In this document: one piece after another, positions 1-64,000 of the stretch
Layout: each line of letters begins with the position of its first letter
Numbering within the stretch: the first letter of the stretch is position 1
NCBI GenBank assembly: GCA_944382715.1
Contig: CALWNC010000007.1
Location: 1 to 64,000 of the forward strand
Reading direction: 5' to 3'
Source of the DNA: an uncultured Clostridia bacterium
GTDB taxonomy: Bacteria > Bacillota > Clostridia > Christensenellales > UBA1242
Length of the DNA: 64,000 nucleotides
Translations under genes and position numbers: made by a program
Notes under the pieces: model-generated
Told to the model about the DNA's origin: nothing
The model's input: only the letters and a program-made list of their open reading frames with translations
The model's database searches: none

Positions 1-44
1 CACTTGTGCGTAGCCAGTAAAGCTAGGGTTATACCCGAAAATGA

Positions 45-80
45 AAAACCACCCGATTTTCGGGTGGATATTTATTGTTT
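45..80 (+). terminator. intrinsic terminator of an upstream gene
   Basis: A perfect 8-bp GC-rich stem (CCACCCGA, loop TTT, TCGGGTGG; 49-67) is followed by a T-rich stretch. It probably ends a gene lying left of the window. No coding sequence is seen in 1-184. Confidence 0.7.
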
Positions 81-184
81 TTAGAAATACAATATTGTTA
101 GACAAAACAACAAATGTTTCAACAATAATTCTAAATTTTTTTATCCTACTTTGTGTTATCATTTTTATATGAGGAGGAAGTTTT

Positions 185-499
185 ATGGAGATTAAATACT
201 TAAATAAAGACGATGGCATTTATGCTGAGCTTTACGGCGAACTTGACGAGTATTCAGCTGAGTATGTAAGAATTTCTCTTGATGACCAGTTAAAAGCTAC
301 TAGTAGGGGCAAAAAGAAATTAATTCTTGATTTTTCAAATGTCTCTTTTATGGATAGTACTGGAATTGGAGTTTTGCTTGGTAGATACAATAAATTCTCT
401 AAAAACAATATTAATATTTATATAAAAAATCCAACTTCTTATGTTAATAGAATTTTTGAAATGAGTGGAATATATCAAATTATTCCAAAAGTTGGTTAA
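185..499 (+). CDS. spoIIAA: anti-sigma F factor antagonist SpoIIAA
   Basis: A 104-residue STAS-domain protein. In sporulating Firmicutes dephosphorylated SpoIIAA binds the anti-sigma factor SpoIIAB and so frees sigma-F in the forespore. The STAS signature MDSTGIG is visible at residues 56-62, with Ser58 at the position phosphorylated by SpoIIAB. The length matches the family. A strong RBS (GAGGAGG, 171-177) precedes the ATG. It is first in a tight three-gene operon with spoIIAB and sigF, the classical spoIIA order, which makes the call firm. I could not find a convincing SigH promoter upstream. Confidence 0.97.
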   Translation: MEIKYLNKDDGIYAELYGELDEYSAEYVRISLDDQLKATSRGKKKLILDFSNVSFMDSTGIGVLLGRYNKFSKNNINIYIKNPTSYVNRIFEMSGIYQIIPKVG

Positions 500-511
500 A
501 GGAGATTATTT

Positions 512-937
512 ATGGAATTTGATAATTACTTCAAACTTGAAATTGAGGCAAAAAATGTAAATGAAAGTTTCGCAAGAGGTGTTGTTGCTATGTTTTGTAC
601 AGAACTAAAACCAACCGTCTCTGAGATTAATGATATAAAAACAGCTGTGAGCGAGGCCGTTACAAATTCGATTGTTCATGGATATAACGGTAATGGTGGT
701 AAAATTATAATCGAGGCAGGAATAAGGGAAAATGTTTTGGATATAAAAGTTATTGATAGTGGTGTAGGGATTGAAGATATTGATATGGCACTTCAACCTT
801 TCTTTACTACTAAATCTGATGAAGAACATTCGGGAATGGGTTTCACATTAATGGATTCTTTTATGAGTAGTTTAGAAGTTAAAAAGAATGAGCCTACTGG
901 CTTAATTGTTCATATGCAGAAGGTGATTAAGGGTTAA
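512..937 (+). CDS. spoIIAB: anti-sigma F factor / serine kinase SpoIIAB
   Basis: A 141-residue GHKL-fold kinase that binds and inhibits sigma-F and phosphorylates SpoIIAA. The N box EAVTNSIVHGY (E48, N52), the G1 box DSGVGIED (from D82) and the G2 loop GMGFTLM (108-114) are all present, so it should bind ATP. It lies 12 bp after spoIIAA with an AAAGGAG RBS. Its stop overlaps the sigF start by one base (TAATG), implying translational coupling of inhibitor and sigma factor. Confidence 0.97.
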   Translation: MEFDNYFKLEIEAKNVNESFARGVVAMFCTELKPTVSEINDIKTAVSEAVTNSIVHGYNGNGGKIIIEAGIRENVLDIKVIDSGVGIEDIDMALQPFFTTKSDEEHSGMGFTLMDSFMSSLEVKKNEPTGLIVHMQKVIKG

Positions 938-1674
938 TGGAAGAATATAAGCCAATAGATGTAAACCAAACAAATGAACTTGTTCTTAGAGCAAAAAATG
1001 GTGATAAAGATGCAACTGACATCTTAATAAACGGCAATTTTCCTCTCATTAAGTCAATCGTAAAGGGATTTTTAAACAAGGGTGCAGAATATGATGACCT
1101 TTATCAAATAGGTTGTGTGGGTTTTTTAAAAGCTATTAAAAATTTTGACCCTAGCTTTGATGTAAAATTTACTACCTATGCTGTTCCCATGATTTCGGGT
1201 GAAATTAAAAGATTTTTAAGAGATGATGGAAGTTTAAAGGTTTCTAGATCAATTAAAACACTGTCAATAAAAATCAAGGCTTTTATTGAAAAAGAAAAAA
1301 GTGAAAAAGGTGAATCTCCCACAATTGACCAATTAGCAAGTCATTTTGAGGTGGATAAGGAAGATATTGTCATTGCACTAGATTCTCAGCAACAGGTGAT
1401 TTCTCTTCATGCAAAGGTTGATGAAGATGACCCAAGCAGTCAAAATGTTATTGATAAGCTTGCAGTGTTCGATAAAAGCGATGAGATGATTGATAAAATT
1501 ACTTTAAAGAATGCAATATTAGAGCTTTCTGAAAAGGATAGAAAAATCATTCTTCTTCGTTATTTTCGTGGAAAAACACAAGGTGAAGTTGCCGAAATGC
1601 TTGATATCTCTCAGGTACAAGTATCTCGTATGGAATCAAAAATCATTGAACAATTAAGAAAAAAGTTAATCTAA
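937..1674 (+). CDS. sigF: RNA polymerase sigma factor SigF (forespore-specific)
   Basis: A 245-residue sigma-70 family protein. Region 2 is recognisable from YDDLYQIGCVGFLKAI through FDPSFDVKFTTYAVPMI. A region 3 follows, and a C-terminal region 4 helix-turn-helix ends in GEVAEMLDISQVQVSRMESK. The family directs early forespore transcription and is held inactive by SpoIIAB, the adjacent upstream gene. The 1-bp overlap with spoIIAB fixes the start. No terminator is obvious in the following 211 bp, which is AT-rich. Confidence 0.96.
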   Translation: MEEYKPIDVNQTNELVLRAKNGDKDATDILINGNFPLIKSIVKGFLNKGAEYDDLYQIGCVGFLKAIKNFDPSFDVKFTTYAVPMISGEIKRFLRDDGSLKVSRSIKTLSIKIKAFIEKEKSEKGESPTIDQLASHFEVDKEDIVIALDSQQQVISLHAKVDEDDPSSQNVIDKLAVFDKSDEMIDKITLKNAILELSEKDRKIILLRYFRGKTQGEVAEMLDISQVQVSRMESKIIEQLRKKLI

Positions 1675-1885
1675 AACTATTCATTTTTTTATGCGACTCA
1701 AAAAATATTAACATCTACATTTTTCTTTGCATAATTTCGTTTTTTTTTCTATATACTTGAATATATAATATTAAAACTTAGCCGATTAGACATAATTCGA
1801 CAAAATATAATTTTTTAGTTCAAAATAGAATATTTTATATGTTGTAAAATTTCGGTATGTTTTATAAAATAGAGGAGTATTTTGT

Positions 1886-2650
1886 ATGAAGATTTTATGC
1901 ACAAAAATGAAATCGATTTTAGGACTTATTTCGCTTTCGTGTTTTGCAGTATTACTAGCTTTTGTTGTCGCTATGACTAATGCAGGTACAATTTATTTTG
2001 GGTATGCAACAAGACTTGTTCCTATTTATTCTGTTGATACCAATGAGAAAAAGGTAGCTTTAACATTTGATGCTGCTTGGGGCTCTGACAAAACAGAAAA
2101 AATTGTTGAGATACTAAAAGAAAATAATGTTGGTGGAACTTTCTTCTTAGTGGGCTTTTGGATTGAAAAAAATGAGGATAAAGTAAAGCTTATTGATGAG
2201 GCTGGGATTGATATTGGTACACATTCTAGTACACACCCTAAAATGAGTACTTTATCTAGTGAATCAATGACTCAAGAACTTAAAAGCTCAATGGAACTTA
2301 TTACTAAAATTACCGGTAAAGAAGTTAAATTTTTCAGACCCCCATTTGGTGATTATAATGATACGCTTATAAATGTTGCTACAAGCTTAGGTCTTAAAAC
2401 GATTCAATGGGACGTTGATACTTTGGATTGGAAAGGTCTTTCTGCTAATGAAATATTAAGTAGAGTTAAATCCTTAGTAAAAAATGGTTCTATAATTTTG
2501 TGCCACAATAATTCTGACCATATTCTTGAAGCGTTACCACTTATGATTGAATACCTACGAAGTGAAGGATACCAAATGGTTAACATTTCTGAACTTGTTT
2601 ACCAATCTGATTATATTATTGACAACAACGGATTACAAAAACAAAAATAA
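1886..2650 (+). CDS. pdaB: PdaB-like polysaccharide deacetylase (sporulation)
   Basis: A 254-residue NodB-homology protein with an N-terminal membrane segment at about residues 9-32, so probably anchored or exported. NodB motifs can be read: LTFDAAWG (first Asp), THSSTHPKMS (His-x3-His), FRPPFGDYN, and IQWDVDTLDW; the last motif is LCHNN. The segment VPIYSVDTNEKKVALTFDAAWG is characteristic of the PdaB subgroup, which acts on spore cell wall or cortex precursors. A GAGGAG RBS lies 9 bp before the ATG. The position just after sigF fits a sporulation role. A C-terminal extension after the last motif is not assigned. Confidence 0.87.
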   Translation: MKILCTKMKSILGLISLSCFAVLLAFVVAMTNAGTIYFGYATRLVPIYSVDTNEKKVALTFDAAWGSDKTEKIVEILKENNVGGTFFLVGFWIEKNEDKVKLIDEAGIDIGTHSSTHPKMSTLSSESMTQELKSSMELITKITGKEVKFFRPPFGDYNDTLINVATSLGLKTIQWDVDTLDWKGLSANEILSRVKSLVKNGSIILCHNNSDHILEALPLMIEYLRSEGYQMVNISELVYQSDYIIDNNGLQKQK

Positions 2651-2669
2651 AAAACAAAAGGATATATTT

Positions 2670-3368
2670 ATGAATAACAATCAATTTGAAAACAACAATC
2701 GTGTAATTTTGAAGGGAAAAATTAGAGAACTTCCTACTTATTCTCACACAGTTATGGGTGAAGGTTTCTTTGAAATGTTTGTAGATGTTCAAAGATTATC
2801 AGAAGAGATTGACACTCTTCCAGTAACAATTTCAGAAAGATTAATTGAAAATTTTAATATTGGTGATGAAATTGGATTAATTGGTCAATTTAGAAGTTAT
2901 AACAAACTTGAAAATGGAAAAAGCAAACTTATGTTAACTATTTTTGTTAAAGAGCTAGTTGATCCAAGCGAACTTAACGAAATTAATCAAATTTATCTTA
3001 TAGGTTATATTTGTAAAGAACCAATTTATCGAACCACTCCTTTTGGTAGAGAGATTTGTGATATGCTTCTTGCCGTTAACAGATCTTATAATAAAAGTGA
3101 CTATTTGCCTTGCATAGCTTGGGGGAGAAATGCAAGATTTGTAAGAGATCTTGGAGTTGGAGAAAAATTAGAAGTTCAAGGTAGAATTCAAAGTAGAAAA
3201 TATCAGAAAAAAATCAGTGAAAATGAAGTTGAAACTAAAGTAGCTTATGAAATTTCACTTTCTAGTGTTATGAGAGGAAAAAGTGATGATTATGAAGAAC
3301 AAATTTCTTCAGGTCGTGAAAGAGAATTTGAACTTGGTGTAAAGGGCAATAATATTGTCGCCAATTAA
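2670..3368 (+). CDS. OB-fold single-stranded DNA-binding protein
   Basis: A 232-residue protein that reads as two OB folds. The first spans about residues 11-115. The second starts at INQIYLIGYICKEP and contains the SSB-like run LPCIAWGRNARFVRDLGVGEKLEVQGRI. Similar two-OB proteins in Clostridia are annotated as single-stranded DNA-binding proteins. I chose the ATG at 2670 because AAAAGGAT sits 6-10 bp upstream; a longer reading frame would overlap pdaB by about 100 bp. It follows pdaB by 19 bp and is probably cotranscribed. It lacks the acidic C-terminal tip (DDDIPF type) of the main replicative SSB, so it is probably an accessory paralogue. Confidence 0.75.
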   Translation: MNNNQFENNNRVILKGKIRELPTYSHTVMGEGFFEMFVDVQRLSEEIDTLPVTISERLIENFNIGDEIGLIGQFRSYNKLENGKSKLMLTIFVKELVDPSELNEINQIYLIGYICKEPIYRTTPFGREICDMLLAVNRSYNKSDYLPCIAWGRNARFVRDLGVGEKLEVQGRIQSRKYQKKISENEVETKVAYEISLSSVMRGKSDDYEEQISSGREREFELGVKGNNIVAN

Positions 3369-3404
3369 ATTAAAAATTAACTTTTAAAAATTTAATTAAA
3401 TAAC

Positions 3405-3436
3405 AAAAAGATTACAAGTTTATTGTAATCTTTTTT
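3405..3436 (+). terminator. intrinsic terminator after the OB-fold gene
   Basis: Stem AAAAGATTACAA / TTGTAATCTTTT with a 5-nt loop followed by T residues. The A-rich 5' flank means it could also act on the opposite strand. Confidence 0.8.
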
Positions 3437-3538
3437 GCTATCAAAATATTAGAAATCTATATAAGGTGCTTTGTTTAAATTGAATGTTATTAATTTGCTA
3501 TAATTTTTATTTTAATTATCTTACTTGTAGGTTTTGTT

Positions 3539-4693
3539 TTAATTATTTTCTTCATAGAGTGAAAATAAATCAACTAAAATATAGAGATTTTCAGTTTTTT
3601 CACCTTTAAACGATATAAAATAGGTTTGATTTTTATTGAAGTCAATGGCATTTATCATTATTGTATTATTATCGCTAAGATATACATCTAAAATTTCAGA
3701 AAAATAGAGAGTGTTTGAATTTTCCTCAACCTTATAGACAATCTTGTTATTATAAATTTCTAAAACAGCCTCTTGCATTACGCTTTTTTGAGTGTTTTTA
3801 AAGTCATTAAATTTGAGATTTTGATATTCTAGTATTCTTTTATCGTCAATAAGATTTTGTGTTTTAAGAAGGTTAAATTGAAATGTTTTTGCACCATCTA
3901 AACTTGTAAAAATTCTAGTTAATCCAATTTCTGAATTTATTCTAGAAATTTCAAATGCTGTGCCACAATTGTTGCATTTAACTACATTATATTCAGAGTA
4001 CAGCGAGAAAAACGCATTGCAGTGTGGGCAGGCATAAAGAATTCTTTCTAATCTTTCGGCACATTTATTGCTTCTTATATAAACTGGAATTTTGGTTGCA
4101 TAAACACTTGCAGATGATGGGGTATATTTATTAAACTTTTCGTATAAATCTTCCCTTGATAGCATTTTTTGGTCTTTCAAGTTGATTGAAAATCTATGTT
4201 CAAGTTTACAGTCACATATTCTTGTTTCATTTGCCCATACGGGACTAATAAAATAAGTTCCTATTAAATTTAAAAATTTTATATCCATATTAAATTCAAG
4301 TAAAAAATCTATAATTTTTTCTGGCAGCTTTTGAAAATCTCCAAAAACTGTTTTATGTTTTTCTGGAAATACTACAATAGAAATCATTAAATTTTTCATC
4401 GTAGAAACATTAGACCAAAACTCTTTTTGTTCTTCATATGGAAAGTCGTCATTATAAATTTTTTGAACAATTTCATCTTTTAATATGGCATAAACTCCCT
4501 CAAAACAATCATTAATGAATATATAATCCATTGGGGAAGTTTTATTGCACAAAAAAAGTCCAGTAGTATCAGCTGAAATTTTAAAACTATTAAAGTGATA
4601 CTTAATGCTGTTTAATTTTGACTTAAAATTGTTACAAGGAAGGTCAAAATACTTTGTATTGACATTTTCCTTTAAAAACTTTATATTATTCAT
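3539..4693 (-). CDS. degenerate PlsC-like acyltransferase with zinc ribbon
   Basis: A 384-residue protein. Its layout resembles Firmicute 1-acylglycerol-3-phosphate acyltransferases that carry a C-terminal zinc ribbon: an NHxSxxD-like block, an FPEG-like block, GTYFISPVWA, then CPHC-x14-CNNC. Both catalytic signatures look altered. The HX4D block reads CNKTSPMD, with Lys instead of the catalytic His, and FPEGTRS reads FPEKHKT. If the alignment is right it is unlikely to transfer acyl groups in the standard way. The start is uncertain: the ATG at 4693 is used, but a TTG at 4720 is in frame and neither has a clear RBS. The gene is divergent from the SPT-like gene at 4790, 96 bp away. Confidence 0.5.
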   Translation of the reverse strand: MNNIKFLKENVNTKYFDLPCNNFKSKLNSIKYHFNSFKISADTTGLFLCNKTSPMDYIFINDCFEGVYAILKDEIVQKIYNDDFPYEEQKEFWSNVSTMKNLMISIVVFPEKHKTVFGDFQKLPEKIIDFLLEFNMDIKFLNLIGTYFISPVWANETRICDCKLEHRFSINLKDQKMLSREDLYEKFNKYTPSSASVYATKIPVYIRSNKCAERLERILYACPHCNAFFSLYSEYNVVKCNNCGTAFEISRINSEIGLTRIFTSLDGAKTFQFNLLKTQNLIDDKRILEYQNLKFNDFKNTQKSVMQEAVLEIYNNKIVYKVEENSNTLYFSEILDVYLSDNNTIMINAIDFNKNQTYFISFKGEKTENLYILVDLFSLYEENN

Positions 4694-4789
4694 AGATAAA
4701 TTATGACACAAAAAACACAAAATATCAAATAAAAAACTTGTTATTTACTATTTATAAATATATAATTTAATTATACTTGGAGAAAATAA

Positions 4790-5983
4790 ATGGATTTATT
4801 TAAAAAATGTAATGATTTTAAAATTGTTAGTGAAATTAAATCAAAGGGGATTTACCCTTATTTTCATACTTTAGAGTCAAAACAAGATACTGTTGTTAAT
4901 ATGGAAGGCTCTCAAAAAATAATGATTGGTTCAAATAATTATCTTGGTTTAACAAGTGACGAGCGAGTTATTGAGGCTTGCGTTAAGGCAACTCGCGAAT
5001 TTGGCACAGGGTGTTCTGGCTCTAGATTTCTAAATGGCACGACAACATTGCATTTAACTTTAGAAAAGGAGTTGGCAGATTTTCTAGGGAAAGAAGATTG
5101 TGTTACAATGTCCACGGGGTTTCAGACTAATATAGGTGTAATCTCTGCAATTGTAGGCAGAAATGATTTTATTCTTTGTGATAAAGAAAACCATGCTTCA
5201 ATTTATGATGGTTGTAAACTTTCTTATGGTAAAATGATTAGATTTAATCACTTGGACTATTACGACTTAGAGGAAAAAATTAAACTAGTTCCTAAAGAAT
5301 CGGGAATTTTAATAGTTACAGATGGTATTTTTTCAATGACAGGCGATATTTGTGATCTTCCTAGACTTGTTGAAATTAAAAAGAAGTATGGTGCTAGACT
5401 CATGGTTGACGACGCACATTCTCTTGGGGTGCTTGGAAAGACAGGTGCTGGCACTGCTGAATATTTTGGTTTAACTAATGAGGTTGATTTAATTTATGGA
5501 ACTTTTTCTAAATCTCTTGCAAGTATGGGAGGTTATTGTGGCTGTAGTCACGAAGTTGCCGAATATATTAGACACAATTCCAGACCATTTATATTTAGTG
5601 CTTCAATAACTCCGGGCTGTCTTGCTTCAACCCTTGAAGCCTTAAGAATAATTAAACGAGAGCCTGAAAGAATAAGGCATTTAAGTGAAGTCGCTGATTA
5701 TATGAGAGAACTATTAAGAAGTAGGAATATTAAATTCGCCGATAGCAAAGCACCAATCATTGCACTATTTACTTATGAACAAGATATAACTCTTATGGTT
5801 TGTAAGCGTTTATTTGAAGAGGGTGTGTATGCCAATCCAGTTCTTCCACCTGCAACTCCTCCAGGTCAGTGTCTTGTCAGGACAACTTACACTGCAACTC
5901 ATAAAAAAGAAGAACTTGAAAAAGCTGCAGATATTATCGCGAAAGTTTTTGAAGAATTTGACCTAATCGATAAAAATATATAA
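4790..5983 (+). CDS. alpha-oxoamine synthase, serine palmitoyltransferase-like
   Basis: A 397-residue PLP enzyme of the alpha-oxoamine synthase family (SPT, KBL, BioF, HemA), which condenses an amino acid with an acyl-CoA or acyl-ACP. Visible motifs are NNYLGL, FGTGCSGSRFLNGT, the ring-stacking His in DKENHASIYDG (H135), VDDAH (D207, H210), and the Schiff-base Lys241 in GTFSKSLASMGG. The N-terminus (SKGIYPYFHTLESKQ) and the sequence around RFLNGT closely recall bacterial serine palmitoyltransferases of the Bacteroides/Sphingobacterium type, more than BioF or KBL. No biotin or threonine genes are nearby. A GGAG RBS lies 7 bp before the ATG. Substrate is inferred, not shown. Confidence 0.8.
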   Translation: MDLFKKCNDFKIVSEIKSKGIYPYFHTLESKQDTVVNMEGSQKIMIGSNNYLGLTSDERVIEACVKATREFGTGCSGSRFLNGTTTLHLTLEKELADFLGKEDCVTMSTGFQTNIGVISAIVGRNDFILCDKENHASIYDGCKLSYGKMIRFNHLDYYDLEEKIKLVPKESGILIVTDGIFSMTGDICDLPRLVEIKKKYGARLMVDDAHSLGVLGKTGAGTAEYFGLTNEVDLIYGTFSKSLASMGGYCGCSHEVAEYIRHNSRPFIFSASITPGCLASTLEALRIIKREPERIRHLSEVADYMRELLRSRNIKFADSKAPIIALFTYEQDITLMVCKRLFEEGVYANPVLPPATPPGQCLVRTTYTATHKKEELEKAADIIAKVFEEFDLIDKNI

Positions 5984-6037
5984 ATCGAGTTATTCAACGA
6001 TTTATTATTAATATAATAAAAATTTATTTAAACAAAG

Positions 6038-6070
6038 AAAAAACCTTTTTATGTATAAAAAGGTTTTTTT
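6038..6070. terminator. bidirectional terminator
   Basis: AAAACCTTTTT / AAAAAGGTTTT with a 6-nt loop, A-rich on the left and T-rich on the right. It serves the SPT-like gene (+) and possibly the convergent gene at 6140-6499 (-). Confidence 0.8.
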
Positions 6071-6139
6071 GTTTTAAAATATTACATTTTTTAGATTTAA
6101 CAAATTAATGACAAAAAATATTTCAATAGAAACAATTTT

Positions 6140-6499
6140 TTATAATGTCATTTCATCATCTGGAGTTAGTTCCAAAGATTTTACAAGATGTGCATCTTCA
6201 ATTGCTCCAAGAAAAAGTGCAATTTCAGCTTCAACAAGCTCAAGTTTTTCATTTGGAATTTCTCCATTGTCAATCATTTCAATTCTAAGTTTTGCTTGAT
6301 CAAAGAGTACAGAAGCAGGCAAATTCACATATTTTTTAAATAATTCTCTAGCTTCTGGATTAGTTCTAAGTAATTGTTTTAAATAACCAGCTTCTCCATT
6401 TCCATTATTGTTTTCACGAACATTAAAATTTTTCTTTCCAAAAAATGTATCTCTAAGATGTGCAATTTCCTTGCTGTAATTATTACCCTGTGTTGACAT
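6140..6499 (-). CDS. hypothetical helical protein, 119 aa
   Basis: The reading frame begins MSTQGNNYSK and is predominantly helical and charged, with an acidic C-terminus ending LTPDDEMTL. I do not recognise a family. A clean GAGGTA RBS seven bases before the ATG at 6499 fixes the start. A longer reading frame would begin 45 bp earlier at a weaker site. No membrane segment or signal peptide is seen. It lies just downstream of a Cys-rich small protein on the same strand, 75 bp apart. Confidence 0.65.
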   Translation of the reverse strand: MSTQGNNYSKEIAHLRDTFFGKKNFNVRENNNGNGEAGYLKQLLRTNPEARELFKKYVNLPASVLFDQAKLRIEMIDNGEIPNEKLELVEAEIALFLGAIEDAHLVKSLELTPDDEMTL

Positions 6500-6574
6500 A
6501 AAAATACCTCTATATTTTATTTTAACTTGTTTACAATATATCATATTGGTAATAATTTGTCAAGATTGATTTTT

Positions 6575-6847
6575 CTATTCAAAGTCACTATCTTCGTCTT
6601 TATCAAGTCCCATTTCTTTATAAAAGTCATCAAGTGAAATATTTGCATCGGACATTTCAATTTTGTCTATTGGAATTTCTACATAACCCTTTGAATTAGT
6701 ATTATATTCATTAAGGCATTTACCGCAATTATCACAAATCTTTGTAGGGTCAATATCGCATCTATCGCATTCTCCACAGTCATTACAGGTTTTTGTTTCA
6801 TCTAACACACACATTCCATTTTCATCACCGTGAAAATTTATTTTCAT
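6575..6847 (-). CDS. small cysteine-rich protein, probable metal binding
   Basis: A 90-residue acidic protein with nine cysteines. One is C13 and the other eight fall between about residues 21 and 44, arranged as CNDCGECDRC and CDNCGKC. This pattern suggests a rubredoxin-like or zinc/iron-sulfur binding knot, with an acidic tail (DKDEDSDFE). No family name can be assigned with confidence, though similar small proteins occur in Clostridia. An AAAGGAGAA RBS precedes the ATG. A terminator separates it from the upstream tRNA. Confidence 0.7.
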   Translation of the reverse strand: MKINFHGDENGMCVLDETKTCNDCGECDRCDIDPTKICDNCGKCLNEYNTNSKGYVEIPIDKIEMSDANISLDDFYKEMGLDKDEDSDFE

Positions 6848-6883
6848 ATTTTCTCCTTTTATTGCTAAGTTTTTCTTTCAACT

Positions 6884-6912
6884 TTAAAAAAAGACTTCAA
6901 TTGAAGTCTTTT
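6884..6912 (-). terminator. terminator of the tRNA-Trp transcript
   Basis: The palindrome AAAGACTTCAATTGAAGTCTTT is followed, on the minus strand, by seven T residues directly after the tRNA 3' end. Confidence 0.8.
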
Positions 6913-6986
6913 TGGCAGGGGTGGAAGGAGTCGAACCCTCCTCTTGAGTTTTGGAGACTCTCATTCTACCGATGAACTACACCCCT
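6913..6986 (-). tRNA. tRNA-Trp (anticodon CCA)
   Basis: A cloverleaf can be read on the minus strand: acceptor stem AGGGGTG/CACCCCT, D-arm with AGTTCATCGGTAGAAT, anticodon loop CTCCAAA (CCA), T-arm GGAGGGTTCGACTCCTT, discriminator G and an encoded CCA end (74 nt in all). The first anticodon-stem pair appears to be an A-A mismatch. It is transcribed alone and ended by the hairpin at 6884-6912. Confidence 0.95.
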
Positions 6987-7076
6987 ACAACATTATTTAG
7001 GTTAACATATTTTTTTTGATTTGTCAATATAAATTGAAAGGTTGATTTATTTTTTTGTTTCATAATAAAATTTTTA

Positions 7077-7105
7077 TTGAATTTATATATTTTTTATGTT
7101 AATAT
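7077..7105 (+). promoter_or_regulatory. candidate SigA promoter for rnhA
   Basis: TTGAAT (7077-7082), a 17-bp spacer, and TAATAT (7100-7105). It lies 17 bp before the chosen ATG at 7123, leaving room for the AGGTG RBS. Confidence 0.4.
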
Positions 7106-7122
7106 TTAGCATAGGTGTTAAT

Positions 7123-7965
7123 ATGAATTTAATTTTAATAGATGGGGACGAAAAGCTAATTGAGATTGCAAAGAAAAGCATCTTATCAGAGTATAATCAA
7201 ATAGAAGAGATATCTAATTGGAGTAAATTGGAATTAACAAAATTTGACAAAATATTTCTAATAACAAAAATTACAAATAATTTTGTTAGTTTTGAAACTC
7301 AAAGTTTAATATTAGAATGTAAAATAAAACTTAAAATAGTGGTAGTTTATGAAGCTAAGTCTAATGAAATACCTTTTGTTTCTTGGATTAATTCACTTGC
7401 AAATGATGGTAATCAAAATCTATCTATTTGTTTAAGAATTGATTATTATGAACTTGAGAAAAATATTAATCAAATTAATGATACTATTAGTGGCAATGAT
7501 AAAGAGAAAAAAAGTTCTGATGTAACTATTTATACCGATGGAGCGTGTTCTGGTAACCCCGGAGCTGGTGGCTGGGGTGTAATTTTGATGGCGAATGGTA
7601 AATACAAGGAGGCATCAGGATATGAACCAGATACTACTAATAATAGAATGGAACTAACAGCTGTTATAAAAGCTCTTTCAATACTGAAAAAAAGATGTAA
7701 TGTTGAACTTTATTCTGACTCGGCATATGTTGTTAATGCAATTAATAAAAACTGGCTTTCAAATTGGAAAAATAATGGTTGGAAAAATTCGGGGAAAGAA
7801 AGTGTTAAAAATATTGAACTTTGGCAGGAACTTGACACTTTGTTAAATTATCATAGCGTTAATTTTATTAAAGTTAAAGGACACTCGGATAATGAGTACA
7901 ATAACAGGTGTGACATGCTGGCAACAAGCGAGATTTCTAATCATCAAATTGCTAATAATAATTAA
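7123..7965 (+). CDS. rnhA: ribonuclease HI with an uncharacterised N-terminal domain
   Basis: A 280-residue protein. The C-terminal half, from about residue 133, is a complete RNase HI domain: [16 protein letters not shown] (D139), NNRMELTAV (E177), YSDSAYVV (D199), KVKGH (H254) and NNRCDMLA (D264). It should cleave the RNA strand of RNA-DNA hybrids. The first ~130 residues do not resemble the usual hybrid-binding (Cx-Nx) domain. They read as an alpha/beta domain starting [17 protein letters not shown], vaguely like a receiver or HTH-less regulatory fold, joined by an acidic/Lys linker. The ATG at 7123 is preferred because AGGTG precedes it; an ATG 27 bp earlier lacks an RBS. Confidence 0.88.
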
Positions 7966-7967
7966 AA

Positions 7968-7992
7968 AAAGGCAAACTTTATGTTTGCCTTT
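7968..7992. terminator. bidirectional terminator between rnhA and the padR-like gene
   Basis: AAAGGCAAAC / GTTTGCCTTT with a 5-nt loop. It sits between convergent genes, and its right arm touches the stop codon of the minus-strand gene. Confidence 0.8.
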
Positions 7993-10066
7993 AAACATTA
8001 AAATTTTTTGAATTAAACAAGCCTATATGAATAATTGTATTAAATAATGGTGCAATTGAGATAATTGCAGGAACAATCCAAAATAAATGATTGTAACCAA
8101 GCTGGGTAAAACTATAAAATCCTAATTGTAAATTAACACAATATATAATAAGTAAAAGCTGAATTGTTATAATTATTGAAAAAAACATAAAAAATTTTGA
8201 CGAGTACTTTGCAGGTGCTTTTTTCTGAGGATTAAGTATATACAAAATTAGGTAATAAATAAAATATATTGCAAATGGAATCATTGCATAAATAAATATA
8301 TTTATAGAAAAATCGTGCATCTCAGAAAGAGACGTATTTCTCATAATGATATATGATGCAGAGAGAATAAATGTAAAGAGTAAAAACAAGATTAAACTTT
8401 TTATTAAGTTAAGTTTATTAGTTAAAATATAATTTTTTTGCTCTGGCTTAGTTGCACTCTTGTTGTATTTTTTTAACTTGATTCCTTCTTTTTCAAGTTC
8501 TTGCTTAAGAACTAAAATATCTTTAGCATTTTGATTTGTATTGGAATTTTGCAAAAATTCATCATTAGTTTTAGTATATTCATTTAGATTTTGCAGCTTT
8601 TTCTTATATTCTTCATTTTGATTTGTTGGCGTAAAGTTTGTATAACTCAGTTCGAAAAATTCTTCGGGTTCATCATTATCAAATGAAAATCCAGTAGCAA
8701 ATGTTTGTGAAGAATCACTATATATACTTTCACTTTGAGTATTATTATCTGAATTTTCTTCTTTCGATTTTGATGGTTCTATTTTATAATTTACAAAAAC
8801 ATTTTCATCTGAAATAGCTCTTGTTTCATATAAATTTTCAGTTTTTTCATCAGATTTTGCATTTTTTTGTAAATTTTCATTATTTTCTGTGGTTTGTTTA
8901 TCTTCCACTTGATATTCGCTATCGTCAAATTTGTTTTCGTTTTTTAAAGAAAGGTCATCAAGTTCACTTAGAAGTTTGTCATTAAGTTTTTCAGTATGGA
9001 ATTGTGAGTTGGAAATTTTTTGATTTTCTTGGTCAATGTGAAATTTTTCTGTATTTTCTTCGACATTGATATTAGAAGATTGACTACTTTTTTGAAATTC
9101 TTCTTTTTGAGCATCGTTTTGTGATTCAGCTTCATTTGTGTTTTTAGACTCATCTCTATAATTAAAATTACTCAATTCTTTAACTTTTGAATTAAATTCA
9201 AAAATAGAAGAGTCAACTTCATTTTGATAGGGGAGTGATAGGTTTTCAAATATGTTTTGTTGCACAAATTCATTAGAGTTGTAATTATTATTTTTGTTAG
9301 GTATTTCAGTTTGAGTAGAATTGTTAGTGTGATTAAAATTAACTTGACTTAAATTAGTTTGTTCATTTTGAGTTTCAGATTCTTGTTTATCACCATTTTT
9401 GTTTTCAAAATAAATTAGTTCCTGTTCCTCGTTATTTTCTGGCTGTTCACTTTCGTCATTTATTACACTTTCAATTAGTGATTGATAATCGGATAAAGAC
9501 TGAAAACTTTGTTTAGGAGTAGCTTGATCAAGGAAAGTTTGTTCATCTTGTTCATTTGAATCTTGAACTATAGAAGTTGTATCATCAACAATTTCAGTTG
9601 TTTCATTTGTGGAAATCAAGTTTCCTTGAGATATGTTTTCATCATTATCTTTAATTTGAACATATTGAACAACAGGTTTTCCCTCAATAATTTTTTCATA
9701 GTCATCTTTTTTTACTAATCTATATTGCTCAGAGTCAAAATCTCCAAGAAGGTTATCTATAATAAATTTCGACTTGGACCATTCTTCTTGTTTTGCTTTT
9801 ATCATCTCCTGACCTTTCTCAGTAAGCTTGTAGTAGTGTCTTCTACCACCAATTTCACTGTCAAGCCAGTATGAAGAAATAAGCTCTTGAGTTTCAAGAC
9901 GCTTCAAACAGCTATATAAAGTTGGTTGTTTTAATTCGTAGGTTCCATTACTCTTATTTTCAACTTCGCGAATAATGTCAAGGCCATACATATCACCATC
10001 AACCATTGTTTTCAAAATGATTGTATCAATATTACCACGAATTAAATCGCTATCAATATTTTGCAT
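7991..10066 (-). CDS. PadR-type regulator fused to a disordered linker and membrane domain
   Basis: A 691-residue three-part protein. Residues ~1-95 are a PadR winged helix: ILKTMVDGDMYGLDIIREVE, LKQPTLYSCLKRLETQELISSYW, and GRRHYYKLTEKGQEM. A very long Glu/Asn/Gln/Ser-rich linker follows, to about residue 535. The C-terminus has four hydrophobic segments, beginning LIKSLILFLLFTFILSASYII and ending near IVPAIISIAPLF. PadR proteins are normally soluble dimers of 100-200 residues that repress their own operon, so membrane tethering is unusual. The ATG at 10066 has an AAGGT RBS; a GTG 45 bp upstream is the alternative. A SigA-type promoter lies just upstream. Confidence 0.8.
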   Translation of the reverse strand: MQNIDSDLIRGNIDTIILKTMVDGDMYGLDIIREVENKSNGTYELKQPTLYSCLKRLETQELISSYWLDSEIGGRRHYYKLTEKGQEMIKAKQEEWSKSKFIIDNLLGDFDSEQYRLVKKDDYEKIIEGKPVVQYVQIKDNDENISQGNLISTNETTEIVDDTTSIVQDSNEQDEQTFLDQATPKQSFQSLSDYQSLIESVINDESEQPENNEEQELIYFENKNGDKQESETQNEQTNLSQVNFNHTNNSTQTEIPNKNNNYNSNEFVQQNIFENLSLPYQNEVDSSIFEFNSKVKELSNFNYRDESKNTNEAESQNDAQKEEFQKSSQSSNINVEENTEKFHIDQENQKISNSQFHTEKLNDKLLSELDDLSLKNENKFDDSEYQVEDKQTTENNENLQKNAKSDEKTENLYETRAISDENVFVNYKIEPSKSKEENSDNNTQSESIYSDSSQTFATGFSFDNDEPEEFFELSYTNFTPTNQNEEYKKKLQNLNEYTKTNDEFLQNSNTNQNAKDILVLKQELEKEGIKLKKYNKSATKPEQKNYILTNKLNLIKSLILFLLFTFILSASYIIMRNTSLSEMHDFSINIFIYAMIPFAIYFIYYLILYILNPQKKAPAKYSSKFFMFFSIIITIQLLLIIYCVNLQLGFYSFTQLGYNHLFWIVPAIISIAPLFNTIIHIGLFNSKNFNV

Positions 10067-10115
10067 TTGTTTTACCTTTTTGTAATATTTAAGTGAAAAA
10101 ATTACACTCACTATT

Positions 10116-10144
10116 ATAATAATATTATTCTTAAACTAAGTCAA
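10116..10144 (-). promoter_or_regulatory. SigA-type promoter for the padR-like gene
   Basis: On the minus strand TTGACT (10139-10144), a 17-bp spacer and TATTAT (10116-10121). This gives a ~40-nt leader to the ATG at 10066. Confidence 0.6.
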
Positions 10145-10277
10145 TAATTTAAATTTTTTTTTATTGATTTATAATTACAAATAATCTATTTTTGTTACAT
10201 CAAACTAAAAAATTGTACAAATTATTTTGTTATTATTTTCTTTTTTTGTAATATAATAATTTTAATGGAGGATAACA

Positions 10278-10955
10278 GTGATAACACCAGATTATATAGA
10301 AAGATCAAATAGAAAAACTTTATCGCTTGCAGTTATGAAGGACGGAAATGTAGTGGTGAAAGCGCCACTTAATATGGAGGACTCAGTTATAAAAAGGTTT
10401 GTTTGGGATAAACAGGGTTGGATAAAAGATAAACTGTTTATGATAAACCAAACAAAAAGTAAATTTGAAGACATAATAAATTATAAAAAATTTCTTCTAT
10501 ATGGAAATAGGTACACACTCCTTTTATCAGATGTAAAAAAGATAGAAACAAATGATAACTTTCAGATTGTTTTACCAAAAAAAGTAGAAAGAGAAAAAAT
10601 TTTAAAAACACTAAAATTGTGGTATAAAAAAGTAGCTAAGCAGGTTTTACAAGATAGGCTCGCATTTATAGAAAATAAGATTAAGTTAAAATCAAGCATA
10701 ATGAAAATTACAGATAGTAAAGGTAGGTGGGGAAGTTGTAATTCTAGGGGAGTAGTATGCTTTAATTGGAGAGTAGTAATGCTGTCACCTGCTATAATAG
10801 ATTATGTAATAATACATGAACTTTGTCATTTGGTTGAAATGAATCATAGTAAGCATTTTTGGGAGTTAGTTAATTCATTTTTACCAAACACGCCAAAACT
10901 TAAAGAGGAACTTAGAGAGTATGGATTTTTACTAAACCTATTTAATGAAGAATAA
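10278..10955 (+). CDS. YgjP-like M48-type zinc metallopeptidase (DUF45)
   Basis: A 225-residue protein. It carries the DUF45/YgjP pattern: KGRWGSCNSRGVVCFNWRVVMLSPAIIDYVIIHELCHLVEMNHSKHFW in pieces, with the zinc-binding HELCH and a downstream His in NHSKHFW. Family members are SprT-like metal-dependent proteases or hydrolases of uncertain substrate. No signal peptide is present, so it is cytoplasmic. The start is GTG, supported by a GGAGG RBS at 10267-10271. It is transcribed alone, divergent from the PadR-like gene. Confidence 0.85.
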   Translation: MITPDYIERSNRKTLSLAVMKDGNVVVKAPLNMEDSVIKRFVWDKQGWIKDKLFMINQTKSKFEDIINYKKFLLYGNRYTLLLSDVKKIETNDNFQIVLPKKVEREKILKTLKLWYKKVAKQVLQDRLAFIENKIKLKSSIMKITDSKGRWGSCNSRGVVCFNWRVVMLSPAIIDYVIIHELCHLVEMNHSKHFWELVNSFLPNTPKLKEELREYGFLLNLFNEE

Positions 10956-10958
10956 AAA

Positions 10959-10998
10959 TAAAGTAATGTGGCCTACGGGTTAACATTACTTTTTTATT
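10959..10998 (+). terminator. intrinsic terminator after the YgjP-like gene
   Basis: AAGTAATGT / ACATTACTT with a GC-containing loop and a T run. The rest of the gap to 11262 is very AT-rich; I see no gene in it. Confidence 0.7.
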
Positions 10999-11262
10999 TT
11001 AAATTATGTTAAAAATTAGAAAACTATTAAATTAATAGTATTTTAAAGAAATTTTTACAAAAAAATAAAATAATTGCGTTTTTATAGCAAATATTATAGA
11101 TAATTTTGCAATAAAATTAATATTTTCTGCAAAATATTGCAAAAAAATAAAAAAAAATTTTAGAAAAAATATTTATTTACTTAAAATTATGTTTTAGCAA
11201 AATATAATAAAAATTTTTTAGTATAGTTATTAACAATTATAAAAATGCATTGAGTTTATATT

Positions 11263-11766
11263 TTAATAATTGTCGTATTCAATTCGTCCAGTTAAATCTC
11301 CATATTGTTTGAGAGAAGAAAAATTTTGTTGTCTCATTGCTTCATATGCAATGATTGCAACTGAGTTTGACAAATTCAAACTTCTTGCCTTTTCGTTCAT
11401 TGGAATTCTAATGCACTTTTCATAATTGTGTTTAAGTAAGTTTTCACTAAGACCATAACTTTCTTTTCCAAATACAATAAAGCAGTTATCTTTATATTCG
11501 ACTTCCGTATAAATTTTGTGAGATTTGGTTGAGGCGTAGAAAAAATCTGCACTTGGATTTCCATCTAAAATTTCTTGAAATGAGTCAACAACTTTCACAT
11601 TTGCAAAGTCTTTATAGTCCATTTCAGCGCGTTTAAAGTGTTTGTCATCTAAAATAAAACCGAGAGGTTTAACCATATAAAGTGTTGCTCCTATTGCAGC
11701 ACAAGTCCTAACAATATTCCCTGCATTTTGAGGAATTTCTGGTTCTACTAATACAATATTTATCAT
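11263..11766 (-). CDS. trmL: tRNA (cytidine(34)-2'-O)-methyltransferase TrmL
   Basis: A 167-residue SPOUT methyltransferase that 2'-O-methylates the wobble base of leucine tRNAs. The whole protein matches the TrmL pattern: NIVLVEPEIPQNAGNIVRTCAA at the N-terminus, IVFGKESYGL (motif 2), and IPMNEKARSLNLSNSVAIIAYEA (motif 3, trefoil knot). The length is typical. It has a TTGGAG RBS and no operon partners. Confidence 0.95.
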   Translation of the reverse strand: MINIVLVEPEIPQNAGNIVRTCAAIGATLYMVKPLGFILDDKHFKRAEMDYKDFANVKVVDSFQEILDGNPSADFFYASTKSHKIYTEVEYKDNCFIVFGKESYGLSENLLKHNYEKCIRIPMNEKARSLNLSNSVAIIAYEAMRQQNFSSLKQYGDLTGRIEYDNY

Positions 11767-11998
11767 TTTTTCTCCAAAGATAATTTTATTTTTTAGTTAA
11801 ATTTTTTATAAAATAAAATCTAAAACGAGTTAATTATTGAAAAATATTTTTAATGTCTATGAATTAGGTTATATTTTATATTTGCAAAATTTAACTACAA
11901 TAAGATTATAATAAAAATTATTTCTTGTCAATTTTTAATTTTATGTTTTTGTGCTTAAAATTTTTAGCAAAAATTTTTAATAAACTATTTTTATTTGC

Positions 11999-12027
11999 TT
12001 TGTAAATTTTTTAACTTATTGTATAAT
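11999..12027 (+). promoter_or_regulatory. candidate promoter for the gene at 12125
   Basis: TTTGTA, a 17-bp spacer and a perfect TATAAT (12022-12027). The -35 box is weak. The rest of the 358-bp gap (11767-12124) is AT-rich with no further signal I can support. Confidence 0.35.
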
Positions 12028-12124
12028 TATAACTATAAAAGAGTTTAAGTTACAAAATAAAGATTTATTTTTACTTTGTAACTAAATGTTAAAGTCAATA
12101 GGGTAACTACTACAAAGGAGTTCT

Positions 12125-13999
12125 ATGGATAATTTTTTCAGTAATGCTTTTGATTATAATGCATTTAAAAGAGCTTTAAAGGTAACCGACAAAGAAACTG
12201 TTGTTATCAATATTTTATCAAGTGATAGCAGTCTAAAACAGCCAACACCAACAAAGGCTTCTAATAAACAGCGTAAAAGTATGAGTAGCAAGTTTGAGCC
12301 ATCACCATTTGGTAAATTCTTTAACACCAGACAAAGTGGACCTGTTGATATGAACGACTTTTCTGGCTGGAAAAATAAGAACTATCGTAGGACAGAGGAA
12401 ACCTTTGAAGATACTAGCGACGACGATTCATCACTATTTTCAATATCAAACTTTATGAATGATAAGTCAAGTAACACATTTAATGAACTTGACCAAGCGC
12501 GCTCAGATGTTCAAAAGCCAATTACACAACTTGACAGTAATGACCCAACGCTTCACAAATTTTCTCTTGATGGATATATGCATAAGCTTGAAGAAAGCAT
12601 TCTTGCAAAGGATAAATTTACTCAAAACGATGACTTGCTTGAGCCAATTACATCAGACGAAGAATACTTTAATAAAGATGCAACAAAAGATATAAATAAA
12701 TTTCAAGATGAAAACTTCTATTCAAGCAATGCCGACATTGAAAAGTTTGCCTTTGATGATGGGGTTGTAGGTAATAAATATAGTCTAAATAGTGAGGAAC
12801 TGGATAAAGTTAGAGATAGACTTGATAGGCTTGAAAGGGAAGCAAACAATCTTAAAGCAAAACCAAATGAAAAACTCATTACTGGCGATGACACTTTGAC
12901 CGAGCAAACGGACAGCAAACCAGAAGAGGAAGAAGAAAAAGATGATTTTGAAGATCTTTTACTATCAAAAGAAGATAAACAGCAATCTGAAATTGTTGAT
13001 ACAGAACCAGCAGGTTCAAATCATGGTAAAAAACTCAATGAAGTTGTTATGAATACTGAAAGTGTAAAGACTGGAACAAACACACTTCAAAGACCAATTA
13101 TTATAAGCACAGATGATTTAGACAGCAATGAACCAATTAATATTACTGCAACGACATCAAAACCAGATGACGAAGAAGAAATCAAAAAGAGTGATATTTT
13201 AACCAAAGAAGATTTCCGAGATATGACAAACGAGTTTATGACAAAATTCTCGGAGATTTTGGGAACTTCTCAATCAAAACAGTATGATGATAGTGAAAAT
13301 CCAGATAATTATGAACAGTATGACGACAATGGATATGAATCTTCTGCACCTGTAATAGACTACAATGAAATCTTAGACTATAAAAATAGTCAAGAAGCAA
13401 TGCAAATGAAAATTAATGAACTTGTAGAGAGCAAAAACAGGACAGAAAAAGAAACGGAAGAAAAGCTTAAACAGATTGAAGAAGAAAGGGCAAAAATTGA
13501 TGAAGAATATAGGGCAAAACTTAAGGAAATGGAAGAGTCCTATAGCAAAAAGTACGAAGAGTTTAAGCAAAAAATGTATCTTGATAAGCTAGATAGTGAC
13601 AGAAAGATTAAAGAAAATGAAAGTAAAATTAAGGTTAGAAAGAGTGGTTTTGAAAATGCTAATTTAACTAATAAACAGATTGGTGCAATACTTAAAAAAG
13701 AAATTAAATCAAACTTTAACATTGCAAATCTTGAAATGGAAAAGAAACTTTTGGAGTTTACTTCGCAACTTGAAAAAGAAGAGAATATTAGATTAAAAGA
13801 AGATTTGTCACAAAAGAGCAATCAAAAGCCAAAAGTTATTAGAAAATCACCTGTTGTAGTGGTAAGAGAAAAAGTTCAAACTCCTGCTCCAGTACCAGCT
13901 CCACCACCTGCACCTAAAAAACCAACAAAACCAAGAACTAAGAGAAAATCAAGAAGAAGAATTGATAGCGATATTATTGGTGGAATTAATTTTGACTAG
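12125..13999 (+). CDS. large disordered/coiled-coil protein of unknown function
   Basis: A 624-residue hypothetical protein with no recognised domain. The first ~410 residues are acidic, Ser/Asp/Asn-rich and probably disordered, with a short coiled coil around residues 220-250. Residues ~435-570 form a long charged coiled coil (EKETEEKLKQIEEERAKIDEE and onward). A Pro/Ala hinge (PAPVPAPPPAPKKP) and a very basic end (KPRTKRKSRRR) precede the terminal IIGGINFD. No membrane segment is seen. A GGAG RBS lies 6 bp upstream. The basic tail could contact nucleic acid or membrane, but that is a guess. Confidence 0.75.
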   Translation: MDNFFSNAFDYNAFKRALKVTDKETVVINILSSDSSLKQPTPTKASNKQRKSMSSKFEPSPFGKFFNTRQSGPVDMNDFSGWKNKNYRRTEETFEDTSDDDSSLFSISNFMNDKSSNTFNELDQARSDVQKPITQLDSNDPTLHKFSLDGYMHKLEESILAKDKFTQNDDLLEPITSDEEYFNKDATKDINKFQDENFYSSNADIEKFAFDDGVVGNKYSLNSEELDKVRDRLDRLEREANNLKAKPNEKLITGDDTLTEQTDSKPEEEEEKDDFEDLLLSKEDKQQSEIVDTEPAGSNHGKKLNEVVMNTESVKTGTNTLQRPIIISTDDLDSNEPINITATTSKPDDEEEIKKSDILTKEDFRDMTNEFMTKFSEILGTSQSKQYDDSENPDNYEQYDDNGYESSAPVIDYNEILDYKNSQEAMQMKINELVESKNRTEKETEEKLKQIEEERAKIDEEYRAKLKEMEESYSKKYEEFKQKMYLDKLDSDRKIKENESKIKVRKSGFENANLTNKQIGAILKKEIKSNFNIANLEMEKKLLEFTSQLEKEENIRLKEDLSQKSNQKPKVIRKSPVVVVREKVQTPAPVPAPPPAPKKPTKPRTKRKSRRRIDSDIIGGINFD

Positions 14000-14052
14000 A
14001 CTTGTAAATCAATCTTGGCTTAAATTTTTGAAAAACCAAAATGAAAATATAA

Positions 14053-14084
14053 AAAAATCCATAGCATTTACTATGGATTTTTTT
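14053..14084 (+). terminator. intrinsic terminator after the 12125 gene
   Basis: AAAATCCATAG / CTATGGATTTTTTT. The remainder of 14085-14328 is T-rich with no supportable feature. Confidence 0.8.
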
Positions 14085-14328
14085 ATTGAATATTTTTTTT
14101 GTTATATAAAGAAAGGATTTAGATTATAAGTTATCTTAAACAAATATTTGATTTGTAGTTTAGTTTTAAAAGATTGACTATAATTTATTGTTAAAGACAA
14201 TGTTAAATTCTGGTTTGGATTGTAAATTAATTTTGGTTTGCTCTTTTTGCTCTATTTAATTTGATTTATTGCTTCTATTAAAATTAAATTTTTTTGAGTG
14301 AGTTTTTACTATTTTTAATTTAAATTTA

Positions 14329-15432
14329 TTATTTTTTTACTTTTTTCGCACTTTCTTTTTTGCTTTTTAACTTTTGGTTTTTTAGTTGATTTTTTAGCAA
14401 AATATCCATAATTTTACCTGTTCCGTCAGAAATTTTAGAGTTTTTTATATTATTTTTAATTGAATTTGCGTTTTTTTGTAGGTAGTCAAATGCACTCATA
14501 ACCTGCGAAATAGTCAAATTTTCTTGAGGAATTGAAACGCAAAGTTTTTCATCTTCAAAATACTTTGCATTCTCTATTTGGTCACCCCGTGAAGTGCCTT
14601 TTGGCAGTGGTACAAAAACCGTCAATATCTTGTTTGCCAAAAGTTCAAAACAAGTGTTTGCTCCTGCTCTTGAAAGGGCAAAGTCGCACGCTTTGAAAAC
14701 AGTTTTCATATCGTTTGAAAATTCAATTTGCTTGTAACTATCGCAGTTTATTACTCTTGAATTGTTTTTACCAGTGATGTGATAAACAAAAAATCTTTCT
14801 GTTAGTTTGTCTAGATTGTCAAAAACAAAATCATTAATTACCTTTGCTCCAAGGCTTCCACCAGTCACCAATAGAACGGGTTTTTCTGTATTTATCCCAA
14901 GTTTCATTTTTGCGTCATTTTTTGATAATTTGCTGAGAATTAGTGGCATTCCTGTGCAAATACACTTTTTTCCACCAAGTTTTGCAGTTTTTTCAAAATT
15001 TGTACAAACAACCTTTGCATACATTTTTGTAAGTTTGTTTGCAAGCCCCATTGACAAATCACTCTCGTGACAAACAATAGGAACTCCAAGTTTTTTGCCT
15101 GCTATTGTCACGGGCAACCCAACATAGCCACCCTTTGAAAAAATTATTACTGGCTTGTACTCTTCAATTAGTTTTTTTGACTCCTTTATTCCTTTGCTAA
15201 GCAAAAATGGTATCATTATGTCTTTGGCAAGATTTTTTCGGTCTAGCTTTACTGTTGTGACTGCCTTATATTCATAGTTAGTCTTTTTTGAAATTAACTC
15301 TTTTTCAATTCCGTTGAATGACCCAACATATACAATTTTGTCAAAATATTTTTTTAGCTCATCTTGTAAACTTATGTTTAGTGTGGTGTGCCCAGCTGTC
15401 CCACCACCCGTTAAAAATATGCACTTTGTCAT
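14329..15432 (-). CDS. murG: MurG-like GlcNAc transferase (lipid II synthesis)
   Basis: A 367-residue GT28-family protein. MurG adds GlcNAc to lipid I on the inner membrane face to make lipid II. Visible signatures are GGGTAGHTT (Gly-rich loop; the canonical form is GGTGGH), FSKGGYVGLPV, HESDLSMGLANKL, VTGGSLGA, and LSRAGANTCFELL with DQIENA for UDP-GlcNAc binding. The C-terminus adds a Lys-rich tail (LKNQKLKSKKESAKKVKK) beyond the usual end. It stands alone rather than in the mur/div cluster, as in some Clostridia, so a MurG paralogue cannot be excluded. Confidence 0.87.
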   Translation of the reverse strand: MTKCIFLTGGGTAGHTTLNISLQDELKKYFDKIVYVGSFNGIEKELISKKTNYEYKAVTTVKLDRKNLAKDIMIPFLLSKGIKESKKLIEEYKPVIIFSKGGYVGLPVTIAGKKLGVPIVCHESDLSMGLANKLTKMYAKVVCTNFEKTAKLGGKKCICTGMPLILSKLSKNDAKMKLGINTEKPVLLVTGGSLGAKVINDFVFDNLDKLTERFFVYHITGKNNSRVINCDSYKQIEFSNDMKTVFKACDFALSRAGANTCFELLANKILTVFVPLPKGTSRGDQIENAKYFEDEKLCVSIPQENLTISQVMSAFDYLQKNANSIKNNIKNSKISDGTGKIMDILLKNQLKNQKLKSKKESAKKVKK

Positions 15433-15704
15433 AATTTTAGTTTATGCAATTTTTGATATAAAATTCACATTATTGACAGTTTTTGTTGAGAAATAAAAAT
15501 TAAAGGTAAAAGTAGCAGAAGGGTTTGAAAGACATTAAATCAGAATGGAATTTAAAAATCGCAAACTTTAATTTCAGAATTTAGAATTTTGCTTTAAAGC
15601 TCATATTGGTAAAAAAATTATGGCTATACAGGTGAAAAATTGCAGGGAATATATAAACGCAGAATTGAAGCAGAATTGAAATTGCGTTGTAAGGAGAATA
15701 GATT

Positions 15705-15759
15705 TAGTGTGAAGAACTAAGGCAAGCTATATAGTAGTGCGAAGATCTAAGGCAAGCTA
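15705..15759. repeat. two tandem 25-bp direct repeats, 30-bp period
   Basis: 15705-15729 and 15735-15759 match at 23 of 25 positions (core CTAAGGCAAGCTA). GAATTGAAG also flanks the pair at 15662 and 15762. The region is richer in G than its surroundings. The rest of the 459-bp gap (15433-15891) holds only the promoter listed next. Confidence 0.75.
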
Positions 15760-15812
15760 AGGAATTGAAGAAAGGGTAGCTAAAATTTTTGGGAGAAATT
15801 TTTCAAAACCTA

Positions 15813-15841
15813 TTTACTTATTTTTGTTTTTATTTTATAAT
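15813..15841 (+). promoter_or_regulatory. SigA-type promoter for the gene at 15892
   Basis: TTTACT (15813-15818), a 17-bp spacer and TATAAT (15836-15841). It lies about 50 bp before the ATG. Confidence 0.55.
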
Positions 15842-15891
15842 GAAATTATTAATGAATAAAAATAAAATAAAAAAAAGTTTAGGAGATTTTT

Positions 15892-16461
15892 ATGGCAGAC
15901 GAAAGAATTTATGAACAAAGATTGACAAATGCATGTGCTTCGGCATTAGTGGCTTCAACAAATGCAAAAAAATTTATTAAGGCAGCACAAGATCGCTTAT
16001 CAATTCAGGCGTCAATCAAGGGTAGAATTGCCGAATTGATAGGAATTTCAGCTTCAGATGCAGCTTCTTATATTGATTATTCAACTGGAGAATTTAAGGG
16101 TGGAAAGTATATGCCACACTGCTTGGACTCTCAGCTTCAAAGATTGTTCGCACAGCTTGAACAGGTAACAAAAGAGGCAAACAAATACCCTTATCATACA
16201 ATGAATGAAGCTAGTAGTGATTCTAGTAAAAAACTTGCACAGTTGCAACAGGTTATTAATGAAGTTAAATCAGTTTTTGGAGAAACTAAGGCGAAAGAAA
16301 TCATTGCAAGGGCAAAAGCTAATGCAATAAAAACAACTGGCATTGCATTTGCAGACAACGAGATTGAACTTGAAGACACTTCAAGTGTCATTGATCTTGA
16401 CGAAGGCAAAAAGAGTGCTTTTGCAGGCATTGGCTCAGAAGAACAGGAAATGTCAATGTAA
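15892..16461 (+). CDS. hypothetical helical protein, 189 aa
   Basis: A mostly alpha-helical soluble protein rich in Ala, Lys and Gln; no known family recognised. It has heptad-like stretches around residues 75-150 and an acidic C-terminal third ending GSEEQEMSM. A TTAGGAGA RBS precedes the ATG. A hairpin with a T-rich tail follows, and then two further poorly known genes on the same strand. The alternation of AT-poor codons (ACTTGG, GGCATTGG) is like the neighbouring gene at 17060. Confidence 0.7.
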   Translation: MADERIYEQRLTNACASALVASTNAKKFIKAAQDRLSIQASIKGRIAELIGISASDAASYIDYSTGEFKGGKYMPHCLDSQLQRLFAQLEQVTKEANKYPYHTMNEASSDSSKKLAQLQQVINEVKSVFGETKAKEIIARAKANAIKTTGIAFADNEIELEDTSSVIDLDEGKKSAFAGIGSEEQEMSM

Positions 16462-16472
16462 AAATAAAAATA

Positions 16473-16523
16473 ATATCCATGGAGTAGCAAACAATAATAA
16501 TTTAATTCCATGGATTTTTATTT
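16473..16523 (+). terminator. terminator-like hairpin with a large loop
   Basis: ATCCATGGA / TCCATGGAT with a ~23-nt loop, followed by TTTTTATTTT. It ends 11 bp before the next ATG, so it could also act as a leader structure for that gene. Confidence 0.6.
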
Positions 16524-16534
16524 TGGAATTAATT

Positions 16535-16900
16535 ATGGAAAATATTATAGAAGAATTAGAATTTTTTAAACCAAAACAAAAGGACGGTTATGTAGAAGTC
16601 AAATTGCCAATTATAATTTACATATACAATAGTTGTTTGACATTAAAAATTATACCGACTGATGGAGGATATATAATTTCTGATTTTGGTGATACTTTTG
16701 ACGAATACAATGAATTCACCAAATTTTACTACGACACATTTATTGAAAAGGACAAACACGACCATTACAATATAGGCTTGTATAAAGAAACCATTTTCAA
16801 AAAGTATAAAGACAATTTCAACATTAATGTTGCAATAAATGAATTTGTGAGATTTTTTATAGATCTGGACAATTTTGTTATAGATAATAACTTGACATAA
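16535..16900 (+). CDS. DUF1828-like small protein
   Basis: A 121-residue acidic protein. The central stretch, a hydrophobic strand LPIIIYIYN followed by GGYIISDFGDTFDEYNEF, resembles the DUF1828 pattern (ligand-like strand, then DxG with a following Leu/Tyr helix) found in toxin-antitoxin-associated and phage-linked proteins. The assignment is tentative. The ATG at 16535 is weakly supported by TTGGAATT. A longer reading frame starting at 16343 would overlap the upstream gene in another frame and is unlikely. A terminator follows. Confidence 0.5.
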   Translation: MENIIEELEFFKPKQKDGYVEVKLPIIIYIYNSCLTLKIIPTDGGYIISDFGDTFDEYNEFTKFYYDTFIEKDKHDHYNIGLYKETIFKKYKDNFNINVAINEFVRFFIDLDNFVIDNNLT

Positions 16901-16922
16901 AGTGTGAAAAAATAATTGTTTT

Positions 16923-16949
16923 AAATGATTATTTAAATAGTCATTTTTG
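16923..16949 (+). terminator. terminator-like hairpin
   Basis: AAATGAtTATTT / AAATAgTCATTTTT, a near-perfect stem with a T-run in its 3' arm, between the 16535 gene and the 16999 promoter. Confidence 0.5.
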
Positions 16950-16998
16950 CCATTAAAAAATAGAAACAAATTATATATTAAAATAAAATGTGTTGTTA

Positions 16999-17026
16999 TT
17001 GACTTTTTTTGTGATTGTGGTATAAT
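16999..17026 (+). promoter_or_regulatory. SigA-type promoter with extended -10 for the metallopeptidase gene
   Basis: TTGACT (16999-17004), a 16-bp spacer, and TGG directly before TATAAT (17021-17026). The ATG is 34 bp downstream with an AAGGGG RBS. Confidence 0.75.
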
Positions 17027-17059
17027 TAATTTAAAATAAAATTATTACAAGGGGTTTAT

Positions 17060-18937
17060 ATGGCAAATACAAACAAGTTAAAAATGTTTACCGAATATGA
17101 CGATGCTAGAAGACCACAAAATGACATAACAAACGATGAACTCGGAAGGGTTGCACTTTCAATCAAAAATAAAACTCCAATGAAAGAGTCTGCGTCTGAA
17201 ATTCAGGCTAGGAGAGATAGGGTAATTTACAACAAACTTGTAAAACTTGTTCCAATCATTGAAGAGGCAGAAGATGCCGTCAATGCAAGAATAAAAATAA
17301 TTAATGGTGCAAATGTAAAGGTTAGAAATTTTAGGCTTAGCACTTCATTTTCGGTTGAGTCCGTAAAGAGTTTGACTACTGGCGTTATGACAAAACTCAA
17401 CTTTAATAGAATTGAAGACGGCGTCAATACTCCAACCAGTTTAAATTTAAACATCAATGTCAACAGATTTTTAAAATATTCAGCTTCTGAGGCGTACACA
17501 ATCTTGACTTCAACACTTTACAAGTCAGTTATGGGAAAGGATATGCCAAAAATATTTGACCTTAGAAGACATTATCCAAATGATCACAAGAGAGATATGC
17601 AAACTGGATATGGGGTGGACATAAAGTACACATTTGCATATTCACTTGCAAAATTTAAACTTGAAATTTACATTGCAAGGTTTTTAAAAGACTATTCAGT
17701 GAATAACAAAATCAGGGGGACAGTGAGCGACATTCCAGCACTCTCTGAAGATATTGCAAAAGCTATTCTCAAAAATGGCTTGACGGAAGAAGCCATTAAA
17801 GACATTGCAGACGGAAAGTTTGTTTTATCTACGCTTGACGGCGATATTAAGGCACTTGGCACGGACTATGAAAGCACTCACACCCCACCAGAAAGAAAGG
17901 GAAATAACTCAAATTATAGGGGAGAGCAAACTTGGCTTAATCAAGAACAGCAACTTGAAGGAAGAGAACAGTTTATAAAAACCTATATACAAGATGAAAG
18001 TAAACTTAATAAAATGTATGGGTTATTAGATAATAATTCAGATGAAAGAAGTAAAACTATTAATGAATCACTTACTAGTGACGAAAGATTAAAGGCATCT
18101 TTCAATTCAGTCAAAAAAATGTTTACTCCATACGGCATTAACAGGTCGTCAGCTAATATGAGAAATTTACAGGATTTCTGCACTACCTTTTCAAACTCTT
18201 ACATGCAGGCACATGGACTTTCTGGTGTGGAAATCAAATTTATTAATGACCCAAGCAACACGGCAATTGGTGAGTACTATGATTGTGGAACAAGTCAGTA
18301 CATTGAAGTGAACCTTGCAAAAATTTCGGGCGACAAGGGAATTGTTGACCTTACTACAACCCTTGCACACGAACTCACTCACGCAGTAGACTCTTCTTAT
18401 CACAAAGTTCACGGGCAATACAACAAGTATGGTGGTGGAATTGTCGACAGTATTTCAACCGACATTTCTAACTCTGGTTTAAATGGCAGGGCATATGAAC
18501 TACTCAAAGACTTAAACTACAAGTGCTACAAGGCTGACCCTTGTGAGCAGAGAGCAAGGGACGGCGAGCAGATTGGCGTTGACTTTGTAAGACAACTTGC
18601 GGGAGATGAATTTAAGGAAGAAATTGCAAAATATAACAAGAGTAACAGTCAGTATCAAGAAAAGGTAAACGCAGTTAAGGCAAATCTTGACTCTTACATT
18701 GCAGAAAAGGAGAGCGAATTTGCCAGCCTTTCAATAGACCCAAGCTCAAAGGGATATTCAATGATAAAAGAAAAACTTGCATATTTAAGAGAAAGGGCAG
18801 AAATTGAAAGAGTTAATGCAACGGACAAGATAAAAGGAAAGAGAGAAGAAATTCAAAAGCAAGGCAAAGAAGATTCAAAGCAAAAAATGGAACAGGTCAC
18901 TACAGATTTAGATAGTCTTAGTGCAATGATGGGCTAA
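17060..18937 (+). CDS. putative HExxH zinc metallopeptidase, 625 aa
   Basis: The N-terminal ~340 residues match nothing I recognise. The C-terminal part has a credible zincin site: TTTLAHELTHAVD (H437, E438, H441) and, ~55 residues on, CEQRARDGE (E496 or E503) as a likely third ligand, as in gluzincins that cut proteins. The last ~80 residues are a charged coiled coil. There is no signal peptide or membrane segment, so it appears cytoplasmic or phage-like rather than secreted. It is preceded by its own strong promoter and followed by a long hairpin terminator. Substrate unknown. Confidence 0.7.
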   Translation: MANTNKLKMFTEYDDARRPQNDITNDELGRVALSIKNKTPMKESASEIQARRDRVIYNKLVKLVPIIEEAEDAVNARIKIINGANVKVRNFRLSTSFSVESVKSLTTGVMTKLNFNRIEDGVNTPTSLNLNINVNRFLKYSASEAYTILTSTLYKSVMGKDMPKIFDLRRHYPNDHKRDMQTGYGVDIKYTFAYSLAKFKLEIYIARFLKDYSVNNKIRGTVSDIPALSEDIAKAILKNGLTEEAIKDIADGKFVLSTLDGDIKALGTDYESTHTPPERKGNNSNYRGEQTWLNQEQQLEGREQFIKTYIQDESKLNKMYGLLDNNSDERSKTINESLTSDERLKASFNSVKKMFTPYGINRSSANMRNLQDFCTTFSNSYMQAHGLSGVEIKFINDPSNTAIGEYYDCGTSQYIEVNLAKISGDKGIVDLTTTLAHELTHAVDSSYHKVHGQYNKYGGGIVDSISTDISNSGLNGRAYELLKDLNYKCYKADPCEQRARDGEQIGVDFVRQLAGDEFKEEIAKYNKSNSQYQEKVNAVKANLDSYIAEKESEFASLSIDPSSKGYSMIKEKLAYLRERAEIERVNATDKIKGKREEIQKQGKEDSKQKMEQVTTDLDSLSAMMG

Positions 18938-18981
18938 TTAAACTCAGTAAGAAAAGAAATCTGAAATTTTATTAATCAATT

Positions 18982-19064
18982 AAAATGAAAATTCATAGTA
19001 GTAAAATTGAAAAAAGAAATGAAAATTCAATCAATTTTAACATTTTTATGAATTTTCATTTTTT
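18982..19064 (+). terminator. long nested hairpin terminator
   Basis: An outer stem AAAATGAAAATTCATA / TATGAATTTTCATTTT (18982-18997 and 19047-19062) encloses a second stem AAAATTGA / TCAATTTT (19003-19010, 19031-19038). A T-run follows, and the -35 box of the next promoter begins just 3 bp later. Confidence 0.7.
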
Positions 19065-19066
19065 AT

Positions 19067-19095
19067 TTGAAAAAAATATTGTTGTTTGGTATAAT
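19067..19095 (+). promoter_or_regulatory. strong SigA promoter of the topoisomerase operon
   Basis: TTGAAA (19067-19072), a 17-bp spacer, and TGG-TATAAT (extended -10; 19090-19095). The predicted start lies ~20 bp before the GGGAGGA RBS and the ATG at 19123. Confidence 0.85.
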
Positions 19096-19122
19096 TTTGA
19101 TTATAATGGCATGGGAGGAACT

Positions 19123-21132
19123 ATGGCAGAAACAAAAGTAAAAAAAGTTACAGGAAAAGAAAAGGGAACAAAGTCTTACGGAGCAAAGGACATACAGATT
19201 TTGGAGGGGCTTGACGCAGTTAGGCTCAGACCGGGCATGTACATTGGGACCACTGGAAGCAGAGGTCTTCATCACTTGGTTTGGGAAATTGTGGACAACT
19301 CTGTTGACGAAGCGGCAAACGGATATTGCTCTAAAATTGTCGTAACACTTAACAAAGACGGTTCAATCACCGTTGAAGACAATGGTAGAGGTATTCCCGT
19401 TGAAATGCACCCACAAAAAAAGGTTTCGGCGGCTGAGGTTGTTTTTACTGAGCTTCATGCAGGTGGAAAGTTTAACAATGAAAACTATGCATATTCTGGT
19501 GGACTTCACGGGGTTGGTGCTTCGGTTGTAAATGCTCTTTCTAGGTGGCTTAAGCTTGAAATTAGGCGAGATGGCAAAAGGTATGTTCAAGAATATGCTA
19601 GCAAAGAGGACGCGCATGGAAAGGTTAAAGGTGGCGTACCACTTTATCCACTCAGGCAAGTTGGAGTAGCCGTTTCTACTGGAACAACTGTTACTTTTAT
19701 GCCAGACGACAGAATTTTTGAATCAATTGAATTTAATCCTGACACTATAAAAGAACATCTTCAAGAAGTTTCGTTTTTAAACAAGGGGCTTGAGATTGAT
19801 TTTGTAGTACAAAAAGAAAAGGAAGAAGATTCAAAATCTTATACTTTTAAATATGACGGTGGGGTTGTGGATTTTGTAAAATATATTAACGAGTCTAAAA
19901 ATCCACTCTACGAAACTCCTATTTATATTTCTGGAGAAGTAGACGACATTAAAGTTGAAATTGCAATGCAACACACTGATAGTTACAACGAAAGTATCTT
20001 TTCTTATGTTAATAACATTCAAACCCCTGATGGTGGAACTCATGAGATTGGGTTTAAAAGTGGACTTACAAAGGCGCTCTCAGAACTTGCACAAAATGGC
20101 AGTTCGCTTAAAGGCAAAGAAGCAGAACTACTTGTTGGTGACGATTTTAGAGAGGGACTTACAACTGTTATTCTTGTAAAAATGAAAACGGTTGAGTTTG
20201 AGGGACAAACCAAAGCAAAACTTGGTAATCCTCAGGCAAGACCTGCCGTTGAAAGTGTTGTCATAAAGGGACTTACGGATTATTTTTCTGGAAAGAAAAA
20301 TACTAAGACGCTTTCTTCAATTTTAGAAAAGGCTCTTGGGGCTGCAAAGGTTCGTGAGGCTTCAAGAAAGGCAAAAGAGATTGCCAGACAGAAAAATTCG
20401 ATTGAAAATTCCACTCTTATTGGAAAGCTTGCATCTTGCACGGGCAAAGATTACAAGAATAATGAAATCTTTATTGTTGAAGGTGACTCTGCTGGTGGCA
20501 GTTGCAAACAGGCAAGGGACAGGCACTTTCAGGCTATTTTGCCACTTAGGGGCAAACCACTAAACGTTGAAAAAAAGCGAATTGACCAGGTTTTAATGAA
20601 TGAAGAATTTAGGACTCTGATTTCTGCTCTTGGGGCTGGAATTGGGGAGGACTTTGATATTGATGCAATAAAGTATAACAAGATTATTATTTTAGCTGAT
20701 GCAGACCAAGACGGTTTTCACATTAGAAGTATACTATTAACTTTCTTTTTCAGGTATATGAAGTCACTCATTACCAATGGGCACGTGTTTATTGGACTTC
20801 CACCACTTTACAGAATTTCAAAGAGAGATGTAATTGAATATGTTTACTCTGATGCAGAACTTCCAGAGGCAATCAAGAGAGTTGGCAAAGGCTACAAACT
20901 TCAAAGATACAAAGGTCTTGGCGAAATGGACAAAGACCAACTTTGGGAAACTACTATGGATCCAACTCAGCGTACTTTGGTTCAAGTTACAATTGAGGAC
21001 GCCGCTGAGGCTGAAAAAATGATTTCTACTTGGATGAGTGATAATGTTGAGGTTAGAAAAGAATACATTGCTGAGCACGCAAACTTCTCAAGAGTAGACT
21101 CGCTCTCTGAATTTATGAGCAAAAAGAAATAG
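19123..21132 (+). CDS. parE: type II topoisomerase ATPase subunit (ParE/GyrB)
   Basis: A 669-residue GyrB/ParE protein. The GHKL ATPase domain shows EIVDNSVDEAANG, VEDNGRGIPVEMHP, and GLHGVGASVVNALS. The TOPRIM domain shows EGDSAGGSCKQARDR, PLRGKPLNVEK and ADADQDGFHIR. The C-terminus has LPPLYRI and RYKGLGEMD. It pairs with the subunit 12 bp downstream to form an A2B2 enzyme. I favour topoisomerase IV because the partner lacks a GyrA box, but GyrB cannot be ruled out without the second pair in the genome. The ATG at 19123 is chosen for its GGAGG RBS; an upstream frame would run into the promoter. Confidence 0.85.
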   Translation: MAETKVKKVTGKEKGTKSYGAKDIQILEGLDAVRLRPGMYIGTTGSRGLHHLVWEIVDNSVDEAANGYCSKIVVTLNKDGSITVEDNGRGIPVEMHPQKKVSAAEVVFTELHAGGKFNNENYAYSGGLHGVGASVVNALSRWLKLEIRRDGKRYVQEYASKEDAHGKVKGGVPLYPLRQVGVAVSTGTTVTFMPDDRIFESIEFNPDTIKEHLQEVSFLNKGLEIDFVVQKEKEEDSKSYTFKYDGGVVDFVKYINESKNPLYETPIYISGEVDDIKVEIAMQHTDSYNESIFSYVNNIQTPDGGTHEIGFKSGLTKALSELAQNGSSLKGKEAELLVGDDFREGLTTVILVKMKTVEFEGQTKAKLGNPQARPAVESVVIKGLTDYFSGKKNTKTLSSILEKALGAAKVREASRKAKEIARQKNSIENSTLIGKLASCTGKDYKNNEIFIVEGDSAGGSCKQARDRHFQAILPLRGKPLNVEKKRIDQVLMNEEFRTLISALGAGIGEDFDIDAIKYNKIIILADADQDGFHIRSILLTFFFRYMKSLITNGHVFIGLPPLYRISKRDVIEYVYSDAELPEAIKRVGKGYKLQRYKGLGEMDKDQLWETTMDPTQRTLVQVTIEDAAEAEKMISTWMSDNVEVRKEYIAEHANFSRVDSLSEFMSKKK

Positions 21133-21144
21133 TGAGGATTTTTT

Positions 21145-23643
21145 ATGAGTGAAGAAATGAATGAAAATACTGATGATGTTACCGCGGAAAAGCCTGATGT
21201 TATTGACGGCTCTACCTTTGGTAAAAATGTTATTCAAAAAGATATTGATGTCGTTTTAAGTGAATCAATGATTCCTTACTCTGAGCACGTCATTTTGGAG
21301 CGTGCACTTCCAAGAGTTGAGGACGGGCTTAAACCAGTTCAGCGTAGAATACTTTACACTCTCTTTGAACTTGACATTACTCCTGACAAAGATTACAAAA
21401 AAAGTGCAAGAATTGTTGGTGAATGTCTTGGTAAATTTCACCCTCACGGCGACACTTCGGTTTACGATGCCATGGTTCGTATGGCTCAAAACTTTAACAT
21501 GCGTGAGGTCTTAGTTGATGGTCACGGAAATTACGGCTCTGTTGACGGTGACGGCGCTGCCGCTATGCGTTACACAGAAGCTAGAATGGCTCCACTTTCT
21601 CTTGAAATTCTCCGTGACCTTGACAAAAATACAGTTGATTGGACCTTAAACTTTGACGACTCTCTTCAAGAGCCAGTTACACTTCCTTGTCGTTTTCCAA
21701 ATCTTCTTGTTAACGGCTCAAATGGTATTGCTATTGGTCTTGCAACAAATATTCCTACTCACAATCTCGGCGAAGTTATCTCAGGCGCAGTTGCAATGAT
21801 TGACAATCGTGACATTACTCTTGACGAAATGATGAAAATTATTCCTGGTCCAGATTTTCCAACTGGGGGATATATTCTTGCCGGTGAAGAACTTAAAAAG
21901 GCATATGATACTGGTAAAGGTAAGATTTTGCTTAGGGCTAAGGTTCACATTGAAGGCAAGCCCGGTGAAAGACAAAATATTGTTATGACCGAAATTCCAT
22001 ATGGCGTTAACAAGTCTAAAATGCTTCAACAGATTTTAAATGTTCGTGATAGTAAAAAATACGATTTATCTTGCATAACGGAGATTCTTGATGAGTCTGA
22101 CAGGTCTGGTACTAGAGCTGTGGTTAGAGTTAAAAGAGATACTGATATTAGCAAGCTTCTTGAGATTCTATTTAAAGAGACTGATATGCAGGTTTCATAT
22201 GGAATTAACATGGTTGCTATCGCCGATGGCAGACCTCAACAAATGGGACTCCTTGATATTATTGCTTATTACATTGACTATCAACGCGATGTTATTTACA
22301 GAAGAACAAAATTTGACCTTGACAATGCCAAAGAAAGAGAACACATTTTACTGGGTCTTATTATTGCCGTTAAAAACATTGACGAAGTTATCAAAATTAT
22401 AAAAAAGAGTGAAGACACTCCTGAAGCTAAACGCAAGCTTATGGAGAGATTTAACCTTTCTGACAGACAGGCTCAAGCTATTCTTGATATGCGTCTTGCA
22501 AGGCTCACTTCTCTTGAAATTTACAAGCTTGAGCAGGAGCTTAAAGAAGTTCAAGACCTTATTGCTCGTCTTTCTCAAATTCTTAACTCTAAAAAATTGC
22601 AATTTGATATAGTTAAGCAAGAAATGCTTGAAATTAAAAAGAAATTTAAGGACCCTCGCAGAACCACAATTATTGAAGATGAAAGTCATTATAAAATTCA
22701 AGATTTAACAAAAACTGTTTCAAGTTCTGCACAGAGTGTTTATGTTGCACTCTCTGAAGCTGGCACTATTAAATGTTTTACTCCTACTATTTATTCAAAT
22801 TCTGGAAAAGCTTGGTCAGACAAATCAAAACTTCATGAATCTCATATTGCCTTTTTAAAGACTTCGACAGATAAGAGAATCTTGGTATTTACTAATCTTG
22901 GTAATGTTATTAAAGTTGATGTAGATGAAATTCCAGCTTGCAAATGGAAAGAAAAGGGAGTTGGAATTCAAAAGTTTGCTAAGTCTTTTGAAAAGGGTGA
23001 AAAACCTATTGCGATGATTGAAGAACCAAACGAAGATTCTTCTGGAGATATTCTCTTTTATACCAAACTTGGAATGGTTAAAAGGTCTCCACTTACTGAG
23101 TATTTTGTTGCTAAATCAAATTATCAGGCAATTAAACTTAAAGATGATGAGCTTGTTGGGGTTCAAATTGATGAGCCAGACACTTCAATTATGTTTGTAA
23201 CAAAAAATGGTCTTGGCGTTAATATTGAAAAAACAGATATTCAACCTCAAGGTAGAATTGCTTCTGGTGTAAAAGGCGTTCTATTAAACGATGGCGATGA
23301 GGTTATTTTTGCAGGTCAAGTTAAGCAAGGTCAAAGCATTGTTTTAGTATCAAACTGTGCCTATGCTAAGCAAATTAACACTTCGGAAATTGAGGTTTCG
23401 GCAAGATACAGAAAGGGTGTTAAGGTGTTTGACCTTAAAGGCGAGCTATCAAGTGGTACTGCAGTTTCTTGTGCAGGCACTTTTGACAAAGAAGACGACA
23501 TTATTATTGAAGTTACAGATGGTGAGTATGCCGTAATTTCGGTTAATTCTATTTATGAGGATACTAGGTCAAGCAAGGGTAAGCCTCTTTCTGTTGAATT
23601 TGGAAAAACTATTATTAGAGCATTTATTAAGCACAATCTATAA
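21145..23643 (+). CDS. parC: type II topoisomerase cleavage subunit (ParC/GyrA)
   Basis: An 832-residue GyrA/ParC protein. The winged helix holds the catalytic Tyr143 in AMRYTEARMAP, and GKFHPHGDTSVYDAMVRM marks the quinolone-resistance region. Thr104 stands where many GyrA proteins have Ser83. A coiled-coil and tower region follows (DRQAQAILDMRLARLTSLE). The C-terminal beta-pinwheel lacks the QRRGGKG GyrA box: the first blade reads CKWKEKGVGIQKF, and later blades have RIASGVKG. That points to topo IV or a non-gyrase paralogue, which decatenates chromosomes. The operon with the upstream ATPase subunit is firm. Confidence 0.85.
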   Translation: MSEEMNENTDDVTAEKPDVIDGSTFGKNVIQKDIDVVLSESMIPYSEHVILERALPRVEDGLKPVQRRILYTLFELDITPDKDYKKSARIVGECLGKFHPHGDTSVYDAMVRMAQNFNMREVLVDGHGNYGSVDGDGAAAMRYTEARMAPLSLEILRDLDKNTVDWTLNFDDSLQEPVTLPCRFPNLLVNGSNGIAIGLATNIPTHNLGEVISGAVAMIDNRDITLDEMMKIIPGPDFPTGGYILAGEELKKAYDTGKGKILLRAKVHIEGKPGERQNIVMTEIPYGVNKSKMLQQILNVRDSKKYDLSCITEILDESDRSGTRAVVRVKRDTDISKLLEILFKETDMQVSYGINMVAIADGRPQQMGLLDIIAYYIDYQRDVIYRRTKFDLDNAKEREHILLGLIIAVKNIDEVIKIIKKSEDTPEAKRKLMERFNLSDRQAQAILDMRLARLTSLEIYKLEQELKEVQDLIARLSQILNSKKLQFDIVKQEMLEIKKKFKDPRRTTIIEDESHYKIQDLTKTVSSSAQSVYVALSEAGTIKCFTPTIYSNSGKAWSDKSKLHESHIAFLKTSTDKRILVFTNLGNVIKVDVDEIPACKWKEKGVGIQKFAKSFEKGEKPIAMIEEPNEDSSGDILFYTKLGMVKRSPLTEYFVAKSNYQAIKLKDDELVGVQIDEPDTSIMFVTKNGLGVNIEKTDIQPQGRIASGVKGVLLNDGDEVIFAGQVKQGQSIVLVSNCAYAKQINTSEIEVSARYRKGVKVFDLKGELSSGTAVSCAGTFDKEDDIIIEVTDGEYAVISVNSIYEDTRSSKGKPLSVEFGKTIIRAFIKHNL

Positions 23644-23804
23644 TAAACTGTAATTTATTTTCTATTTTAACGATTTTTTTACTTATTTATTGAATTTTTG
23701 CATTATTTTGTAATTTTTTTACAATTTATATTAAAACGCAAAATAGCTTTAAATTTGAAAAATGTAAATTAATGTATTATTTTTTCTAAATATTTTATTA
23801 TTAT

Positions 23805-23833
23805 TTGACCAGAAATTTTAAGTTTGTTATAAT
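23805..23833 (+). promoter_or_regulatory. strong SigA promoter with extended -10
   Basis: TTGACC (23805-23810), a 17-bp spacer and TGT-TATAAT (23828-23833). It drives the gene with the GTG start at 23872. Confidence 0.85.
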
Positions 23834-23871
23834 AATACCATAGAAGCTCAATAAAGGGGAGGGTAAAACTT

Positions 23872-25053
23872 GTGTTTGGTTTTGGAAAAAAGAAAAAAAA
23901 TAAAAAAGATAGCAGTTTAGATTCTGAAATTGATGAAAAATCTAACAGCCAAGACATTGAAGAACCTACTGATCAGGCTCCTATTGATAATATTCAACCT
24001 GAAGATAGTGAAGAACCAGAAGTTGAATTAACAGAAAGTCAAAAAGAGAAAAAAGAAAAACTCGATTCTGTTAAAAGCAAGATCTCTAAAATCTTAAAAT
24101 CTAGCAATATTGAGATTATTGATGAAAATATTGGCGACGAGTATGATGATGACGAAATTTCAGAGTCTGAAAAACAAAAACAGCAAGATTATGATTCTCT
24201 TAAGGCTATCTTTGGAAAAGATGACAAAAACAAAAAGCAAGAACTTACCTTAACTATTGATGATTTTGACTATACTTATATTGGAAAGTATGTTGATGAA
24301 TATGACTTAATGCATAGAAAAAACATCAAAAAAATTAAACTTCCTAGTAAGTATGGAAAAATATTAAAAAAAGTTGCAATTATTGTTGTGGCAATTGGTA
24401 TTTTAGTAGGTGGTATTATTTTTGCTGTTAATTTCACTGCTGAACCAGCTTACTATTTAAGTTCAATTTCTCTTTCACAATATGAGCAGTCATATTTTGT
24501 CAATGAAAATTTTGATTATACTGGCATTTATATTTATGCAACTTATTCAAATGGGAAAAATTCTTATACAGAAACTATTTCTTTAAAAAATGACTATTAT
24601 AGAGCTTCACTTTCAAGAGGTGCTTTTACTGCAGATAGTAGAAGTAATATCACATTTAATCAAGGTACAGAAGCCTATCTTGGCTTTAGTTATGGTGGGC
24701 TTACTTGCACTATAAAAATAAATATTAAGACTAAAATAGAGGAAAGTTTAACTGTTAAATATACTAATGGATTGTTTGAGCTTTCTAATGGTGACACTAT
24801 TTCTAATAGAAACTTATTTGCACTTATTGACTATTCTAATTATAATAGTGAACTTCTAGAACTTTCATCACTTCGCATTTATGTTGATGGAACTGCTCTT
24901 ACATACGATATAACTTCAAGGGCATTTATACTTACAAATGATATTACTGAAAGTTCTATAATTAGCATTATGTATGATGATTACACTGTGACGCTAACTT
25001 ACATTGAAGGCTCAAGGGGAATAAATCAAGTAACATCTGAAAATGCAGCTTAA
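23872..25053 (+). CDS. single-pass membrane protein with Ig-like (Big_3-type) repeat
   Basis: A 393-residue protein. It has a charged, disordered cytoplasmic N-terminus (FGKKKKNKK then Glu/Asp/Ser-rich), one membrane helix at about residues 164-187 (KVAIIVVAIGILVGGIIFAVNF), and an extracytoplasmic C-terminal half. The outer part contains a stretch SQYEQSYFVNENFDYTG, with IYATYSNG shortly after, that resembles bacterial Ig-like group 3 domains. The start is GTG with a GGGGAGGG RBS. Function is unknown; an envelope or adhesion role is inferred from topology only. A bidirectional terminator follows. Confidence 0.75.
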   Translation: MFGFGKKKKNKKDSSLDSEIDEKSNSQDIEEPTDQAPIDNIQPEDSEEPEVELTESQKEKKEKLDSVKSKISKILKSSNIEIIDENIGDEYDDDEISESEKQKQQDYDSLKAIFGKDDKNKKQELTLTIDDFDYTYIGKYVDEYDLMHRKNIKKIKLPSKYGKILKKVAIIVVAIGILVGGIIFAVNFTAEPAYYLSSISLSQYEQSYFVNENFDYTGIYIYATYSNGKNSYTETISLKNDYYRASLSRGAFTADSRSNITFNQGTEAYLGFSYGGLTCTIKINIKTKIEESLTVKYTNGLFELSNGDTISNRNLFALIDYSNYNSELLELSSLRIYVDGTALTYDITSRAFILTNDITESSIISIMYDDYTVTLTYIEGSRGINQVTSENAA

Positions 25054-25089
25054 TTAGTAAATATATTTTTTATATTAATATGAATAAAA

Positions 25090-25119
25090 AACCACGAGAA
25101 ATTTCTCGTGATTTTTTTA
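25090..25119. terminator. bidirectional terminator between convergent genes
   Basis: Perfect palindrome CACGAGAAATTTCTCGTG flanked by A-rich and T-rich tracts. Confidence 0.85.
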
Positions 25120-27570
25120 TTTTTTTATACTTCCAGAATTTTTATATGGCACTCTTACTGCGTGATTGTCTGCGTTTACGCTTGCAGTTTTATATGCAGG
25201 TCCATCTAAAAGTTCAAGTGTTCTAGGTGTAACATTGCCATTATTATTTGTTTCATTCTCAGTGTTTGATGCCTTTCTCTGTGTTTTATTGATTTGAGTT
25301 AGGTTATTTTCTTGAGTTTTAATTTCATTTTCATTGTTATTATTTTTCTTTATTCTATCAAAACTTGCATTTTTATTCATTGGATAGGTGCTTCTATTTA
25401 AATTATTGGTTTTTTTACCACTAGTATAATTTGGACTTTCTGTGATTTCATTTAATGGGTTGTTTGTATTATTTGTGTTATTAACAATCATTTTATTTTG
25501 TGTATTTGAATTGTTTTTTAAGTTTTGATTTATAATTCTATTGTTTGTATTATTTGTTTTTGTTGAATTTGCTGTGTTGTTTTGAAGAGTTGCTCTATTT
25601 TCTCTAATTATATCTTCATCTTTAATATCCTTTGTCCTATGTGGATAGTATTCGGTTGTCATTATATTATTTTGTAAATTATTTTGATTGTTACTTTGAT
25701 TTACTTGTGAAGTATTTGAATTTTTGTTATTTACATTTCTAGTTGTATTTAAACCATTATTGCGTGTGACAGAATTATTTATATTATTTGTGCTTGTAGT
25801 GGTATTATTTGATTCGTTTTGTCTTACAACTCTACGATTGATAGTGGTATTATTTGAGTTTGAAACTCCATTATTAGATTGATTATTTGTGTTAGGATTA
25901 TTGGTAATATTTGTACTAGATTTTAAATTATTATTAACATTATTTATATTTGAAGTTGTTGTGTTATTAGAAATTGTGGTTTGATTTCTACTAATTGTGT
26001 TATTATTTCTACTTTGATTAATAGAATTATTTCTTATTGTTTGATTTTGATTTGCATTGTTTGTAACTTTGCTATTTGAGTTATTTAAATTTGTTCCGTT
26101 ATTAATTTTTAAGCCAGAATTCAAGTTATTATCTTGCACTAATGATGCATTTTGATTATTTGAAGTGTTAGCTGTTAATGAATTATTTGTAGGACTATTA
26201 TTTGTTACTGGTGTAAATACATTACTGTTTACATTATTAGTATTTATTGAATTTGTAGTACCATTATAAATAGGATTATTTGTTGCATTAATGCTGTTAT
26301 TATTTGTATTAGTTAAATTTCTATTGGTTGTGTTTGTTAATGCGTTATTTGTATTTGAAATATTTGTTCCGTTAATTGTATTACTATTTGTATTTGATTG
26401 ATTGGTTATAGTGTTTGCAGTGTTGTTAGTTGTATTAAGACTTGTATTATTATTTGTAGCTAAGTCTGTATTTGAGTTATCGTTTCCAATGTTAGTTGTT
26501 GTATTATTTGAATTGTTATTAATTGTGTTGTCACTATTTTGTGTAGTTTGATTATGTTCAATTTCGTCTTGTGAATTTGTAAAAGATTCTTTTGTCAGTT
26601 TAAGAGAGTTTAATATTGAATTTGCAATCTCTTGATTTGTTGAATTATTAGTGATTTCACCAACTTCACCATTTGTTTCGGATTGTATATTTGAAATAAT
26701 TTCTTCATAAGTTCCACTTAGTTTTACATTATAGTAAGATGAGGAACTTGATAAGTTGTCTTCTATTATCTTTATAATTGAGTCAATTGCTGAGATTGTA
26801 GAATCTAATTTACTTGCTCTAGTTTCAAGAGCTTCACCTGATTTAATGATATAGTAATTTACTAAATCATCATTCTTTTCATTTTGAACTAAATCACTTG
26901 CAAGTGAAAGTTGGTTTCTAACCATTCCTCGATTGCCATTTAAGTAAGATGTATTTTCTTTGATAACATTTAAGTATGCATTTATTGCAACTTTGCTTTC
27001 ATCTGAAAAATTAACATTACCATTGTAAATTTCATTTACATATATCATTAAAATTGAGCGTTTTAAAATTAGAGTATTGATTTTTGAATCAATCTCTGTT
27101 GATTTTTCTTCAATTTTATTAGTTGAAAATTTTAAGTTTAAATTTAAATTTGTAGTGTTATCTTCGCTTGTAAGTGTGATAAATGGAACATCGGACAATA
27201 TAAATAGTGAAAAATCTCCACTTCTGTCTGTTGGTCTAGTAATTGTATTTTCAATGTCATTTTCGGATAATTTCTCATTTAAATAAGTTAGTGAATCTTG
27301 ACTATTATTAATTTGATTTATCCCACTTAATCTTCTTTTTTTCATCACAAAAGGTGAAATTCCTGCGTTAGTTTCTACAATTTTACCAACTTTCTCTGAA
27401 CTAGGCTTTGTTGTGTCAACATAGTCTAAATTATTTATGCATGTGACAAAATCTGCCATACTTTTATCAATATTTTTTGCAAGTTTGTTATTTGTACTTC
27501 CACAACCTATTGCTGTAATAGAAATTGCCGAAATTAATGTTCCCGTTAAAATTTTCTTAATTTTTTTCAT
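25117..27570 (-). CDS. lipoprotein with a ~430-residue Asn/Thr/Ser-rich tract
   Basis: An 817-residue predicted lipoprotein. The signal peptide KKIKKILTGTLISAISITAIGC ends at the lipobox Cys23. A folded, helical domain of ~310 residues follows. The remainder is dominated by Asn, Thr and Ser, with runs like NNTTTN and NNSNN, resembling yeast-prion-like composition. The C-terminal ~60 residues return to more mixed sequence. No known domain is recognised. The ATG at 27570 follows GGAGGTTAT, so the start is secure. It is divergent from the spoVA operon, 120 bp away. The DNA of the tract is a degenerate TATTTGT-like repeat on the plus strand. Confidence 0.82.
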   Translation of the reverse strand: MKKIKKILTGTLISAISITAIGCGSTNNKLAKNIDKSMADFVTCINNLDYVDTTKPSSEKVGKIVETNAGISPFVMKKRRLSGINQINNSQDSLTYLNEKLSENDIENTITRPTDRSGDFSLFILSDVPFITLTSEDNTTNLNLNLKFSTNKIEEKSTEIDSKINTLILKRSILMIYVNEIYNGNVNFSDESKVAINAYLNVIKENTSYLNGNRGMVRNQLSLASDLVQNEKNDDLVNYYIIKSGEALETRASKLDSTISAIDSIIKIIEDNLSSSSSYYNVKLSGTYEEIISNIQSETNGEVGEITNNSTNQEIANSILNSLKLTKESFTNSQDEIEHNQTTQNSDNTINNNSNNTTTNIGNDNSNTDLATNNNTSLNTTNNTANTITNQSNTNSNTINGTNISNTNNALTNTTNRNLTNTNNNSINATNNPIYNGTTNSINTNNVNSNVFTPVTNNSPTNNSLTANTSNNQNASLVQDNNLNSGLKINNGTNLNNSNSKVTNNANQNQTIRNNSINQSRNNNTISRNQTTISNNTTTSNINNVNNNLKSSTNITNNPNTNNQSNNGVSNSNNTTINRRVVRQNESNNTTTSTNNINNSVTRNNGLNTTRNVNNKNSNTSQVNQSNNQNNLQNNIMTTEYYPHRTKDIKDEDIIRENRATLQNNTANSTKTNNTNNRIINQNLKNNSNTQNKMIVNNTNNTNNPLNEITESPNYTSGKKTNNLNRSTYPMNKNASFDRIKKNNNNENEIKTQENNLTQINKTQRKASNTENETNNNGNVTPRTLELLDGPAYKTASVNADNHAVRVPYKNSGSIKK

Positions 27571-27690
27571 ATAACCTCCATAATCTAACTTTAGTTTTTT
27601 CAAAATAAAAAAAATTATTTATGTTTTGAATATTTTATTTGTAATTTGTTAATAAATTTATTTGAGTATGTTGCTTTGAAGGAGATTTAT

Positions 27691-28146
27691 ATGAATAAAG
27701 CAGAGAGAAATGAAGAGTATTTAGAATATGTTGAAAGACAAACACCTAAGACAGGTTGGTTTAATTCGCTTTTTCACGCATTTATTGTTGGAGGCACAAT
27801 TTGTTGTTTAGGTCAAATGTTTGGAGATATAATAAAAGCATTTAATCCAACCATGGATATTTTAAGAGTTGGTTCTTGGGTTAATGTAATTATTATTACA
27901 ATAACAATACTTTTTACTGCCTTTGGTTTTTTTGATAGAATTGCAAAGTTTGGCGGTGCAGGAACTTTTATTCCAATTTCAGGATTTGCCAATAGTATTT
28001 CATCTTGTGCCATTGAGTTTAAAAACGAGGGACTAGTTTTTGGTATTGGGTCAAAAATGTTTTTCGTAGCTGGACCAGTACTTGTTAATGGTGTGGCATA
28101 TTCCATAATTGTTGGTCTAATTTATTATATTTGCTTACTATTTTAA
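27691..28146 (+). CDS. spoVAC: stage V sporulation protein SpoVAC
   Basis: A 151-residue membrane protein of the SpoVA channel, which moves dipicolinic acid into and out of the spore. Several hydrophobic helices are present, with characteristic ISGFANSISSCAIEFKNEG and VGGTICCLGQMFGDI motifs. The ATG at 27691 has a GGAGAT RBS; the frame open upstream of it has no RBS. It begins a tight operon with spoVAD, spoVAE and yunB. No unambiguous sigma-G promoter was identified. Confidence 0.95.
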   Translation: MNKAERNEEYLEYVERQTPKTGWFNSLFHAFIVGGTICCLGQMFGDIIKAFNPTMDILRVGSWVNVIIITITILFTAFGFFDRIAKFGGAGTFIPISGFANSISSCAIEFKNEGLVFGIGSKMFFVAGPVLVNGVAYSIIVGLIYYICLLF

Positions 28147-28164
28147 TTTGAATTTAGGAGAATT

Positions 28165-29169
28165 ATGAAAAGAATTGGTAAATATACCCTTGAAGTTGAA
28201 AGGGGTTGTTATATTATTGGTAAAAGCTCACTTGTCGGTGACAAAGAAAAGGGTGGAACTTTTAAAAAGTATATGAAACATTTTATCTCAGATGATAGAA
28301 TGGGAGAAAAAACCTTTGAAAAAGGGGAAAGAAAGATGCTAGAAATCATAGCAAAAGAAGCTGTTAAAAGCTCAACTTTAAAATTAAGTGAAATAGATTT
28401 ATTTTTAGGTGGAGATTTAACAAACCAAATAGTTACTACAAATTATGTCGCTGAAAAACTTGCAGTCCCTTTTGTTGGTATATATTCTGCATGCTCAACA
28501 ATTACTGCCTGTCTTGGAGTTGCTGGGGCTTTAATTGATGCAGGTGGTTTTACCAATATTCTTTGCACTAGTATCAGTCATTTTAGCTCTGCTGAAAGAC
28601 AATATCGTTATCCCCTTGAGTTTGGAAATCAAAGACAAAGTTATTCTCAGTGGACGGTGACAGCTGGTGGTGGATTTGTTATTTCAACTAGACCTTCAAA
28701 TATAAAAATAACAAAAGTTTGTTTTAGTAAAGTTCAAGATTATGGGGTTGTAGATATAGCAAATATGGGAGCAGCTATGGCAGTTGCAGCCTGTGATACT
28801 CTTTGTAATTTCTTTAAAGACACGAAAACAAAGCCCGATGACTATGACCTTATTGCAACTGGTGATTTAGGAAAGCTTGGTTCTGATATTTTAAGGGATT
28901 TAATGCAAAAAAGAAAATTTACACTTGGACAAAATTATGCTGATTTAGGTCACTCTATTTACTTATTTGAAGAGGAACTTTATCAAGGTGGTAGTGGGGC
29001 TGGCTGTGCATCATCTATTCTTGCAACTTATATTTGGGAAAAAATGATGGATTCCACTTTTAAAAAAGTGCTTATTGTTGCAACTGGTGCACTTATGAGT
29101 ACAACAACAAATCAACAAGGTGATGCCATACCATCAGTAGCACATTTAGTAGAATTACAAAGAGTTTAG
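28165..29169 (+). CDS. spoVAD: stage V sporulation protein SpoVAD
   Basis: A 334-residue thiolase-fold protein that binds dipicolinic acid at the spore inner membrane. It shows the SpoVAD hallmarks VGIYSACSTITACLGVAGALIDAGG, SISHFSSAERQYRYPLEFGNQR and the terminal GDAIPSVAHLV. The length is typical. It starts 18 bp after spoVAC with an AGGAGAA RBS, in the conserved spoVAC-D-E order. Confidence 0.96.
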   Translation: MKRIGKYTLEVERGCYIIGKSSLVGDKEKGGTFKKYMKHFISDDRMGEKTFEKGERKMLEIIAKEAVKSSTLKLSEIDLFLGGDLTNQIVTTNYVAEKLAVPFVGIYSACSTITACLGVAGALIDAGGFTNILCTSISHFSSAERQYRYPLEFGNQRQSYSQWTVTAGGGFVISTRPSNIKITKVCFSKVQDYGVVDIANMGAAMAVAACDTLCNFFKDTKTKPDDYDLIATGDLGKLGSDILRDLMQKRKFTLGQNYADLGHSIYLFEEELYQGGSGAGCASSILATYIWEKMMDSTFKKVLIVATGALMSTTTNQQGDAIPSVAHLVELQRV

Positions 29170-29179
29170 GAGGATTTTT

Positions 29180-29554
29180 ATGTTAACAGCTATTTTTATG
29201 TACCTTAAGGTATTTTTGGTTGGTGGAATTATTTGTATGATTGCAGAACTGATTGAGATTAAGACAAAAATCACTCCTGCTCGTATTCTTGTAATATTTC
29301 TCATGATTGGAGCAATACTTGGAGGATTTGGCATTTACAATTACTTAGTAGAGTGGGCAGGAGCTGGTGCAACTGTTCCAATAACTGGATTTGGAAATGC
29401 ACTTGCAAGGGGAGCAATTGATGGTGCTATCTCTAATGGCTTATTTGGTGCAATTGGTGGAGGACTTATGGCAACTTCTGCTGGTGTTGCAGTGTCAATA
29501 GGTTTGAGTTATTTAGTTTCATTTTTTGTTTCATCAAAAAGCAAAAAAAATTAA
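29180..29554 (+). CDS. spoVAE: stage V sporulation protein SpoVAE
   Basis: A 124-residue membrane protein, the third part of the minimal SpoVACDE channel. It shows FLVGGIICMIAELIE at the start and GAGATVPITGFGNALARGAIDGA in the middle, both typical of SpoVAE(b), with four hydrophobic segments. It starts 10 bp after spoVAD. spoVAA, spoVAB and spoVAF are absent here, as in many Clostridia. Confidence 0.95.
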   Translation: MLTAIFMYLKVFLVGGIICMIAELIEIKTKITPARILVIFLMIGAILGGFGIYNYLVEWAGAGATVPITGFGNALARGAIDGAISNGLFGAIGGGLMATSAGVAVSIGLSYLVSFFVSSKSKKN

Positions 29555-29596
29555 AAATTTTTCATATTTTGTTTTAAAAGCTTATATAATTTTAAT

Positions 29597-30298
29597 ATGA
29601 CAAGAAGACGCAAAAAAAGTTATTTTAAATTGATAAATTTATCAAAATTTAGAATAAAACACAAACTATTTGCGTTTTTTTTAATATTTTTTTTGATAAT
29701 TTTTTTATATGCAAAGTATCTTGCTACACCAATTGTTGTAGAAAATACAGAGGTTCAACTTTCAAATTTTGCAACGCGTTCTATTAATTATGCAATTGCT
29801 GACACAATGAATCAAAATGTAAGTTATAGTGACTTGATTACTGTTGTAAAAGATGGAAATGGCGATGTATCTTTTATTGAAGCAAATTCAGTTAGAATTA
29901 ATCTTCTTTCTAAAACGATGTGTAAAGTTGTTATGTCTAATTTTTTGGAACTTGCAAAAAGTCCACTTAAAATTTCTCTTGGTTCGTTTTCTGGAATTTC
30001 AATTTTAACGGGTGCAGGTCCAAAAATTGCTTATAAAGTTAATCCGTATGGTGAAGTTTATTGCTCATTTATTTCTGAATTCGAATCGGCAGGAATTAAT
30101 CAAACCTATCATAAAATTTATATAGTGCTTACAATAAAAGTAAATGTGGTTATGCCTTTTAGAAAAATTGAACTTAATAGTTCATCTGAGGTACTGCTTT
30201 GCAACACTTTAATTGTTGGAAAAATACCAGATGTCTATCTTAATTCAAATACACTTATGGATATGCTAAATTTGATTCCAGAAAGGTTTAGTTCTTGA
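29597..30298 (+). CDS. yunB: sporulation protein YunB
   Basis: A 233-residue protein with a basic N-terminus and one membrane helix (residues ~23-42), the rest extracytoplasmic. The family signature includes NYAIADTMN, LSKTMCKVVMSNFLELAKSPLKISLGSFSGI and GPKIAYKVNPYGEV, matching YunB of endospore formers (sigma-E-dependent in Bacillus, needed for proper spore formation). The gene starts 42 bp after spoVAE, with no clear RBS. Its TGA stop lies within the -35 box of the next promoter. Confidence 0.88.
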   Translation: MTRRRKKSYFKLINLSKFRIKHKLFAFFLIFFLIIFLYAKYLATPIVVENTEVQLSNFATRSINYAIADTMNQNVSYSDLITVVKDGNGDVSFIEANSVRINLLSKTMCKVVMSNFLELAKSPLKISLGSFSGISILTGAGPKIAYKVNPYGEVYCSFISEFESAGINQTYHKIYIVLTIKVNVVMPFRKIELNSSSEVLLCNTLIVGKIPDVYLNSNTLMDMLNLIPERFSS

Positions 30299-30323
30299 CA
30301 AAACTTGCACAATGTTACATAAT
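30295..30323 (+). promoter_or_regulatory. consensus SigA promoter for iscS, predicting a leaderless mRNA
   Basis: TTGACA (30295-30300), a 17-bp spacer and CATAAT (30318-30323). Transcription should start near 30330, which is the A of the chosen ATG. No RBS is seen. The -35 box overlaps the yunB stop codon. Confidence 0.7.
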
Positions 30324-30329
30324 GTATCT

Positions 30330-31487
30330 ATGAAAAATTTATATTACTTAGATAATGCTGCAACAACGAAAGTTTTTGATGAAGTCTTTGATATTTTAAA
30401 AGAAAGTAACACAAATGGATATTATAATCCTAGTGCTTCATACAAACAAGCTATACAAGTAAAGGAAGTCTTAAACAACTCTAGAGAAACGATTTCAAAA
30501 CATCTTGGTGGGAGTGGTGGAAAATTATATTTCACTTCTAGTGCCACAGAATCAAATAATACGGTTTTTTCTGGAGTTCATTTAAGGGCAGGTCAAACTG
30601 TATTAATTTCAGCAGGTGAGCATCCATCTGTTTATGAGTCTGCCAATAATTTAACTAAAAAGGGAATAGTTATTAAGCAAATTCCACTTACAAGTTTTGG
30701 AGATATAGATGAAGATTCACTGCTTAAATTATTGGAAGAAAATAATGTTGCATTGGTATCAATTATTCATGTTTCAAATGAAACTGGGAGAATTAATGAT
30801 ATTAAAAAACTTTGTAAATTAGTTAAATCAGTTAATCCTAAAATTATACTTCATAGTGATGGAGTTCAAGCTTTTGGTAAGATTAAGGTTAATCTAAATG
30901 AACTTGGGGTGGATTTATATACTATTTCTGCTCACAAGATTTATGCACTTAGAGGTATTGGTGCACTTTGGATAAAAAATGGGGTTGTTGTTGACCCATT
31001 ACTACTTGGTGGTGGACAAGAAAATGGTTTTCGTTCTTCTACAGAAAATGTTTTGGGGGCAATTTCGTTCGCATACAGTGCAAGTCGTGTTTGCGAAAAT
31101 ATTGAAAATAATTACAATATAGTTAAATCATATAAAAATGAATTTGTAGAAAAATTAAAAAATAGTAAAATAGGCAGTTTAGTAGAAATTAACTCTTTAA
31201 ATGATAATAGTCCCTATATTGTTTCTCTTTCATTTGACAATATAAAGGGTGAAGTTCTTATGAATTTTCTTGAAAGTGACGGGATATTAATTTCTACAGG
31301 TTCGGCATGCTCTTCTAAAAAGGCAGGGAATAGAATTTTAACTGCAATGGGCTTAAGTCTTACTAAAGTAATCGGAAGCGTGAGAATTAGTTTTTCTCCA
31401 TATCTTGATTATGATTTTGATTACATAGTATCATGCTTTGAAAAAAATGTGTTGCACTTATATGAAAATGTTAAGGTAAAAAAGTAG
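30330..31487 (+). CDS. iscS: cysteine desulfurase (NifS/IscS type)
   Basis: A 385-residue class V aminotransferase that takes sulfur from cysteine using PLP. Motifs: LDNAATTKV at the N-terminus, FTSSATESNN, GEHPS and HVSNETGRI, the PLP-Lys in SAHKIYALRGIGALW, and the mobile-loop catalytic Cys in STGSACSSKKAG. It is coupled to thiI 6 bp downstream, so it most likely supplies sulfur for tRNA 4-thiouridine; it may also serve Fe-S assembly. I use ATG 30330, since an in-frame ATG at 30312 lies within the promoter. Confidence 0.92.
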   Translation: MKNLYYLDNAATTKVFDEVFDILKESNTNGYYNPSASYKQAIQVKEVLNNSRETISKHLGGSGGKLYFTSSATESNNTVFSGVHLRAGQTVLISAGEHPSVYESANNLTKKGIVIKQIPLTSFGDIDEDSLLKLLEENNVALVSIIHVSNETGRINDIKKLCKLVKSVNPKIILHSDGVQAFGKIKVNLNELGVDLYTISAHKIYALRGIGALWIKNGVVVDPLLLGGGQENGFRSSTENVLGAISFAYSASRVCENIENNYNIVKSYKNEFVEKLKNSKIGSLVEINSLNDNSPYIVSLSFDNIKGEVLMNFLESDGILISTGSACSSKKAGNRILTAMGLSLTKVIGSVRISFSPYLDYDFDYIVSCFEKNVLHLYENVKVKK

Positions 31488-31493
31488 GAAAAA

Positions 31494-32666
31494 ATGATGA
31501 GAAAAGTAATTTTAATTAGATTTGGTGAAATTTTTTTAAAGGGTAAAAACCGTGGTTTTTTTGAAAAAACACTGATAAATAATATTGAAGAAAATTTGAG
31601 TAAATTCAATTTACAGGTAGAGAAAATACCGGGTCGCTATATTGTACAAAATTATGATGAAAGCGATGAATATGAGATTGCTGAAAAACTGAAAAAAATC
31701 CCTGGAATTTTTTCTTTTTCTATTGCATATGCAATCCCAACTAATTTAGAGGAAATAGAGAGTATGTCGGTGCAGGTAATGCAAGATTTGAAAGGAAGTT
31801 TCAAGGTTGTAACAAATCGTGCAGACAAACACACACTTAGTTTAAATTCAATGGAAATTTCTGCAAAAGTTGGGGGAGAAATATTAAAAAACTGCAAAAA
31901 TCTTGTTGTTGATGTGAAAAATCCACAATATACACTAAATATTGACATTAGAGAAAACAAAGAAACATATATTTATCAGTCTTTAATTTATGGAGTTGGT
32001 GGAATGCCTGTTGGTACTTCTGGCTCTGGACTTTTGCTACTTTCTGGTGGAATTGATAGTCCTGTTGCTGGCTTTATGATGGCTAAAAGAGGTGTAAAAG
32101 TTTCTGCTGTGCATTTTCATAGTTTTCCGTACACATCAAATTTTGCAAGAGAAAAAGTTGAAAAATTAGCAAAAATAATAAGTGATTATACGGGTAATTT
32201 AACAATTTATATGATTTCTGTTGCAAAATTACAGGAACAAATTCATGCTCATTGTAATGATAGTTATATGATTACTTTGCTTAGGCGTGCAATGTTTACC
32301 ATTGCTGAAAAATTGTGTAAGAAATATGGTAAAAAAATGATAATTACTGGTGAGAGTTTGGGACAGGTAGCAAGTCAAACTATTGAATCTATGAGTGTAG
32401 TATCTGATGTCGTAAAATCTACGGTAATTTTAAGACCACTTATTGCATTTGATAAGTGTGAAACAATAGATATAGCAAAAAAGATAGGTACATTTGAAAC
32501 TTCAATAGAGCCTTTTGAAGATTGTTGCACAGTATTTTTACCAGAAAATCCAATCGTACGACCTGAACTTGAAAAAGTTTTAAAGGAAGAAAGTAAAATT
32601 GACTTTAATGAGTTAATAAAGGAATCTCTTGAATCTATTGAAATTGTTGAGATTAAACATAGCTAA
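31494..32666 (+). CDS. thiI: tRNA 4-thiouridine synthase ThiI
   Basis: A 390-residue protein: N-terminal ferredoxin-like and THUMP domains (residues ~1-165), then an ATP-pyrophosphatase domain with SGGIDSPVAGFMMAKRG (PP-loop). It adenylates U8 of tRNAs for sulfur transfer, working with the IscS upstream. The C-terminal rhodanese domain of E. coli ThiI is absent, as is usual in Firmicutes. Two ATGs in a row are possible starts; the difference is one residue. Confidence 0.95.
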   Translation: MMRKVILIRFGEIFLKGKNRGFFEKTLINNIEENLSKFNLQVEKIPGRYIVQNYDESDEYEIAEKLKKIPGIFSFSIAYAIPTNLEEIESMSVQVMQDLKGSFKVVTNRADKHTLSLNSMEISAKVGGEILKNCKNLVVDVKNPQYTLNIDIRENKETYIYQSLIYGVGGMPVGTSGSGLLLLSGGIDSPVAGFMMAKRGVKVSAVHFHSFPYTSNFAREKVEKLAKIISDYTGNLTIYMISVAKLQEQIHAHCNDSYMITLLRRAMFTIAEKLCKKYGKKMIITGESLGQVASQTIESMSVVSDVVKSTVILRPLIAFDKCETIDIAKKIGTFETSIEPFEDCCTVFLPENPIVRPELEKVLKEESKIDFNELIKESLESIEIVEIKHS

Positions 32667-32699
32667 AAACAATAATTAAAATATGAAAATTATTTTCAA

Positions 32700-32738
32700 A
32701 AAAATCAAGTTATACTCTTAAAGAACTTGATTTTTTTA
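32700..32738. terminator. bidirectional terminator
   Basis: AAATCAAGTT / AACTTGATTT with a 12-nt loop and T-run, between thiI (+) and the penicillin-binding protein gene (-). Confidence 0.8.
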
Positions 32739-32747
32739 TTATTTAAG

Positions 32748-34937
32748 TTAGATATCAGAAAAAGTTTTTAATTTAATAACATTGCTCTTTATCTCTTTTT
32801 TTGTATTTTTATTGTATAATACAACAAAATACTCATAAATTGTGTCACTTTTTGCAGTTTTATCTTCAAATTCAACTTTTATATTTTGTTCACTATTTTC
32901 ATCTATTATTTCAAGTTTTTTATCTTTTTGTCTATAAATTTTATATTCATAATTATTTGGCTTAGTAAATGTAATTATTGGTTTTTTAGACATAAAGTTA
33001 AAAACTTCAACTTCAAATTTATTTTCGTCTGTTTTTGCTGGAAGATTATTTTTACTAAAAATTTCAGTAATGCTATCACTTGAATCATTTGTAATTAACA
33101 AAATATTTTTATTGTAGCTTGATTTACTTATTTGTTTTTCAACTACGCTTGATGGTTTTACGAAGTTTTGAGGGGTAAAGCTAGCATATAGATTTGAAAA
33201 AATATCTTTTGTTAAAAGGGTTGGATATGTCGCACCATTTATACTTTCAGGCATTTTTACGCCACCAAAGTAGGTTAGAACTGTGTGTTTGTTTGTGTAT
33301 GAAATATTGAATGCGTCAGTGTTTTTTTTGGAATTTTCAACTCCAACAGTTCCAGTTTTTGATGCAATTTCAAAATTAAAATTTTTAAGTCTTTTAGCAG
33401 TACCACTTGTGCTTGTATCAAGTAGCATATCAGTAATTAGATAAGCCGTGCTATCACTCATTGCACTTACTCTTGAAATATCTTTTTTATAGATTGTTTT
33501 TTTATTTTTTACAATTTTATTTATGTACTGTGATGGAGCGAAGTAACCATCATTTGCAAAGGCTGTATAAGCATCACACAAACTCTTTAATTTAATTCCA
33601 TCTGTAAAGCCCCCAAGAGCAATCGCAAGATTATTGTCCTTGCTAGAAAATTCAATTCCTAAATTTTTTGCAAAATTTTGTGCATTGGTAATTCCAACTT
33701 GATTTAAAAGCTTAACAGCTGGAATATTATATGAGTTTTTGAGAGCCGTTCTCACAGAAACTGCACCATGATATTTTTTATCGGCATTTTCTGGGCTATA
33801 ACCACTAATGTTAATTTTTTCATCAATAATTTTAGTGGCTGGTGAAACAATATTTTCTTCAATCGCAGGTCCATATACTAATATTGGTTTAATTGTTGAC
33901 CCTGGTTGTCTTTTGCTTTCAAGAGTACTTTTACTTCCATAAATTGCAACAATCCCATTAGTTTCATTGTCAATTACTATTGTTGCTATATTTGGCGAAG
34001 ACTCCAAATTTGAATAACTTGTTTTTATTATCTCATTAATTTTATTTTGTAAGTTTAAATCTATTGAAGTGTAAACTTTAAGATTGGCATTTTTTATTTC
34101 ATTTTCGGATAGGTTTAACTTTTTAGATATTTCTGAAAGTATCTCTTGATATAAAAAATTATTGCTGTTTAATTTTTGAATACTTAATGTTATTTTTTCA
34201 TTTTTCGCATTTACATATTCTTTATCTGAAATTTTACTGTATTTATTCATTAAACTTAAAATTAAATCTTTTCTCTTGTTTGCCTGCTCATAGTTTGACT
34301 CAATATCATAAAAGCTGGGTGCATTGATTGTGCCTGCAAGTAGTGCGCTTTCAGCAATTGTCAAGTCCTTTGCACTCTTATTAAAGTAATGATTTGATGC
34401 ATTTTCAATTCCATAGCAACCATTGCCAAAATATATGTTGTTAAGATAAAATTCTAGTATTTCATCTTTGCTATACTTACTTTCAAGTTCCTTTGTCATT
34501 TTCATTTCTTTTAATTTTCTGGTTATTGTTTTTTCACTTGAAAGTTGTGTATTTTTTACAAGTTGCTGAGAAATTGTCGATGCACCTTGCGAAAATGAAT
34601 GTGATTTTAAATTTGAAATTATTGCTCCACCAATTCGTACATAGTCAATACCCTTATGTGCGTAAAATCTTTTATCTTCGGCAGAGATAAAAGCGTCTTT
34701 TGTATACGACTTTAACAAGGAAATAGAAATATAATTTTCATTTTTTGGCTTTATATTTTTTCCATTTATGTCGTAAATTTCTATAGCTGATGAACTTATA
34801 TTATTTAATTTTGTTTCGTCAAGACTTGCAGAACTAGTTACCACATAGAAAAAAGTTGCTCCTGACACAGCAATAACTGCAATCATCAAAGCAATGATTA
34901 TAAGTAGTGAAACAATAATTTTTTTTACTTTTTTCAT
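32748..34937 (-). CDS. class A penicillin-binding protein (PBP1a-like)
   Basis: A 729-residue bifunctional peptidoglycan synthase. An N-terminal membrane anchor (residues ~7-33) precedes a GT51 glycosyltransferase domain with SAEDKRFYAHKGID, GASTISQQLVKN, RKLKEMKM and LNNIYFGNGCYGIENAS. The transpeptidase domain has SxxK in RQPGSTIKP, SxN in KNSYNIPAVK and KTG in ASKTGT. About 120 C-terminal residues after KTG include a fibronectin-like segment (ITFTKPNNYEYKIY). The ATG at 34937 is supported by AAGGGA; an upstream start would add 11 residues without an RBS. Confidence 0.93.
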   Translation of the reverse strand: MKKVKKIIVSLLIIIALMIAVIAVSGATFFYVVTSSASLDETKLNNISSSAIEIYDINGKNIKPKNENYISISLLKSYTKDAFISAEDKRFYAHKGIDYVRIGGAIISNLKSHSFSQGASTISQQLVKNTQLSSEKTITRKLKEMKMTKELESKYSKDEILEFYLNNIYFGNGCYGIENASNHYFNKSAKDLTIAESALLAGTINAPSFYDIESNYEQANKRKDLILSLMNKYSKISDKEYVNAKNEKITLSIQKLNSNNFLYQEILSEISKKLNLSENEIKNANLKVYTSIDLNLQNKINEIIKTSYSNLESSPNIATIVIDNETNGIVAIYGSKSTLESKRQPGSTIKPILVYGPAIEENIVSPATKIIDEKINISGYSPENADKKYHGAVSVRTALKNSYNIPAVKLLNQVGITNAQNFAKNLGIEFSSKDNNLAIALGGFTDGIKLKSLCDAYTAFANDGYFAPSQYINKIVKNKKTIYKKDISRVSAMSDSTAYLITDMLLDTSTSGTAKRLKNFNFEIASKTGTVGVENSKKNTDAFNISYTNKHTVLTYFGGVKMPESINGATYPTLLTKDIFSNLYASFTPQNFVKPSSVVEKQISKSSYNKNILLITNDSSDSITEIFSKNNLPAKTDENKFEVEVFNFMSKKPIITFTKPNNYEYKIYRQKDKKLEIIDENSEQNIKVEFEDKTAKSDTIYEYFVVLYNKNTKKEIKSNVIKLKTFSDI

Positions 34938-35012
34938 CAGATTATCCCTTAATATTATTATTTTAGACAAAATATGTTTTTATTCGTAAAAAAAATTACT
35001 TTAAACTTTTTC

Positions 35013-35041
35013 TTGTATTTATTTTTTAATTAATGTATAAT
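35013..35041 (+). promoter_or_regulatory. SigA promoter of the miaB-mutS-mutL operon
   Basis: TTGTAT (35013-35018), a 17-bp spacer, TATAAT (35036-35041). The predicted start near 35048 rules out an ATG at 35033 and supports the one at 35066. Confidence 0.75.
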
Positions 35042-35065
35042 TGTAATGTTAAAATTGGAGATATT

Positions 35066-36553
35066 ATGGAAAAAAATACAAAAAAATACCTAATCTTGAC
35101 ATATGGTTGTCAAATGAATGTTCATGAATCAGAAAAACTTGCTGGCATTTTAGAATCTAATGGTTATGAAGTATGTACAGATGCCACCTTAGCAGATATC
35201 GTTGTTTTTAATACCTGTGCTATTAGAGAAAATGCAGAAGAAAAGATTTTTGGTAATATTGGAGAACTTAAAAATATAAAACTTGCTAAGCCTGATATGA
35301 TTATTGCCATTGGTGGCTGTATGAGTCAACAAAAGAACTATGCAGATGAGATAATGCAAAAGTTTCCTTATGTTGATATCGTTTTTGGGACACATAATCT
35401 CGCTGACTTTGAAAATCTTTTAAAAGAAAGAGAAAAATCTGGAAAGAAGATTTCTAGAATTTGTGAAGATGAAACAATTTCGCTTCGCGACCAAATGCTA
35501 ATTTCTAGAACAAGCGGTGTTAATGCTTGGGTAAATATTATGTATGGTTGCAACAATTTTTGTACTTATTGCATAGTACCTTATGTTAGGGGAAGGGAAA
35601 TTTCTAGACCCGTGCAAGACATATTAAAAGAAGTAGAAAGTTTGCTTAAAGAAGGATACAAACAAATTACGCTTCTTGGTCAAAATGTAAATTCTTATAG
35701 TGGTGTAGATAGTGACGGAAATGTTTCATCATTTGCAAGCCTACTTAAAGCTGTCGATAGTTTTGACGAATATAAATATCGTATTAGATTTATGACTTCA
35801 CACCCAAAAGACCTTTCAAGTGAGGTTATTGATATAATTTCAAAATCAAAACACATCTGTCATGGAATTCATTTACCTGTGCAATCGGGAAGCGACAATA
35901 TGCTTAAAGCAATGAATAGGCATTATGATATAAATAGATACAAAAGTGTTGTCACCGAAATCAGAGAAAAGATGCCAGATAGTGAACTTACAACGGATAT
36001 TATAGTTGGGTTTCCAGGTGAAACAGAGGCTGATTTTGAAAAAACCTTAGCCATTATGAGATTTGCAAGGTACATGCAAATATTTGGTTTCATTTACTCA
36101 AAGCGAAAGGGAACTCCTGCAGAAAAAATGGAAAATCAAGTTGACGCAAAGACAAAAAAAGAAAGACTTTCAAGACTTCTTGCACTTAAAAATGAAATTA
36201 TAAATGAAAAGACGGCTAAAATGCTTGGACAAACTTATGAAGTTTTAGTTGAAAGTTATGACAAGGAAAAAGATGTATTGTTTGGTTCACTCGACAGTGG
36301 TAAAACAATCTCTTTTAAAGGAACGGAAAACTGTGTTGGAGAATTTTTAGATGTTAAAGTTACTGAAGTTAGAAAATCAGTAATTTATGGTGAAATTGTT
36401 CAAAAGGATAAAATTGAAACTTATTCAAAAAAGAATTTTAAATATCCAATTGAAGTATCAATTTTGCCAAAAGAAAAAAATGCAATGAAAATTTTAAGAG
36501 AAAATAAGAGAAATAAAAAGATTAATGATAATAAAAAATCAAAAGAAAATTAA
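35066..36553 (+). CDS. miaB: tRNA-2-methylthio-N6-isopentenyladenosine synthase MiaB
   Basis: A 495-residue radical-SAM methylthiotransferase. The N-terminal UPF0004 domain has TYGCQMNVHESE and its cluster cysteines (FNTCAIRENAEEKI, GGCMSQQ). The radical-SAM site is YGCNNFCTYCIVPYVRGRE (CxxxCxxC). A TRAM domain follows, with a Lys/Asn-rich tail of ~30 residues that is longer than usual. It modifies A37 of UNN-decoding tRNAs. The TTGGAG RBS supports ATG 35066. It leads an operon with mutS and mutL, a known Clostridia arrangement. Confidence 0.95.
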   Translation: MEKNTKKYLILTYGCQMNVHESEKLAGILESNGYEVCTDATLADIVVFNTCAIRENAEEKIFGNIGELKNIKLAKPDMIIAIGGCMSQQKNYADEIMQKFPYVDIVFGTHNLADFENLLKEREKSGKKISRICEDETISLRDQMLISRTSGVNAWVNIMYGCNNFCTYCIVPYVRGREISRPVQDILKEVESLLKEGYKQITLLGQNVNSYSGVDSDGNVSSFASLLKAVDSFDEYKYRIRFMTSHPKDLSSEVIDIISKSKHICHGIHLPVQSGSDNMLKAMNRHYDINRYKSVVTEIREKMPDSELTTDIIVGFPGETEADFEKTLAIMRFARYMQIFGFIYSKRKGTPAEKMENQVDAKTKKERLSRLLALKNEIINEKTAKMLGQTYEVLVESYDKEKDVLFGSLDSGKTISFKGTENCVGEFLDVKVTEVRKSVIYGEIVQKDKIETYSKKNFKYPIEVSILPKEKNAMKILRENKRNKKINDNKKSKEN

Positions 36554-36574
36554 ATAATTTACAGGAGAAAATAT

Positions 36575-39157
36575 ATGTTGTCACCAATGATGAGTCATTA
36601 TCTTGCAATGAAAGAGAAATATCCCGATACCATTTTATTTTACAGACTTGGTGATTTTTACGAGATGTTTTTTGAAGATGCAGAAATTGTTTCTAATGAA
36701 TTAGAACTTACATTAACGGGAAAAGATTGTGGACTTGAAAAAAGAGCACCAATGTGTGGTGTTCCTTATCATGCTGCAAATAGTTATATTGCTAAACTCA
36801 TTGCAAATGGGCATAAAGTCGCCATATGTGAGCAACTCTCAGACCCTAAGACATCTAAGGGTTTAGTTGAACGCGATGTTGTTCAAATAGTTACACCAGG
36901 AACAGTTATTGACAATGATATTTTAGAAGCAAATAGAAATAATTATTTAATGGTGATTTATGAATCTAAAACTAATCTTGGCATATGTTACTGTGATATA
37001 TCTACTGGTTTTATAGAAACATTGCAACTTAGTGGCAAAGACAAGTACAAATTATTAGATGATACTCTCGCAAGGGTTAAACCTTCTGAAATTCTTTGCA
37101 ATAGTTCGTGTTTTGAAAATTCATCTAACTTAACTGCAGTTAAGCTTTCCTATGTTCCAGAATTTACAGTAAATGATTCAATATTTGACTACTCACACTG
37201 TAAAGAACTAATAATAAAGCAATTTAGTGCTTACAACTTGTCTGCACTGGGAATTTCTGATAAAAAAGAGATAGTATACGCTGTTGGTGGAGTACTTGCA
37301 TACTTAGAAGAAACTCAAAAAAGACTTATTTCTAACATTAAGAAATTAAACATTGTATACGATACAAGGTTTGTTCATTTAGATATTTTGGCTCGCAAAA
37401 ATTTAGAATTAACACAAAGTAGTACGACAAATTCCAAAAAAGGTTCTCTCCTTTGGCTTTTGGATAGAACTAAAACGGCAATGGGAGGAAGACTTCTTCG
37501 TACCTTTATTGACCAACCACTAAGAGATGAAACTTTAATTAACGAAAGACTTGATAGTGTGGAAGAACTTGCTGGTGATTTAATATTAAGAGAAAGTTTA
37601 ATTGAACAACTTAGTGGCTGTAATGATATTGAAAGAAAGTGTAGTAAAATTTCTGCTGGAACAATTACTCCTAAAGAGTGTTTGAGTTTGGCAGATACCA
37701 TAAATAGATTTCCACAAATTTCACACCTACTTTTAGGTTGTAAATCAAAACTTCTCAAAAGTGCAGGTGAAAGTTTTAGTGATTTATCTGACATTGCAAA
37801 GGTTATTATTAGTGCCATTAACCCTGATGCGTCATCAAACTTAAAGGACGGAGGATATATTTTATCATCTTATAATGATGAACTTTTCAAACTCAGAAAT
37901 TCGGGTGAATACGGCAAACAATGGCTTGCTGAATATGAAAGAGAACAAAAAGAAAAGACAGGAATTAAAAATTTAAAAACGGGTTATAATAGAGTTTTTG
38001 GTTATTATATTGAAGTCACAAATTCTGGTCTTTCGCTCGTTCCTGAAAATTATATTCGAAAACAAACCACCATAAATAGTGAGAGATTTATTACCCCAGA
38101 ATTGAAAGAGATGGAGTATAAAATATTAAATAGCAAACAGCAGGCAATTGATCTTGAAGCTACTCTATTTTCTGAAATAAAACAATATCTATCAAGTTAT
38201 TTATCAGAACTTTCTGAAATTGCTAGATCAATAGCACTTACGGACTGTCTAGTATCGTTTGCCTCGATTTCTGTAAGTAATAACTATACAAAGCCAGTAG
38301 TTTCTGAAAATATTAATTATATTAAAATTGTAGATGGTAGACACCCCGTAGTTGAAGCTATGAATGAAAAAGAAAAGTTTTCACCCAATGATACTTTTCT
38401 TGATGACGGCGATAGTAGAACAATGCTTATTACTGGGCCAAATATGGCAGGAAAAAGCACTTATATGAGACAGGTTGCAATTATTAGTCTAATGGCTCAT
38501 ATGGGTTGCTTTGTTCCAGCAAAGTCAGCAGAAATTTCAATTTTTGATAGAGTATTCACAAGAGTTGGAGCAAGTGATGACCTTGCTTTTGGTCAAAGTA
38601 CTTTTATGGTTGAAATGAGCGAGGTTTCCAACATTATCAATAATGCCACAGATAAAAGTTTAATTATTTTAGATGAAGTGGGAAGGGGAACTTCTACTTA
38701 TGATGGTATGAGTATTGCTGGAGCTACCATTGAGTATTTATCTTCACATTTGCATGCAAAAACACTTTTCTCCACACATTATCATGAGTTGACTGATATG
38801 GAAGGGACTGTTGAAGGTGTAAAAAATTATAGAGTTATGGTAAAGGAATGGGACGGATCTGTTATGTTTTTGCATAAAATTGCAAGGGGCTCAGCAAATA
38901 AAAGTTTTGGTATTGAAGTTGCTAAACTTGCAGGGCTTCCAGATGAGTTAATAAAGCGAGCTAGAGAAATTCTTTCTAACATTGAAAGCAAAAAATCAAA
39001 CTCTGATTTATGTGCAAAATCAAATAGCCAAATCCTTGAAACTAATGCAAATGTTGCAGAAGTAATTAATATTTTAAAAGAAATGGACTTAGATAACATT
39101 TCTCCTATTATGGCTTTTGGAACACTTCAAAATTTGGTTGATAAAGTAAAAAAATAA
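36575..39157 (+). CDS. mutS: DNA mismatch repair protein MutS
   Basis: An 860-residue MutS. The mismatch-recognition domain begins with FYRLGDFYEMFFEDA, the Phe-x-Glu mismatch-wedge region. The C-terminal ABC-type ATPase has Walker A TGPNMAGKSTYMRQ, signature STFMVEMSEVSNI, Walker B LIILDEVGRGTSTYDG, and STHYHELT. It recognises base mismatches and recruits MutL, encoded 12 bp downstream. It lies 21 bp after miaB with a CAGGAG RBS. The length is typical of MutS1. Confidence 0.97.
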   Translation: MLSPMMSHYLAMKEKYPDTILFYRLGDFYEMFFEDAEIVSNELELTLTGKDCGLEKRAPMCGVPYHAANSYIAKLIANGHKVAICEQLSDPKTSKGLVERDVVQIVTPGTVIDNDILEANRNNYLMVIYESKTNLGICYCDISTGFIETLQLSGKDKYKLLDDTLARVKPSEILCNSSCFENSSNLTAVKLSYVPEFTVNDSIFDYSHCKELIIKQFSAYNLSALGISDKKEIVYAVGGVLAYLEETQKRLISNIKKLNIVYDTRFVHLDILARKNLELTQSSTTNSKKGSLLWLLDRTKTAMGGRLLRTFIDQPLRDETLINERLDSVEELAGDLILRESLIEQLSGCNDIERKCSKISAGTITPKECLSLADTINRFPQISHLLLGCKSKLLKSAGESFSDLSDIAKVIISAINPDASSNLKDGGYILSSYNDELFKLRNSGEYGKQWLAEYEREQKEKTGIKNLKTGYNRVFGYYIEVTNSGLSLVPENYIRKQTTINSERFITPELKEMEYKILNSKQQAIDLEATLFSEIKQYLSSYLSELSEIARSIALTDCLVSFASISVSNNYTKPVVSENINYIKIVDGRHPVVEAMNEKEKFSPNDTFLDDGDSRTMLITGPNMAGKSTYMRQVAIISLMAHMGCFVPAKSAEISIFDRVFTRVGASDDLAFGQSTFMVEMSEVSNIINNATDKSLIILDEVGRGTSTYDGMSIAGATIEYLSSHLHAKTLFSTHYHELTDMEGTVEGVKNYRVMVKEWDGSVMFLHKIARGSANKSFGIEVAKLAGLPDELIKRAREILSNIESKKSNSDLCAKSNSQILETNANVAEVINILKEMDLDNISPIMAFGTLQNLVDKVKK

Positions 39158-39169
39158 AGGGAGATACGA

Positions 39170-41233
39170 ATGTCAAAAATTAATATTCTTGATTCAAGTG
39201 TGTTTAATTTAATTGCAGCTGGCGAAGTTGTTGAGCGTCCCGCATCTGTTGTAAAAGAACTTATAGAAAATTCAATTGATGCTGGTGCTAAAAATATCAC
39301 TATTGAAATAAAAAATGGTGGCACAACTTTTATTGAAGTTAGCGATGACGGCTGTGGCATAGATGAAGATGATTTTAAAGCGGCGTTTTTGCCACATGCA
39401 ACGAGTAAAATTAAAAATGCAGAAGATCTAGAGTCTATATTTACTTTGGGTTTTCGTGGAGAAGCCTTAGCATCAATAGCAGCAGTTTCAAAGGTAACAC
39501 TTATTTCAAAGACTGAAGCTAGTGAGCTTGGTTCAAGCATAACGGTGGAAGGTGGAGTCTTTGGTGAGATTACCAAAATTGGTTGTAGTCAAGGTACTTC
39601 AATAAGAGTATGTGACCTTTTTTACTGTGTTCCTGCACGTGCTAAGTTTTTAAAGAAAAATAGGAGTGAAGAGCAAGAAATTACAAGCATAATTACAAGA
39701 ACTATGCTTGCTCACCCTGAGATAAAATTTACTTATATTGTTGATGGTAAAAAAAGTTTAACTTCGCTTGGGAGTTCCAAAAAAGAAGCTCTCTTTTCTG
39801 TTTATGGGAAAGAGGCTATCACTGAAACACTAGAAATCTCTGCTTCAAGAGATGGTGTTTCTGTTTCTGGATTTGTTGGCAAACCAACTTTCTCTAAATC
39901 AAATAGGACTTATCAAACTTTAATTGTCAATGGTAGGTATGTTGTAAATTTAACTGTGCAAACTGCAGTTTCAAATGCATATGGCGATTTTTTAATGAAA
40001 AGACAGTACCCATTTTTTGTAATATATCTTACTTTACCACCAAGTGAGCTAGATGTTAATGTTCACCCAAATAAACTTGATGTTAAATTCCTAAAAACAC
40101 CACTTGTTTATTCGGTTGTATTTGAGGCAGTTTCAAGAGCACTAAATAATATGGATTATATTAAAGAAATTGATTTAGATACAAATGCAGGGCTTTCATT
40201 TTTAAATGCAAAGAGTAAAGAAAACGCAAAAATAGATAAGGCAGGTGTGAATTTAAATCCTTTTTCAGCTGATTTTTCTAATCTTTCAAAAGAAGAAAAG
40301 GAAAAAATGTCAAATCTTGTATTTGATACAGTAATTGCCAATAATAATGGGGATTCAGTTAGGGATAATTTTGGTTTAGGTTCTAAATTACTTGAAAGAA
40401 TTAATGAAAAAGTTAAGAGTGTAGACAATGCTGAACATGAAAATGCCTTTGAGTCTGGCAACTATAATTTAACTCAAAAACATAATGAAAAACCAAGTTT
40501 TAAAGTCAATGAAATAGGTGATGGCGAAAACGATAATTTTAGTTATGATAGTAAAAATATAAAAGAAGAGATTAAAGAAATTGATAAAAAAATTAAGTCT
40601 GACTATAAAGATGAAAATTATGTTAAACCAAGCATAGTTCAAAATGATTTTGCATCAAATCAAATGATTATTGTTGGAAAAATTTTTAATACTTATCTTA
40701 TTATTGAATGGGGTGATAATGTCTATTTAATTGACCAGCATGCAGGTCATGAAAGACTTAGATATGAAAAATTAAAAAGTGAATATGAGAAAGGTGAAAT
40801 TGCTATTCAACCAATGTTATTCCCATTTGTTATCACTCTAAATGCAGAAGATGACCAAATAGTGAGATCAAATTTAGATGCAATTCGTTCCGTTGGATTT
40901 GAGATAGATGAGTTTGGAGAACAAACTTATAAAATTTCATCAGTACCTGCAATTGTGTCTGAGATTGATTTTAATAAGTTTTTTAGTATGTTTTTAGCAG
41001 AAAAATTAAATAAGAACAAAATTACACAGGCAGAACTTTTGAAAGATGATTTAATGCAAATGGCTTGTAAAAGTGCCGTAAAGGGTGGTGATGACCTGAG
41101 TAAAGATGAAGTTTATGTGCTTTTAAGTCAAATGGGCAAAGAAAATATCACACTTTTTTGTCCTCATGGTAGACCGATTGTTGTTAGAATTACAAAAAAC
41201 GAAATTGAAAAATGGTTTAAGAGAATTGTTTAA
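39170..41233 (+). CDS. mutL: DNA mismatch repair endonuclease MutL
   Basis: A 687-residue MutL. The GHKL ATPase has IAAGEVVERPASVVKELIENSIDAG, DDGCGIDEDD, HATSKI and GFRGEALASIAAVS. A variable acidic linker spans ~340-490. The C-terminal domain carries the endonuclease motif DQHAGHERLRYEK and a QMACKSAVKGGD-like site. This indicates a nicking MutL, as expected in a bacterium without MutH. It is cotranscribed with mutS with a GGGAGA RBS. Confidence 0.96.
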   Translation: MSKINILDSSVFNLIAAGEVVERPASVVKELIENSIDAGAKNITIEIKNGGTTFIEVSDDGCGIDEDDFKAAFLPHATSKIKNAEDLESIFTLGFRGEALASIAAVSKVTLISKTEASELGSSITVEGGVFGEITKIGCSQGTSIRVCDLFYCVPARAKFLKKNRSEEQEITSIITRTMLAHPEIKFTYIVDGKKSLTSLGSSKKEALFSVYGKEAITETLEISASRDGVSVSGFVGKPTFSKSNRTYQTLIVNGRYVVNLTVQTAVSNAYGDFLMKRQYPFFVIYLTLPPSELDVNVHPNKLDVKFLKTPLVYSVVFEAVSRALNNMDYIKEIDLDTNAGLSFLNAKSKENAKIDKAGVNLNPFSADFSNLSKEEKEKMSNLVFDTVIANNNGDSVRDNFGLGSKLLERINEKVKSVDNAEHENAFESGNYNLTQKHNEKPSFKVNEIGDGENDNFSYDSKNIKEEIKEIDKKIKSDYKDENYVKPSIVQNDFASNQMIIVGKIFNTYLIIEWGDNVYLIDQHAGHERLRYEKLKSEYEKGEIAIQPMLFPFVITLNAEDDQIVRSNLDAIRSVGFEIDEFGEQTYKISSVPAIVSEIDFNKFFSMFLAEKLNKNKITQAELLKDDLMQMACKSAVKGGDDLSKDEVYVLLSQMGKENITLFCPHGRPIVVRITKNEIEKWFKRIV

Positions 41234-41311
41234 TTATTAATATTTTATAATTTGAACTCATATTTTATAATAAATAGATTTGCTATGATGCATTTCTATT
41301 GGTGGTAAAAT

Positions 41312-41572
41312 ATGAGTTTTTTTTATGAGTTATGTAAATGTTTTAATATTGATGATTTAAGTGCAAAAACAACCATAACTACAATTCTGGGTTATGGAAT
41401 TATGATTGTGGGGAAGATTAAAATTAAGGATATTCAAGAAGATACTATTTCATTAATTTCAAATAAAGAAAAAATTACAGTTTTAGGGAAAGATTTAGTT
41501 ATAAAATCTATATCAAAAGGAGAATTAATTGTTTCTGGCATAATAACTGATATAAAAATGGAGAATATATGA
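41312..41572 (+). CDS. yqfC: sporulation protein YqfC (YabP/YqfC family)
   Basis: An 86-residue protein. The pattern of a short helical start followed by an all-beta domain, with ITILGYGIMIVG..I....ISLI and IKSISKGELIVSGII, matches the YabP/YqfC family of sporulation proteins. Its ATGA stop/start overlap with yqfD and the conserved yqfC-yqfD order support the call. A CATATT at 41259-41264, resembling a sigma-E -35 box, lies upstream, but I cannot find a good -10 at the right distance. Confidence 0.87.
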   Translation: MSFFYELCKCFNIDDLSAKTTITTILGYGIMIVGKIKIKDIQEDTISLISNKEKITVLGKDLVIKSISKGELIVSGIITDIKMENI

Positions 41573-42660
41573 AAGATTATGTAAATGTCAAAATTACGGG
41601 ACTAAATCTATTAAGATTAATAGATAAACTTGTAGAAAAAAATGTTTGTATTACTGGCTTAAAGGTTAAAACTAATCAGGTTAGATTCTCTATTGAAGAA
41701 GATAAACTGCCTATTTTAGATAATGTTTGCAAAAAAGAACACAAATTTTATCAAATTATTTATAAAAATGGTTTTAAACAGTTAATTTCTAGGGTACCTT
41801 ATTTTCTTGGAACAATAGTTGCGTTAATTTTAATTTTTTCATATTTTTTTGCCTATTCTTTGTTTGTAATAAATGTTGATGTGTCTTATAGTTCAAATCT
41901 CAGTTATGATTTAACTCCTGTCAATGAACTTCTAGAAAAAAACGGAATAGTTCCGGGAATGCGAAAGAGCAAGTATAAAATTTCAGAAATTCAGAATATG
42001 ATTTTGATTGGAATTGATAATGTAGAAGGCTGTGAAGTTCGATATAATGGTGGAAATCTTTCAATTTGTATCTACCCAGCAACTGAGAGATATGAAGTTA
42101 GCACTGAAAATATTTATTCAAAGTTTGATGGCATAATAATAGAAGCAGAGGTTTATTCTGGAAATTTAAAAGTAAAAAAAGGCGATATTGTAAAGGAAGG
42201 TGACATATTAATTGAAAATGATAATGGGGCTTCCGGAAATATTACAGCAAAGGTTTACTTTACGGCAACTCAAATCTACAATCAAAATAGGCAAAAGATT
42301 ATTTACACTGGTAATGAGTATAAAGTAAAAGATTTTTGTATTGCTTCTAACTTTTGGATTTATGGAAAAAATAATTGTAATTTTACAACCTTTCTAGTTG
42401 AAGAGAAAAATTATTATGTTGGAAAAAATCTTTTTCTTCCAATATTATGCAAAGAAACGATTTTTAAAGAAATAGAAATACAAGAAGAAATTGTCCCTTT
42501 TGAGTCTGTAGAAGAAGTAGTAAAGTCAAGTCTTTATGAAGAAGCAAAAACAAAAATTAATTCTGAAAGTGAGATTACAAACGTAACTTACTCAATTGTA
42601 AATGAAGGTGATTATACTAGAATTGATTGTTATATTGAAGCGATAGTTCGGCTTGCTTAA
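41569..42660 (+). CDS. yqfD: sporulation protein YqfD
   Basis: A 363-residue membrane protein. The N-terminal ~75 residues form a cytoplasmic domain. One or two hydrophobic segments follow near residues 85-110 (FLGTIVALILIFSYFFAYSLFVINVDV), then an extracytoplasmic domain. The order matches YqfD of endospore formers (sigma-E regulon, mother cell), paired with yqfC by a 4-bp overlap. In many genomes phoH and ybeY come next; here phoH is missing and ybeY follows after a terminator and its own promoter. Confidence 0.88.
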   Translation: MKDYVNVKITGLNLLRLIDKLVEKNVCITGLKVKTNQVRFSIEEDKLPILDNVCKKEHKFYQIIYKNGFKQLISRVPYFLGTIVALILIFSYFFAYSLFVINVDVSYSSNLSYDLTPVNELLEKNGIVPGMRKSKYKISEIQNMILIGIDNVEGCEVRYNGGNLSICIYPATERYEVSTENIYSKFDGIIIEAEVYSGNLKVKKGDIVKEGDILIENDNGASGNITAKVYFTATQIYNQNRQKIIYTGNEYKVKDFCIASNFWIYGKNNCNFTTFLVEEKNYYVGKNLFLPILCKETIFKEIEIQEEIVPFESVEEVVKSSLYEEAKTKINSESEITNVTYSIVNEGDYTRIDCYIEAIVRLA

Positions 42661-42784
42661 TTTAGAGCAATAATTAACCTTTTTCATTTATTAATATGGT
42701 TTTAATTAATTGAATAAATTTTAACTAAATTTAAAAATTGAATAAATGATATTTAGCTTATTTTATTTAGAAGATATTAATTAA

Positions 42785-42820
42785 AAAAGAGAAGCGTAAT
42801 AGCAGGTTTCTCTTTTTTTT
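42785..42820 (+). terminator. terminator after yqfD
   Basis: AAAGAGAAgc / gtTTCTCTTT with a T8 tail; the loop is ~10 nt. Confidence 0.75.
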
Positions 42821-42855
42821 GTTGAATTTTATCTTAATTACAATTAATAATTGTG

Positions 42856-42884
42856 TTTACAAAACTAAAAATTTGATTTATAAT
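42856..42884 (+). promoter_or_regulatory. SigA promoter for ybeY-era, predicting a leaderless mRNA
   Basis: TTTACA (42856-42861), a 17-bp spacer and TATAAT (42879-42884). Transcription should begin near 42891, the A of the ybeY ATG. There is no RBS-like purine tract. Confidence 0.75.
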
Positions 42885-42890
42885 TAAATT

Positions 42891-43373
42891 ATGAAAAATG
42901 TAATTGATGTTTCGGGAAGAGCAAGTGAAGAATTTAAACAACTTGCTGAAAATATTGCGCTTTCAGTTCTAAGCCTAACTAATCAACCAGAAGGGTTAGA
43001 AGTGGCTATTAGATTTGTTTCAGAAAAGGAAATTCAAAGATTAAATAGTGAATTTAGAAACATTGATAAAGTTACAGATGTATTGTCATTCCCAGCAACA
43101 AATCTCGTTGCAGGAGAAATATTAGATTTAACTGATATGGATAATAAATTTTTAGTTACAGATGCAGGGCTTTTTCATTTTGGAGATATGGCACTTTGCA
43201 CAAAAAGACTAAGGGAGCAAGCAAAAACTTTTGACAATACTCCTCAGCAGGAGTTAAAAAAACTCGTTATTCATAGTATGTTGCATTTAATGGGTTATGA
43301 CCACATAAATGATAGTGATTATGTCATTATGAATGAAAAAGAGATTGAGCTTGATAGACTCATTAGTATTTGA
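42891..43373 (+). CDS. ybeY: endoribonuclease YbeY (rRNA maturation)
   Basis: A 160-residue metal-dependent endoribonuclease for 16S rRNA 3'-end processing and ribosome quality control. The zinc motif LVIHSMLHLMGYDH (HxxxHxxxxxH) and FRNIDKVTDVLSFP are clear. It precedes era by 8 bp, the standard arrangement. It has no visible RBS; see the promoter entry. Confidence 0.95.
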   Translation: MKNVIDVSGRASEEFKQLAENIALSVLSLTNQPEGLEVAIRFVSEKEIQRLNSEFRNIDKVTDVLSFPATNLVAGEILDLTDMDNKFLVTDAGLFHFGDMALCTKRLREQAKTFDNTPQQELKKLVIHSMLHLMGYDHINDSDYVIMNEKEIELDRLISI

Positions 43374-43381
43374 GGTGAATT

Positions 43382-44272
43382 ATGGGATTTAAATCAGGAT
43401 TCGTTGCAGTAATAGGAAAACCTAATGTGGGTAAAAGTAGTTTAGTTAATTGCTTAGTTGGGGAAAAGGTTTCAATTACAAGTCCAAAAGCACAAACCAC
43501 TAGAAACCGAATTTTTGGCATTAAGAATGCTTTAGATTATCAAATTGTCTTCGTTGATACCCCGGGTGTTCAGCACACTAAAACGAAACTTGGCGAATAT
43601 ATGTCTGCCGTTACAGAAAAGTCAACTGCCGATGTTGATGCCATTGTTATTGTGCTTGATGCACTTAGAATTGGACAAGAAGATTATAAAATTATTGAAA
43701 AATTTGCAAATGTAAATTGTCCAATATTTATTGTAGTCAACAAAATTGAACTAACTAACTACGAAAAAATGTATCCTATTCTAGCTAAACTTAATGAATA
43801 TAAATTTATTAAAAAGTTTATTACAACTTCAGCATATAGAAGAATTAACATTGATGAACTTGAAAATGATTTGGTTGAGTGTTTGCCAGAGGGGGAACCT
43901 TTTTATCCTACCGATCAATATACAGATAAATCAGTTAGATTTATGTGTCAAGAAATTATTCGTGAAAAAGCTCTTTTATATCTCCAAGAAGAAATACCTC
44001 ATGGTCTTGCTATTGAGATTCGTGGATTTGATGAATCAGGTGATGTTATTAAGATTGATGCCGATATTGTTACTGAAAATGCTAGACACAAATCTATAAT
44101 TATAGGAGCAAACGGAGCCATGCTTAAGCAAATAGGGATTTCTGCAAGAAAAGATATTGAAAAACTTACTGGTCAGAAAGTTATGCTAGATTTATTTGTT
44201 AAAGTAAAAAAGGATTGGAAAGACGATTCATCTGTTTTAAGTGATTTGGGATTTTCCAAAAAAGATATTTAG
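43382..44272 (+). CDS. era: GTPase Era
   Basis: A 296-residue GTPase that binds the 16S rRNA 3' end. Motifs: GKPNVGKSSLVN (G1), AQTTRN switch region (G2), DTPGVQ (G3), and VNKIELT (G4). A C-terminal KH domain contains HKSIIIGANGAMLKQIGISARKDIE. The conserved ybeY-era pair and an AGGTGA RBS support it. Confidence 0.97.
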   Translation: MGFKSGFVAVIGKPNVGKSSLVNCLVGEKVSITSPKAQTTRNRIFGIKNALDYQIVFVDTPGVQHTKTKLGEYMSAVTEKSTADVDAIVIVLDALRIGQEDYKIIEKFANVNCPIFIVVNKIELTNYEKMYPILAKLNEYKFIKKFITTSAYRRINIDELENDLVECLPEGEPFYPTDQYTDKSVRFMCQEIIREKALLYLQEEIPHGLAIEIRGFDESGDVIKIDADIVTENARHKSIIIGANGAMLKQIGISARKDIEKLTGQKVMLDLFVKVKKDWKDDSSVLSDLGFSKKDI

Positions 44273-44378
44273 TTTTTTACATAAGAAAAAACATCTTATT
44301 ATATATATGAAAAAAAATTACAATTTATGAATAATATTTTGTTTTTTGTTAAATATTTATTTGTAAGGAGTGATATTT

Positions 44379-44546
44379 ATGAATAACAATAATTATAGAA
44401 AAGGTGAAGAAATTAGTCAGAAATTATTTGAGCTTACAGGAGATCCAAGATACCACAACATGAGAGTGGGATTTGAAAATCTTAGAAGAGAAAAAGAAAA
44501 ACAAGCTTTACATGATCAAGAACAAGGTTATGAAAGAGAAATGTAG
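44379..44546 (+). CDS. 55-residue small protein, YqzL-like
   Basis: A small gene between era and recO with a strong AAGGAG RBS. The segment LFELTGDPRYHNMRVGFENLR resembles the conserved F-x-x-TG-x-x-x-Y core of YqzL, which occupies the same era-recO position in many Firmicutes. The rest is hydrophilic (a tail of Glu, Lys and Gln). The YqzL link is tentative; position, RBS and motif agree. Function is unknown. Confidence 0.6.
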   Translation: MNNNNYRKGEEISQKLFELTGDPRYHNMRVGFENLRREKEKQALHDQEQGYEREM

Positions 44547-44688
44547 ATTTTTTGATATTTCAGGTTTGCTTCTTGTAAAGAAATTTTACATAGTTTGTTA
44601 TAAAATTTGTTTGTTTAAATATTTTATTGTGTAATTAATTTTTTATATTTAGTGGCTTTTTCATGTAAGAGTTTATTTAATTACGAGT

Positions 44689-45426
44689 ATGGAAGAAATT
44701 AAAGTTAAAGGTATTGTTTTAAAAAGTATTGATTATAAAGATAGTGATAAAATTGTCACTATTTTTTCTACTGAGTTAGGTTTAATTAATGCTAGGGTTA
44801 GGGGAGTAAAAAAAAATACGGCAAAACTTACTTTTGCCGTGCAACCATTTGCATTTGTTGAGTTTCTATTAATTAAAAGTGGAAATTTTTATACCTGCAT
44901 AAATGCCACTAGTATTGACCAATTTTTTGGCATTACTGCTGATTTTGATAATTATATTTTTATGTTAGCTTGTAATGAAATCTGTTTAAAAACTATTAGA
45001 GAAGGTGACTTGCAACCAGAACTCTTTTTACTACTTTTAAATTCACTAAAATATGTTTGTTATGAAAATTTTAACCCAATGTGTGTATTTATTAAGTTTA
45101 TGCTTGAAGCATTAAAAATTTTGGGTTATTTAGTACAGGTTTCTAAATGTGCCTGTTGTGGCAGACCATTATCTAATGTTCGTGCTTTCTCTTATGAATT
45201 TAACGGAATGATATGTTCAAATTGTCAAAGTAATAACAATCTTTTTTTAGAGCTTTCGGAAGGTGAATACGCAATACTTAAAAATATTGATATGACTCCT
45301 CTTAATAGGCTCTCATCACTAAAATTTTTATCAAGGGAAAACATTGTTTCTATTATTAATCTATTAACTAAAGATTTTCGTGTGCTCTTTGATAGTGATA
45401 TTGATACACTAAAATCATTTTTATAA
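44689..45426 (+). CDS. recO: DNA repair protein RecO
   Basis: A 245-residue protein of RecF-pathway recombination. An N-terminal OB fold (VKGIVLKSIDYKDSDKIVTIFSTELGLINARVRGVKK) is followed by a helical domain and a zinc finger with CACCGRPLSN and MICSNC. It works with RecF/RecR to load RecA. There is no evident RBS; a TTTAAT sits 8 bp before the ATG, so this transcript may also be leaderless, but its -35 box is poor. Confidence 0.93.
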   Translation: MEEIKVKGIVLKSIDYKDSDKIVTIFSTELGLINARVRGVKKNTAKLTFAVQPFAFVEFLLIKSGNFYTCINATSIDQFFGITADFDNYIFMLACNEICLKTIREGDLQPELFLLLLNSLKYVCYENFNPMCVFIKFMLEALKILGYLVQVSKCACCGRPLSNVRAFSYEFNGMICSNCQSNNNLFLELSEGEYAILKNIDMTPLNRLSSLKFLSRENIVSIINLLTKDFRVLFDSDIDTLKSFL

Positions 45427-45478
45427 AATAAAAAGACAGCACTTTGAAAATTTTAACATACTGCTATTTTTATTTTAT
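45426..45478. terminator. bidirectional terminator after recO
   Basis: AAAATAAAAA / TTTTTATTTT arms with an AGCA/TGCT inner stem. The next ~190 bp (to 45670) carry no supportable gene. One stretch near 45622-45653 (GTGTCATTGCAAGCAAAGTG and following) resembles a degenerate dispersed repeat. Confidence 0.55.
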
Positions 45479-45670
45479 GATTAAGATTTGCCACACCCCA
45501 ATAATGAATTCTTCTCAATGATAGTAATTGATGCGTTTAACTTAATTGATATAATTTTATTATTGTTTAATGTTATTTTTGATTAAAATCTACAATACAA
45601 GTAAAATTAAATCCTTTCTACTTAGTGTCATTGCAAGCAAAGTGTAGCCAATCTCATTTTTAATCAAAAT

Positions 45671-45901
45671 TTAGTTTATCAATATTGAAGATCTCATCAT
45701 AGAAAATTCTGATAAACTCATATTTAGTGCAAAGCAAATTTTTACAATAGTTGAAAATTTAACATCATTATTGGTTTCATTAAAGATATATCTTAAAGCA
45801 GAATGTGATAGTCCTGAATCTTTTTCAAATCTATATTTTGAAATTTTCTTTTAATTTAAAATTTTACTTAGTCTTAATGCAAATATTCTATTCAAATTCA
45901 T
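45671..45901 (-). pseudogene. broken XRE-type HTH regulator
   Basis: A 77-codon frame on the minus strand reads MNLNRIFALRLSKILN, then a TAA stop (45851-45853), then KKISKYRFEKDSGLSHSALRYIF and onward to a normal stop. It aligns residue for residue with the intact gene at 45961-46203: ALRxSKxL-x6-YRxEKxSG-x-x-H-x-x, then a second helix set. A single premature stop interrupts it, and no good restart codon follows. It lies just downstream of that paralogue on the same strand, so it is probably a decayed tandem duplicate. Confidence 0.75.
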
Positions 45902-45960
45902 AATAATATGCTTTCTTTTGCTAATTGTTATCATAGTGCAATTTTGGTATCTTTATGGTT

Positions 45961-46203
45961 TTAATCAAGTTCTAAATACCCATTTGTAAATAATTCATCA
46001 TCTAAAAACTCGAGTAGTGATATATTAAATCCTTGTGCTATTAATATTATTGTTTTGAGAGTTACATTTTTATTTCTTTCATTCATAATACACATCATAG
46101 TTCCATGTAAGATTCCTGAATTTTTTTCTAACCTATACAATGTCATTTTCTTTTCTAACAATAATTTGCTTATTCTTAAGGCAACTGCTTTGCAAATACT
46201 CAT
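45961..46203 (-). CDS. XRE-family HTH protein
   Basis: An 80-residue DNA-binding protein. The helix-turn-helix is within LLLEKKMTLYRLEKNSGILHGTMMCIM, followed by NKNVTLKTIILIAQGFNISLLEFLDDELF, a common arrangement in small Clostridia XRE regulators. A GAGGAAAA RBS precedes the ATG. It is divergent from the small gene at 46359 and may control the intervening promoter. Confidence 0.85.
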   Translation of the reverse strand: MSICKAVALRISKLLLEKKMTLYRLEKNSGILHGTMMCIMNERNKNVTLKTIILIAQGFNISLLEFLDDELFTNGYLELD

Positions 46204-46295
46204 TTTTTCCTCATACTTAAATTATGTATTTTTATCTACCTAAATATTAATAAATATAAGAAATTCTTTTATATAGTTATACCTACATAATTTTC

Positions 46296-46322
46296 TTGAC
46301 TTTTTTAAATATTTTATATAAT
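46296..46322 (+). promoter_or_regulatory. candidate promoter between divergent regulators
   Basis: TTGACT (46296-46301) and TATAAT (46317-46322) at a short 15-bp spacing. TAGTTATA occurs on both sides (near 46274 and 46327) and may be an operator. Confidence 0.5.
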
Positions 46323-46358
46323 ACGTAGTTATAAATACATATAAATGGGTTAGATAGT

Positions 46359-46517
46359 ATGGCAAATAATAAAAAATTAGAAATTTTAAATGAAGAACTC
46401 ATTTTGGTAAGTAATGAAATTAGTAATAAAGAAGAGAAGTATAAATTAATAAAAGAAGAATTAGATGAATTTATATATCCTCCTTATAAACCTATCAGAA
46501 TTTATTGGCATTTGTAG
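46359..46517 (+). CDS. 52-residue small coiled-coil protein
   Basis: A short frame beginning MANNKKLEILNEELILVSNEI, probably a single coiled coil, and ending IYPPYKPIRIYWHL. There is only weak RBS-like sequence (GGGTTAG). It lies downstream of a plausible promoter and upstream of a strong terminator, which supports its being a real transcription unit. No family recognised. Confidence 0.5.
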   Translation: MANNKKLEILNEELILVSNEISNKEEKYKLIKEELDEFIYPPYKPIRIYWHL

Positions 46518-46618
46518 AAAATATAAAGGCAAAAATGTTTTCCGCTATGATTACATAAATACATAAAATTTAAATAAAAATTTATCCTAGGTCTAACTGG
46601 TTTGAAACTAGTGTAATA

Positions 46619-46660
46619 ATTAGACACTTTATCATTAAATTTGATAAGGTGTCTTTTTAT
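46619..46660 (+). terminator. strong terminator left of the defence operon
   Basis: AGACACTTTATCA / TGATAAGGTGTCT (one G-T pair) followed by TTTTTA. It separates the small gene from the cargo operon. Confidence 0.85.
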
Positions 46661-46698
46661 TTTACCTAAAATATATTAAAAATAGGACAAAATGTTTC

Positions 46699-46744
46699 AA
46701 AATGCGAATATTTTGTTGCATTTTTAAGATTTTTTAGTTATATT
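46699..46744 (+). promoter_or_regulatory. promoter and likely operator of the defence operon
   Basis: TTGCAT (46716-46721), a 17-bp spacer and TATATT (46739-46744). A dyad AAAATGC-N12-GCATTTT (46699-46705, 46718-46724) overlaps the -35 box and is a candidate binding site for the HTH protein encoded first in the operon. Confidence 0.6.
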
Positions 46745-46775
46745 ATTATAGTAATTAAAATTTGAGGTGTCAAAA

Positions 46776-46991
46776 ATGAGTATTTCATATAACAAATTAT
46801 GGAAACAACTAATTGATAAAAACATGACAAAAACTGATTTGCGAATGAAAGCAGATATTGGAACTTCTACTCTTGCTAAACTTGGAAAAAATGAACAAGT
46901 TAGTTTAGATGTGCTTTTAAGAATATGTAAAGTGCTTAATTGCGATATTTCTGAAATTATGGAAATTATTAAGGAGAATCAAAATGTGTAA
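46776..46991 (+). CDS. HTH (XRE) controller-type regulator
   Basis: A 71-residue HTH protein: NKLWKQLIDKNMTKTDLRMKADIGTSTLAKLGKNEQVSLDVLLRICKVLNCDISEIME. This is the pattern of small XRE regulators found as controller proteins of restriction-modification systems. The GAGGTG RBS at 46764-46769 supports the ATG at 46776. It overlaps the methylase gene by 8 bp. Inference: it times methylase and nuclease expression through the dyad in the promoter. Confidence 0.85.
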   Translation: MSISYNKLWKQLIDKNMTKTDLRMKADIGTSTLAKLGKNEQVSLDVLLRICKVLNCDISEIMEIIKENQNV

Positions 46992-47886
46992 AGGAATTGC
47001 AAAACCTTTCTTAAAATGGGCTGGTGGCAAAGGTCAACTTCTAAATAAGTTTGAAGAACTATATCCACAAGAACTAATTGAAGGACAAATTGAAACATAT
47101 ATTGAGCCATTTGTTGGTGGTGGTGCTGTTCTTTTTAATGTTTTACAAAACTACAAAATTAAGAAAGCATATATAAACGACATCAACAAAGAACTTATTA
47201 ACTGCTATCGTTGTATTAAAGCAGATGTTGAAGAAGTAATAAATCAATTAAATGCTTTAGAAAAAGAATATTTAACAAGCGAAGATAGAACTAATTACTT
47301 TTACAAAGTTAGAGATAGATACAATGAAATTCACTTAAACGGACATTATGACTTAGAAAAGTGTACAGATTTCATATTCTTAAACAAAACTTGTTTTAAT
47401 GGACTTTATAGAGTTAATAAAGATGGAAAGTTTAATGTGCCACATGGTAAATATAAGAACCCTTTAATTTGTGACAAAGAAAATTTAAGATTGTGTTCTA
47501 ACCTATTACAAAAAGTTGAAATAAGTTTTGGCAGTTATGAGCAAGTTTTAGAAAATGCAGACAATAAAACATTTGTATATTTTGACCCACCATATAGACC
47601 ACTTATAGAAAATAATTCATTTGTAAGTTATGATAAATCTGGTTTTGATGATAATGACCAAATCAATCTTGCTTGCAATTATAAAGCTTTAGATAATAAA
47701 AATTGCATGTTAATGCTCTCAAACTCTGACCCTAAAAATACAAATGAAGAAGATAATTTCTTTGATGATATTTATAATGGTTTTGAAATAGAAAGAGTTT
47801 TTGCGAAAAGAATGATAAATTGTCAAGCAAGCAAGCGTGGAGATATAACTGAAATTGTTGTAATGAACTACAAAAGGAGAAAATAA
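46984..47886 (+). CDS. dpnM: DpnM-like adenine-N6 DNA methyltransferase (GATC type)
   Basis: A 300-residue D12-class methylase. PFLKWAGGKGQLLNKF and IEPFVGGGAVLF (AdoMet binding) come first, and YFDPPYRPL is motif IV. NKTCFNGLYRVNKDGKFNVPHG is a hallmark of Dam/DpnM enzymes that modify GATC. It is paired with a DpnII-like nuclease two genes downstream. The protein protects host DNA from that nuclease. It starts inside the regulator gene and overlaps the next gene by one base. Confidence 0.92.
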   Translation: MCKGIAKPFLKWAGGKGQLLNKFEELYPQELIEGQIETYIEPFVGGGAVLFNVLQNYKIKKAYINDINKELINCYRCIKADVEEVINQLNALEKEYLTSEDRTNYFYKVRDRYNEIHLNGHYDLEKCTDFIFLNKTCFNGLYRVNKDGKFNVPHGKYKNPLICDKENLRLCSNLLQKVEISFGSYEQVLENADNKTFVYFDPPYRPLIENNSFVSYDKSGFDDNDQINLACNYKALDNKNCMLMLSNSDPKNTNEEDNFFDDIYNGFEIERVFAKRMINCQASKRGDITEIVVMNYKRRK

Positions 47887-48779
47887 TGAGTAACAAAGCA
47901 AAAGAAATATCAATGTTTATGATTGATGGCGAACCGTCAAGTAGAATCAAATGTACAATGAAAAATAGACTCAGTGTGATTTATAAAATACCAAGATTAA
48001 TGTTAGAAAATTGCAAAGAAGGAAATGGAGATATTGTTAAACATTTAAAGCAAACTGGTATTTATTTCCTAATCGGCGAAAATGCAGAAACAGGAAATAA
48101 AACAATTTATGTTGGACAAGCTGGTATAAGAAAAAATGGCAAAGGATTATATTGCAGACTTAATGAACATATAAAAAATGAAAAAGAAAATTATTGGTCA
48201 GATTGGAATGAAATAATTGCTTTTACTACTCAAAACGATTCTTTTGGTCCAACAGAAATAAGTTATTTAGAAAACAAATTTACAAAACTTGCTAAAGATG
48301 CTTGCAGGTATGATGTGCAAAATGGCAACGAACCAAATCAAGGTAATATAACAGAAGAAAAAGAAAGCGAATTACAAGATTTTATTGATGATGCTTGTGT
48401 TATGATTAGTATTCTTGGCTACAAAGTTTTTGAGCCTCTAGTAAAACAAACAATAACAAAAAATTCAAAGAATATTGAAAATATGCCGTTATTCAGTTTT
48501 CAAGGTAAATATAAGGCTTACGGTGTATTTACCAACGAGGGTTTTGTTCTATTAAAAGGTAGCGAAATAAATCCAGTAATTAATAAAAGTGCACATGGTT
48601 TTACAATTAAAGCAAGAGAACAAAATAAAAGCAAAATTAACAATGAAAGTATTACAACTGAAGATATTTTGTTTAGTAGTCCATCAGCTTCAGCTGGTTT
48701 TGTTGGTGGTTCTAGCTTGAGTGGAAATGCTATGTGGAAAACAAAAGATGGAAAATGTCCAAAAGACTATAACTTATAA
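47886..48779 (+). CDS. GIY-YIG nuclease-domain protein with C-terminal DUF4357
   Basis: A 297-residue protein. The GIY-YIG fold is readable: TGIYFLIG (G58-Y60), TIYVGQAG (Y75-G77), catalytic-type Arg91 in GLYCRLNEH, and Glu124 before YLEN. Residues ~200-297 end in SPSASAGFVGGSSLSGNAMWKTKDGK, typical of DUF4357, a small domain often attached to GIY-YIG and other defence-linked proteins. It is embedded between dpnM and dpnII, with a 1-bp overlap (TAATG). Its role here is unknown. It might be a second nuclease or a modification-dependent partner. Confidence 0.82.
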   Translation: MSNKAKEISMFMIDGEPSSRIKCTMKNRLSVIYKIPRLMLENCKEGNGDIVKHLKQTGIYFLIGENAETGNKTIYVGQAGIRKNGKGLYCRLNEHIKNEKENYWSDWNEIIAFTTQNDSFGPTEISYLENKFTKLAKDACRYDVQNGNEPNQGNITEEKESELQDFIDDACVMISILGYKVFEPLVKQTITKNSKNIENMPLFSFQGKYKAYGVFTNEGFVLLKGSEINPVINKSAHGFTIKAREQNKSKINNESITTEDILFSSPSASAGFVGGSSLSGNAMWKTKDGKCPKDYNL

Positions 48780-48793
48780 TAGGAGAAAATAAA

Positions 48794-49651
48794 ATGAAAA
48801 GAAATTTTAATGAATGGTTTGCAAATTTTACTGACAGTATAGCAACTTATGAATATTACACAGACTTTAGCATTGTTTATAAAAATATTGATAAAATCAA
48901 GGTTGAGTTAAATATTATGAACTCATTGATTGGTTCTAAAAATATTGAATCTGATTTTGATTCTTTATTTAAAAAATACCCAGAAATAAGAAAATGTTTA
49001 CCTCTACTTATTGCTGTAAGAGAAAAAGAAATTAAAGTAATAGACGATGGCGAAAAACTAAAATATAACTTTACTAATATTGATGATATTGAATTATTAA
49101 AAAGATTTATGAGAAAAACTGGTTTGTTTGACTTGATTTCGAATCATTTAGTAAATAACTTGGTTGATTATGCAACTGGTGTTGAAGTAGGACTTGGCTC
49201 AAATGGAAGAAAAAATCGTGGTGGTCATCTTATGGAGGATGTATTACAAGGTTTTATAGAGCAAGCAGGTTTTATAAAAGACAAAAACTACTTTAAAGAA
49301 ATGTATTTAAAAGATATTGAACAAAAGTGGAATATTGATTTATCAACTCTTTCAAATCTAGGTAAGGTTGCCAAAAGATTTGATTATGTAGTTAAAACTA
49401 ATAATTGTATTTATGCTTTTGAAACAAATTTTTATTCAATCAATGGTTCTAAATTAAATGAAACTGCTAGAAGTTATAAAATGCTAGCTGAAGAATCTAA
49501 AAATATTAAAGGATTTGCTTTTGTCTGGATTACTGATGGTTTAGGTTGGCAAGGAGCAAAAAATAATTTAGAAGAAACTTTTGATGTTATGGAGAATATT
49601 TACAACATCAAAGAACTCGAACAAGGTAAATTAAAGGAAATTTTAAAATAA
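48794..49651 (+). CDS. dpnII: DpnII-like type II restriction endonuclease (GATC)
   Basis: A 285-residue protein with the DpnII/MboI layout: FNEWFANFTDSIATYEYYTDF at the start, VDYATGVEVGLGSNGRKNRGGHLMED in the middle, and KRFDYVVKTNNCIYAFETNFYSINGSKLNETARSYK, which holds the Asp and Glu-x-Asn expected at the active site. It should cut unmethylated GATC. It has a TAGGAG RBS and sits 14 bp after the GIY-YIG gene; the second methylase starts right at its stop. Confidence 0.93.
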   Translation: MKRNFNEWFANFTDSIATYEYYTDFSIVYKNIDKIKVELNIMNSLIGSKNIESDFDSLFKKYPEIRKCLPLLIAVREKEIKVIDDGEKLKYNFTNIDDIELLKRFMRKTGLFDLISNHLVNNLVDYATGVEVGLGSNGRKNRGGHLMEDVLQGFIEQAGFIKDKNYFKEMYLKDIEQKWNIDLSTLSNLGKVAKRFDYVVKTNNCIYAFETNFYSINGSKLNETARSYKMLAEESKNIKGFAFVWITDGLGWQGAKNNLEETFDVMENIYNIKELEQGKLKEILK

Positions 49652-50371
49652 ATGGCAGAAGAAAAATTTGAGTTAGAAACAAATACTGTTTGGAGTTTTC
49701 CAAATCGTGGTAAATGGGCAACTCACGATGCTAAATATCGTGGTAATTTTTCGCCATATATAGCAAAAAACATTATATTAAGATATTCAAAAGAAAAAGA
49801 TGTTGTATTAGACCAGTTTGTTGGTGGTGGTACTACTCTTATAGAATGTAAATTAAATAATCGTAATGGTATTGGGATTGATATAAACCCTAATGCAGTT
49901 GAAATAACAAAAAATAAACTCAACTTTAATTGTGGCAATGAAGTTGATATTGATATTAAATTAGGAAATGCTTGTTTTCTTGATTTAGAAAATGAAAGCA
50001 TTGATTTAATATGCACACACCCACCTTATGCTGATATTATTAAATATAGCGAAGGTATTGATGGAGATTTATCACAATTAAAATATAAAGATTTTCTTTT
50101 ACAAATTGAAAAAGTAGCAAGTGAATGCTATAGAGTTTTAAAGAAAGACAAATTTTGTGCTATTGTTATGGGAGATACTCGTAAAAATGGTATGGTTCAG
50201 CCACTGGGGTTTGAGGTTATGCAAAGATTCATAAATGCAGGTTTTAAACAAAAAGAAATAATAATTAAAGAACAACATAATTGCAAAGCAACTGGTTTTT
50301 GGAAAACAAATAGTCAAAAATATAACTTTTTACTTTTAGCACATGAGTATGTGTTTATATTTAAAAAGTAG
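49652..50371 (+). CDS. second DNA methyltransferase (N4/N6, THPPY type)
   Basis: A 239-residue AdoMet-dependent methylase. Motif I is LDQFVGGGTTLIECKLNNRNGIGIDINP (residues ~53-80) and motif IV is THPPY (122-126), in I-then-IV order. The end has FWKTNSQKYNFLLLAHEYVFIF. It resembles N4-cytosine/N6-adenine methylases of the TRM11-like type, rather than DpnA, which occupies this place in DpnII systems. The ATG immediately follows the dpnII TAA. Which base or site it modifies cannot be told. Confidence 0.82.
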   Translation: MAEEKFELETNTVWSFPNRGKWATHDAKYRGNFSPYIAKNIILRYSKEKDVVLDQFVGGGTTLIECKLNNRNGIGIDINPNAVEITKNKLNFNCGNEVDIDIKLGNACFLDLENESIDLICTHPPYADIIKYSEGIDGDLSQLKYKDFLLQIEKVASECYRVLKKDKFCAIVMGDTRKNGMVQPLGFEVMQRFINAGFKQKEIIIKEQHNCKATGFWKTNSQKYNFLLLAHEYVFIFKK

Positions 50372-50384
50372 ACAAAGGAGAAAA

Positions 50385-50930
50385 ATGTTAAATTTTTTAT
50401 ATAAAGTATTGCTAACTTTTAATTCAACATCATGGGTAATAGTTTTATTTGGAGTAAAACATGAATGGACTTTATGGGATATGCCTAGTTGGGTATTTAG
50501 CCTAATTTTACTTGCAATTCCAGTTTTAATGTCATTTATTGCTTTATTGTTGGCTAATTTTTTTGGAAATGATAATATGGGATCATGTAATGAAGTTGAA
50601 TATGCGAACAGCTCTTTTATACCAACTTATCTAGGATATTTCTTTGTTGGTTTGAGTTTGGAAAATATTACTCAATTACTAATTGTGTATTTTATTATAT
50701 TTATATTTACCCAATTATCACAAACAGAGTATTTTAATCCAATATACTTATTATTTGGTTATAAATTTTATCATATTAAGTCATCTAAAGGCACAAAATT
50801 ATTTGTTATTACAAGAAGAAAAATTAGAAATGCGAATCAGGAAGAATTTGAAAAATTAAAAAGAATTAATGAGACTACTTTTATTGAACTAAGGAGAACA
50901 AAAAATGAATCAACTACTAGCAAAAGTTAA
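50385..50930 (+). CDS. KwaA-like membrane protein (Kiwa defence)
   Basis: A 181-residue protein with about four hydrophobic helices in the first ~120 residues. These are followed by YFNPIYLLFGYKFYHI-x4-GTKLFVITRRKI and a charged tail. The NPxxxLxGYxxY segment and the following basic strand recall KwaA of the Kiwa anti-phage system. The match is from memory of the pattern, not from an alignment. The ATG at 50385 has an AAAGGAG RBS. It overlaps the next gene by 26 bp, so the two are translated as a pair, in the kwaA-kwaB order. Confidence 0.5.
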   Translation: MLNFLYKVLLTFNSTSWVIVLFGVKHEWTLWDMPSWVFSLILLAIPVLMSFIALLLANFFGNDNMGSCNEVEYANSSFIPTYLGYFFVGLSLENITQLLIVYFIIFIFTQLSQTEYFNPIYLLFGYKFYHIKSSKGTKLFVITRRKIRNANQEEFEKLKRINETTFIELRRTKNESTTSKS

Positions 50931-51768
50931 AAATAGAAAACAAAGTATTAATGAAGGATTTAAAAGAATAATTGATAATAAAAATTGTTATTCTTTTCCT
51001 AACAATATTCAAGCAGTTGAATATAATCCAAATACCCTTTTAGAAGAAGGTCAATGGTATTCTATTGCTGAATTTTCACAACAAGAATTTTGTATAGAGT
51101 TATTAAAACAAGATAGATTTGATTCAGTTGATTTTTCGACATTAGATAGGAATGAATTTACTAAAATAGATTATTTATGTTCTTATCAAGATGAAAATTA
51201 TTTTTATTTCCAAAAAATTAGACCATCACAATTATTATTTAAGAAAAGATTATTATTTAGTTTTGGGCAAAACTTTAGTTATGATGAAAATAATGCAAGT
51301 GTAGTTATAAATTCTTACCCAGATGCTATTTATAAAAAAGATGATGACACTTTATATTTCCAAAAACTTGAAACAATATCAACAATATTTAAAGGAATAG
51401 ATATTTTATATAAAGAAGCGACTGAAGAAGAAACTGCTGAGTTTTTAAACAATGATTTTATATCTGTTCCAGCTAGTTTAGAAGTTGCAAAAATCGGTAA
51501 AGCTAGTAGAAAAAAAATAGCAATGGCAATGACAATACTGAGTAGATTTTCAAATGAAGAAAAATTAGAAATTTTAGAATACACAAAACAAAACTCTGGA
51601 CTTGAACATGAAAATAATTCTTTTATAATTAAAGATGAAGAAGATATAAAAAAATTAGTATGGGGAATCACTGAAAGGTATTACGAAACCCCAATTAGTA
51701 AAGAAAAAAGAATTGCCAATTCAATTATCAATGTTGATACTGGTACTATGGAAAATGATGAAATGTAA
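50905..51768 (+). CDS. KwaB-like (DUF4868-type) partner protein
   Basis: A 287-residue soluble protein. The C-terminal half runs VPASLEVAKIGKASRKKIAMAM, then DEEDIKKLVWGITERYYETPI and EKRIANSI. It has the general layout of DUF4868/KwaB: a central strand-rich domain followed by a helical arm with paired basic residues. It is encoded with the membrane protein upstream as in Kiwa, which senses phage at the membrane and limits phage DNA. Identification is moderate at best; it could instead be an undescribed membrane-linked effector. Confidence 0.45.
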   Translation: MNQLLAKVKNRKQSINEGFKRIIDNKNCYSFPNNIQAVEYNPNTLLEEGQWYSIAEFSQQEFCIELLKQDRFDSVDFSTLDRNEFTKIDYLCSYQDENYFYFQKIRPSQLLFKKRLLFSFGQNFSYDENNASVVINSYPDAIYKKDDDTLYFQKLETISTIFKGIDILYKEATEEETAEFLNNDFISVPASLEVAKIGKASRKKIAMAMTILSRFSNEEKLEILEYTKQNSGLEHENNSFIIKDEEDIKKLVWGITERYYETPISKEKRIANSIINVDTGTMENDEM

Positions 51769-51784
51769 AAAACGAAATGGCAGT

Positions 51785-51846
51785 TAGGCGTGTGCTTGTC
51801 ATATACAAGTGTTCTCGCTTCGCTCGAACAGACAAGCACACGCCTA
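51785..51846. repeat. long hairpin 1 after the cargo operon
   Basis: A perfect 16-bp inverted repeat, TAGGCGTGTGCTTGTC (51785-51800) and its complement (51831-51846). The 30-nt loop itself can pair GTTC with GAAC around CTTCG. It is much more GC-rich than its surroundings and lies 17 bp after the last cargo gene. There is no T-run, so it is not an ordinary terminator. Confidence 0.85.
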
Positions 51847-51874
51847 CCAATAAAACTAAACCAAATGCAACAAA

Positions 51875-51947
51875 GGAAAACGGAACAAAAATGGGGTTCG
51901 CTCGCAGGCTTTCAGCGACACCCCATTTTTCTTTTGTCCCGTTTTCC
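51875..51947. repeat. long hairpin 2 after the cargo operon
   Basis: GGAAAACGG and CCGTTTTCC close a bulged stem that continues through AAAAATGGGGT / ACCCCATTTTT. The tip pairs TCGCT with AGCGA. It is ~73 nt in all. Together with hairpin 1, 28 bp to its left, it gives a tandem pair of foldbacks. Confidence 0.8.
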
Positions 51948-52006
51948 ATATTGTATTACCATACAATTTTTAGCAAAATATAAAAATTTTTGACATTGGA
52001 AGTCCG

Positions 52007-52451
52007 TTTTTGCATTTTTCGTGCCTATTAGGTGTAAGGGCTTCAATTTATGTGCAATTTTCACAAAATTTAAGCAAATTTCAAAAAAGTTGGCACTTAG
52101 GGGGTTAATTTTTGCAATTTTCGTGGCTTATATATATAGAGGGCTTTACAAAAATGCAAACCACTATATACAAAGTAATACAAAAACTAGACTAGTTTTT
52201 TACCACTCTTTAATTATGCAATACATACACATTTTAAAAAAATTAAAATATGCTTTTTGTGTAGTTGGCTTACAAAATCCGTATTTTAGTTTATGTGAGT
52301 TTATGTTTTGTATGGGTAAAGTATAGGTAAAGTATGGGTTTGTTTATGGTAATGACAAAATAAAATTTGTATAATTATTTTGTAAGATTTGCAAGAACTA
52401 AAATATTGTTAAGCAGGCAGACAATATTTGAAAAGTTGTAAGCCCTTACAC
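52007..52451. repeat. candidate replication origin: direct, tandem and inverted repeats
   Basis: Repeats upstream of the rep gene: a ~37-bp imperfect direct repeat around GCATTTTTCGTGCC and GCAATTTTCGTGGC (52007-52043, 52109-52145); an 11-bp tandem array TATGGGTAAAG, TATAGGTAAAG, TATGGGTTTG (52311-52342); a perfect 12-bp inverted repeat GTGTAAGGGCTT (52032-52043) and AAGCCCTTACAC (52440-52451). Hairpin AATATTGT/ACAATATT lies at ~52402-52428. There is no coding sequence. The pattern fits iterons or a double-strand origin next to an HUH Rep. Confidence 0.55.
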
Positions 52452-52564
52452 TGAGTCGAATTAGAAACCTAAATTGACAAGACGAGTAATGAGTTAAGAT
52501 AGTGGCGAATAAAAAAGCCCAAAACCTTCCTTGGGGTAAAACAAGGCAGAGTTAGCATTTTAGG

Positions 52565-52601
52565 CATAGAAAAAACTAAAAACTTTTTCTATGTCTTTTT
52601 T
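52565..52601 (+). terminator. attenuator-like terminator in the rep leader
   Basis: CATAGAAAAA / TTTTTCTATG with a 9-nt loop, followed by a T-rich stretch, 34 bp before the small ORF at 52635. Since it lies upstream of the genes it would control, premature termination of the rep transcript is a natural reading. Confidence 0.6.
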
Positions 52602-52634
52602 GACTCCAAAAATCTAAAAAAAGGAGTTAAAAAA

Positions 52635-52760
52635 ATGAAAACTGAAACAACAAATTTAATAGACATTACACTATTAGACAATGAATTTTTTGTGGCTATG
52701 TTGAATCAGATATTAGCCCACAAAAAAAGAGAGGTGCAAAATGGACTACCCAAAAACTAA
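52635..52760 (+). CDS. 41-residue small protein overlapping rep
   Basis: A short frame, MKTETTNLIDITLLDNEFFV and onward, with a strong AAAGGAG RBS. It overlaps the rep start by 20 bp, so rep is probably translated by coupling from it. No family recognised. Similar leader-size genes are often seen directly before Rep genes of integrated elements. Confidence 0.65.
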   Translation: MKTETTNLIDITLLDNEFFVAMLNQILAHKKREVQNGLPKN

Positions 52761-53616
52761 AGTATATTTTGATGGTAGTCATTACATTGGCATACCTCAC
52801 ACAACACAACCACATAAGAAAAGAAAAAACAAACCAAAAGAAAAAGACACAAGAGAAGAAAAAGTAAAGGAAATTTACAAAGAAAGCAAAGGAACTAAAA
52901 AAGAAAAATTAGAAAACACTATTGAAGAAATAGACAAAGAAATTAAAGATATTGAAAAATCTACGGAACTAGTAAACAAAACATTAGATAAAGAAAGAAG
53001 AAATAGAATTGTTAGATATACAAGATTGATTAGAAAAATCAGATTACAACAATGGACTCACTTTTGCACTTTTACTTATGACTCTAACAAATTAACCGAA
53101 GAAAAATTTAGAAAGAAATTATTAAATTGCTTAAATCATTTAGCACATAGGAAGAACTGGAAATATGTAGGAGTTTTTGAACGAAGCCCAGACCTTAAAC
53201 GATTACATTTTCACGGAATATTTTTAATACCACAAATGGTTGGCGAAATTATTGAAACAAAAGATTATTCTACTAAAACACACCAAATGCAAATAGCATT
53301 ACAAAATACCTTCTTTTTAGAAAGATTTGGAAGAAATGATTTTAGACCACTAGATGAAAATAGTATTCAAGATGCAGTAAGTTATATAACCAAATACATT
53401 AACAAAACTGGTGAAAAAGTCATTTATTCAAGACACTTACAAACATATTTCATAACTGACATTATAGAAGAAGATGTTGTTTGCACTATTGGTCAAGAAG
53501 ATAGAAAAATACTTTTGTTTGATGATTTCAAATGCTTGGACTTTGAAACTGGCGAAGTTTTAGGTCAAGTAAGCAAAGATAAGGAACTAATAAACAAATT
53601 GCCAAAGGGTTATTGA
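52741..53616 (+). CDS. HUH-type rolling-circle replication initiator (Rep)
   Basis: A 291-residue protein. Residues ~30-90 are a basic, charged coiled region. The catalytic core has HFCTFTYDSN (motif 1), RLHFHGIFLIP with the HUH pair H156 and H158, and AVSYITKYINK with candidate nicking tyrosines Y215 and Y219. This is the arrangement of rolling-circle Rep endonucleases that nick one strand at an origin and covalently hold its 5' end. A GAGGTG RBS precedes the ATG. No helicase domain is fused. Confidence 0.85.
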   Translation: MDYPKTKVYFDGSHYIGIPHTTQPHKKRKNKPKEKDTREEKVKEIYKESKGTKKEKLENTIEEIDKEIKDIEKSTELVNKTLDKERRNRIVRYTRLIRKIRLQQWTHFCTFTYDSNKLTEEKFRKKLLNCLNHLAHRKNWKYVGVFERSPDLKRLHFHGIFLIPQMVGEIIETKDYSTKTHQMQIALQNTFFLERFGRNDFRPLDENSIQDAVSYITKYINKTGEKVIYSRHLQTYFITDIIEEDVVCTIGQEDRKILLFDDFKCLDFETGEVLGQVSKDKELINKLPKGY

Positions 53617-53765
53617 TTGTCTTTCGTAAGCGAAGTCTAAACGAAAACTCTTTTTAGTCAAGGTTAAAGTGCATTGATTCTCAAACCTTGACTAAAAAAT
53701 AGCAATTTTAAAAATTAAATATTTTTAACCCTTTTCGTTTCTTTTCGCTTTTGTCCGAAAGACAA
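53617..53765. repeat. nested 149-bp inverted repeat between rep and the recombinase
   Basis: From outside in: TTGTCTTTCG / CGAAAGACAA, AAGCGAA / TTCGCTT, AAACGAAAA / TTTTCGTTT, and a perfect 15-bp core TTTTTAGTCAAGGTT / AACCTTGACTAAAAA (53651-53665, 53684-53698). All arms are in nested order, so the whole region can fold back once. It could be a single-strand origin or a recombination site. Confidence 0.8.
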
Positions 53766-53798
53766 ATAAAAAAAATAAATATAAAAGGAGAAAATAAA

Positions 53799-55292
53799 AT
53801 GAAAACAGCTGTAATATATGCTAGATATTCAAGCAATAATCAAACCGAACAATCTATTGAAGGACAAGTCCATGTTTGTCAAGATTTCGCTAAAAAGAAT
53901 GACATAATCATTGTTGATTCATACATTGACCGAGCAATTAGTGGAACAACTGACAATCGTGATTCTTTCCAACAAATGCTAAAAGATAGCAACAACAAAA
54001 AATGGGACTATGTATTAGTTTACAAATTAGACAGGTTCGCAAGAAACAAATTTGAATCTGCAATTCATAGAAAACACTTAAAAGATAATGGTGTTAAATT
54101 ATTATCAGTAATGGAAAATATTCCTGAAACACCAGAAGGAATATTATTAGAATCTTTACTTGAAGGAATGAACCAATATTATAGCGAAGAATTAGCACAA
54201 AAAGTTAGTCGTGGACTACACGAATCAAGAATGAAAGGACATTGTATAGGTTCAGTGCCTTATGGCTATATCAAGGAAAATAAAAAACTAATAATCAATG
54301 AAGAACAAGCATTGATATTAAATAGAATCTATGAAGATTATTCTAATGGTTATACTATATTACAAATATCACGAATGTTTGCTCAAGAAAATATAACTAA
54401 TAATGGCAGACCTTTTATACCTGATACAATAAGAGATTTCTTACAAAGAAAAACATATACTGGCGAATATGAAATAAATGGTAAGCAATACAATAACATA
54501 TACCCACCAATCATTTCTAAAGAATTATTCGAAAAAGTAAAAACAAGATTAGATAAAACTAAATATGGTTGTAGAAAACCTAATCACGATATATTCAAAC
54601 TAAAAGATAAAATATATTGTGGTTGTTGTAATAGAAAAATGTATCCAGTATCTGCAAAAAATTATGATGGTAGTCCATTAAGATATTACAAATGTTTAAC
54701 AACAAAAAAGAGAAATTGTTCAACTGGAAATATAGACAAAAACTTTATAGAAAATGTAATTGATAGATTCTTAATAGACCAATTCAATACACCTAAAAAT
54801 CTTGAAGAAATAACTAATAAAATATATGAAGTTCAAAAACAACAACTTTGTAGTAATAATTTGCTAAACTCATTAAAAAGAGATTTACAAAAAACAAATA
54901 CTTCTATTTCTAATTTATTGTCTGCAATAGAAAAAGGAATATTTACAACTACTACAAAACAGCGACTTGAAGAATTAGAACAACAAAAACAAACTTTAAC
55001 TGAAAAATTGATAATTGAAGAATCTAAACAAACTTTTGAATTATCTAAAGAAGATATTAAAGAGCATTTTAGATATATTATGAAAGAATGTCCTAATTGT
55101 GCTATACAACAACTAATACAAAGAGTAAATGTGTATAGCAATAAGATTGAAATTATTCTTAATTCTTCTAACCAAAGTAATGAAAGGACAATCAAACAAG
55201 TATTTACTGAAACTCTTACAACTCAAAGACAATTTAAAGGTGGTAAAACAAAAACAAGAACTAAAACTTATGATATTTACTTAATTATTTAG
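53799..55292 (+). CDS. large serine recombinase
   Basis: A 497-residue integrase. The resolvase domain shows VIYARYSSNNQTEQS with the likely nucleophile Ser11, DRAISGTTDNRDSF and LVYKLDRFARN. A recombinase domain (VPYGYI, GRPFIPDTIRDFLQRKTYTGEY) follows. A zinc ribbon has C274, C277, C299 and C307. A long coiled coil is seen at ~345-420. Enzymes of this kind insert and excise elements at short att sites without host factors. An AAAGGAG RBS supports the ATG at 53799. Confidence 0.93.
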   Translation: MKTAVIYARYSSNNQTEQSIEGQVHVCQDFAKKNDIIIVDSYIDRAISGTTDNRDSFQQMLKDSNNKKWDYVLVYKLDRFARNKFESAIHRKHLKDNGVKLLSVMENIPETPEGILLESLLEGMNQYYSEELAQKVSRGLHESRMKGHCIGSVPYGYIKENKKLIINEEQALILNRIYEDYSNGYTILQISRMFAQENITNNGRPFIPDTIRDFLQRKTYTGEYEINGKQYNNIYPPIISKELFEKVKTRLDKTKYGCRKPNHDIFKLKDKIYCGCCNRKMYPVSAKNYDGSPLRYYKCLTTKKRNCSTGNIDKNFIENVIDRFLIDQFNTPKNLEEITNKIYEVQKQQLCSNNLLNSLKRDLQKTNTSISNLLSAIEKGIFTTTTKQRLEELEQQKQTLTEKLIIEESKQTFELSKEDIKEHFRYIMKECPNCAIQQLIQRVNVYSNKIEIILNSSNQSNERTIKQVFTETLTTQRQFKGGKTKTRTKTYDIYLII

Positions 55293-55301
55293 AATAGAAA
55301 A

Positions 55302-55350
55302 AAGAGTATAATTTCAAACAACAAATTTGATTTTATACTCTTAATTTTAT
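55302..55350 (+). terminator. terminator after the recombinase
   Basis: AAGAGTATAA / TTATACTCTT followed by AATTTTATTT, 9 bp after the recombinase stop. Confidence 0.75.
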
Positions 55351-55518
55351 TTGCCTAATTTATTCCATGGTGTTCTTGACACGAGCCTCCACGAAATGGT
55401 TATTCTAGGGCATACGGGCAAGGGAAAGAAATTGCAGGCAATTATCTTTTCTTGCCCTTGGCAACAAGCCTATACCATTTCTACTCATGTCAAGAACCTT
55501 TCACGGCATAAAGGCAAA
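55350..55518. repeat. ~170-nt bulged foldback at the right end of the element
   Basis: Seven pairings nest in order around one apex: TTTGCCT/AGGCAAA, TTCTTGACA/TGTCAAGAA, GAAATGGT/ACCATTTC, TAGG/CCTA, GGGCAAG/CTTGCCC, GAAA-GA/TCTTTTC and ATTGC/GCAAT. The tip is near 55436. It is GC-richer than the flanks and non-coding. A further hairpin TTAGGAC/GTCCTAA (~55529-55548) follows. It could be a structured RNA or an att/origin structure. Confidence 0.8.
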
Positions 55519-55668
55519 TAAAAAAGAATTAGGACTTTTGAGTCCTAACTCTCTTTGAAAATAACACTAGTTTCAATTTCCTTTGCTCTATAAATTTATT
55601 TTTTATTCGTATATTTTGCTAAGTTTTCTAAAAAAATTCACAAGATATAAAAAAATGTCAAAAATTAA

Positions 55669-55697
55669 TTGCATTAAACTTTTTGCTTTGGTATAAT
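55669..55697 (+). promoter_or_regulatory. SigA promoter of ppdK with extended -10
   Basis: TTGCAT (55669-55674), a 17-bp spacer, and TGG-TATAAT (55692-55697). The ~47-nt leader contains a small hairpin GTAGTT-GA-AACTAC. Confidence 0.8.
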
Positions 55698-55750
55698 CAT
55701 AAGTGGCTGGTAGTTGAAACTACTAGTATTATTTACAAGGAGATTTTTTT

Positions 55751-58411
55751 ATGCATAAATATGTTTATAAGTTTGCCGAAGGCAACAAAGACATGCGTGA
55801 ACTTCTAGGTGGTAAGGGTGCTAACCTTGCTGAAATGGCTAGACTTGGTTTCCCAGTTCCTAATGGTTTCACCATCTCTACCGAAGCTTGTACACAGTAC
55901 TATGAAGACGGCAGAGAAATTAACGAAGAAATTCAAGAACAAATCAATGCACACATTGCTTGGCTTGAAGAAGAAAATGGTAAAAAGTTTGGCGATCCAA
56001 ATGATCCATTACTCGTTTCTGTTAGATCAGGTGCAAGAGCTTCTATGCCTGGTATGATGGATACCATTTTAAACCTTGGTTTGAACGATGTTGCCGTTGA
56101 AGGATTTGCTAAAAAGACCAATAATCCTAGATTTGCATACGACTCTTACAGAAGATTCATTCAAATGTATTCTGATGTCGTAATGGAAGTTTCTAAAAAG
56201 GAATTTGAGTCTAAAATTGACGCTTTAAAGGAAAAGAGAGGTGTTAAACTTGATGTTGACCTTACCGTAGATGACCTTAAAGAACTTGTTGCTGATTTTA
56301 AAGCAACATACAAAAATGCTCTTGGAAAAGATTTCCCACAAGATGCAAAAGAACAACTTATGGGTGCAGTTAAAGCTGTATTTAGATCTTGGGATAATCC
56401 TAGAGCAAATGTTTACAGACAAATGAATGATATTCCTTATTCTTGGGGAACTGCTGTAAATGTACAAACTATGGTATTTGGTAATATGGGTGAAACTTCT
56501 GGTACTGGTGTTGCTTTCTCTCGTAACCCTGCTACTGGTGAACCTGGACTTATGGGTGAATACCTTATGAACGCACAAGGTGAAGACGTTGTTGCCGGTG
56601 TTCGTACTCCTGAAAAAGTTGAAACTTCACTTAAAGAACATAACCCTGCTGTTTATAATCAATTACTTGAAACTGCTAAAAAGCTTGAAAATCACTTCCA
56701 TGACATGCAAGATATGGAATTTACCGTTCAAGAAGGTAAACTCTATATGCTTCAAACAAGAAATGGTAAAAGAACTGCTACTGCTGCTCTTAGAATCGCT
56801 TGTGACCTTGTTGATGAAGGTATGATTGATGAAAAAGAAGCTGTTTGTATGATTGATCCTAAATCACTTGATCAATTATTACACCCACAATTTGACCCTA
56901 CAGCTTTAAAACAAGCAAAAGAAATTGCTACTGGTCTTAACGCCTCTCCAGGTGCTGGAACAGGTAAAGTTGTATTTACAGCTGAAGATGTTGTTGATTG
57001 GGTTAAAAATAAAGGTGAAAAGAAAGTTATTCTTGTTCGTCTTGAAACTTCTCCAGAAGACATTGTTGGTATGCAATATTCACAAGGTATCTTAACCGTT
57101 CGTGGTGGTATGACTTCTCACGCAGCAGTTGTTGCTCGTGGTATGGGTGCTTGCTGTGTATCTGGTTGTGGTGACTCTAACGAAGTATCTATTGATGAAG
57201 AAAAGAAAGTTATTACCATCAATGGTGTTACATTCCATGAAGGTGATTACATGAGTCTTGATGGTTCTACTGGTAAAATTTACGCAGAAGAGATTAAGAC
57301 TATTCCTGCTGATATTAATTCTGGCTACTTTGGCAGAATTATGGCTTGGGCAGATAAATATAAAGCATTACAGGTAAGAACAAATGCAGATACTCCAAAA
57401 GATGCTAAGCAAGCTGCTTCATTTGGTGCACAAGGCATTGGACTTTGTAGAACTGAACATATGTTCTTTAAAGAGGACAGGATTCCTGCAATCCGTGAAA
57501 TGATTTGTTCAGATACTGTTGAACAGAGAAAGGCTGCTCTTGCTAAACTTCTTCCAATGCAACAATCTGACTTTGAAGGTCTTTATGAAGCTATGGAAGG
57601 TAAAGATGTTACTATAAGATTTCTTGATCCACCTCTACATGAATTTGTTCCTACATCAGAAGAAGATATTAAGCTTTTAGCAGATTCTCAAGGCAAAACT
57701 GTTGAACAAATTAAAGCATTAATTGAATCTCTTAAAGAATTTAACCCTATGATGGGTCATAGAGGTTGCCGTCTTACAGTTACATATCCTGAAATTGCTG
57801 AAATGCAAACAAGAGCCGTTATGCAAGCTGCTATTAATGTTGGTAAAAAACACCCAGAATGGCATATCGTTGCTGAAATTATGATTCCACTTGTTGGTGA
57901 AGTTAAAGAGCTTAAATATGTTAAAGATATTGTTGTTAAGACTGCTGAAACAGTTTTGGCTGAAAATGGCTTAACAAAAGAGCAAGCTCCATATCAAGTT
58001 GGTACTATGATTGAAATTCCAAGAGCAGCTCTTACTGCTGATGAAATTGCAAAAGAAGCTGAATTCTTCTCATTTGGTACAAATGACTTAACACAAATGA
58101 CATTTGGTTTCTCAAGAGACGATGCTGGTAAATTCTTAGGTGAATATTATCAAAAGAAAATTTATGAATTTGACCCATTTGCAAAACTTGACCAAGTTGG
58201 TGTTGGTAAACTTGTTAAAATGGCAGTTGATTTGGGTAAATCAACACGTCCTGATATCACACTTGGTATTTGTGGTGAACATGGTGGTGATCCTTCTACT
58301 GTTGAGTTCTGTCATAAAGTTGGACTTACTTATGTATCTTGCTCACCATTTAGAGTTCCTATTGCTAGACTTGCTGCAGCTCAAGCAAATATTAAATATC
58401 CAAGAGCATAA
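55751..58411 (+). CDS. ppdK: pyruvate, phosphate dikinase
   Basis: An 886-residue PPDK that interconverts pyruvate + ATP + Pi with PEP + AMP + PPi. The N-terminal nucleotide-binding domain starts LLGGKGANLAEMARLG. The swivelling domain has GGMTSHAAVVARGMG, with the phosphorylated His457 and the regulatory-type Thr455. The C-terminal PEP domain has GICGEHGGDPS with Cys841. An AAGGAG RBS lies before the ATG. Codon use is noticeably biased (GGT, GTT, CTT), as expected for a highly expressed glycolytic gene. Confidence 0.97.
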   Translation: MHKYVYKFAEGNKDMRELLGGKGANLAEMARLGFPVPNGFTISTEACTQYYEDGREINEEIQEQINAHIAWLEEENGKKFGDPNDPLLVSVRSGARASMPGMMDTILNLGLNDVAVEGFAKKTNNPRFAYDSYRRFIQMYSDVVMEVSKKEFESKIDALKEKRGVKLDVDLTVDDLKELVADFKATYKNALGKDFPQDAKEQLMGAVKAVFRSWDNPRANVYRQMNDIPYSWGTAVNVQTMVFGNMGETSGTGVAFSRNPATGEPGLMGEYLMNAQGEDVVAGVRTPEKVETSLKEHNPAVYNQLLETAKKLENHFHDMQDMEFTVQEGKLYMLQTRNGKRTATAALRIACDLVDEGMIDEKEAVCMIDPKSLDQLLHPQFDPTALKQAKEIATGLNASPGAGTGKVVFTAEDVVDWVKNKGEKKVILVRLETSPEDIVGMQYSQGILTVRGGMTSHAAVVARGMGACCVSGCGDSNEVSIDEEKKVITINGVTFHEGDYMSLDGSTGKIYAEEIKTIPADINSGYFGRIMAWADKYKALQVRTNADTPKDAKQAASFGAQGIGLCRTEHMFFKEDRIPAIREMICSDTVEQRKAALAKLLPMQQSDFEGLYEAMEGKDVTIRFLDPPLHEFVPTSEEDIKLLADSQGKTVEQIKALIESLKEFNPMMGHRGCRLTVTYPEIAEMQTRAVMQAAINVGKKHPEWHIVAEIMIPLVGEVKELKYVKDIVVKTAETVLAENGLTKEQAPYQVGTMIEIPRAALTADEIAKEAEFFSFGTNDLTQMTFGFSRDDAGKFLGEYYQKKIYEFDPFAKLDQVGVGKLVKMAVDLGKSTRPDITLGICGEHGGDPSTVEFCHKVGLTYVSCSPFRVPIARLAAAQANIKYPRA

Positions 58412-58460
58412 TTTAACTTTAGTCTTTGATTGAATTATGTGATTGAGATTTATAATTTAA

Positions 58461-58494
58461 AAACTTCTAAGTATTTTGCTTAGGAGTTTTTTAT
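58461..58494 (+). terminator. ppdK terminator
   Basis: AAACTtCTAAG / CTTAGgAGTTT (one T-G pair) followed by a T-run. The 464-bp gap to the next gene otherwise holds an AT-rich stretch and the two signals below. Confidence 0.75.
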
Positions 58495-58736
58495 TTTAAT
58501 CTATTAAAAAAATAAAATCTATAATAAAATTTCGTTAGTCTTAAAAATCTAATTTGTGATTTGTTTTGTAAATAAAGATAGTCAAATGTATTTATAAAAA
58601 ACTGCATTTTAAACTGCAACTTAGTTAAATTTCAATTTATTCCGACTAATTTTATAAAAAAAACTTTATAAAATAACAAAATAAAATAAATACTAAAATT
58701 TAATATAATTAAAATTAAATATAATATCATTTAAAT

Positions 58737-58773
58737 AAAAATCATTTTTACAAGAATGATTTTTATCTTTTTT
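58737..58773 (+). terminator. second terminator-like hairpin upstream of the surface-lipoprotein gene
   Basis: AAAAATCATT / AATGATTTTT with an 8-nt loop and further T residues. The purpose is unclear, since no gene is seen between it and the ppdK terminator; it may insulate the next promoter. Confidence 0.55.
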
Positions 58774-58787
58774 AATAATCTTTTTGT

Positions 58788-58817
58788 TTGACAATAAAAT
58801 ATAAAAAAAATTATAAT
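58788..58817 (+). promoter_or_regulatory. SigA promoter of the surface lipoprotein gene
   Basis: Perfect TTGACA (58788-58793), an 18-bp spacer and perfect TATAAT (58812-58817). Confidence 0.8.
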
Positions 58818-58875
58818 TATATTAGTGTAAATTTCACAAAATAGATTTGATTTATGTTGAGGGAGGAAAGGTATT

Positions 58876-61800
58876 ATGCTTAAAAATTCTAAGAAAATTT
58901 TGATGCTTTTATTAATCATACCTTGTTTATTTATTTTTTCAAGTTGTAAAAAAAATAATCCACCAGAAAATAGTGTTCAAACTTATAGTATTACATATGT
59001 TTTGAATGGTGGTGAGAATAATAAAAGTAATCCAACTAGTTATACAAACACGTCAGAGACATTTTCTCTTTTAACGCCACAAAAATCTCATTATGATTTT
59101 TTAGGTTGGTATTCTGATGAAAATTATTCAAATCAAGTATTTCAAATTGAAAAAGGAAGTTCGGGAGATAAGACTTTATATGCAAAGTGGAGTCCTAAAA
59201 GCTATGATTTAATTTATATTCTTAATGGTGGTACAAATAATCCTGGTAACCCATCAAATTATACTTTTGAAAGTGAGGATATTGTATTGCTTGAACCAAA
59301 ATACAAAGATTATGAATTTGATGGTTGGTATCTTGATTCAAGTTTCATTTCAAAAGTTAGTGTAATAACAAAAGGTTCTTCAGGTAAAAAAACTCTTTAT
59401 GCAAAGTGGAAAGATATAACATATACAATTAATTATAAGCTTAATGGTGGTTTAAATAACGAAGCCAATCCATTAACTTTTACATTAGAAAGTCCAACAA
59501 TAACATTGCTTGAACCTACTAAATTTGGATATAATTTTAAAGGTTGGTTTACTGATGAAGAATATAAAAATCAAATTACTAAAATTGAAAAAGGTACAAC
59601 AACTTCTTTAACACTTTATGCAAAGTGGGAATGCATAAATTACGATATTATTTATGTCTTAAATGGTGGAACTAACAATGCTGAAAATCCTAATACTTAC
59701 ACAATTGAAAGTAGCGTAAATTTATCAAACCCAACGAGGTATGGTTATAATTTTGATGGTTGGTATGCAGATGCAGAGTTTTCTAGTAGTAAATCTGATA
59801 TAGCAATTGGTTCAAGTGGAGTTCAAACTTTTTATGCAAAATGGATAGCTAAAACGCATACAATTACTTTTAATTATGATGGGGCTGACAGAAATAATGA
59901 AATAGAAAGTATTATTGTTACTTTTAATGAACCAATAGGTACTCTTCCAAATCCAGAAAAAGATGATTATACCTTTGCAGGTTGGTGGAGAAATAATTCA
60001 CTTTATGATGAAAATACATTATTTAATATTGATGATGATATAGAATTAACGGCATTTTGGAGATTAACAGCAGAAACACTAACCTATACTGTAATATTTG
60101 ACACATTAGGTGGAAGTGTGATTGCACCAATTAAAGATATACCATTTGCCTCTAAAATTCAAAAACCCACAAATCCAATAAAGACTGGTTATAAATTTGT
60201 TGGTTGGTATTTAAACAACGATGAGTGGGATTTTAATAGTAGTGCTGTTACAGATAATATAACTTTAACTGCAAAGTGGGAACTTGTAGTTTATAGTATA
60301 ACATATCATCTTGATGAAGGTTTAAATAGTAAACTTAATCCAAGTGAATATACTATTGAAAGTGAAACAATTACTCTTTCTAATCCAAACAAAGATAATT
60401 TTGATTTTCTTGGTTGGTATTTAGATGAGAAATTTACACTTCCAATTACTGAAATCGTTAAGGGGAGTTATGGAAATTTGGAAATCTATGCCTGTTGGAG
60501 AGAAAAGGAAATTACAAAATCAACAGCAGATATAACGATTAATTATAACTTACCTGAACAATTAAATACTCTTTATTCAAATACAACGCTTACATTGTCT
60601 GTTGGAACAAGACAAGACTTACAGAATTTTAATAACTTAAATTTAAGATATTATTTTAAGGGATATTATTATTTTAGCATAGATAATCAAAGAATTGACC
60701 TAGAAGAGAATGTTTATTATGTTGAAACTTCAAGAGATCTCACAATATTTGCTGACTGGGATACTGAAAATCTTTTAAAATATTATTTTACAGATGGTTT
60801 AATGTTTAATATAGATGAAGAGAATAATACCGCATCAATTATAAGTTATTCTGGAAGTTCTAGTACAATCTATATTCCTGAATATTATAAGTATAATGAT
60901 AAAGATTACCTTATTTCGAGCATTGGTGATGGAAGTTTTGATAATGATTACATAGTAACAAACATTAATTTTCTTCCTCGTAATAGTACAATAGAAATTG
61001 GAATTCTTGCATTTAGAAATAGTGCTATTGAAAATTTTGATTTTACTTATGTTTCAAAAATTGGTGAAAGTGCATTTTCAGATTCAAATATTAAAGAATT
61101 TATATCAAGTCAGAATTTAATTTCTATTGATTCATATGCGTTTATTAACTGCAAAGGTCTTGAAAATGTTAATTTATCAGATTCAAGTTCATCGTTTACA
61201 TTAATTCCTAATTATGCATTTTCAGGTTGTGTTAAATTAACATCTATTACTTTACCTAATAGAGTTATGCAAATTAGAAATTATTGTTTTGATGGTTGTA
61301 CAAGCTTAACTTCAATTGATTTTCTTTCTTCACTTTCAGAAGGTTCAAGCTTGAATAGTTATGTATTTAATAATTGTACTGGTCTTGAAAGTGTAATAAT
61401 GCCAAATGTTATAACTTCTGTTGGATATTATATTTTCTTAGGTTGTGAAAATTTAAAAAGTATTGAATTAAACAATCTTTTCGATACTAATTCAAATTTC
61501 AGAACAATATTTGGACTAGATAATATTGAAACTATAACAATTGGTGGTTCAAAGGTAACTTCTATTTCAAGTAACTATTTTAATTCTTTACCAAGTTTAA
61601 CAACTTTTAGAATGGGTAATTACATTGAAATTGTAAATGAAAATGCATTTAAAGATTGTCCTCTTCTTAGTAATATTCAATTCTCAGACAATCTTATCAT
61701 AGATGAATTTAATATTAATGCTTTTGTTGGTACGTATTGGTATGAACAATTAAACGATATATTGGTAATTGGCACAACAATAGTTTATATCCCTGCTAGT

Positions 61801-62697
61801 GAGGATTTGACAGAAATAAGAATTGATAGTGGTATTACTTCTATTTCAAAACAAGCAGCATATGGAAATACTTTCATTATTTCAGTTCACATTCCAAATT
61901 CAGTTACATTTATTGGGGAACAAGCTTTCTCTGATTGTACAAATCTAGAAACAGTGATTTTTGAAAATGGTTCACAGTTAAACACAATTTCTAGTAGGGC
62001 TTTCTACAATTGCAGATACTTATCTCAAATCAATTTAGAGAATTGCTCCGTTTTGAACAAGATTGGTGAACAAGCTTTTGGTCGTGCTGGATATTACTTA
62101 GTTGATAGTTATTTAAATGGAGAAGAAGGACTTATACTTCCAAATTCACTTAAAATAATTGAGAAAGGTGCATTCCTATATGCAAATATATCAAAATTTG
62201 TGATAGATGGAGATGTATTTACTTCAGATGAAAATGGCATTATTTATGAGCAAGATGAAAATAATAATATTTTTGCGATTGTAAGTGTTCCAGTAAACTT
62301 TGCTTCAAATTTCTATATTGTGCCAAGCAACATTACAAAAGTTTATGAAAATGCTTTTTATAGTTGTTTATCTTTAAACTATGTGTATATAAATCACACT
62401 GTTACCTTGGGGAATAATGCATTTAAATCATCTTCAGTTATATTAACGGGACAAGATGCATCTATCACATTTGAAAGTGGGTCTTCAAAATATTATTTAC
62501 TAACGGAATTAGAAGATAATTATGAATGTACTTCAAATGGAAACTCATATTCTGTTACAGTAACAGAAGATGTTCCAGAAGGATACTACTACATTAGATA
62601 CGAAGATAAAATCATTCTAATAAGTGTTGTTATAAGTGGTGGTGTAAAACTTGTTAATAGAATATTTGATATGACTAACTATTTTGATTTAATTTAA
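58876..62697 (+). CDS. surface lipoprotein with InlB B-repeats and BspA-type LRRs
   Basis: A 1273-residue exported lipoprotein. The signal peptide ends at FSSC (Cys24). Residues ~35-560 contain about seven InlB B-type repeats (Listeria-Bacteroides type), recognisable from YxxNGGxNNxxNPxxYTxES, then GYxFxGWYxD and LYAKW. Residues ~640-1200 carry BspA-like leucine-rich repeats (SIGxxAFxxCxxLxxIxLPNSVTxIG). There is no sortase motif. These folds usually bind host or surface ligands, so adhesion is likely but not shown. A GGGAGG RBS lies 7 bp before the ATG. Confidence 0.88.
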   Translation: MLKNSKKILMLLLIIPCLFIFSSCKKNNPPENSVQTYSITYVLNGGENNKSNPTSYTNTSETFSLLTPQKSHYDFLGWYSDENYSNQVFQIEKGSSGDKTLYAKWSPKSYDLIYILNGGTNNPGNPSNYTFESEDIVLLEPKYKDYEFDGWYLDSSFISKVSVITKGSSGKKTLYAKWKDITYTINYKLNGGLNNEANPLTFTLESPTITLLEPTKFGYNFKGWFTDEEYKNQITKIEKGTTTSLTLYAKWECINYDIIYVLNGGTNNAENPNTYTIESSVNLSNPTRYGYNFDGWYADAEFSSSKSDIAIGSSGVQTFYAKWIAKTHTITFNYDGADRNNEIESIIVTFNEPIGTLPNPEKDDYTFAGWWRNNSLYDENTLFNIDDDIELTAFWRLTAETLTYTVIFDTLGGSVIAPIKDIPFASKIQKPTNPIKTGYKFVGWYLNNDEWDFNSSAVTDNITLTAKWELVVYSITYHLDEGLNSKLNPSEYTIESETITLSNPNKDNFDFLGWYLDEKFTLPITEIVKGSYGNLEIYACWREKEITKSTADITINYNLPEQLNTLYSNTTLTLSVGTRQDLQNFNNLNLRYYFKGYYYFSIDNQRIDLEENVYYVETSRDLTIFADWDTENLLKYYFTDGLMFNIDEENNTASIISYSGSSSTIYIPEYYKYNDKDYLISSIGDGSFDNDYIVTNINFLPRNSTIEIGILAFRNSAIENFDFTYVSKIGESAFSDSNIKEFISSQNLISIDSYAFINCKGLENVNLSDSSSSFTLIPNYAFSGCVKLTSITLPNRVMQIRNYCFDGCTSLTSIDFLSSLSEGSSLNSYVFNNCTGLESVIMPNVITSVGYYIFLGCENLKSIELNNLFDTNSNFRTIFGLDNIETITIGGSKVTSISSNYFNSLPSLTTFRMGNYIEIVNENAFKDCPLLSNIQFSDNLIIDEFNINAFVGTYWYEQLNDILVIGTTIVYIPASEDLTEIRIDSGITSISKQAAYGNTFIISVHIPNSVTFIGEQAFSDCTNLETVIFENGSQLNTISSRAFYNCRYLSQINLENCSVLNKIGEQAFGRAGYYLVDSYLNGEEGLILPNSLKIIEKGAFLYANISKFVIDGDVFTSDENGIIYEQDENNNIFAIVSVPVNFASNFYIVPSNITKVYENAFYSCLSLNYVYINHTVTLGNNAFKSSSVILTGQDASITFESGSSKYYLLTELEDNYECTSNGNSYSVTVTEDVPEGYYYIRYEDKIILISVVISGGVKLVNRIFDMTNYFDLI

Positions 62698-62708
62698 TAT
62701 TTTATAAA

Positions 62709-62748
62709 AAAATTGTGCAAAAAAAACAAATTTGCACAATTTTTTTTT
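62709..62748 (+). terminator. terminator of the surface lipoprotein gene
   Basis: AAATTGTGCAAA / TTTGCACAATTT with a T9 tail. Confidence 0.85.
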
Positions 62749-62831
62749 ATTAAAAGGTATTTTTTTATTTTTCGCGAATTATAATAGTGTATGCATTTTT
62801 GGGAAAAATATTCACAGGGGGCATTTTTGTT

Positions 62832-64000
62832 TTGGAAAAAGACTATTTTAACGATTTTATGACTGAACTTAAACAAAAAAGTGATATTGTTGCCATTGCA
62901 TCTAAATATGCAAATTTAGAGCGAAAGGGGAGATATTATTGGTGTAGATGTCCATTTCATGGTGAAAAAACCCCATCTCTATGTATAAATGATATTGATA
63001 ATTTCTTTTATTGTTACGGTTGTCATACTGGTGGTAATGTTATAACTTTTGTTATGAAAATAGAATCATTATCCTTTATGGAGGCTGTAAGATTACTTGC
63101 AAGCTGGGCAAATATGGAAGTTCCTGAAACGAATTCAGGTAAAAGTAGTGAAAGTATTGAAAAAGCAAAACAGCGAAAGGATAGATTACTAAGTTTATTG
63201 AAAGAAACGGCAATTCATTATCATAATAATTTAAAAACTGAGAATGCAGTACTTGCAAATGAATATTTGAAAAAAAGACAGCTTGAAGAAAATACAATTA
63301 ATAAATTTGGATTAGGTTATAGCATTGGATATCAGGATTTGCCAGAATATTTAACCCAAAAAGGCTTTACTATTGAAGAGATGCTTTCTGCTGGTGTTAT
63401 AAAAAAACGAGAAAAAGATGGCAAGACATATGATCCATTGGCAAATAGAGTAATATTTCCTATTATCGACATTTACGGAAATGTAATTGCTTTTGGAGGA
63501 AGGACTCTTGAATCACACCCAGAGTTTGCTAAATATTTAAATACTGCTGAAACTGAACTTTTTAACAAGAGAAATACACTTTATGCAATAAATTACTTAA
63601 AAAAACAGAGAACAAAAGGTCCAATACCTTATGTTATTGTTGTTGAAGGTTATATGGATACTATCTCTCTTCATAGAGCAGATTTTACTATGACAGTGGC
63701 AAGTATGGGTACGGCATTAACTCAAAATCAAGCAAAATTAATTAAGAGATTTGCTGATAAGGTTTACATTTGTTATGATGGGGATTCGGCTGGTCAAAAT
63801 GCAACTCTTAGGGGACTTGATATACTGCGAGAAAATGGATTAGATGTTTTTGTTGTGGAACTCCCTGACAAATTTGATCCTGATGATGTTATTAAATCTT
63901 ACGGAAGAGAAGGATACTTAAAGTGTCTTGAGAGTTCTCTTCCACTAATAGAGTTTAAAATTAAATACTTAAAATCTAAGTATGATTTTAAAAATGTTGA
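62832..64000 (+). CDS. dnaG: DNA primase DnaG (partial, runs off the window)
   Basis: The first ~389 residues of DnaG, the enzyme that makes RNA primers for replication. The CHC2 zinc finger is CRCPFHGEKTPS with FFYCYGCHTGG. The catalytic core shows NRVIFPIIDIYGNVIAFGGR, and the TOPRIM domain shows VVEGYMD and YDGDSAGQNA. I start at TTG 62832, which gives the usual ~18 residues before DIV and has AGGGGG 11 bp upstream. The ATG at 62859 has no RBS. No stop occurs before the window end. Confidence 0.93.
   Translation, partial: MEKDYFNDFMTELKQKSDIVAIASKYANLERKGRYYWCRCPFHGEKTPSLCINDIDNFFYCYGCHTGGNVITFVMKIESLSFMEAVRLLASWANMEVPETNSGKSSESIEKAKQRKDRLLSLLKETAIHYHNNLKTENAVLANEYLKKRQLEENTINKFGLGYSIGYQDLPEYLTQKGFTIEEMLSAGVIKKREKDGKTYDPLANRVIFPIIDIYGNVIAFGGRTLESHPEFAKYLNTAETELFNKRNTLYAINYLKKQRTKGPIPYVIVVEGYMDTISLHRADFTMTVASMGTALTQNQAKLIKRFADKVYICYDGDSAGQNATLRGLDILRENGLDVFVVELPDKFDPDDVIKSYGREGYLKCLESSLPLIEFKIKYLKSKYDFKNV

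Follow-up and report, generated by a model that had tools for sequence, protein, structure and literature searches.

What is a long, almost complete foldback doing in the short gap between a recombinase gene and ppdK? The question arose in a window of 64,000 nucleotides (the whole stretch of DNA that was analyzed) from an uncultured Clostridia bacterium, for which a first-pass annotation had reported a non-coding foldback around one apex at positions 55350 to 55518. The foldback was real, since none of 200 shuffles equaled either strand in folding. Folding energies as RNA were -67.1 kcal/mol for the plus strand (z, -6.2) and -75.7 kcal/mol for the minus strand (z, -7.5). Its location held, but its limits had to be widened: the 170-base foldback occupies 55345 to 55523, because a perfect outer stem of 11 bp reaches further, with TTTTATTTGCC (55345 to 55355) pairing with GGCAAATAAAA (55513 to 55523). 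Its shape is that of an unbranched rod, with a single apex as in the earlier description and with internal loops; it is indeed non-coding, lying between the recombinase stop (55292) and ppdK (55751). A covariance model, described below, matched the minus strand from 55347 to 55524. The features of the locus are collected in Table 1.

Table 1. Features of the island and of the foldback in the window
Feature	Position	Strand	Basis
X motif TTTGAAACTAGTGTAATAATTA, putative left attachment half-site of the island	46601..46622	+	Sequence comparison
DpnII-like restriction-modification cargo	46984..50371	+	Methyltransferase (49652-50371) tested; rest read from translations
Kiwa defense genes, cargo (kwaA, 50343-50930; kwaB, 50905-51768)	50343..51768	+	
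Left-end hairpin (LE) of the Rep-recombinase module	51778..51848	+	Comparison with relatives
HUH-type rolling-circle Rep	52741..53616	+	Pfam REP_ORF2-G2P; HFH and YITKY motifs in translation
Large serine recombinase	53799..55292	+	Resolvase, Recombinase and zinc-ribbon domains
Foldback (FB), strand-specific hairpin	55345..55523	-	Folding, strand bias, covariation, model match; minus is the better-folding strand
Variable outer stem, 5' half TTTTATTTGCC	55345..55355	.	Sequence varies in relatives, complementarity kept
Conserved left arm TTTATTCCATGGTGTTCTTGACACGAG	55359..55385	.	Comparison with relatives
Conserved right arm CTCATGTCAAGAACCTTTCACGGCATAAA	55484..55512	.	Comparison with relatives
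Intrinsic terminator, directly upstream of the folded strand	55521..55556	-	16-pair stem and T tail; shuffles mean 0.1
X motif, inverted copy, putative right attachment half-site of the island	55556..55577	-	Sequence comparison

The annotation had named homologues and covariation of the arms as its checks, and both came out clearly in its favor. Homologues are present (for example, in 19 of 148 relatives by the covariance model), and both sides had changed in 17 of the 32 tested pairs, against a mean of 7.4 in shuffled data, with 0 of 500 shuffles reaching 17. Furthermore, 92.7% of the cells in the foldback alignment pair, whereas slid versions pair in just 34 to 48%. The constant part reads, on the model strand, UUUAUGCCGYGAAAGGU.CUUGAC paired with GUCAAG.ACACCRYGGAAUAAA and contains an invariant asymmetric internal loop; in P3, the inner hairpin, and the outer stem, the sequence is free to vary with complementarity kept. 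In two copies (L214 and L215), CTTGAC/GTCAAG is replaced by the compensated ATTGAC/GTCAAT. On the right, the foldback ends sharply at the stem's foot. Besides, it occurs in circularly permuted form at L055, L069, and L120, beside an IS30-like gene with an integrase-core domain. The foldback at L092 is likewise inside-out, and an IS30-like neighbor was seen in three of these four loci.

The covariance model, built from 15 diverse copies and giving only rough E-values, also found the foldback in 36 of 291 genomes drawn from the class and in 15 of 348 genomes from the phylum; few candidates per genome were scored with it, so that copy numbers are lower bounds. A DNA search detected copies in 15 other genomes of 148, and scanning for the right arm gave 85 stretches from metagenome-assembled genomes of Firmicutes of the gut and rumen; of these stretches, 80 became loci L055 to L134. 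An exact right-arm scan of viral contigs gave no match, and BLASTN with the foldback as query found nothing in collections of phages and plasmids. At the Rfam gathering score, no family was matched by the window or by 20 other foldback loci, and lax thresholds gave no foldback match even up to an E value of 5, which bears out the earlier remark that no named RNA class has such a layout. In open-access papers, we found no description of serine-recombinase cassettes in terminators or of hairpins behind transposases.

In the window, the foldback sits in a serine-recombinase island of about 9 kb. The island has inserted between the genes recO and ppdK, and these two genes lie about 0.5 kb from each other in one relative (G002) and are likewise close in two others (G004 and G006). 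The island carries, in order, a DpnII-like restriction-modification (RM) system, Kiwa (these cargo genes spanning 46984 to 51768, with kwaA and kwaB directly upstream of the LE hairpin), the LE hairpin, Rep, the recombinase, and the foldback. The module includes an HUH Rep here and in some relatives, and many serine-recombinase elements are without a Rep of this kind. RM or related defense genes, as read from sequence, also stand beside the module in several relatives. Upstream of Rep, a non-coding stretch (52400 to 52620) that is partly conserved in L033 and L087 ends in a terminator and is possibly a small RNA or a replication origin. At L060, L070, L125, L127, and L133, arrays of a 22- to 23-nt motif, CGTGTGCTTGTCTTGATACAAGT, spaced about 45 nt apart, precede the recombinase; the motif is half of the LE hairpin, and the arrays occupy the place that the Rep gene has in other elements. 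L126 has the loop of its LE hairpin in the opposite orientation to other copies, and has the same left flank as L098. A CTTGATA-like nick site in LE was considered and dropped, as it is not conserved among copies.

The island has 28 related cassettes, mostly of 0.8 to 4 kb, with the X motif at both ends, whose cargo, judged from sequence, includes DNA methyltransferases, a kinase-like gene with an acetyltransferase, an ABC transporter, and an exonuclease III-like gene. The outer flanks of the cassettes are two halves of one dyad (longest common word, mean of 7.3 versus 4.1; 2,000 shuffles, maximum of 5.25), and the joined flanks fold like a terminator (-10.9 versus -7.1; standard deviation, 0.56). 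Therefore, the recombinase probably integrates into intrinsic terminators, and probably moves recombinase-less cassettes in trans. In elements without X, a tRNA-gene terminator tends to lie shortly beyond the foldback. The X-bounded family as a whole (window 46601 to 55577; L035 to L049, L054, L056, L059, L072, L073, L080 to L084, L101, L110, and L122 to L129) comprises cassettes of one to a few diverse genes, many recombinase-less, inside host intrinsic terminators. We had taken copies made up of the LE hairpin and the foldback for free MITEs, and this was revised: a second, inverted X motif lies to the left of most of them, so that they are the right modules of longer cassettes. The foldback as the attachment site of the recombinase was rejected, since the junctions are marked by X motifs and split terminators.

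The annotation had also pointed to linkage with this type of recombinase. The linkage proved strong, but it is not confined there, as several unrelated transposase families carry the foldback. Copies lie directly 3' of genes for large serine recombinases and for several DDE-type families; in the serine-recombinase elements listed, the open reading frame ends about 5 to 13 nt before the conserved left arm, and at 21 of 27 class-wide loci the foldback lies -31 to +102 nt from the 3' end of a transposase gene of IS3, ISLre2 (UPF0236), IS256, a DDE_IS240-like family, or a family bearing a helix-turn-helix. In one genome (G188), all nine scored copies adjoin ISLre2 copies. Four of these ISLre2 copies were compared; they have terminal repeats in common with the foldback inside the repeats, and at least two show clear 9-bp duplications. 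In one published list (PMC9333248), IS3, IS30, IS256, and ISLre2 all appear among the copy-out-paste-in families, which have circular intermediates. Close relatives of the recombinase without any foldback occur at L207, L210, and L211 and in a second pair in the window's own genome (G000:C3), and the shortened cassettes L101 and L115 have lost most of it. The foldback is thus dispensable and, given also the many recombinase elements without Rep, an accessory, exchangeable module. One copy (L096) was seen beside AbiE-like genes, as read from sequence, and a truncated tyrosine recombinase.

Wobble pairs and folding energies favored the same strand. In-stem G.T pairs numbered 45 on the model strand versus 3 on the other in non-cassette copies, 50 versus 4 in cassette copies, and 39 versus 5 in a separate class-wide set, regardless of the direction of the enzyme gene; this bias comes partly from a few fixed positions in copies that, where related, are not independent, and the inner part alone gave 9 versus 3 and 19 versus 1. 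Outside the recombinase-less cassettes, the model strand usually folds better, often by 5 to 15 kcal/mol. These two lines of evidence suggest that the active form is one strand in its single-stranded state, whether DNA or RNA, rather than a cruciform in duplex DNA. A terminator scan of the window placed the end of the minus-strand terminator at 55521, the edge of the foldback, so that a full model-strand transcript would need strong read-through. T-run stem-loops likewise face the foldback at L067, L127, and L133. Because of the facing terminator, and because cassettes without a recombinase gene retain the foldback, the evidence favors a cis-acting single-stranded DNA structure over RNA. Among the three readings offered at first (structured RNA, single-stranded folded target of a recombinase, and origin), a folded single strand is therefore the best supported and an origin-like role is plausible. 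A plain RNA is disfavored in the window, where the terminator of the better-folding strand ends at the very edge of the foldback. As for the recombinase, the X motifs appear to be its own attachment sites.

The foldback is thus a previously undescribed single-strand fold, strongly conserved, that many unrelated mobile elements of bacteria carry; its probable role is that of a DNA signal while they move or are copied. Computation established the covarying structure, the strand bias, the position 3' of enzyme genes, the retention in recombinase-less cassettes, and, here, the facing terminator. As the best mechanism, which we hold to be possible rather than probable, we propose that the foldback is a DNA hairpin, specific to one strand, from which DNA synthesis starts or restarts on single-stranded or circular intermediates. 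The foldback would be one copy of a conserved cis-acting hairpin module in mobile elements of Bacillota. The element would pass through a circular or single-stranded intermediate, either an excised serine-recombinase circle copied by Rep or a copied-out IS circle, in which one particular strand becomes single and folds; the folded strand may then serve as a site for starting or restarting DNA synthesis, like a single-strand origin or a primosome-assembly site. We infer this role from the strand specificity, the company, and the retention of the foldback, and it would explain why elements with unrelated enzymes carry the same structure. Covariation, strand bias, the position 3' of transposases, the circle-using IS families, retention without a recombinase, the terminator, and Rep all count for it. 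Against it count the many elements without Rep, the dispensability of the foldback and its near loss from the two shortened cassettes, two associated transposase types for which circle use is not known here, and the limits on the wobble bias given above, that is, the few fixed positions and the dependence among related copies.

A further count against this mechanism is that in 17 of the 21 transposase cases the foldback is on the mRNA strand, as would also be expected of a structure at the 3' end of the mRNA. The chief rival builds on this point and regards the foldback as a structured RNA that controls enzyme expression or joins in mobility; transposases would have it as a 3' element of their mRNA, and recombinase elements as an RNA that is antisense or free. 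Strong covariation, the conserved asymmetric internal loop, the tolerance of wobbles on one strand, and the existence of a circularly permuted form would all suit an RNA. We nevertheless regard it as unlikely, since transcription of the best-folding strand in the window would have to pass a 16-pair terminator at the 5' edge of that strand, with similar stem-loops facing three other copies, and since serine-recombinase elements and most IS256 elements have the foldback strand running opposite to the gene; besides, the foldback is kept where no recombinase gene is left, and it has no Rfam match.

Alternatively, the foldback may be a palindrome acting in duplex DNA, which binds a protein or blocks transcription, either as an accessory site for the transposase or recombinase or as an insulator where the enzyme gene ends, and has no need to become single stranded. 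Its position between the enzyme gene and the element end and the conserved arm sequences accord with this, but we consider it quite improbable: one duplex-binding enzyme common to serine recombinases and several DDE families is unlikely, strand-specific wobbles are not expected of a duplex site, and the serine recombinase attachment sites appear elsewhere. No less doubtful is a selfish hairpin, REP- or MITE-like, that hitchhikes behind transposase genes with no function for the host element, for although close recombinase relatives have or lack the foldback, its right edge is sharp, and L254, L262, and L266 carry it without a recognized transposase, it is nearly always found in the same place 3' of enzyme genes, all nine scored copies in G188 belong to one IS family, and its structure is strongly conserved.

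The synthesis-start reading has a wider form, which we put forward more tentatively still: a phylum-wide folded-strand module, common to serine-recombinase cassettes and several copy-out-paste-in families, would provide a host-dependent start or restart of synthesis that is absent from transposon models. After the figure-eight, replication of copied-out IS circles has been left to the host machinery, with no named start signal (PMC9333248). If the proposal is true, a hairpin common to four copy-out-paste-in families and serine-recombinase islands would be a handle on circle replication. The foldback could also serve as a marker by which to find mobile elements in Bacillota, among them cassettes that lack a recombinase, carry RM and other genes, and move in trans.

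Several known systems resemble parts of this picture. SCC elements of staphylococci likewise use a large serine recombinase to move defense cargo, and their recombinase-less relatives are moved in trans, the same idea as for the cassettes here. The recombinase of the window differs in lying far below the cutoffs of its nearest curated families, CcrB and CcrA (CcrB, 115.5 bits versus a cutoff of 900), in inserting into terminators rather than rlmH, and in carrying the foldback. REP/RAYT palindromes and the end hairpins of IS200/IS605 are also strand-specific imperfect hairpins of mobile elements, whereas the foldback is about 150 to 190 nt long and lies within elements of other families; no Y1 transposase was identified next to it. 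The attachment site of a large serine recombinase is a split palindrome at the element-host junction, whereas the foldback is internal and the junctions carry X half-sites and split host terminators. Nor did it resemble a folded attP of the XerCD (CTX) type, the best fit to a Firmicutes dif consensus having a median of 14 mismatches of 28 versus 13 in shuffled sequences. Integron attC sites share with the foldback the folding of one strand, an imperfect stem with conserved mismatches, a variable inner part, and a place just after a gene, but the enzymes of the foldback are serine recombinases and DDE transposases. The boxes RYYYAAC/GTTRRRY were found at the two feet of 0 of 54 copies on either strand, so the attC comparison was negative, as was that with dif. 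No IntI-type gene was found beside the foldback.

Rolling-circle plasmids (for a review of their replication, see PMC5714925), and integrative elements such as ICEBs1, have single-strand origins (sso), which are long, imperfect, non-coding, strand-specific hairpins exchanged between unrelated replicons. Like them, the foldback is long, imperfect, and non-coding, occurs in unrelated elements, and has an HUH Rep in its module, and its strand bias and covariation agree with a strand-specific folded hairpin; it differs in being associated mainly with transposases, and the likeness drawn here is one of form. None of the tested families fits it, and unless a role in starting replication is proven, a hairpin that serine recombinases have in common with several DDE families belongs to no known kind. 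The closest known kinds would be sso by behavior, set beside it by description, and attC by architecture, with the R boxes absent.
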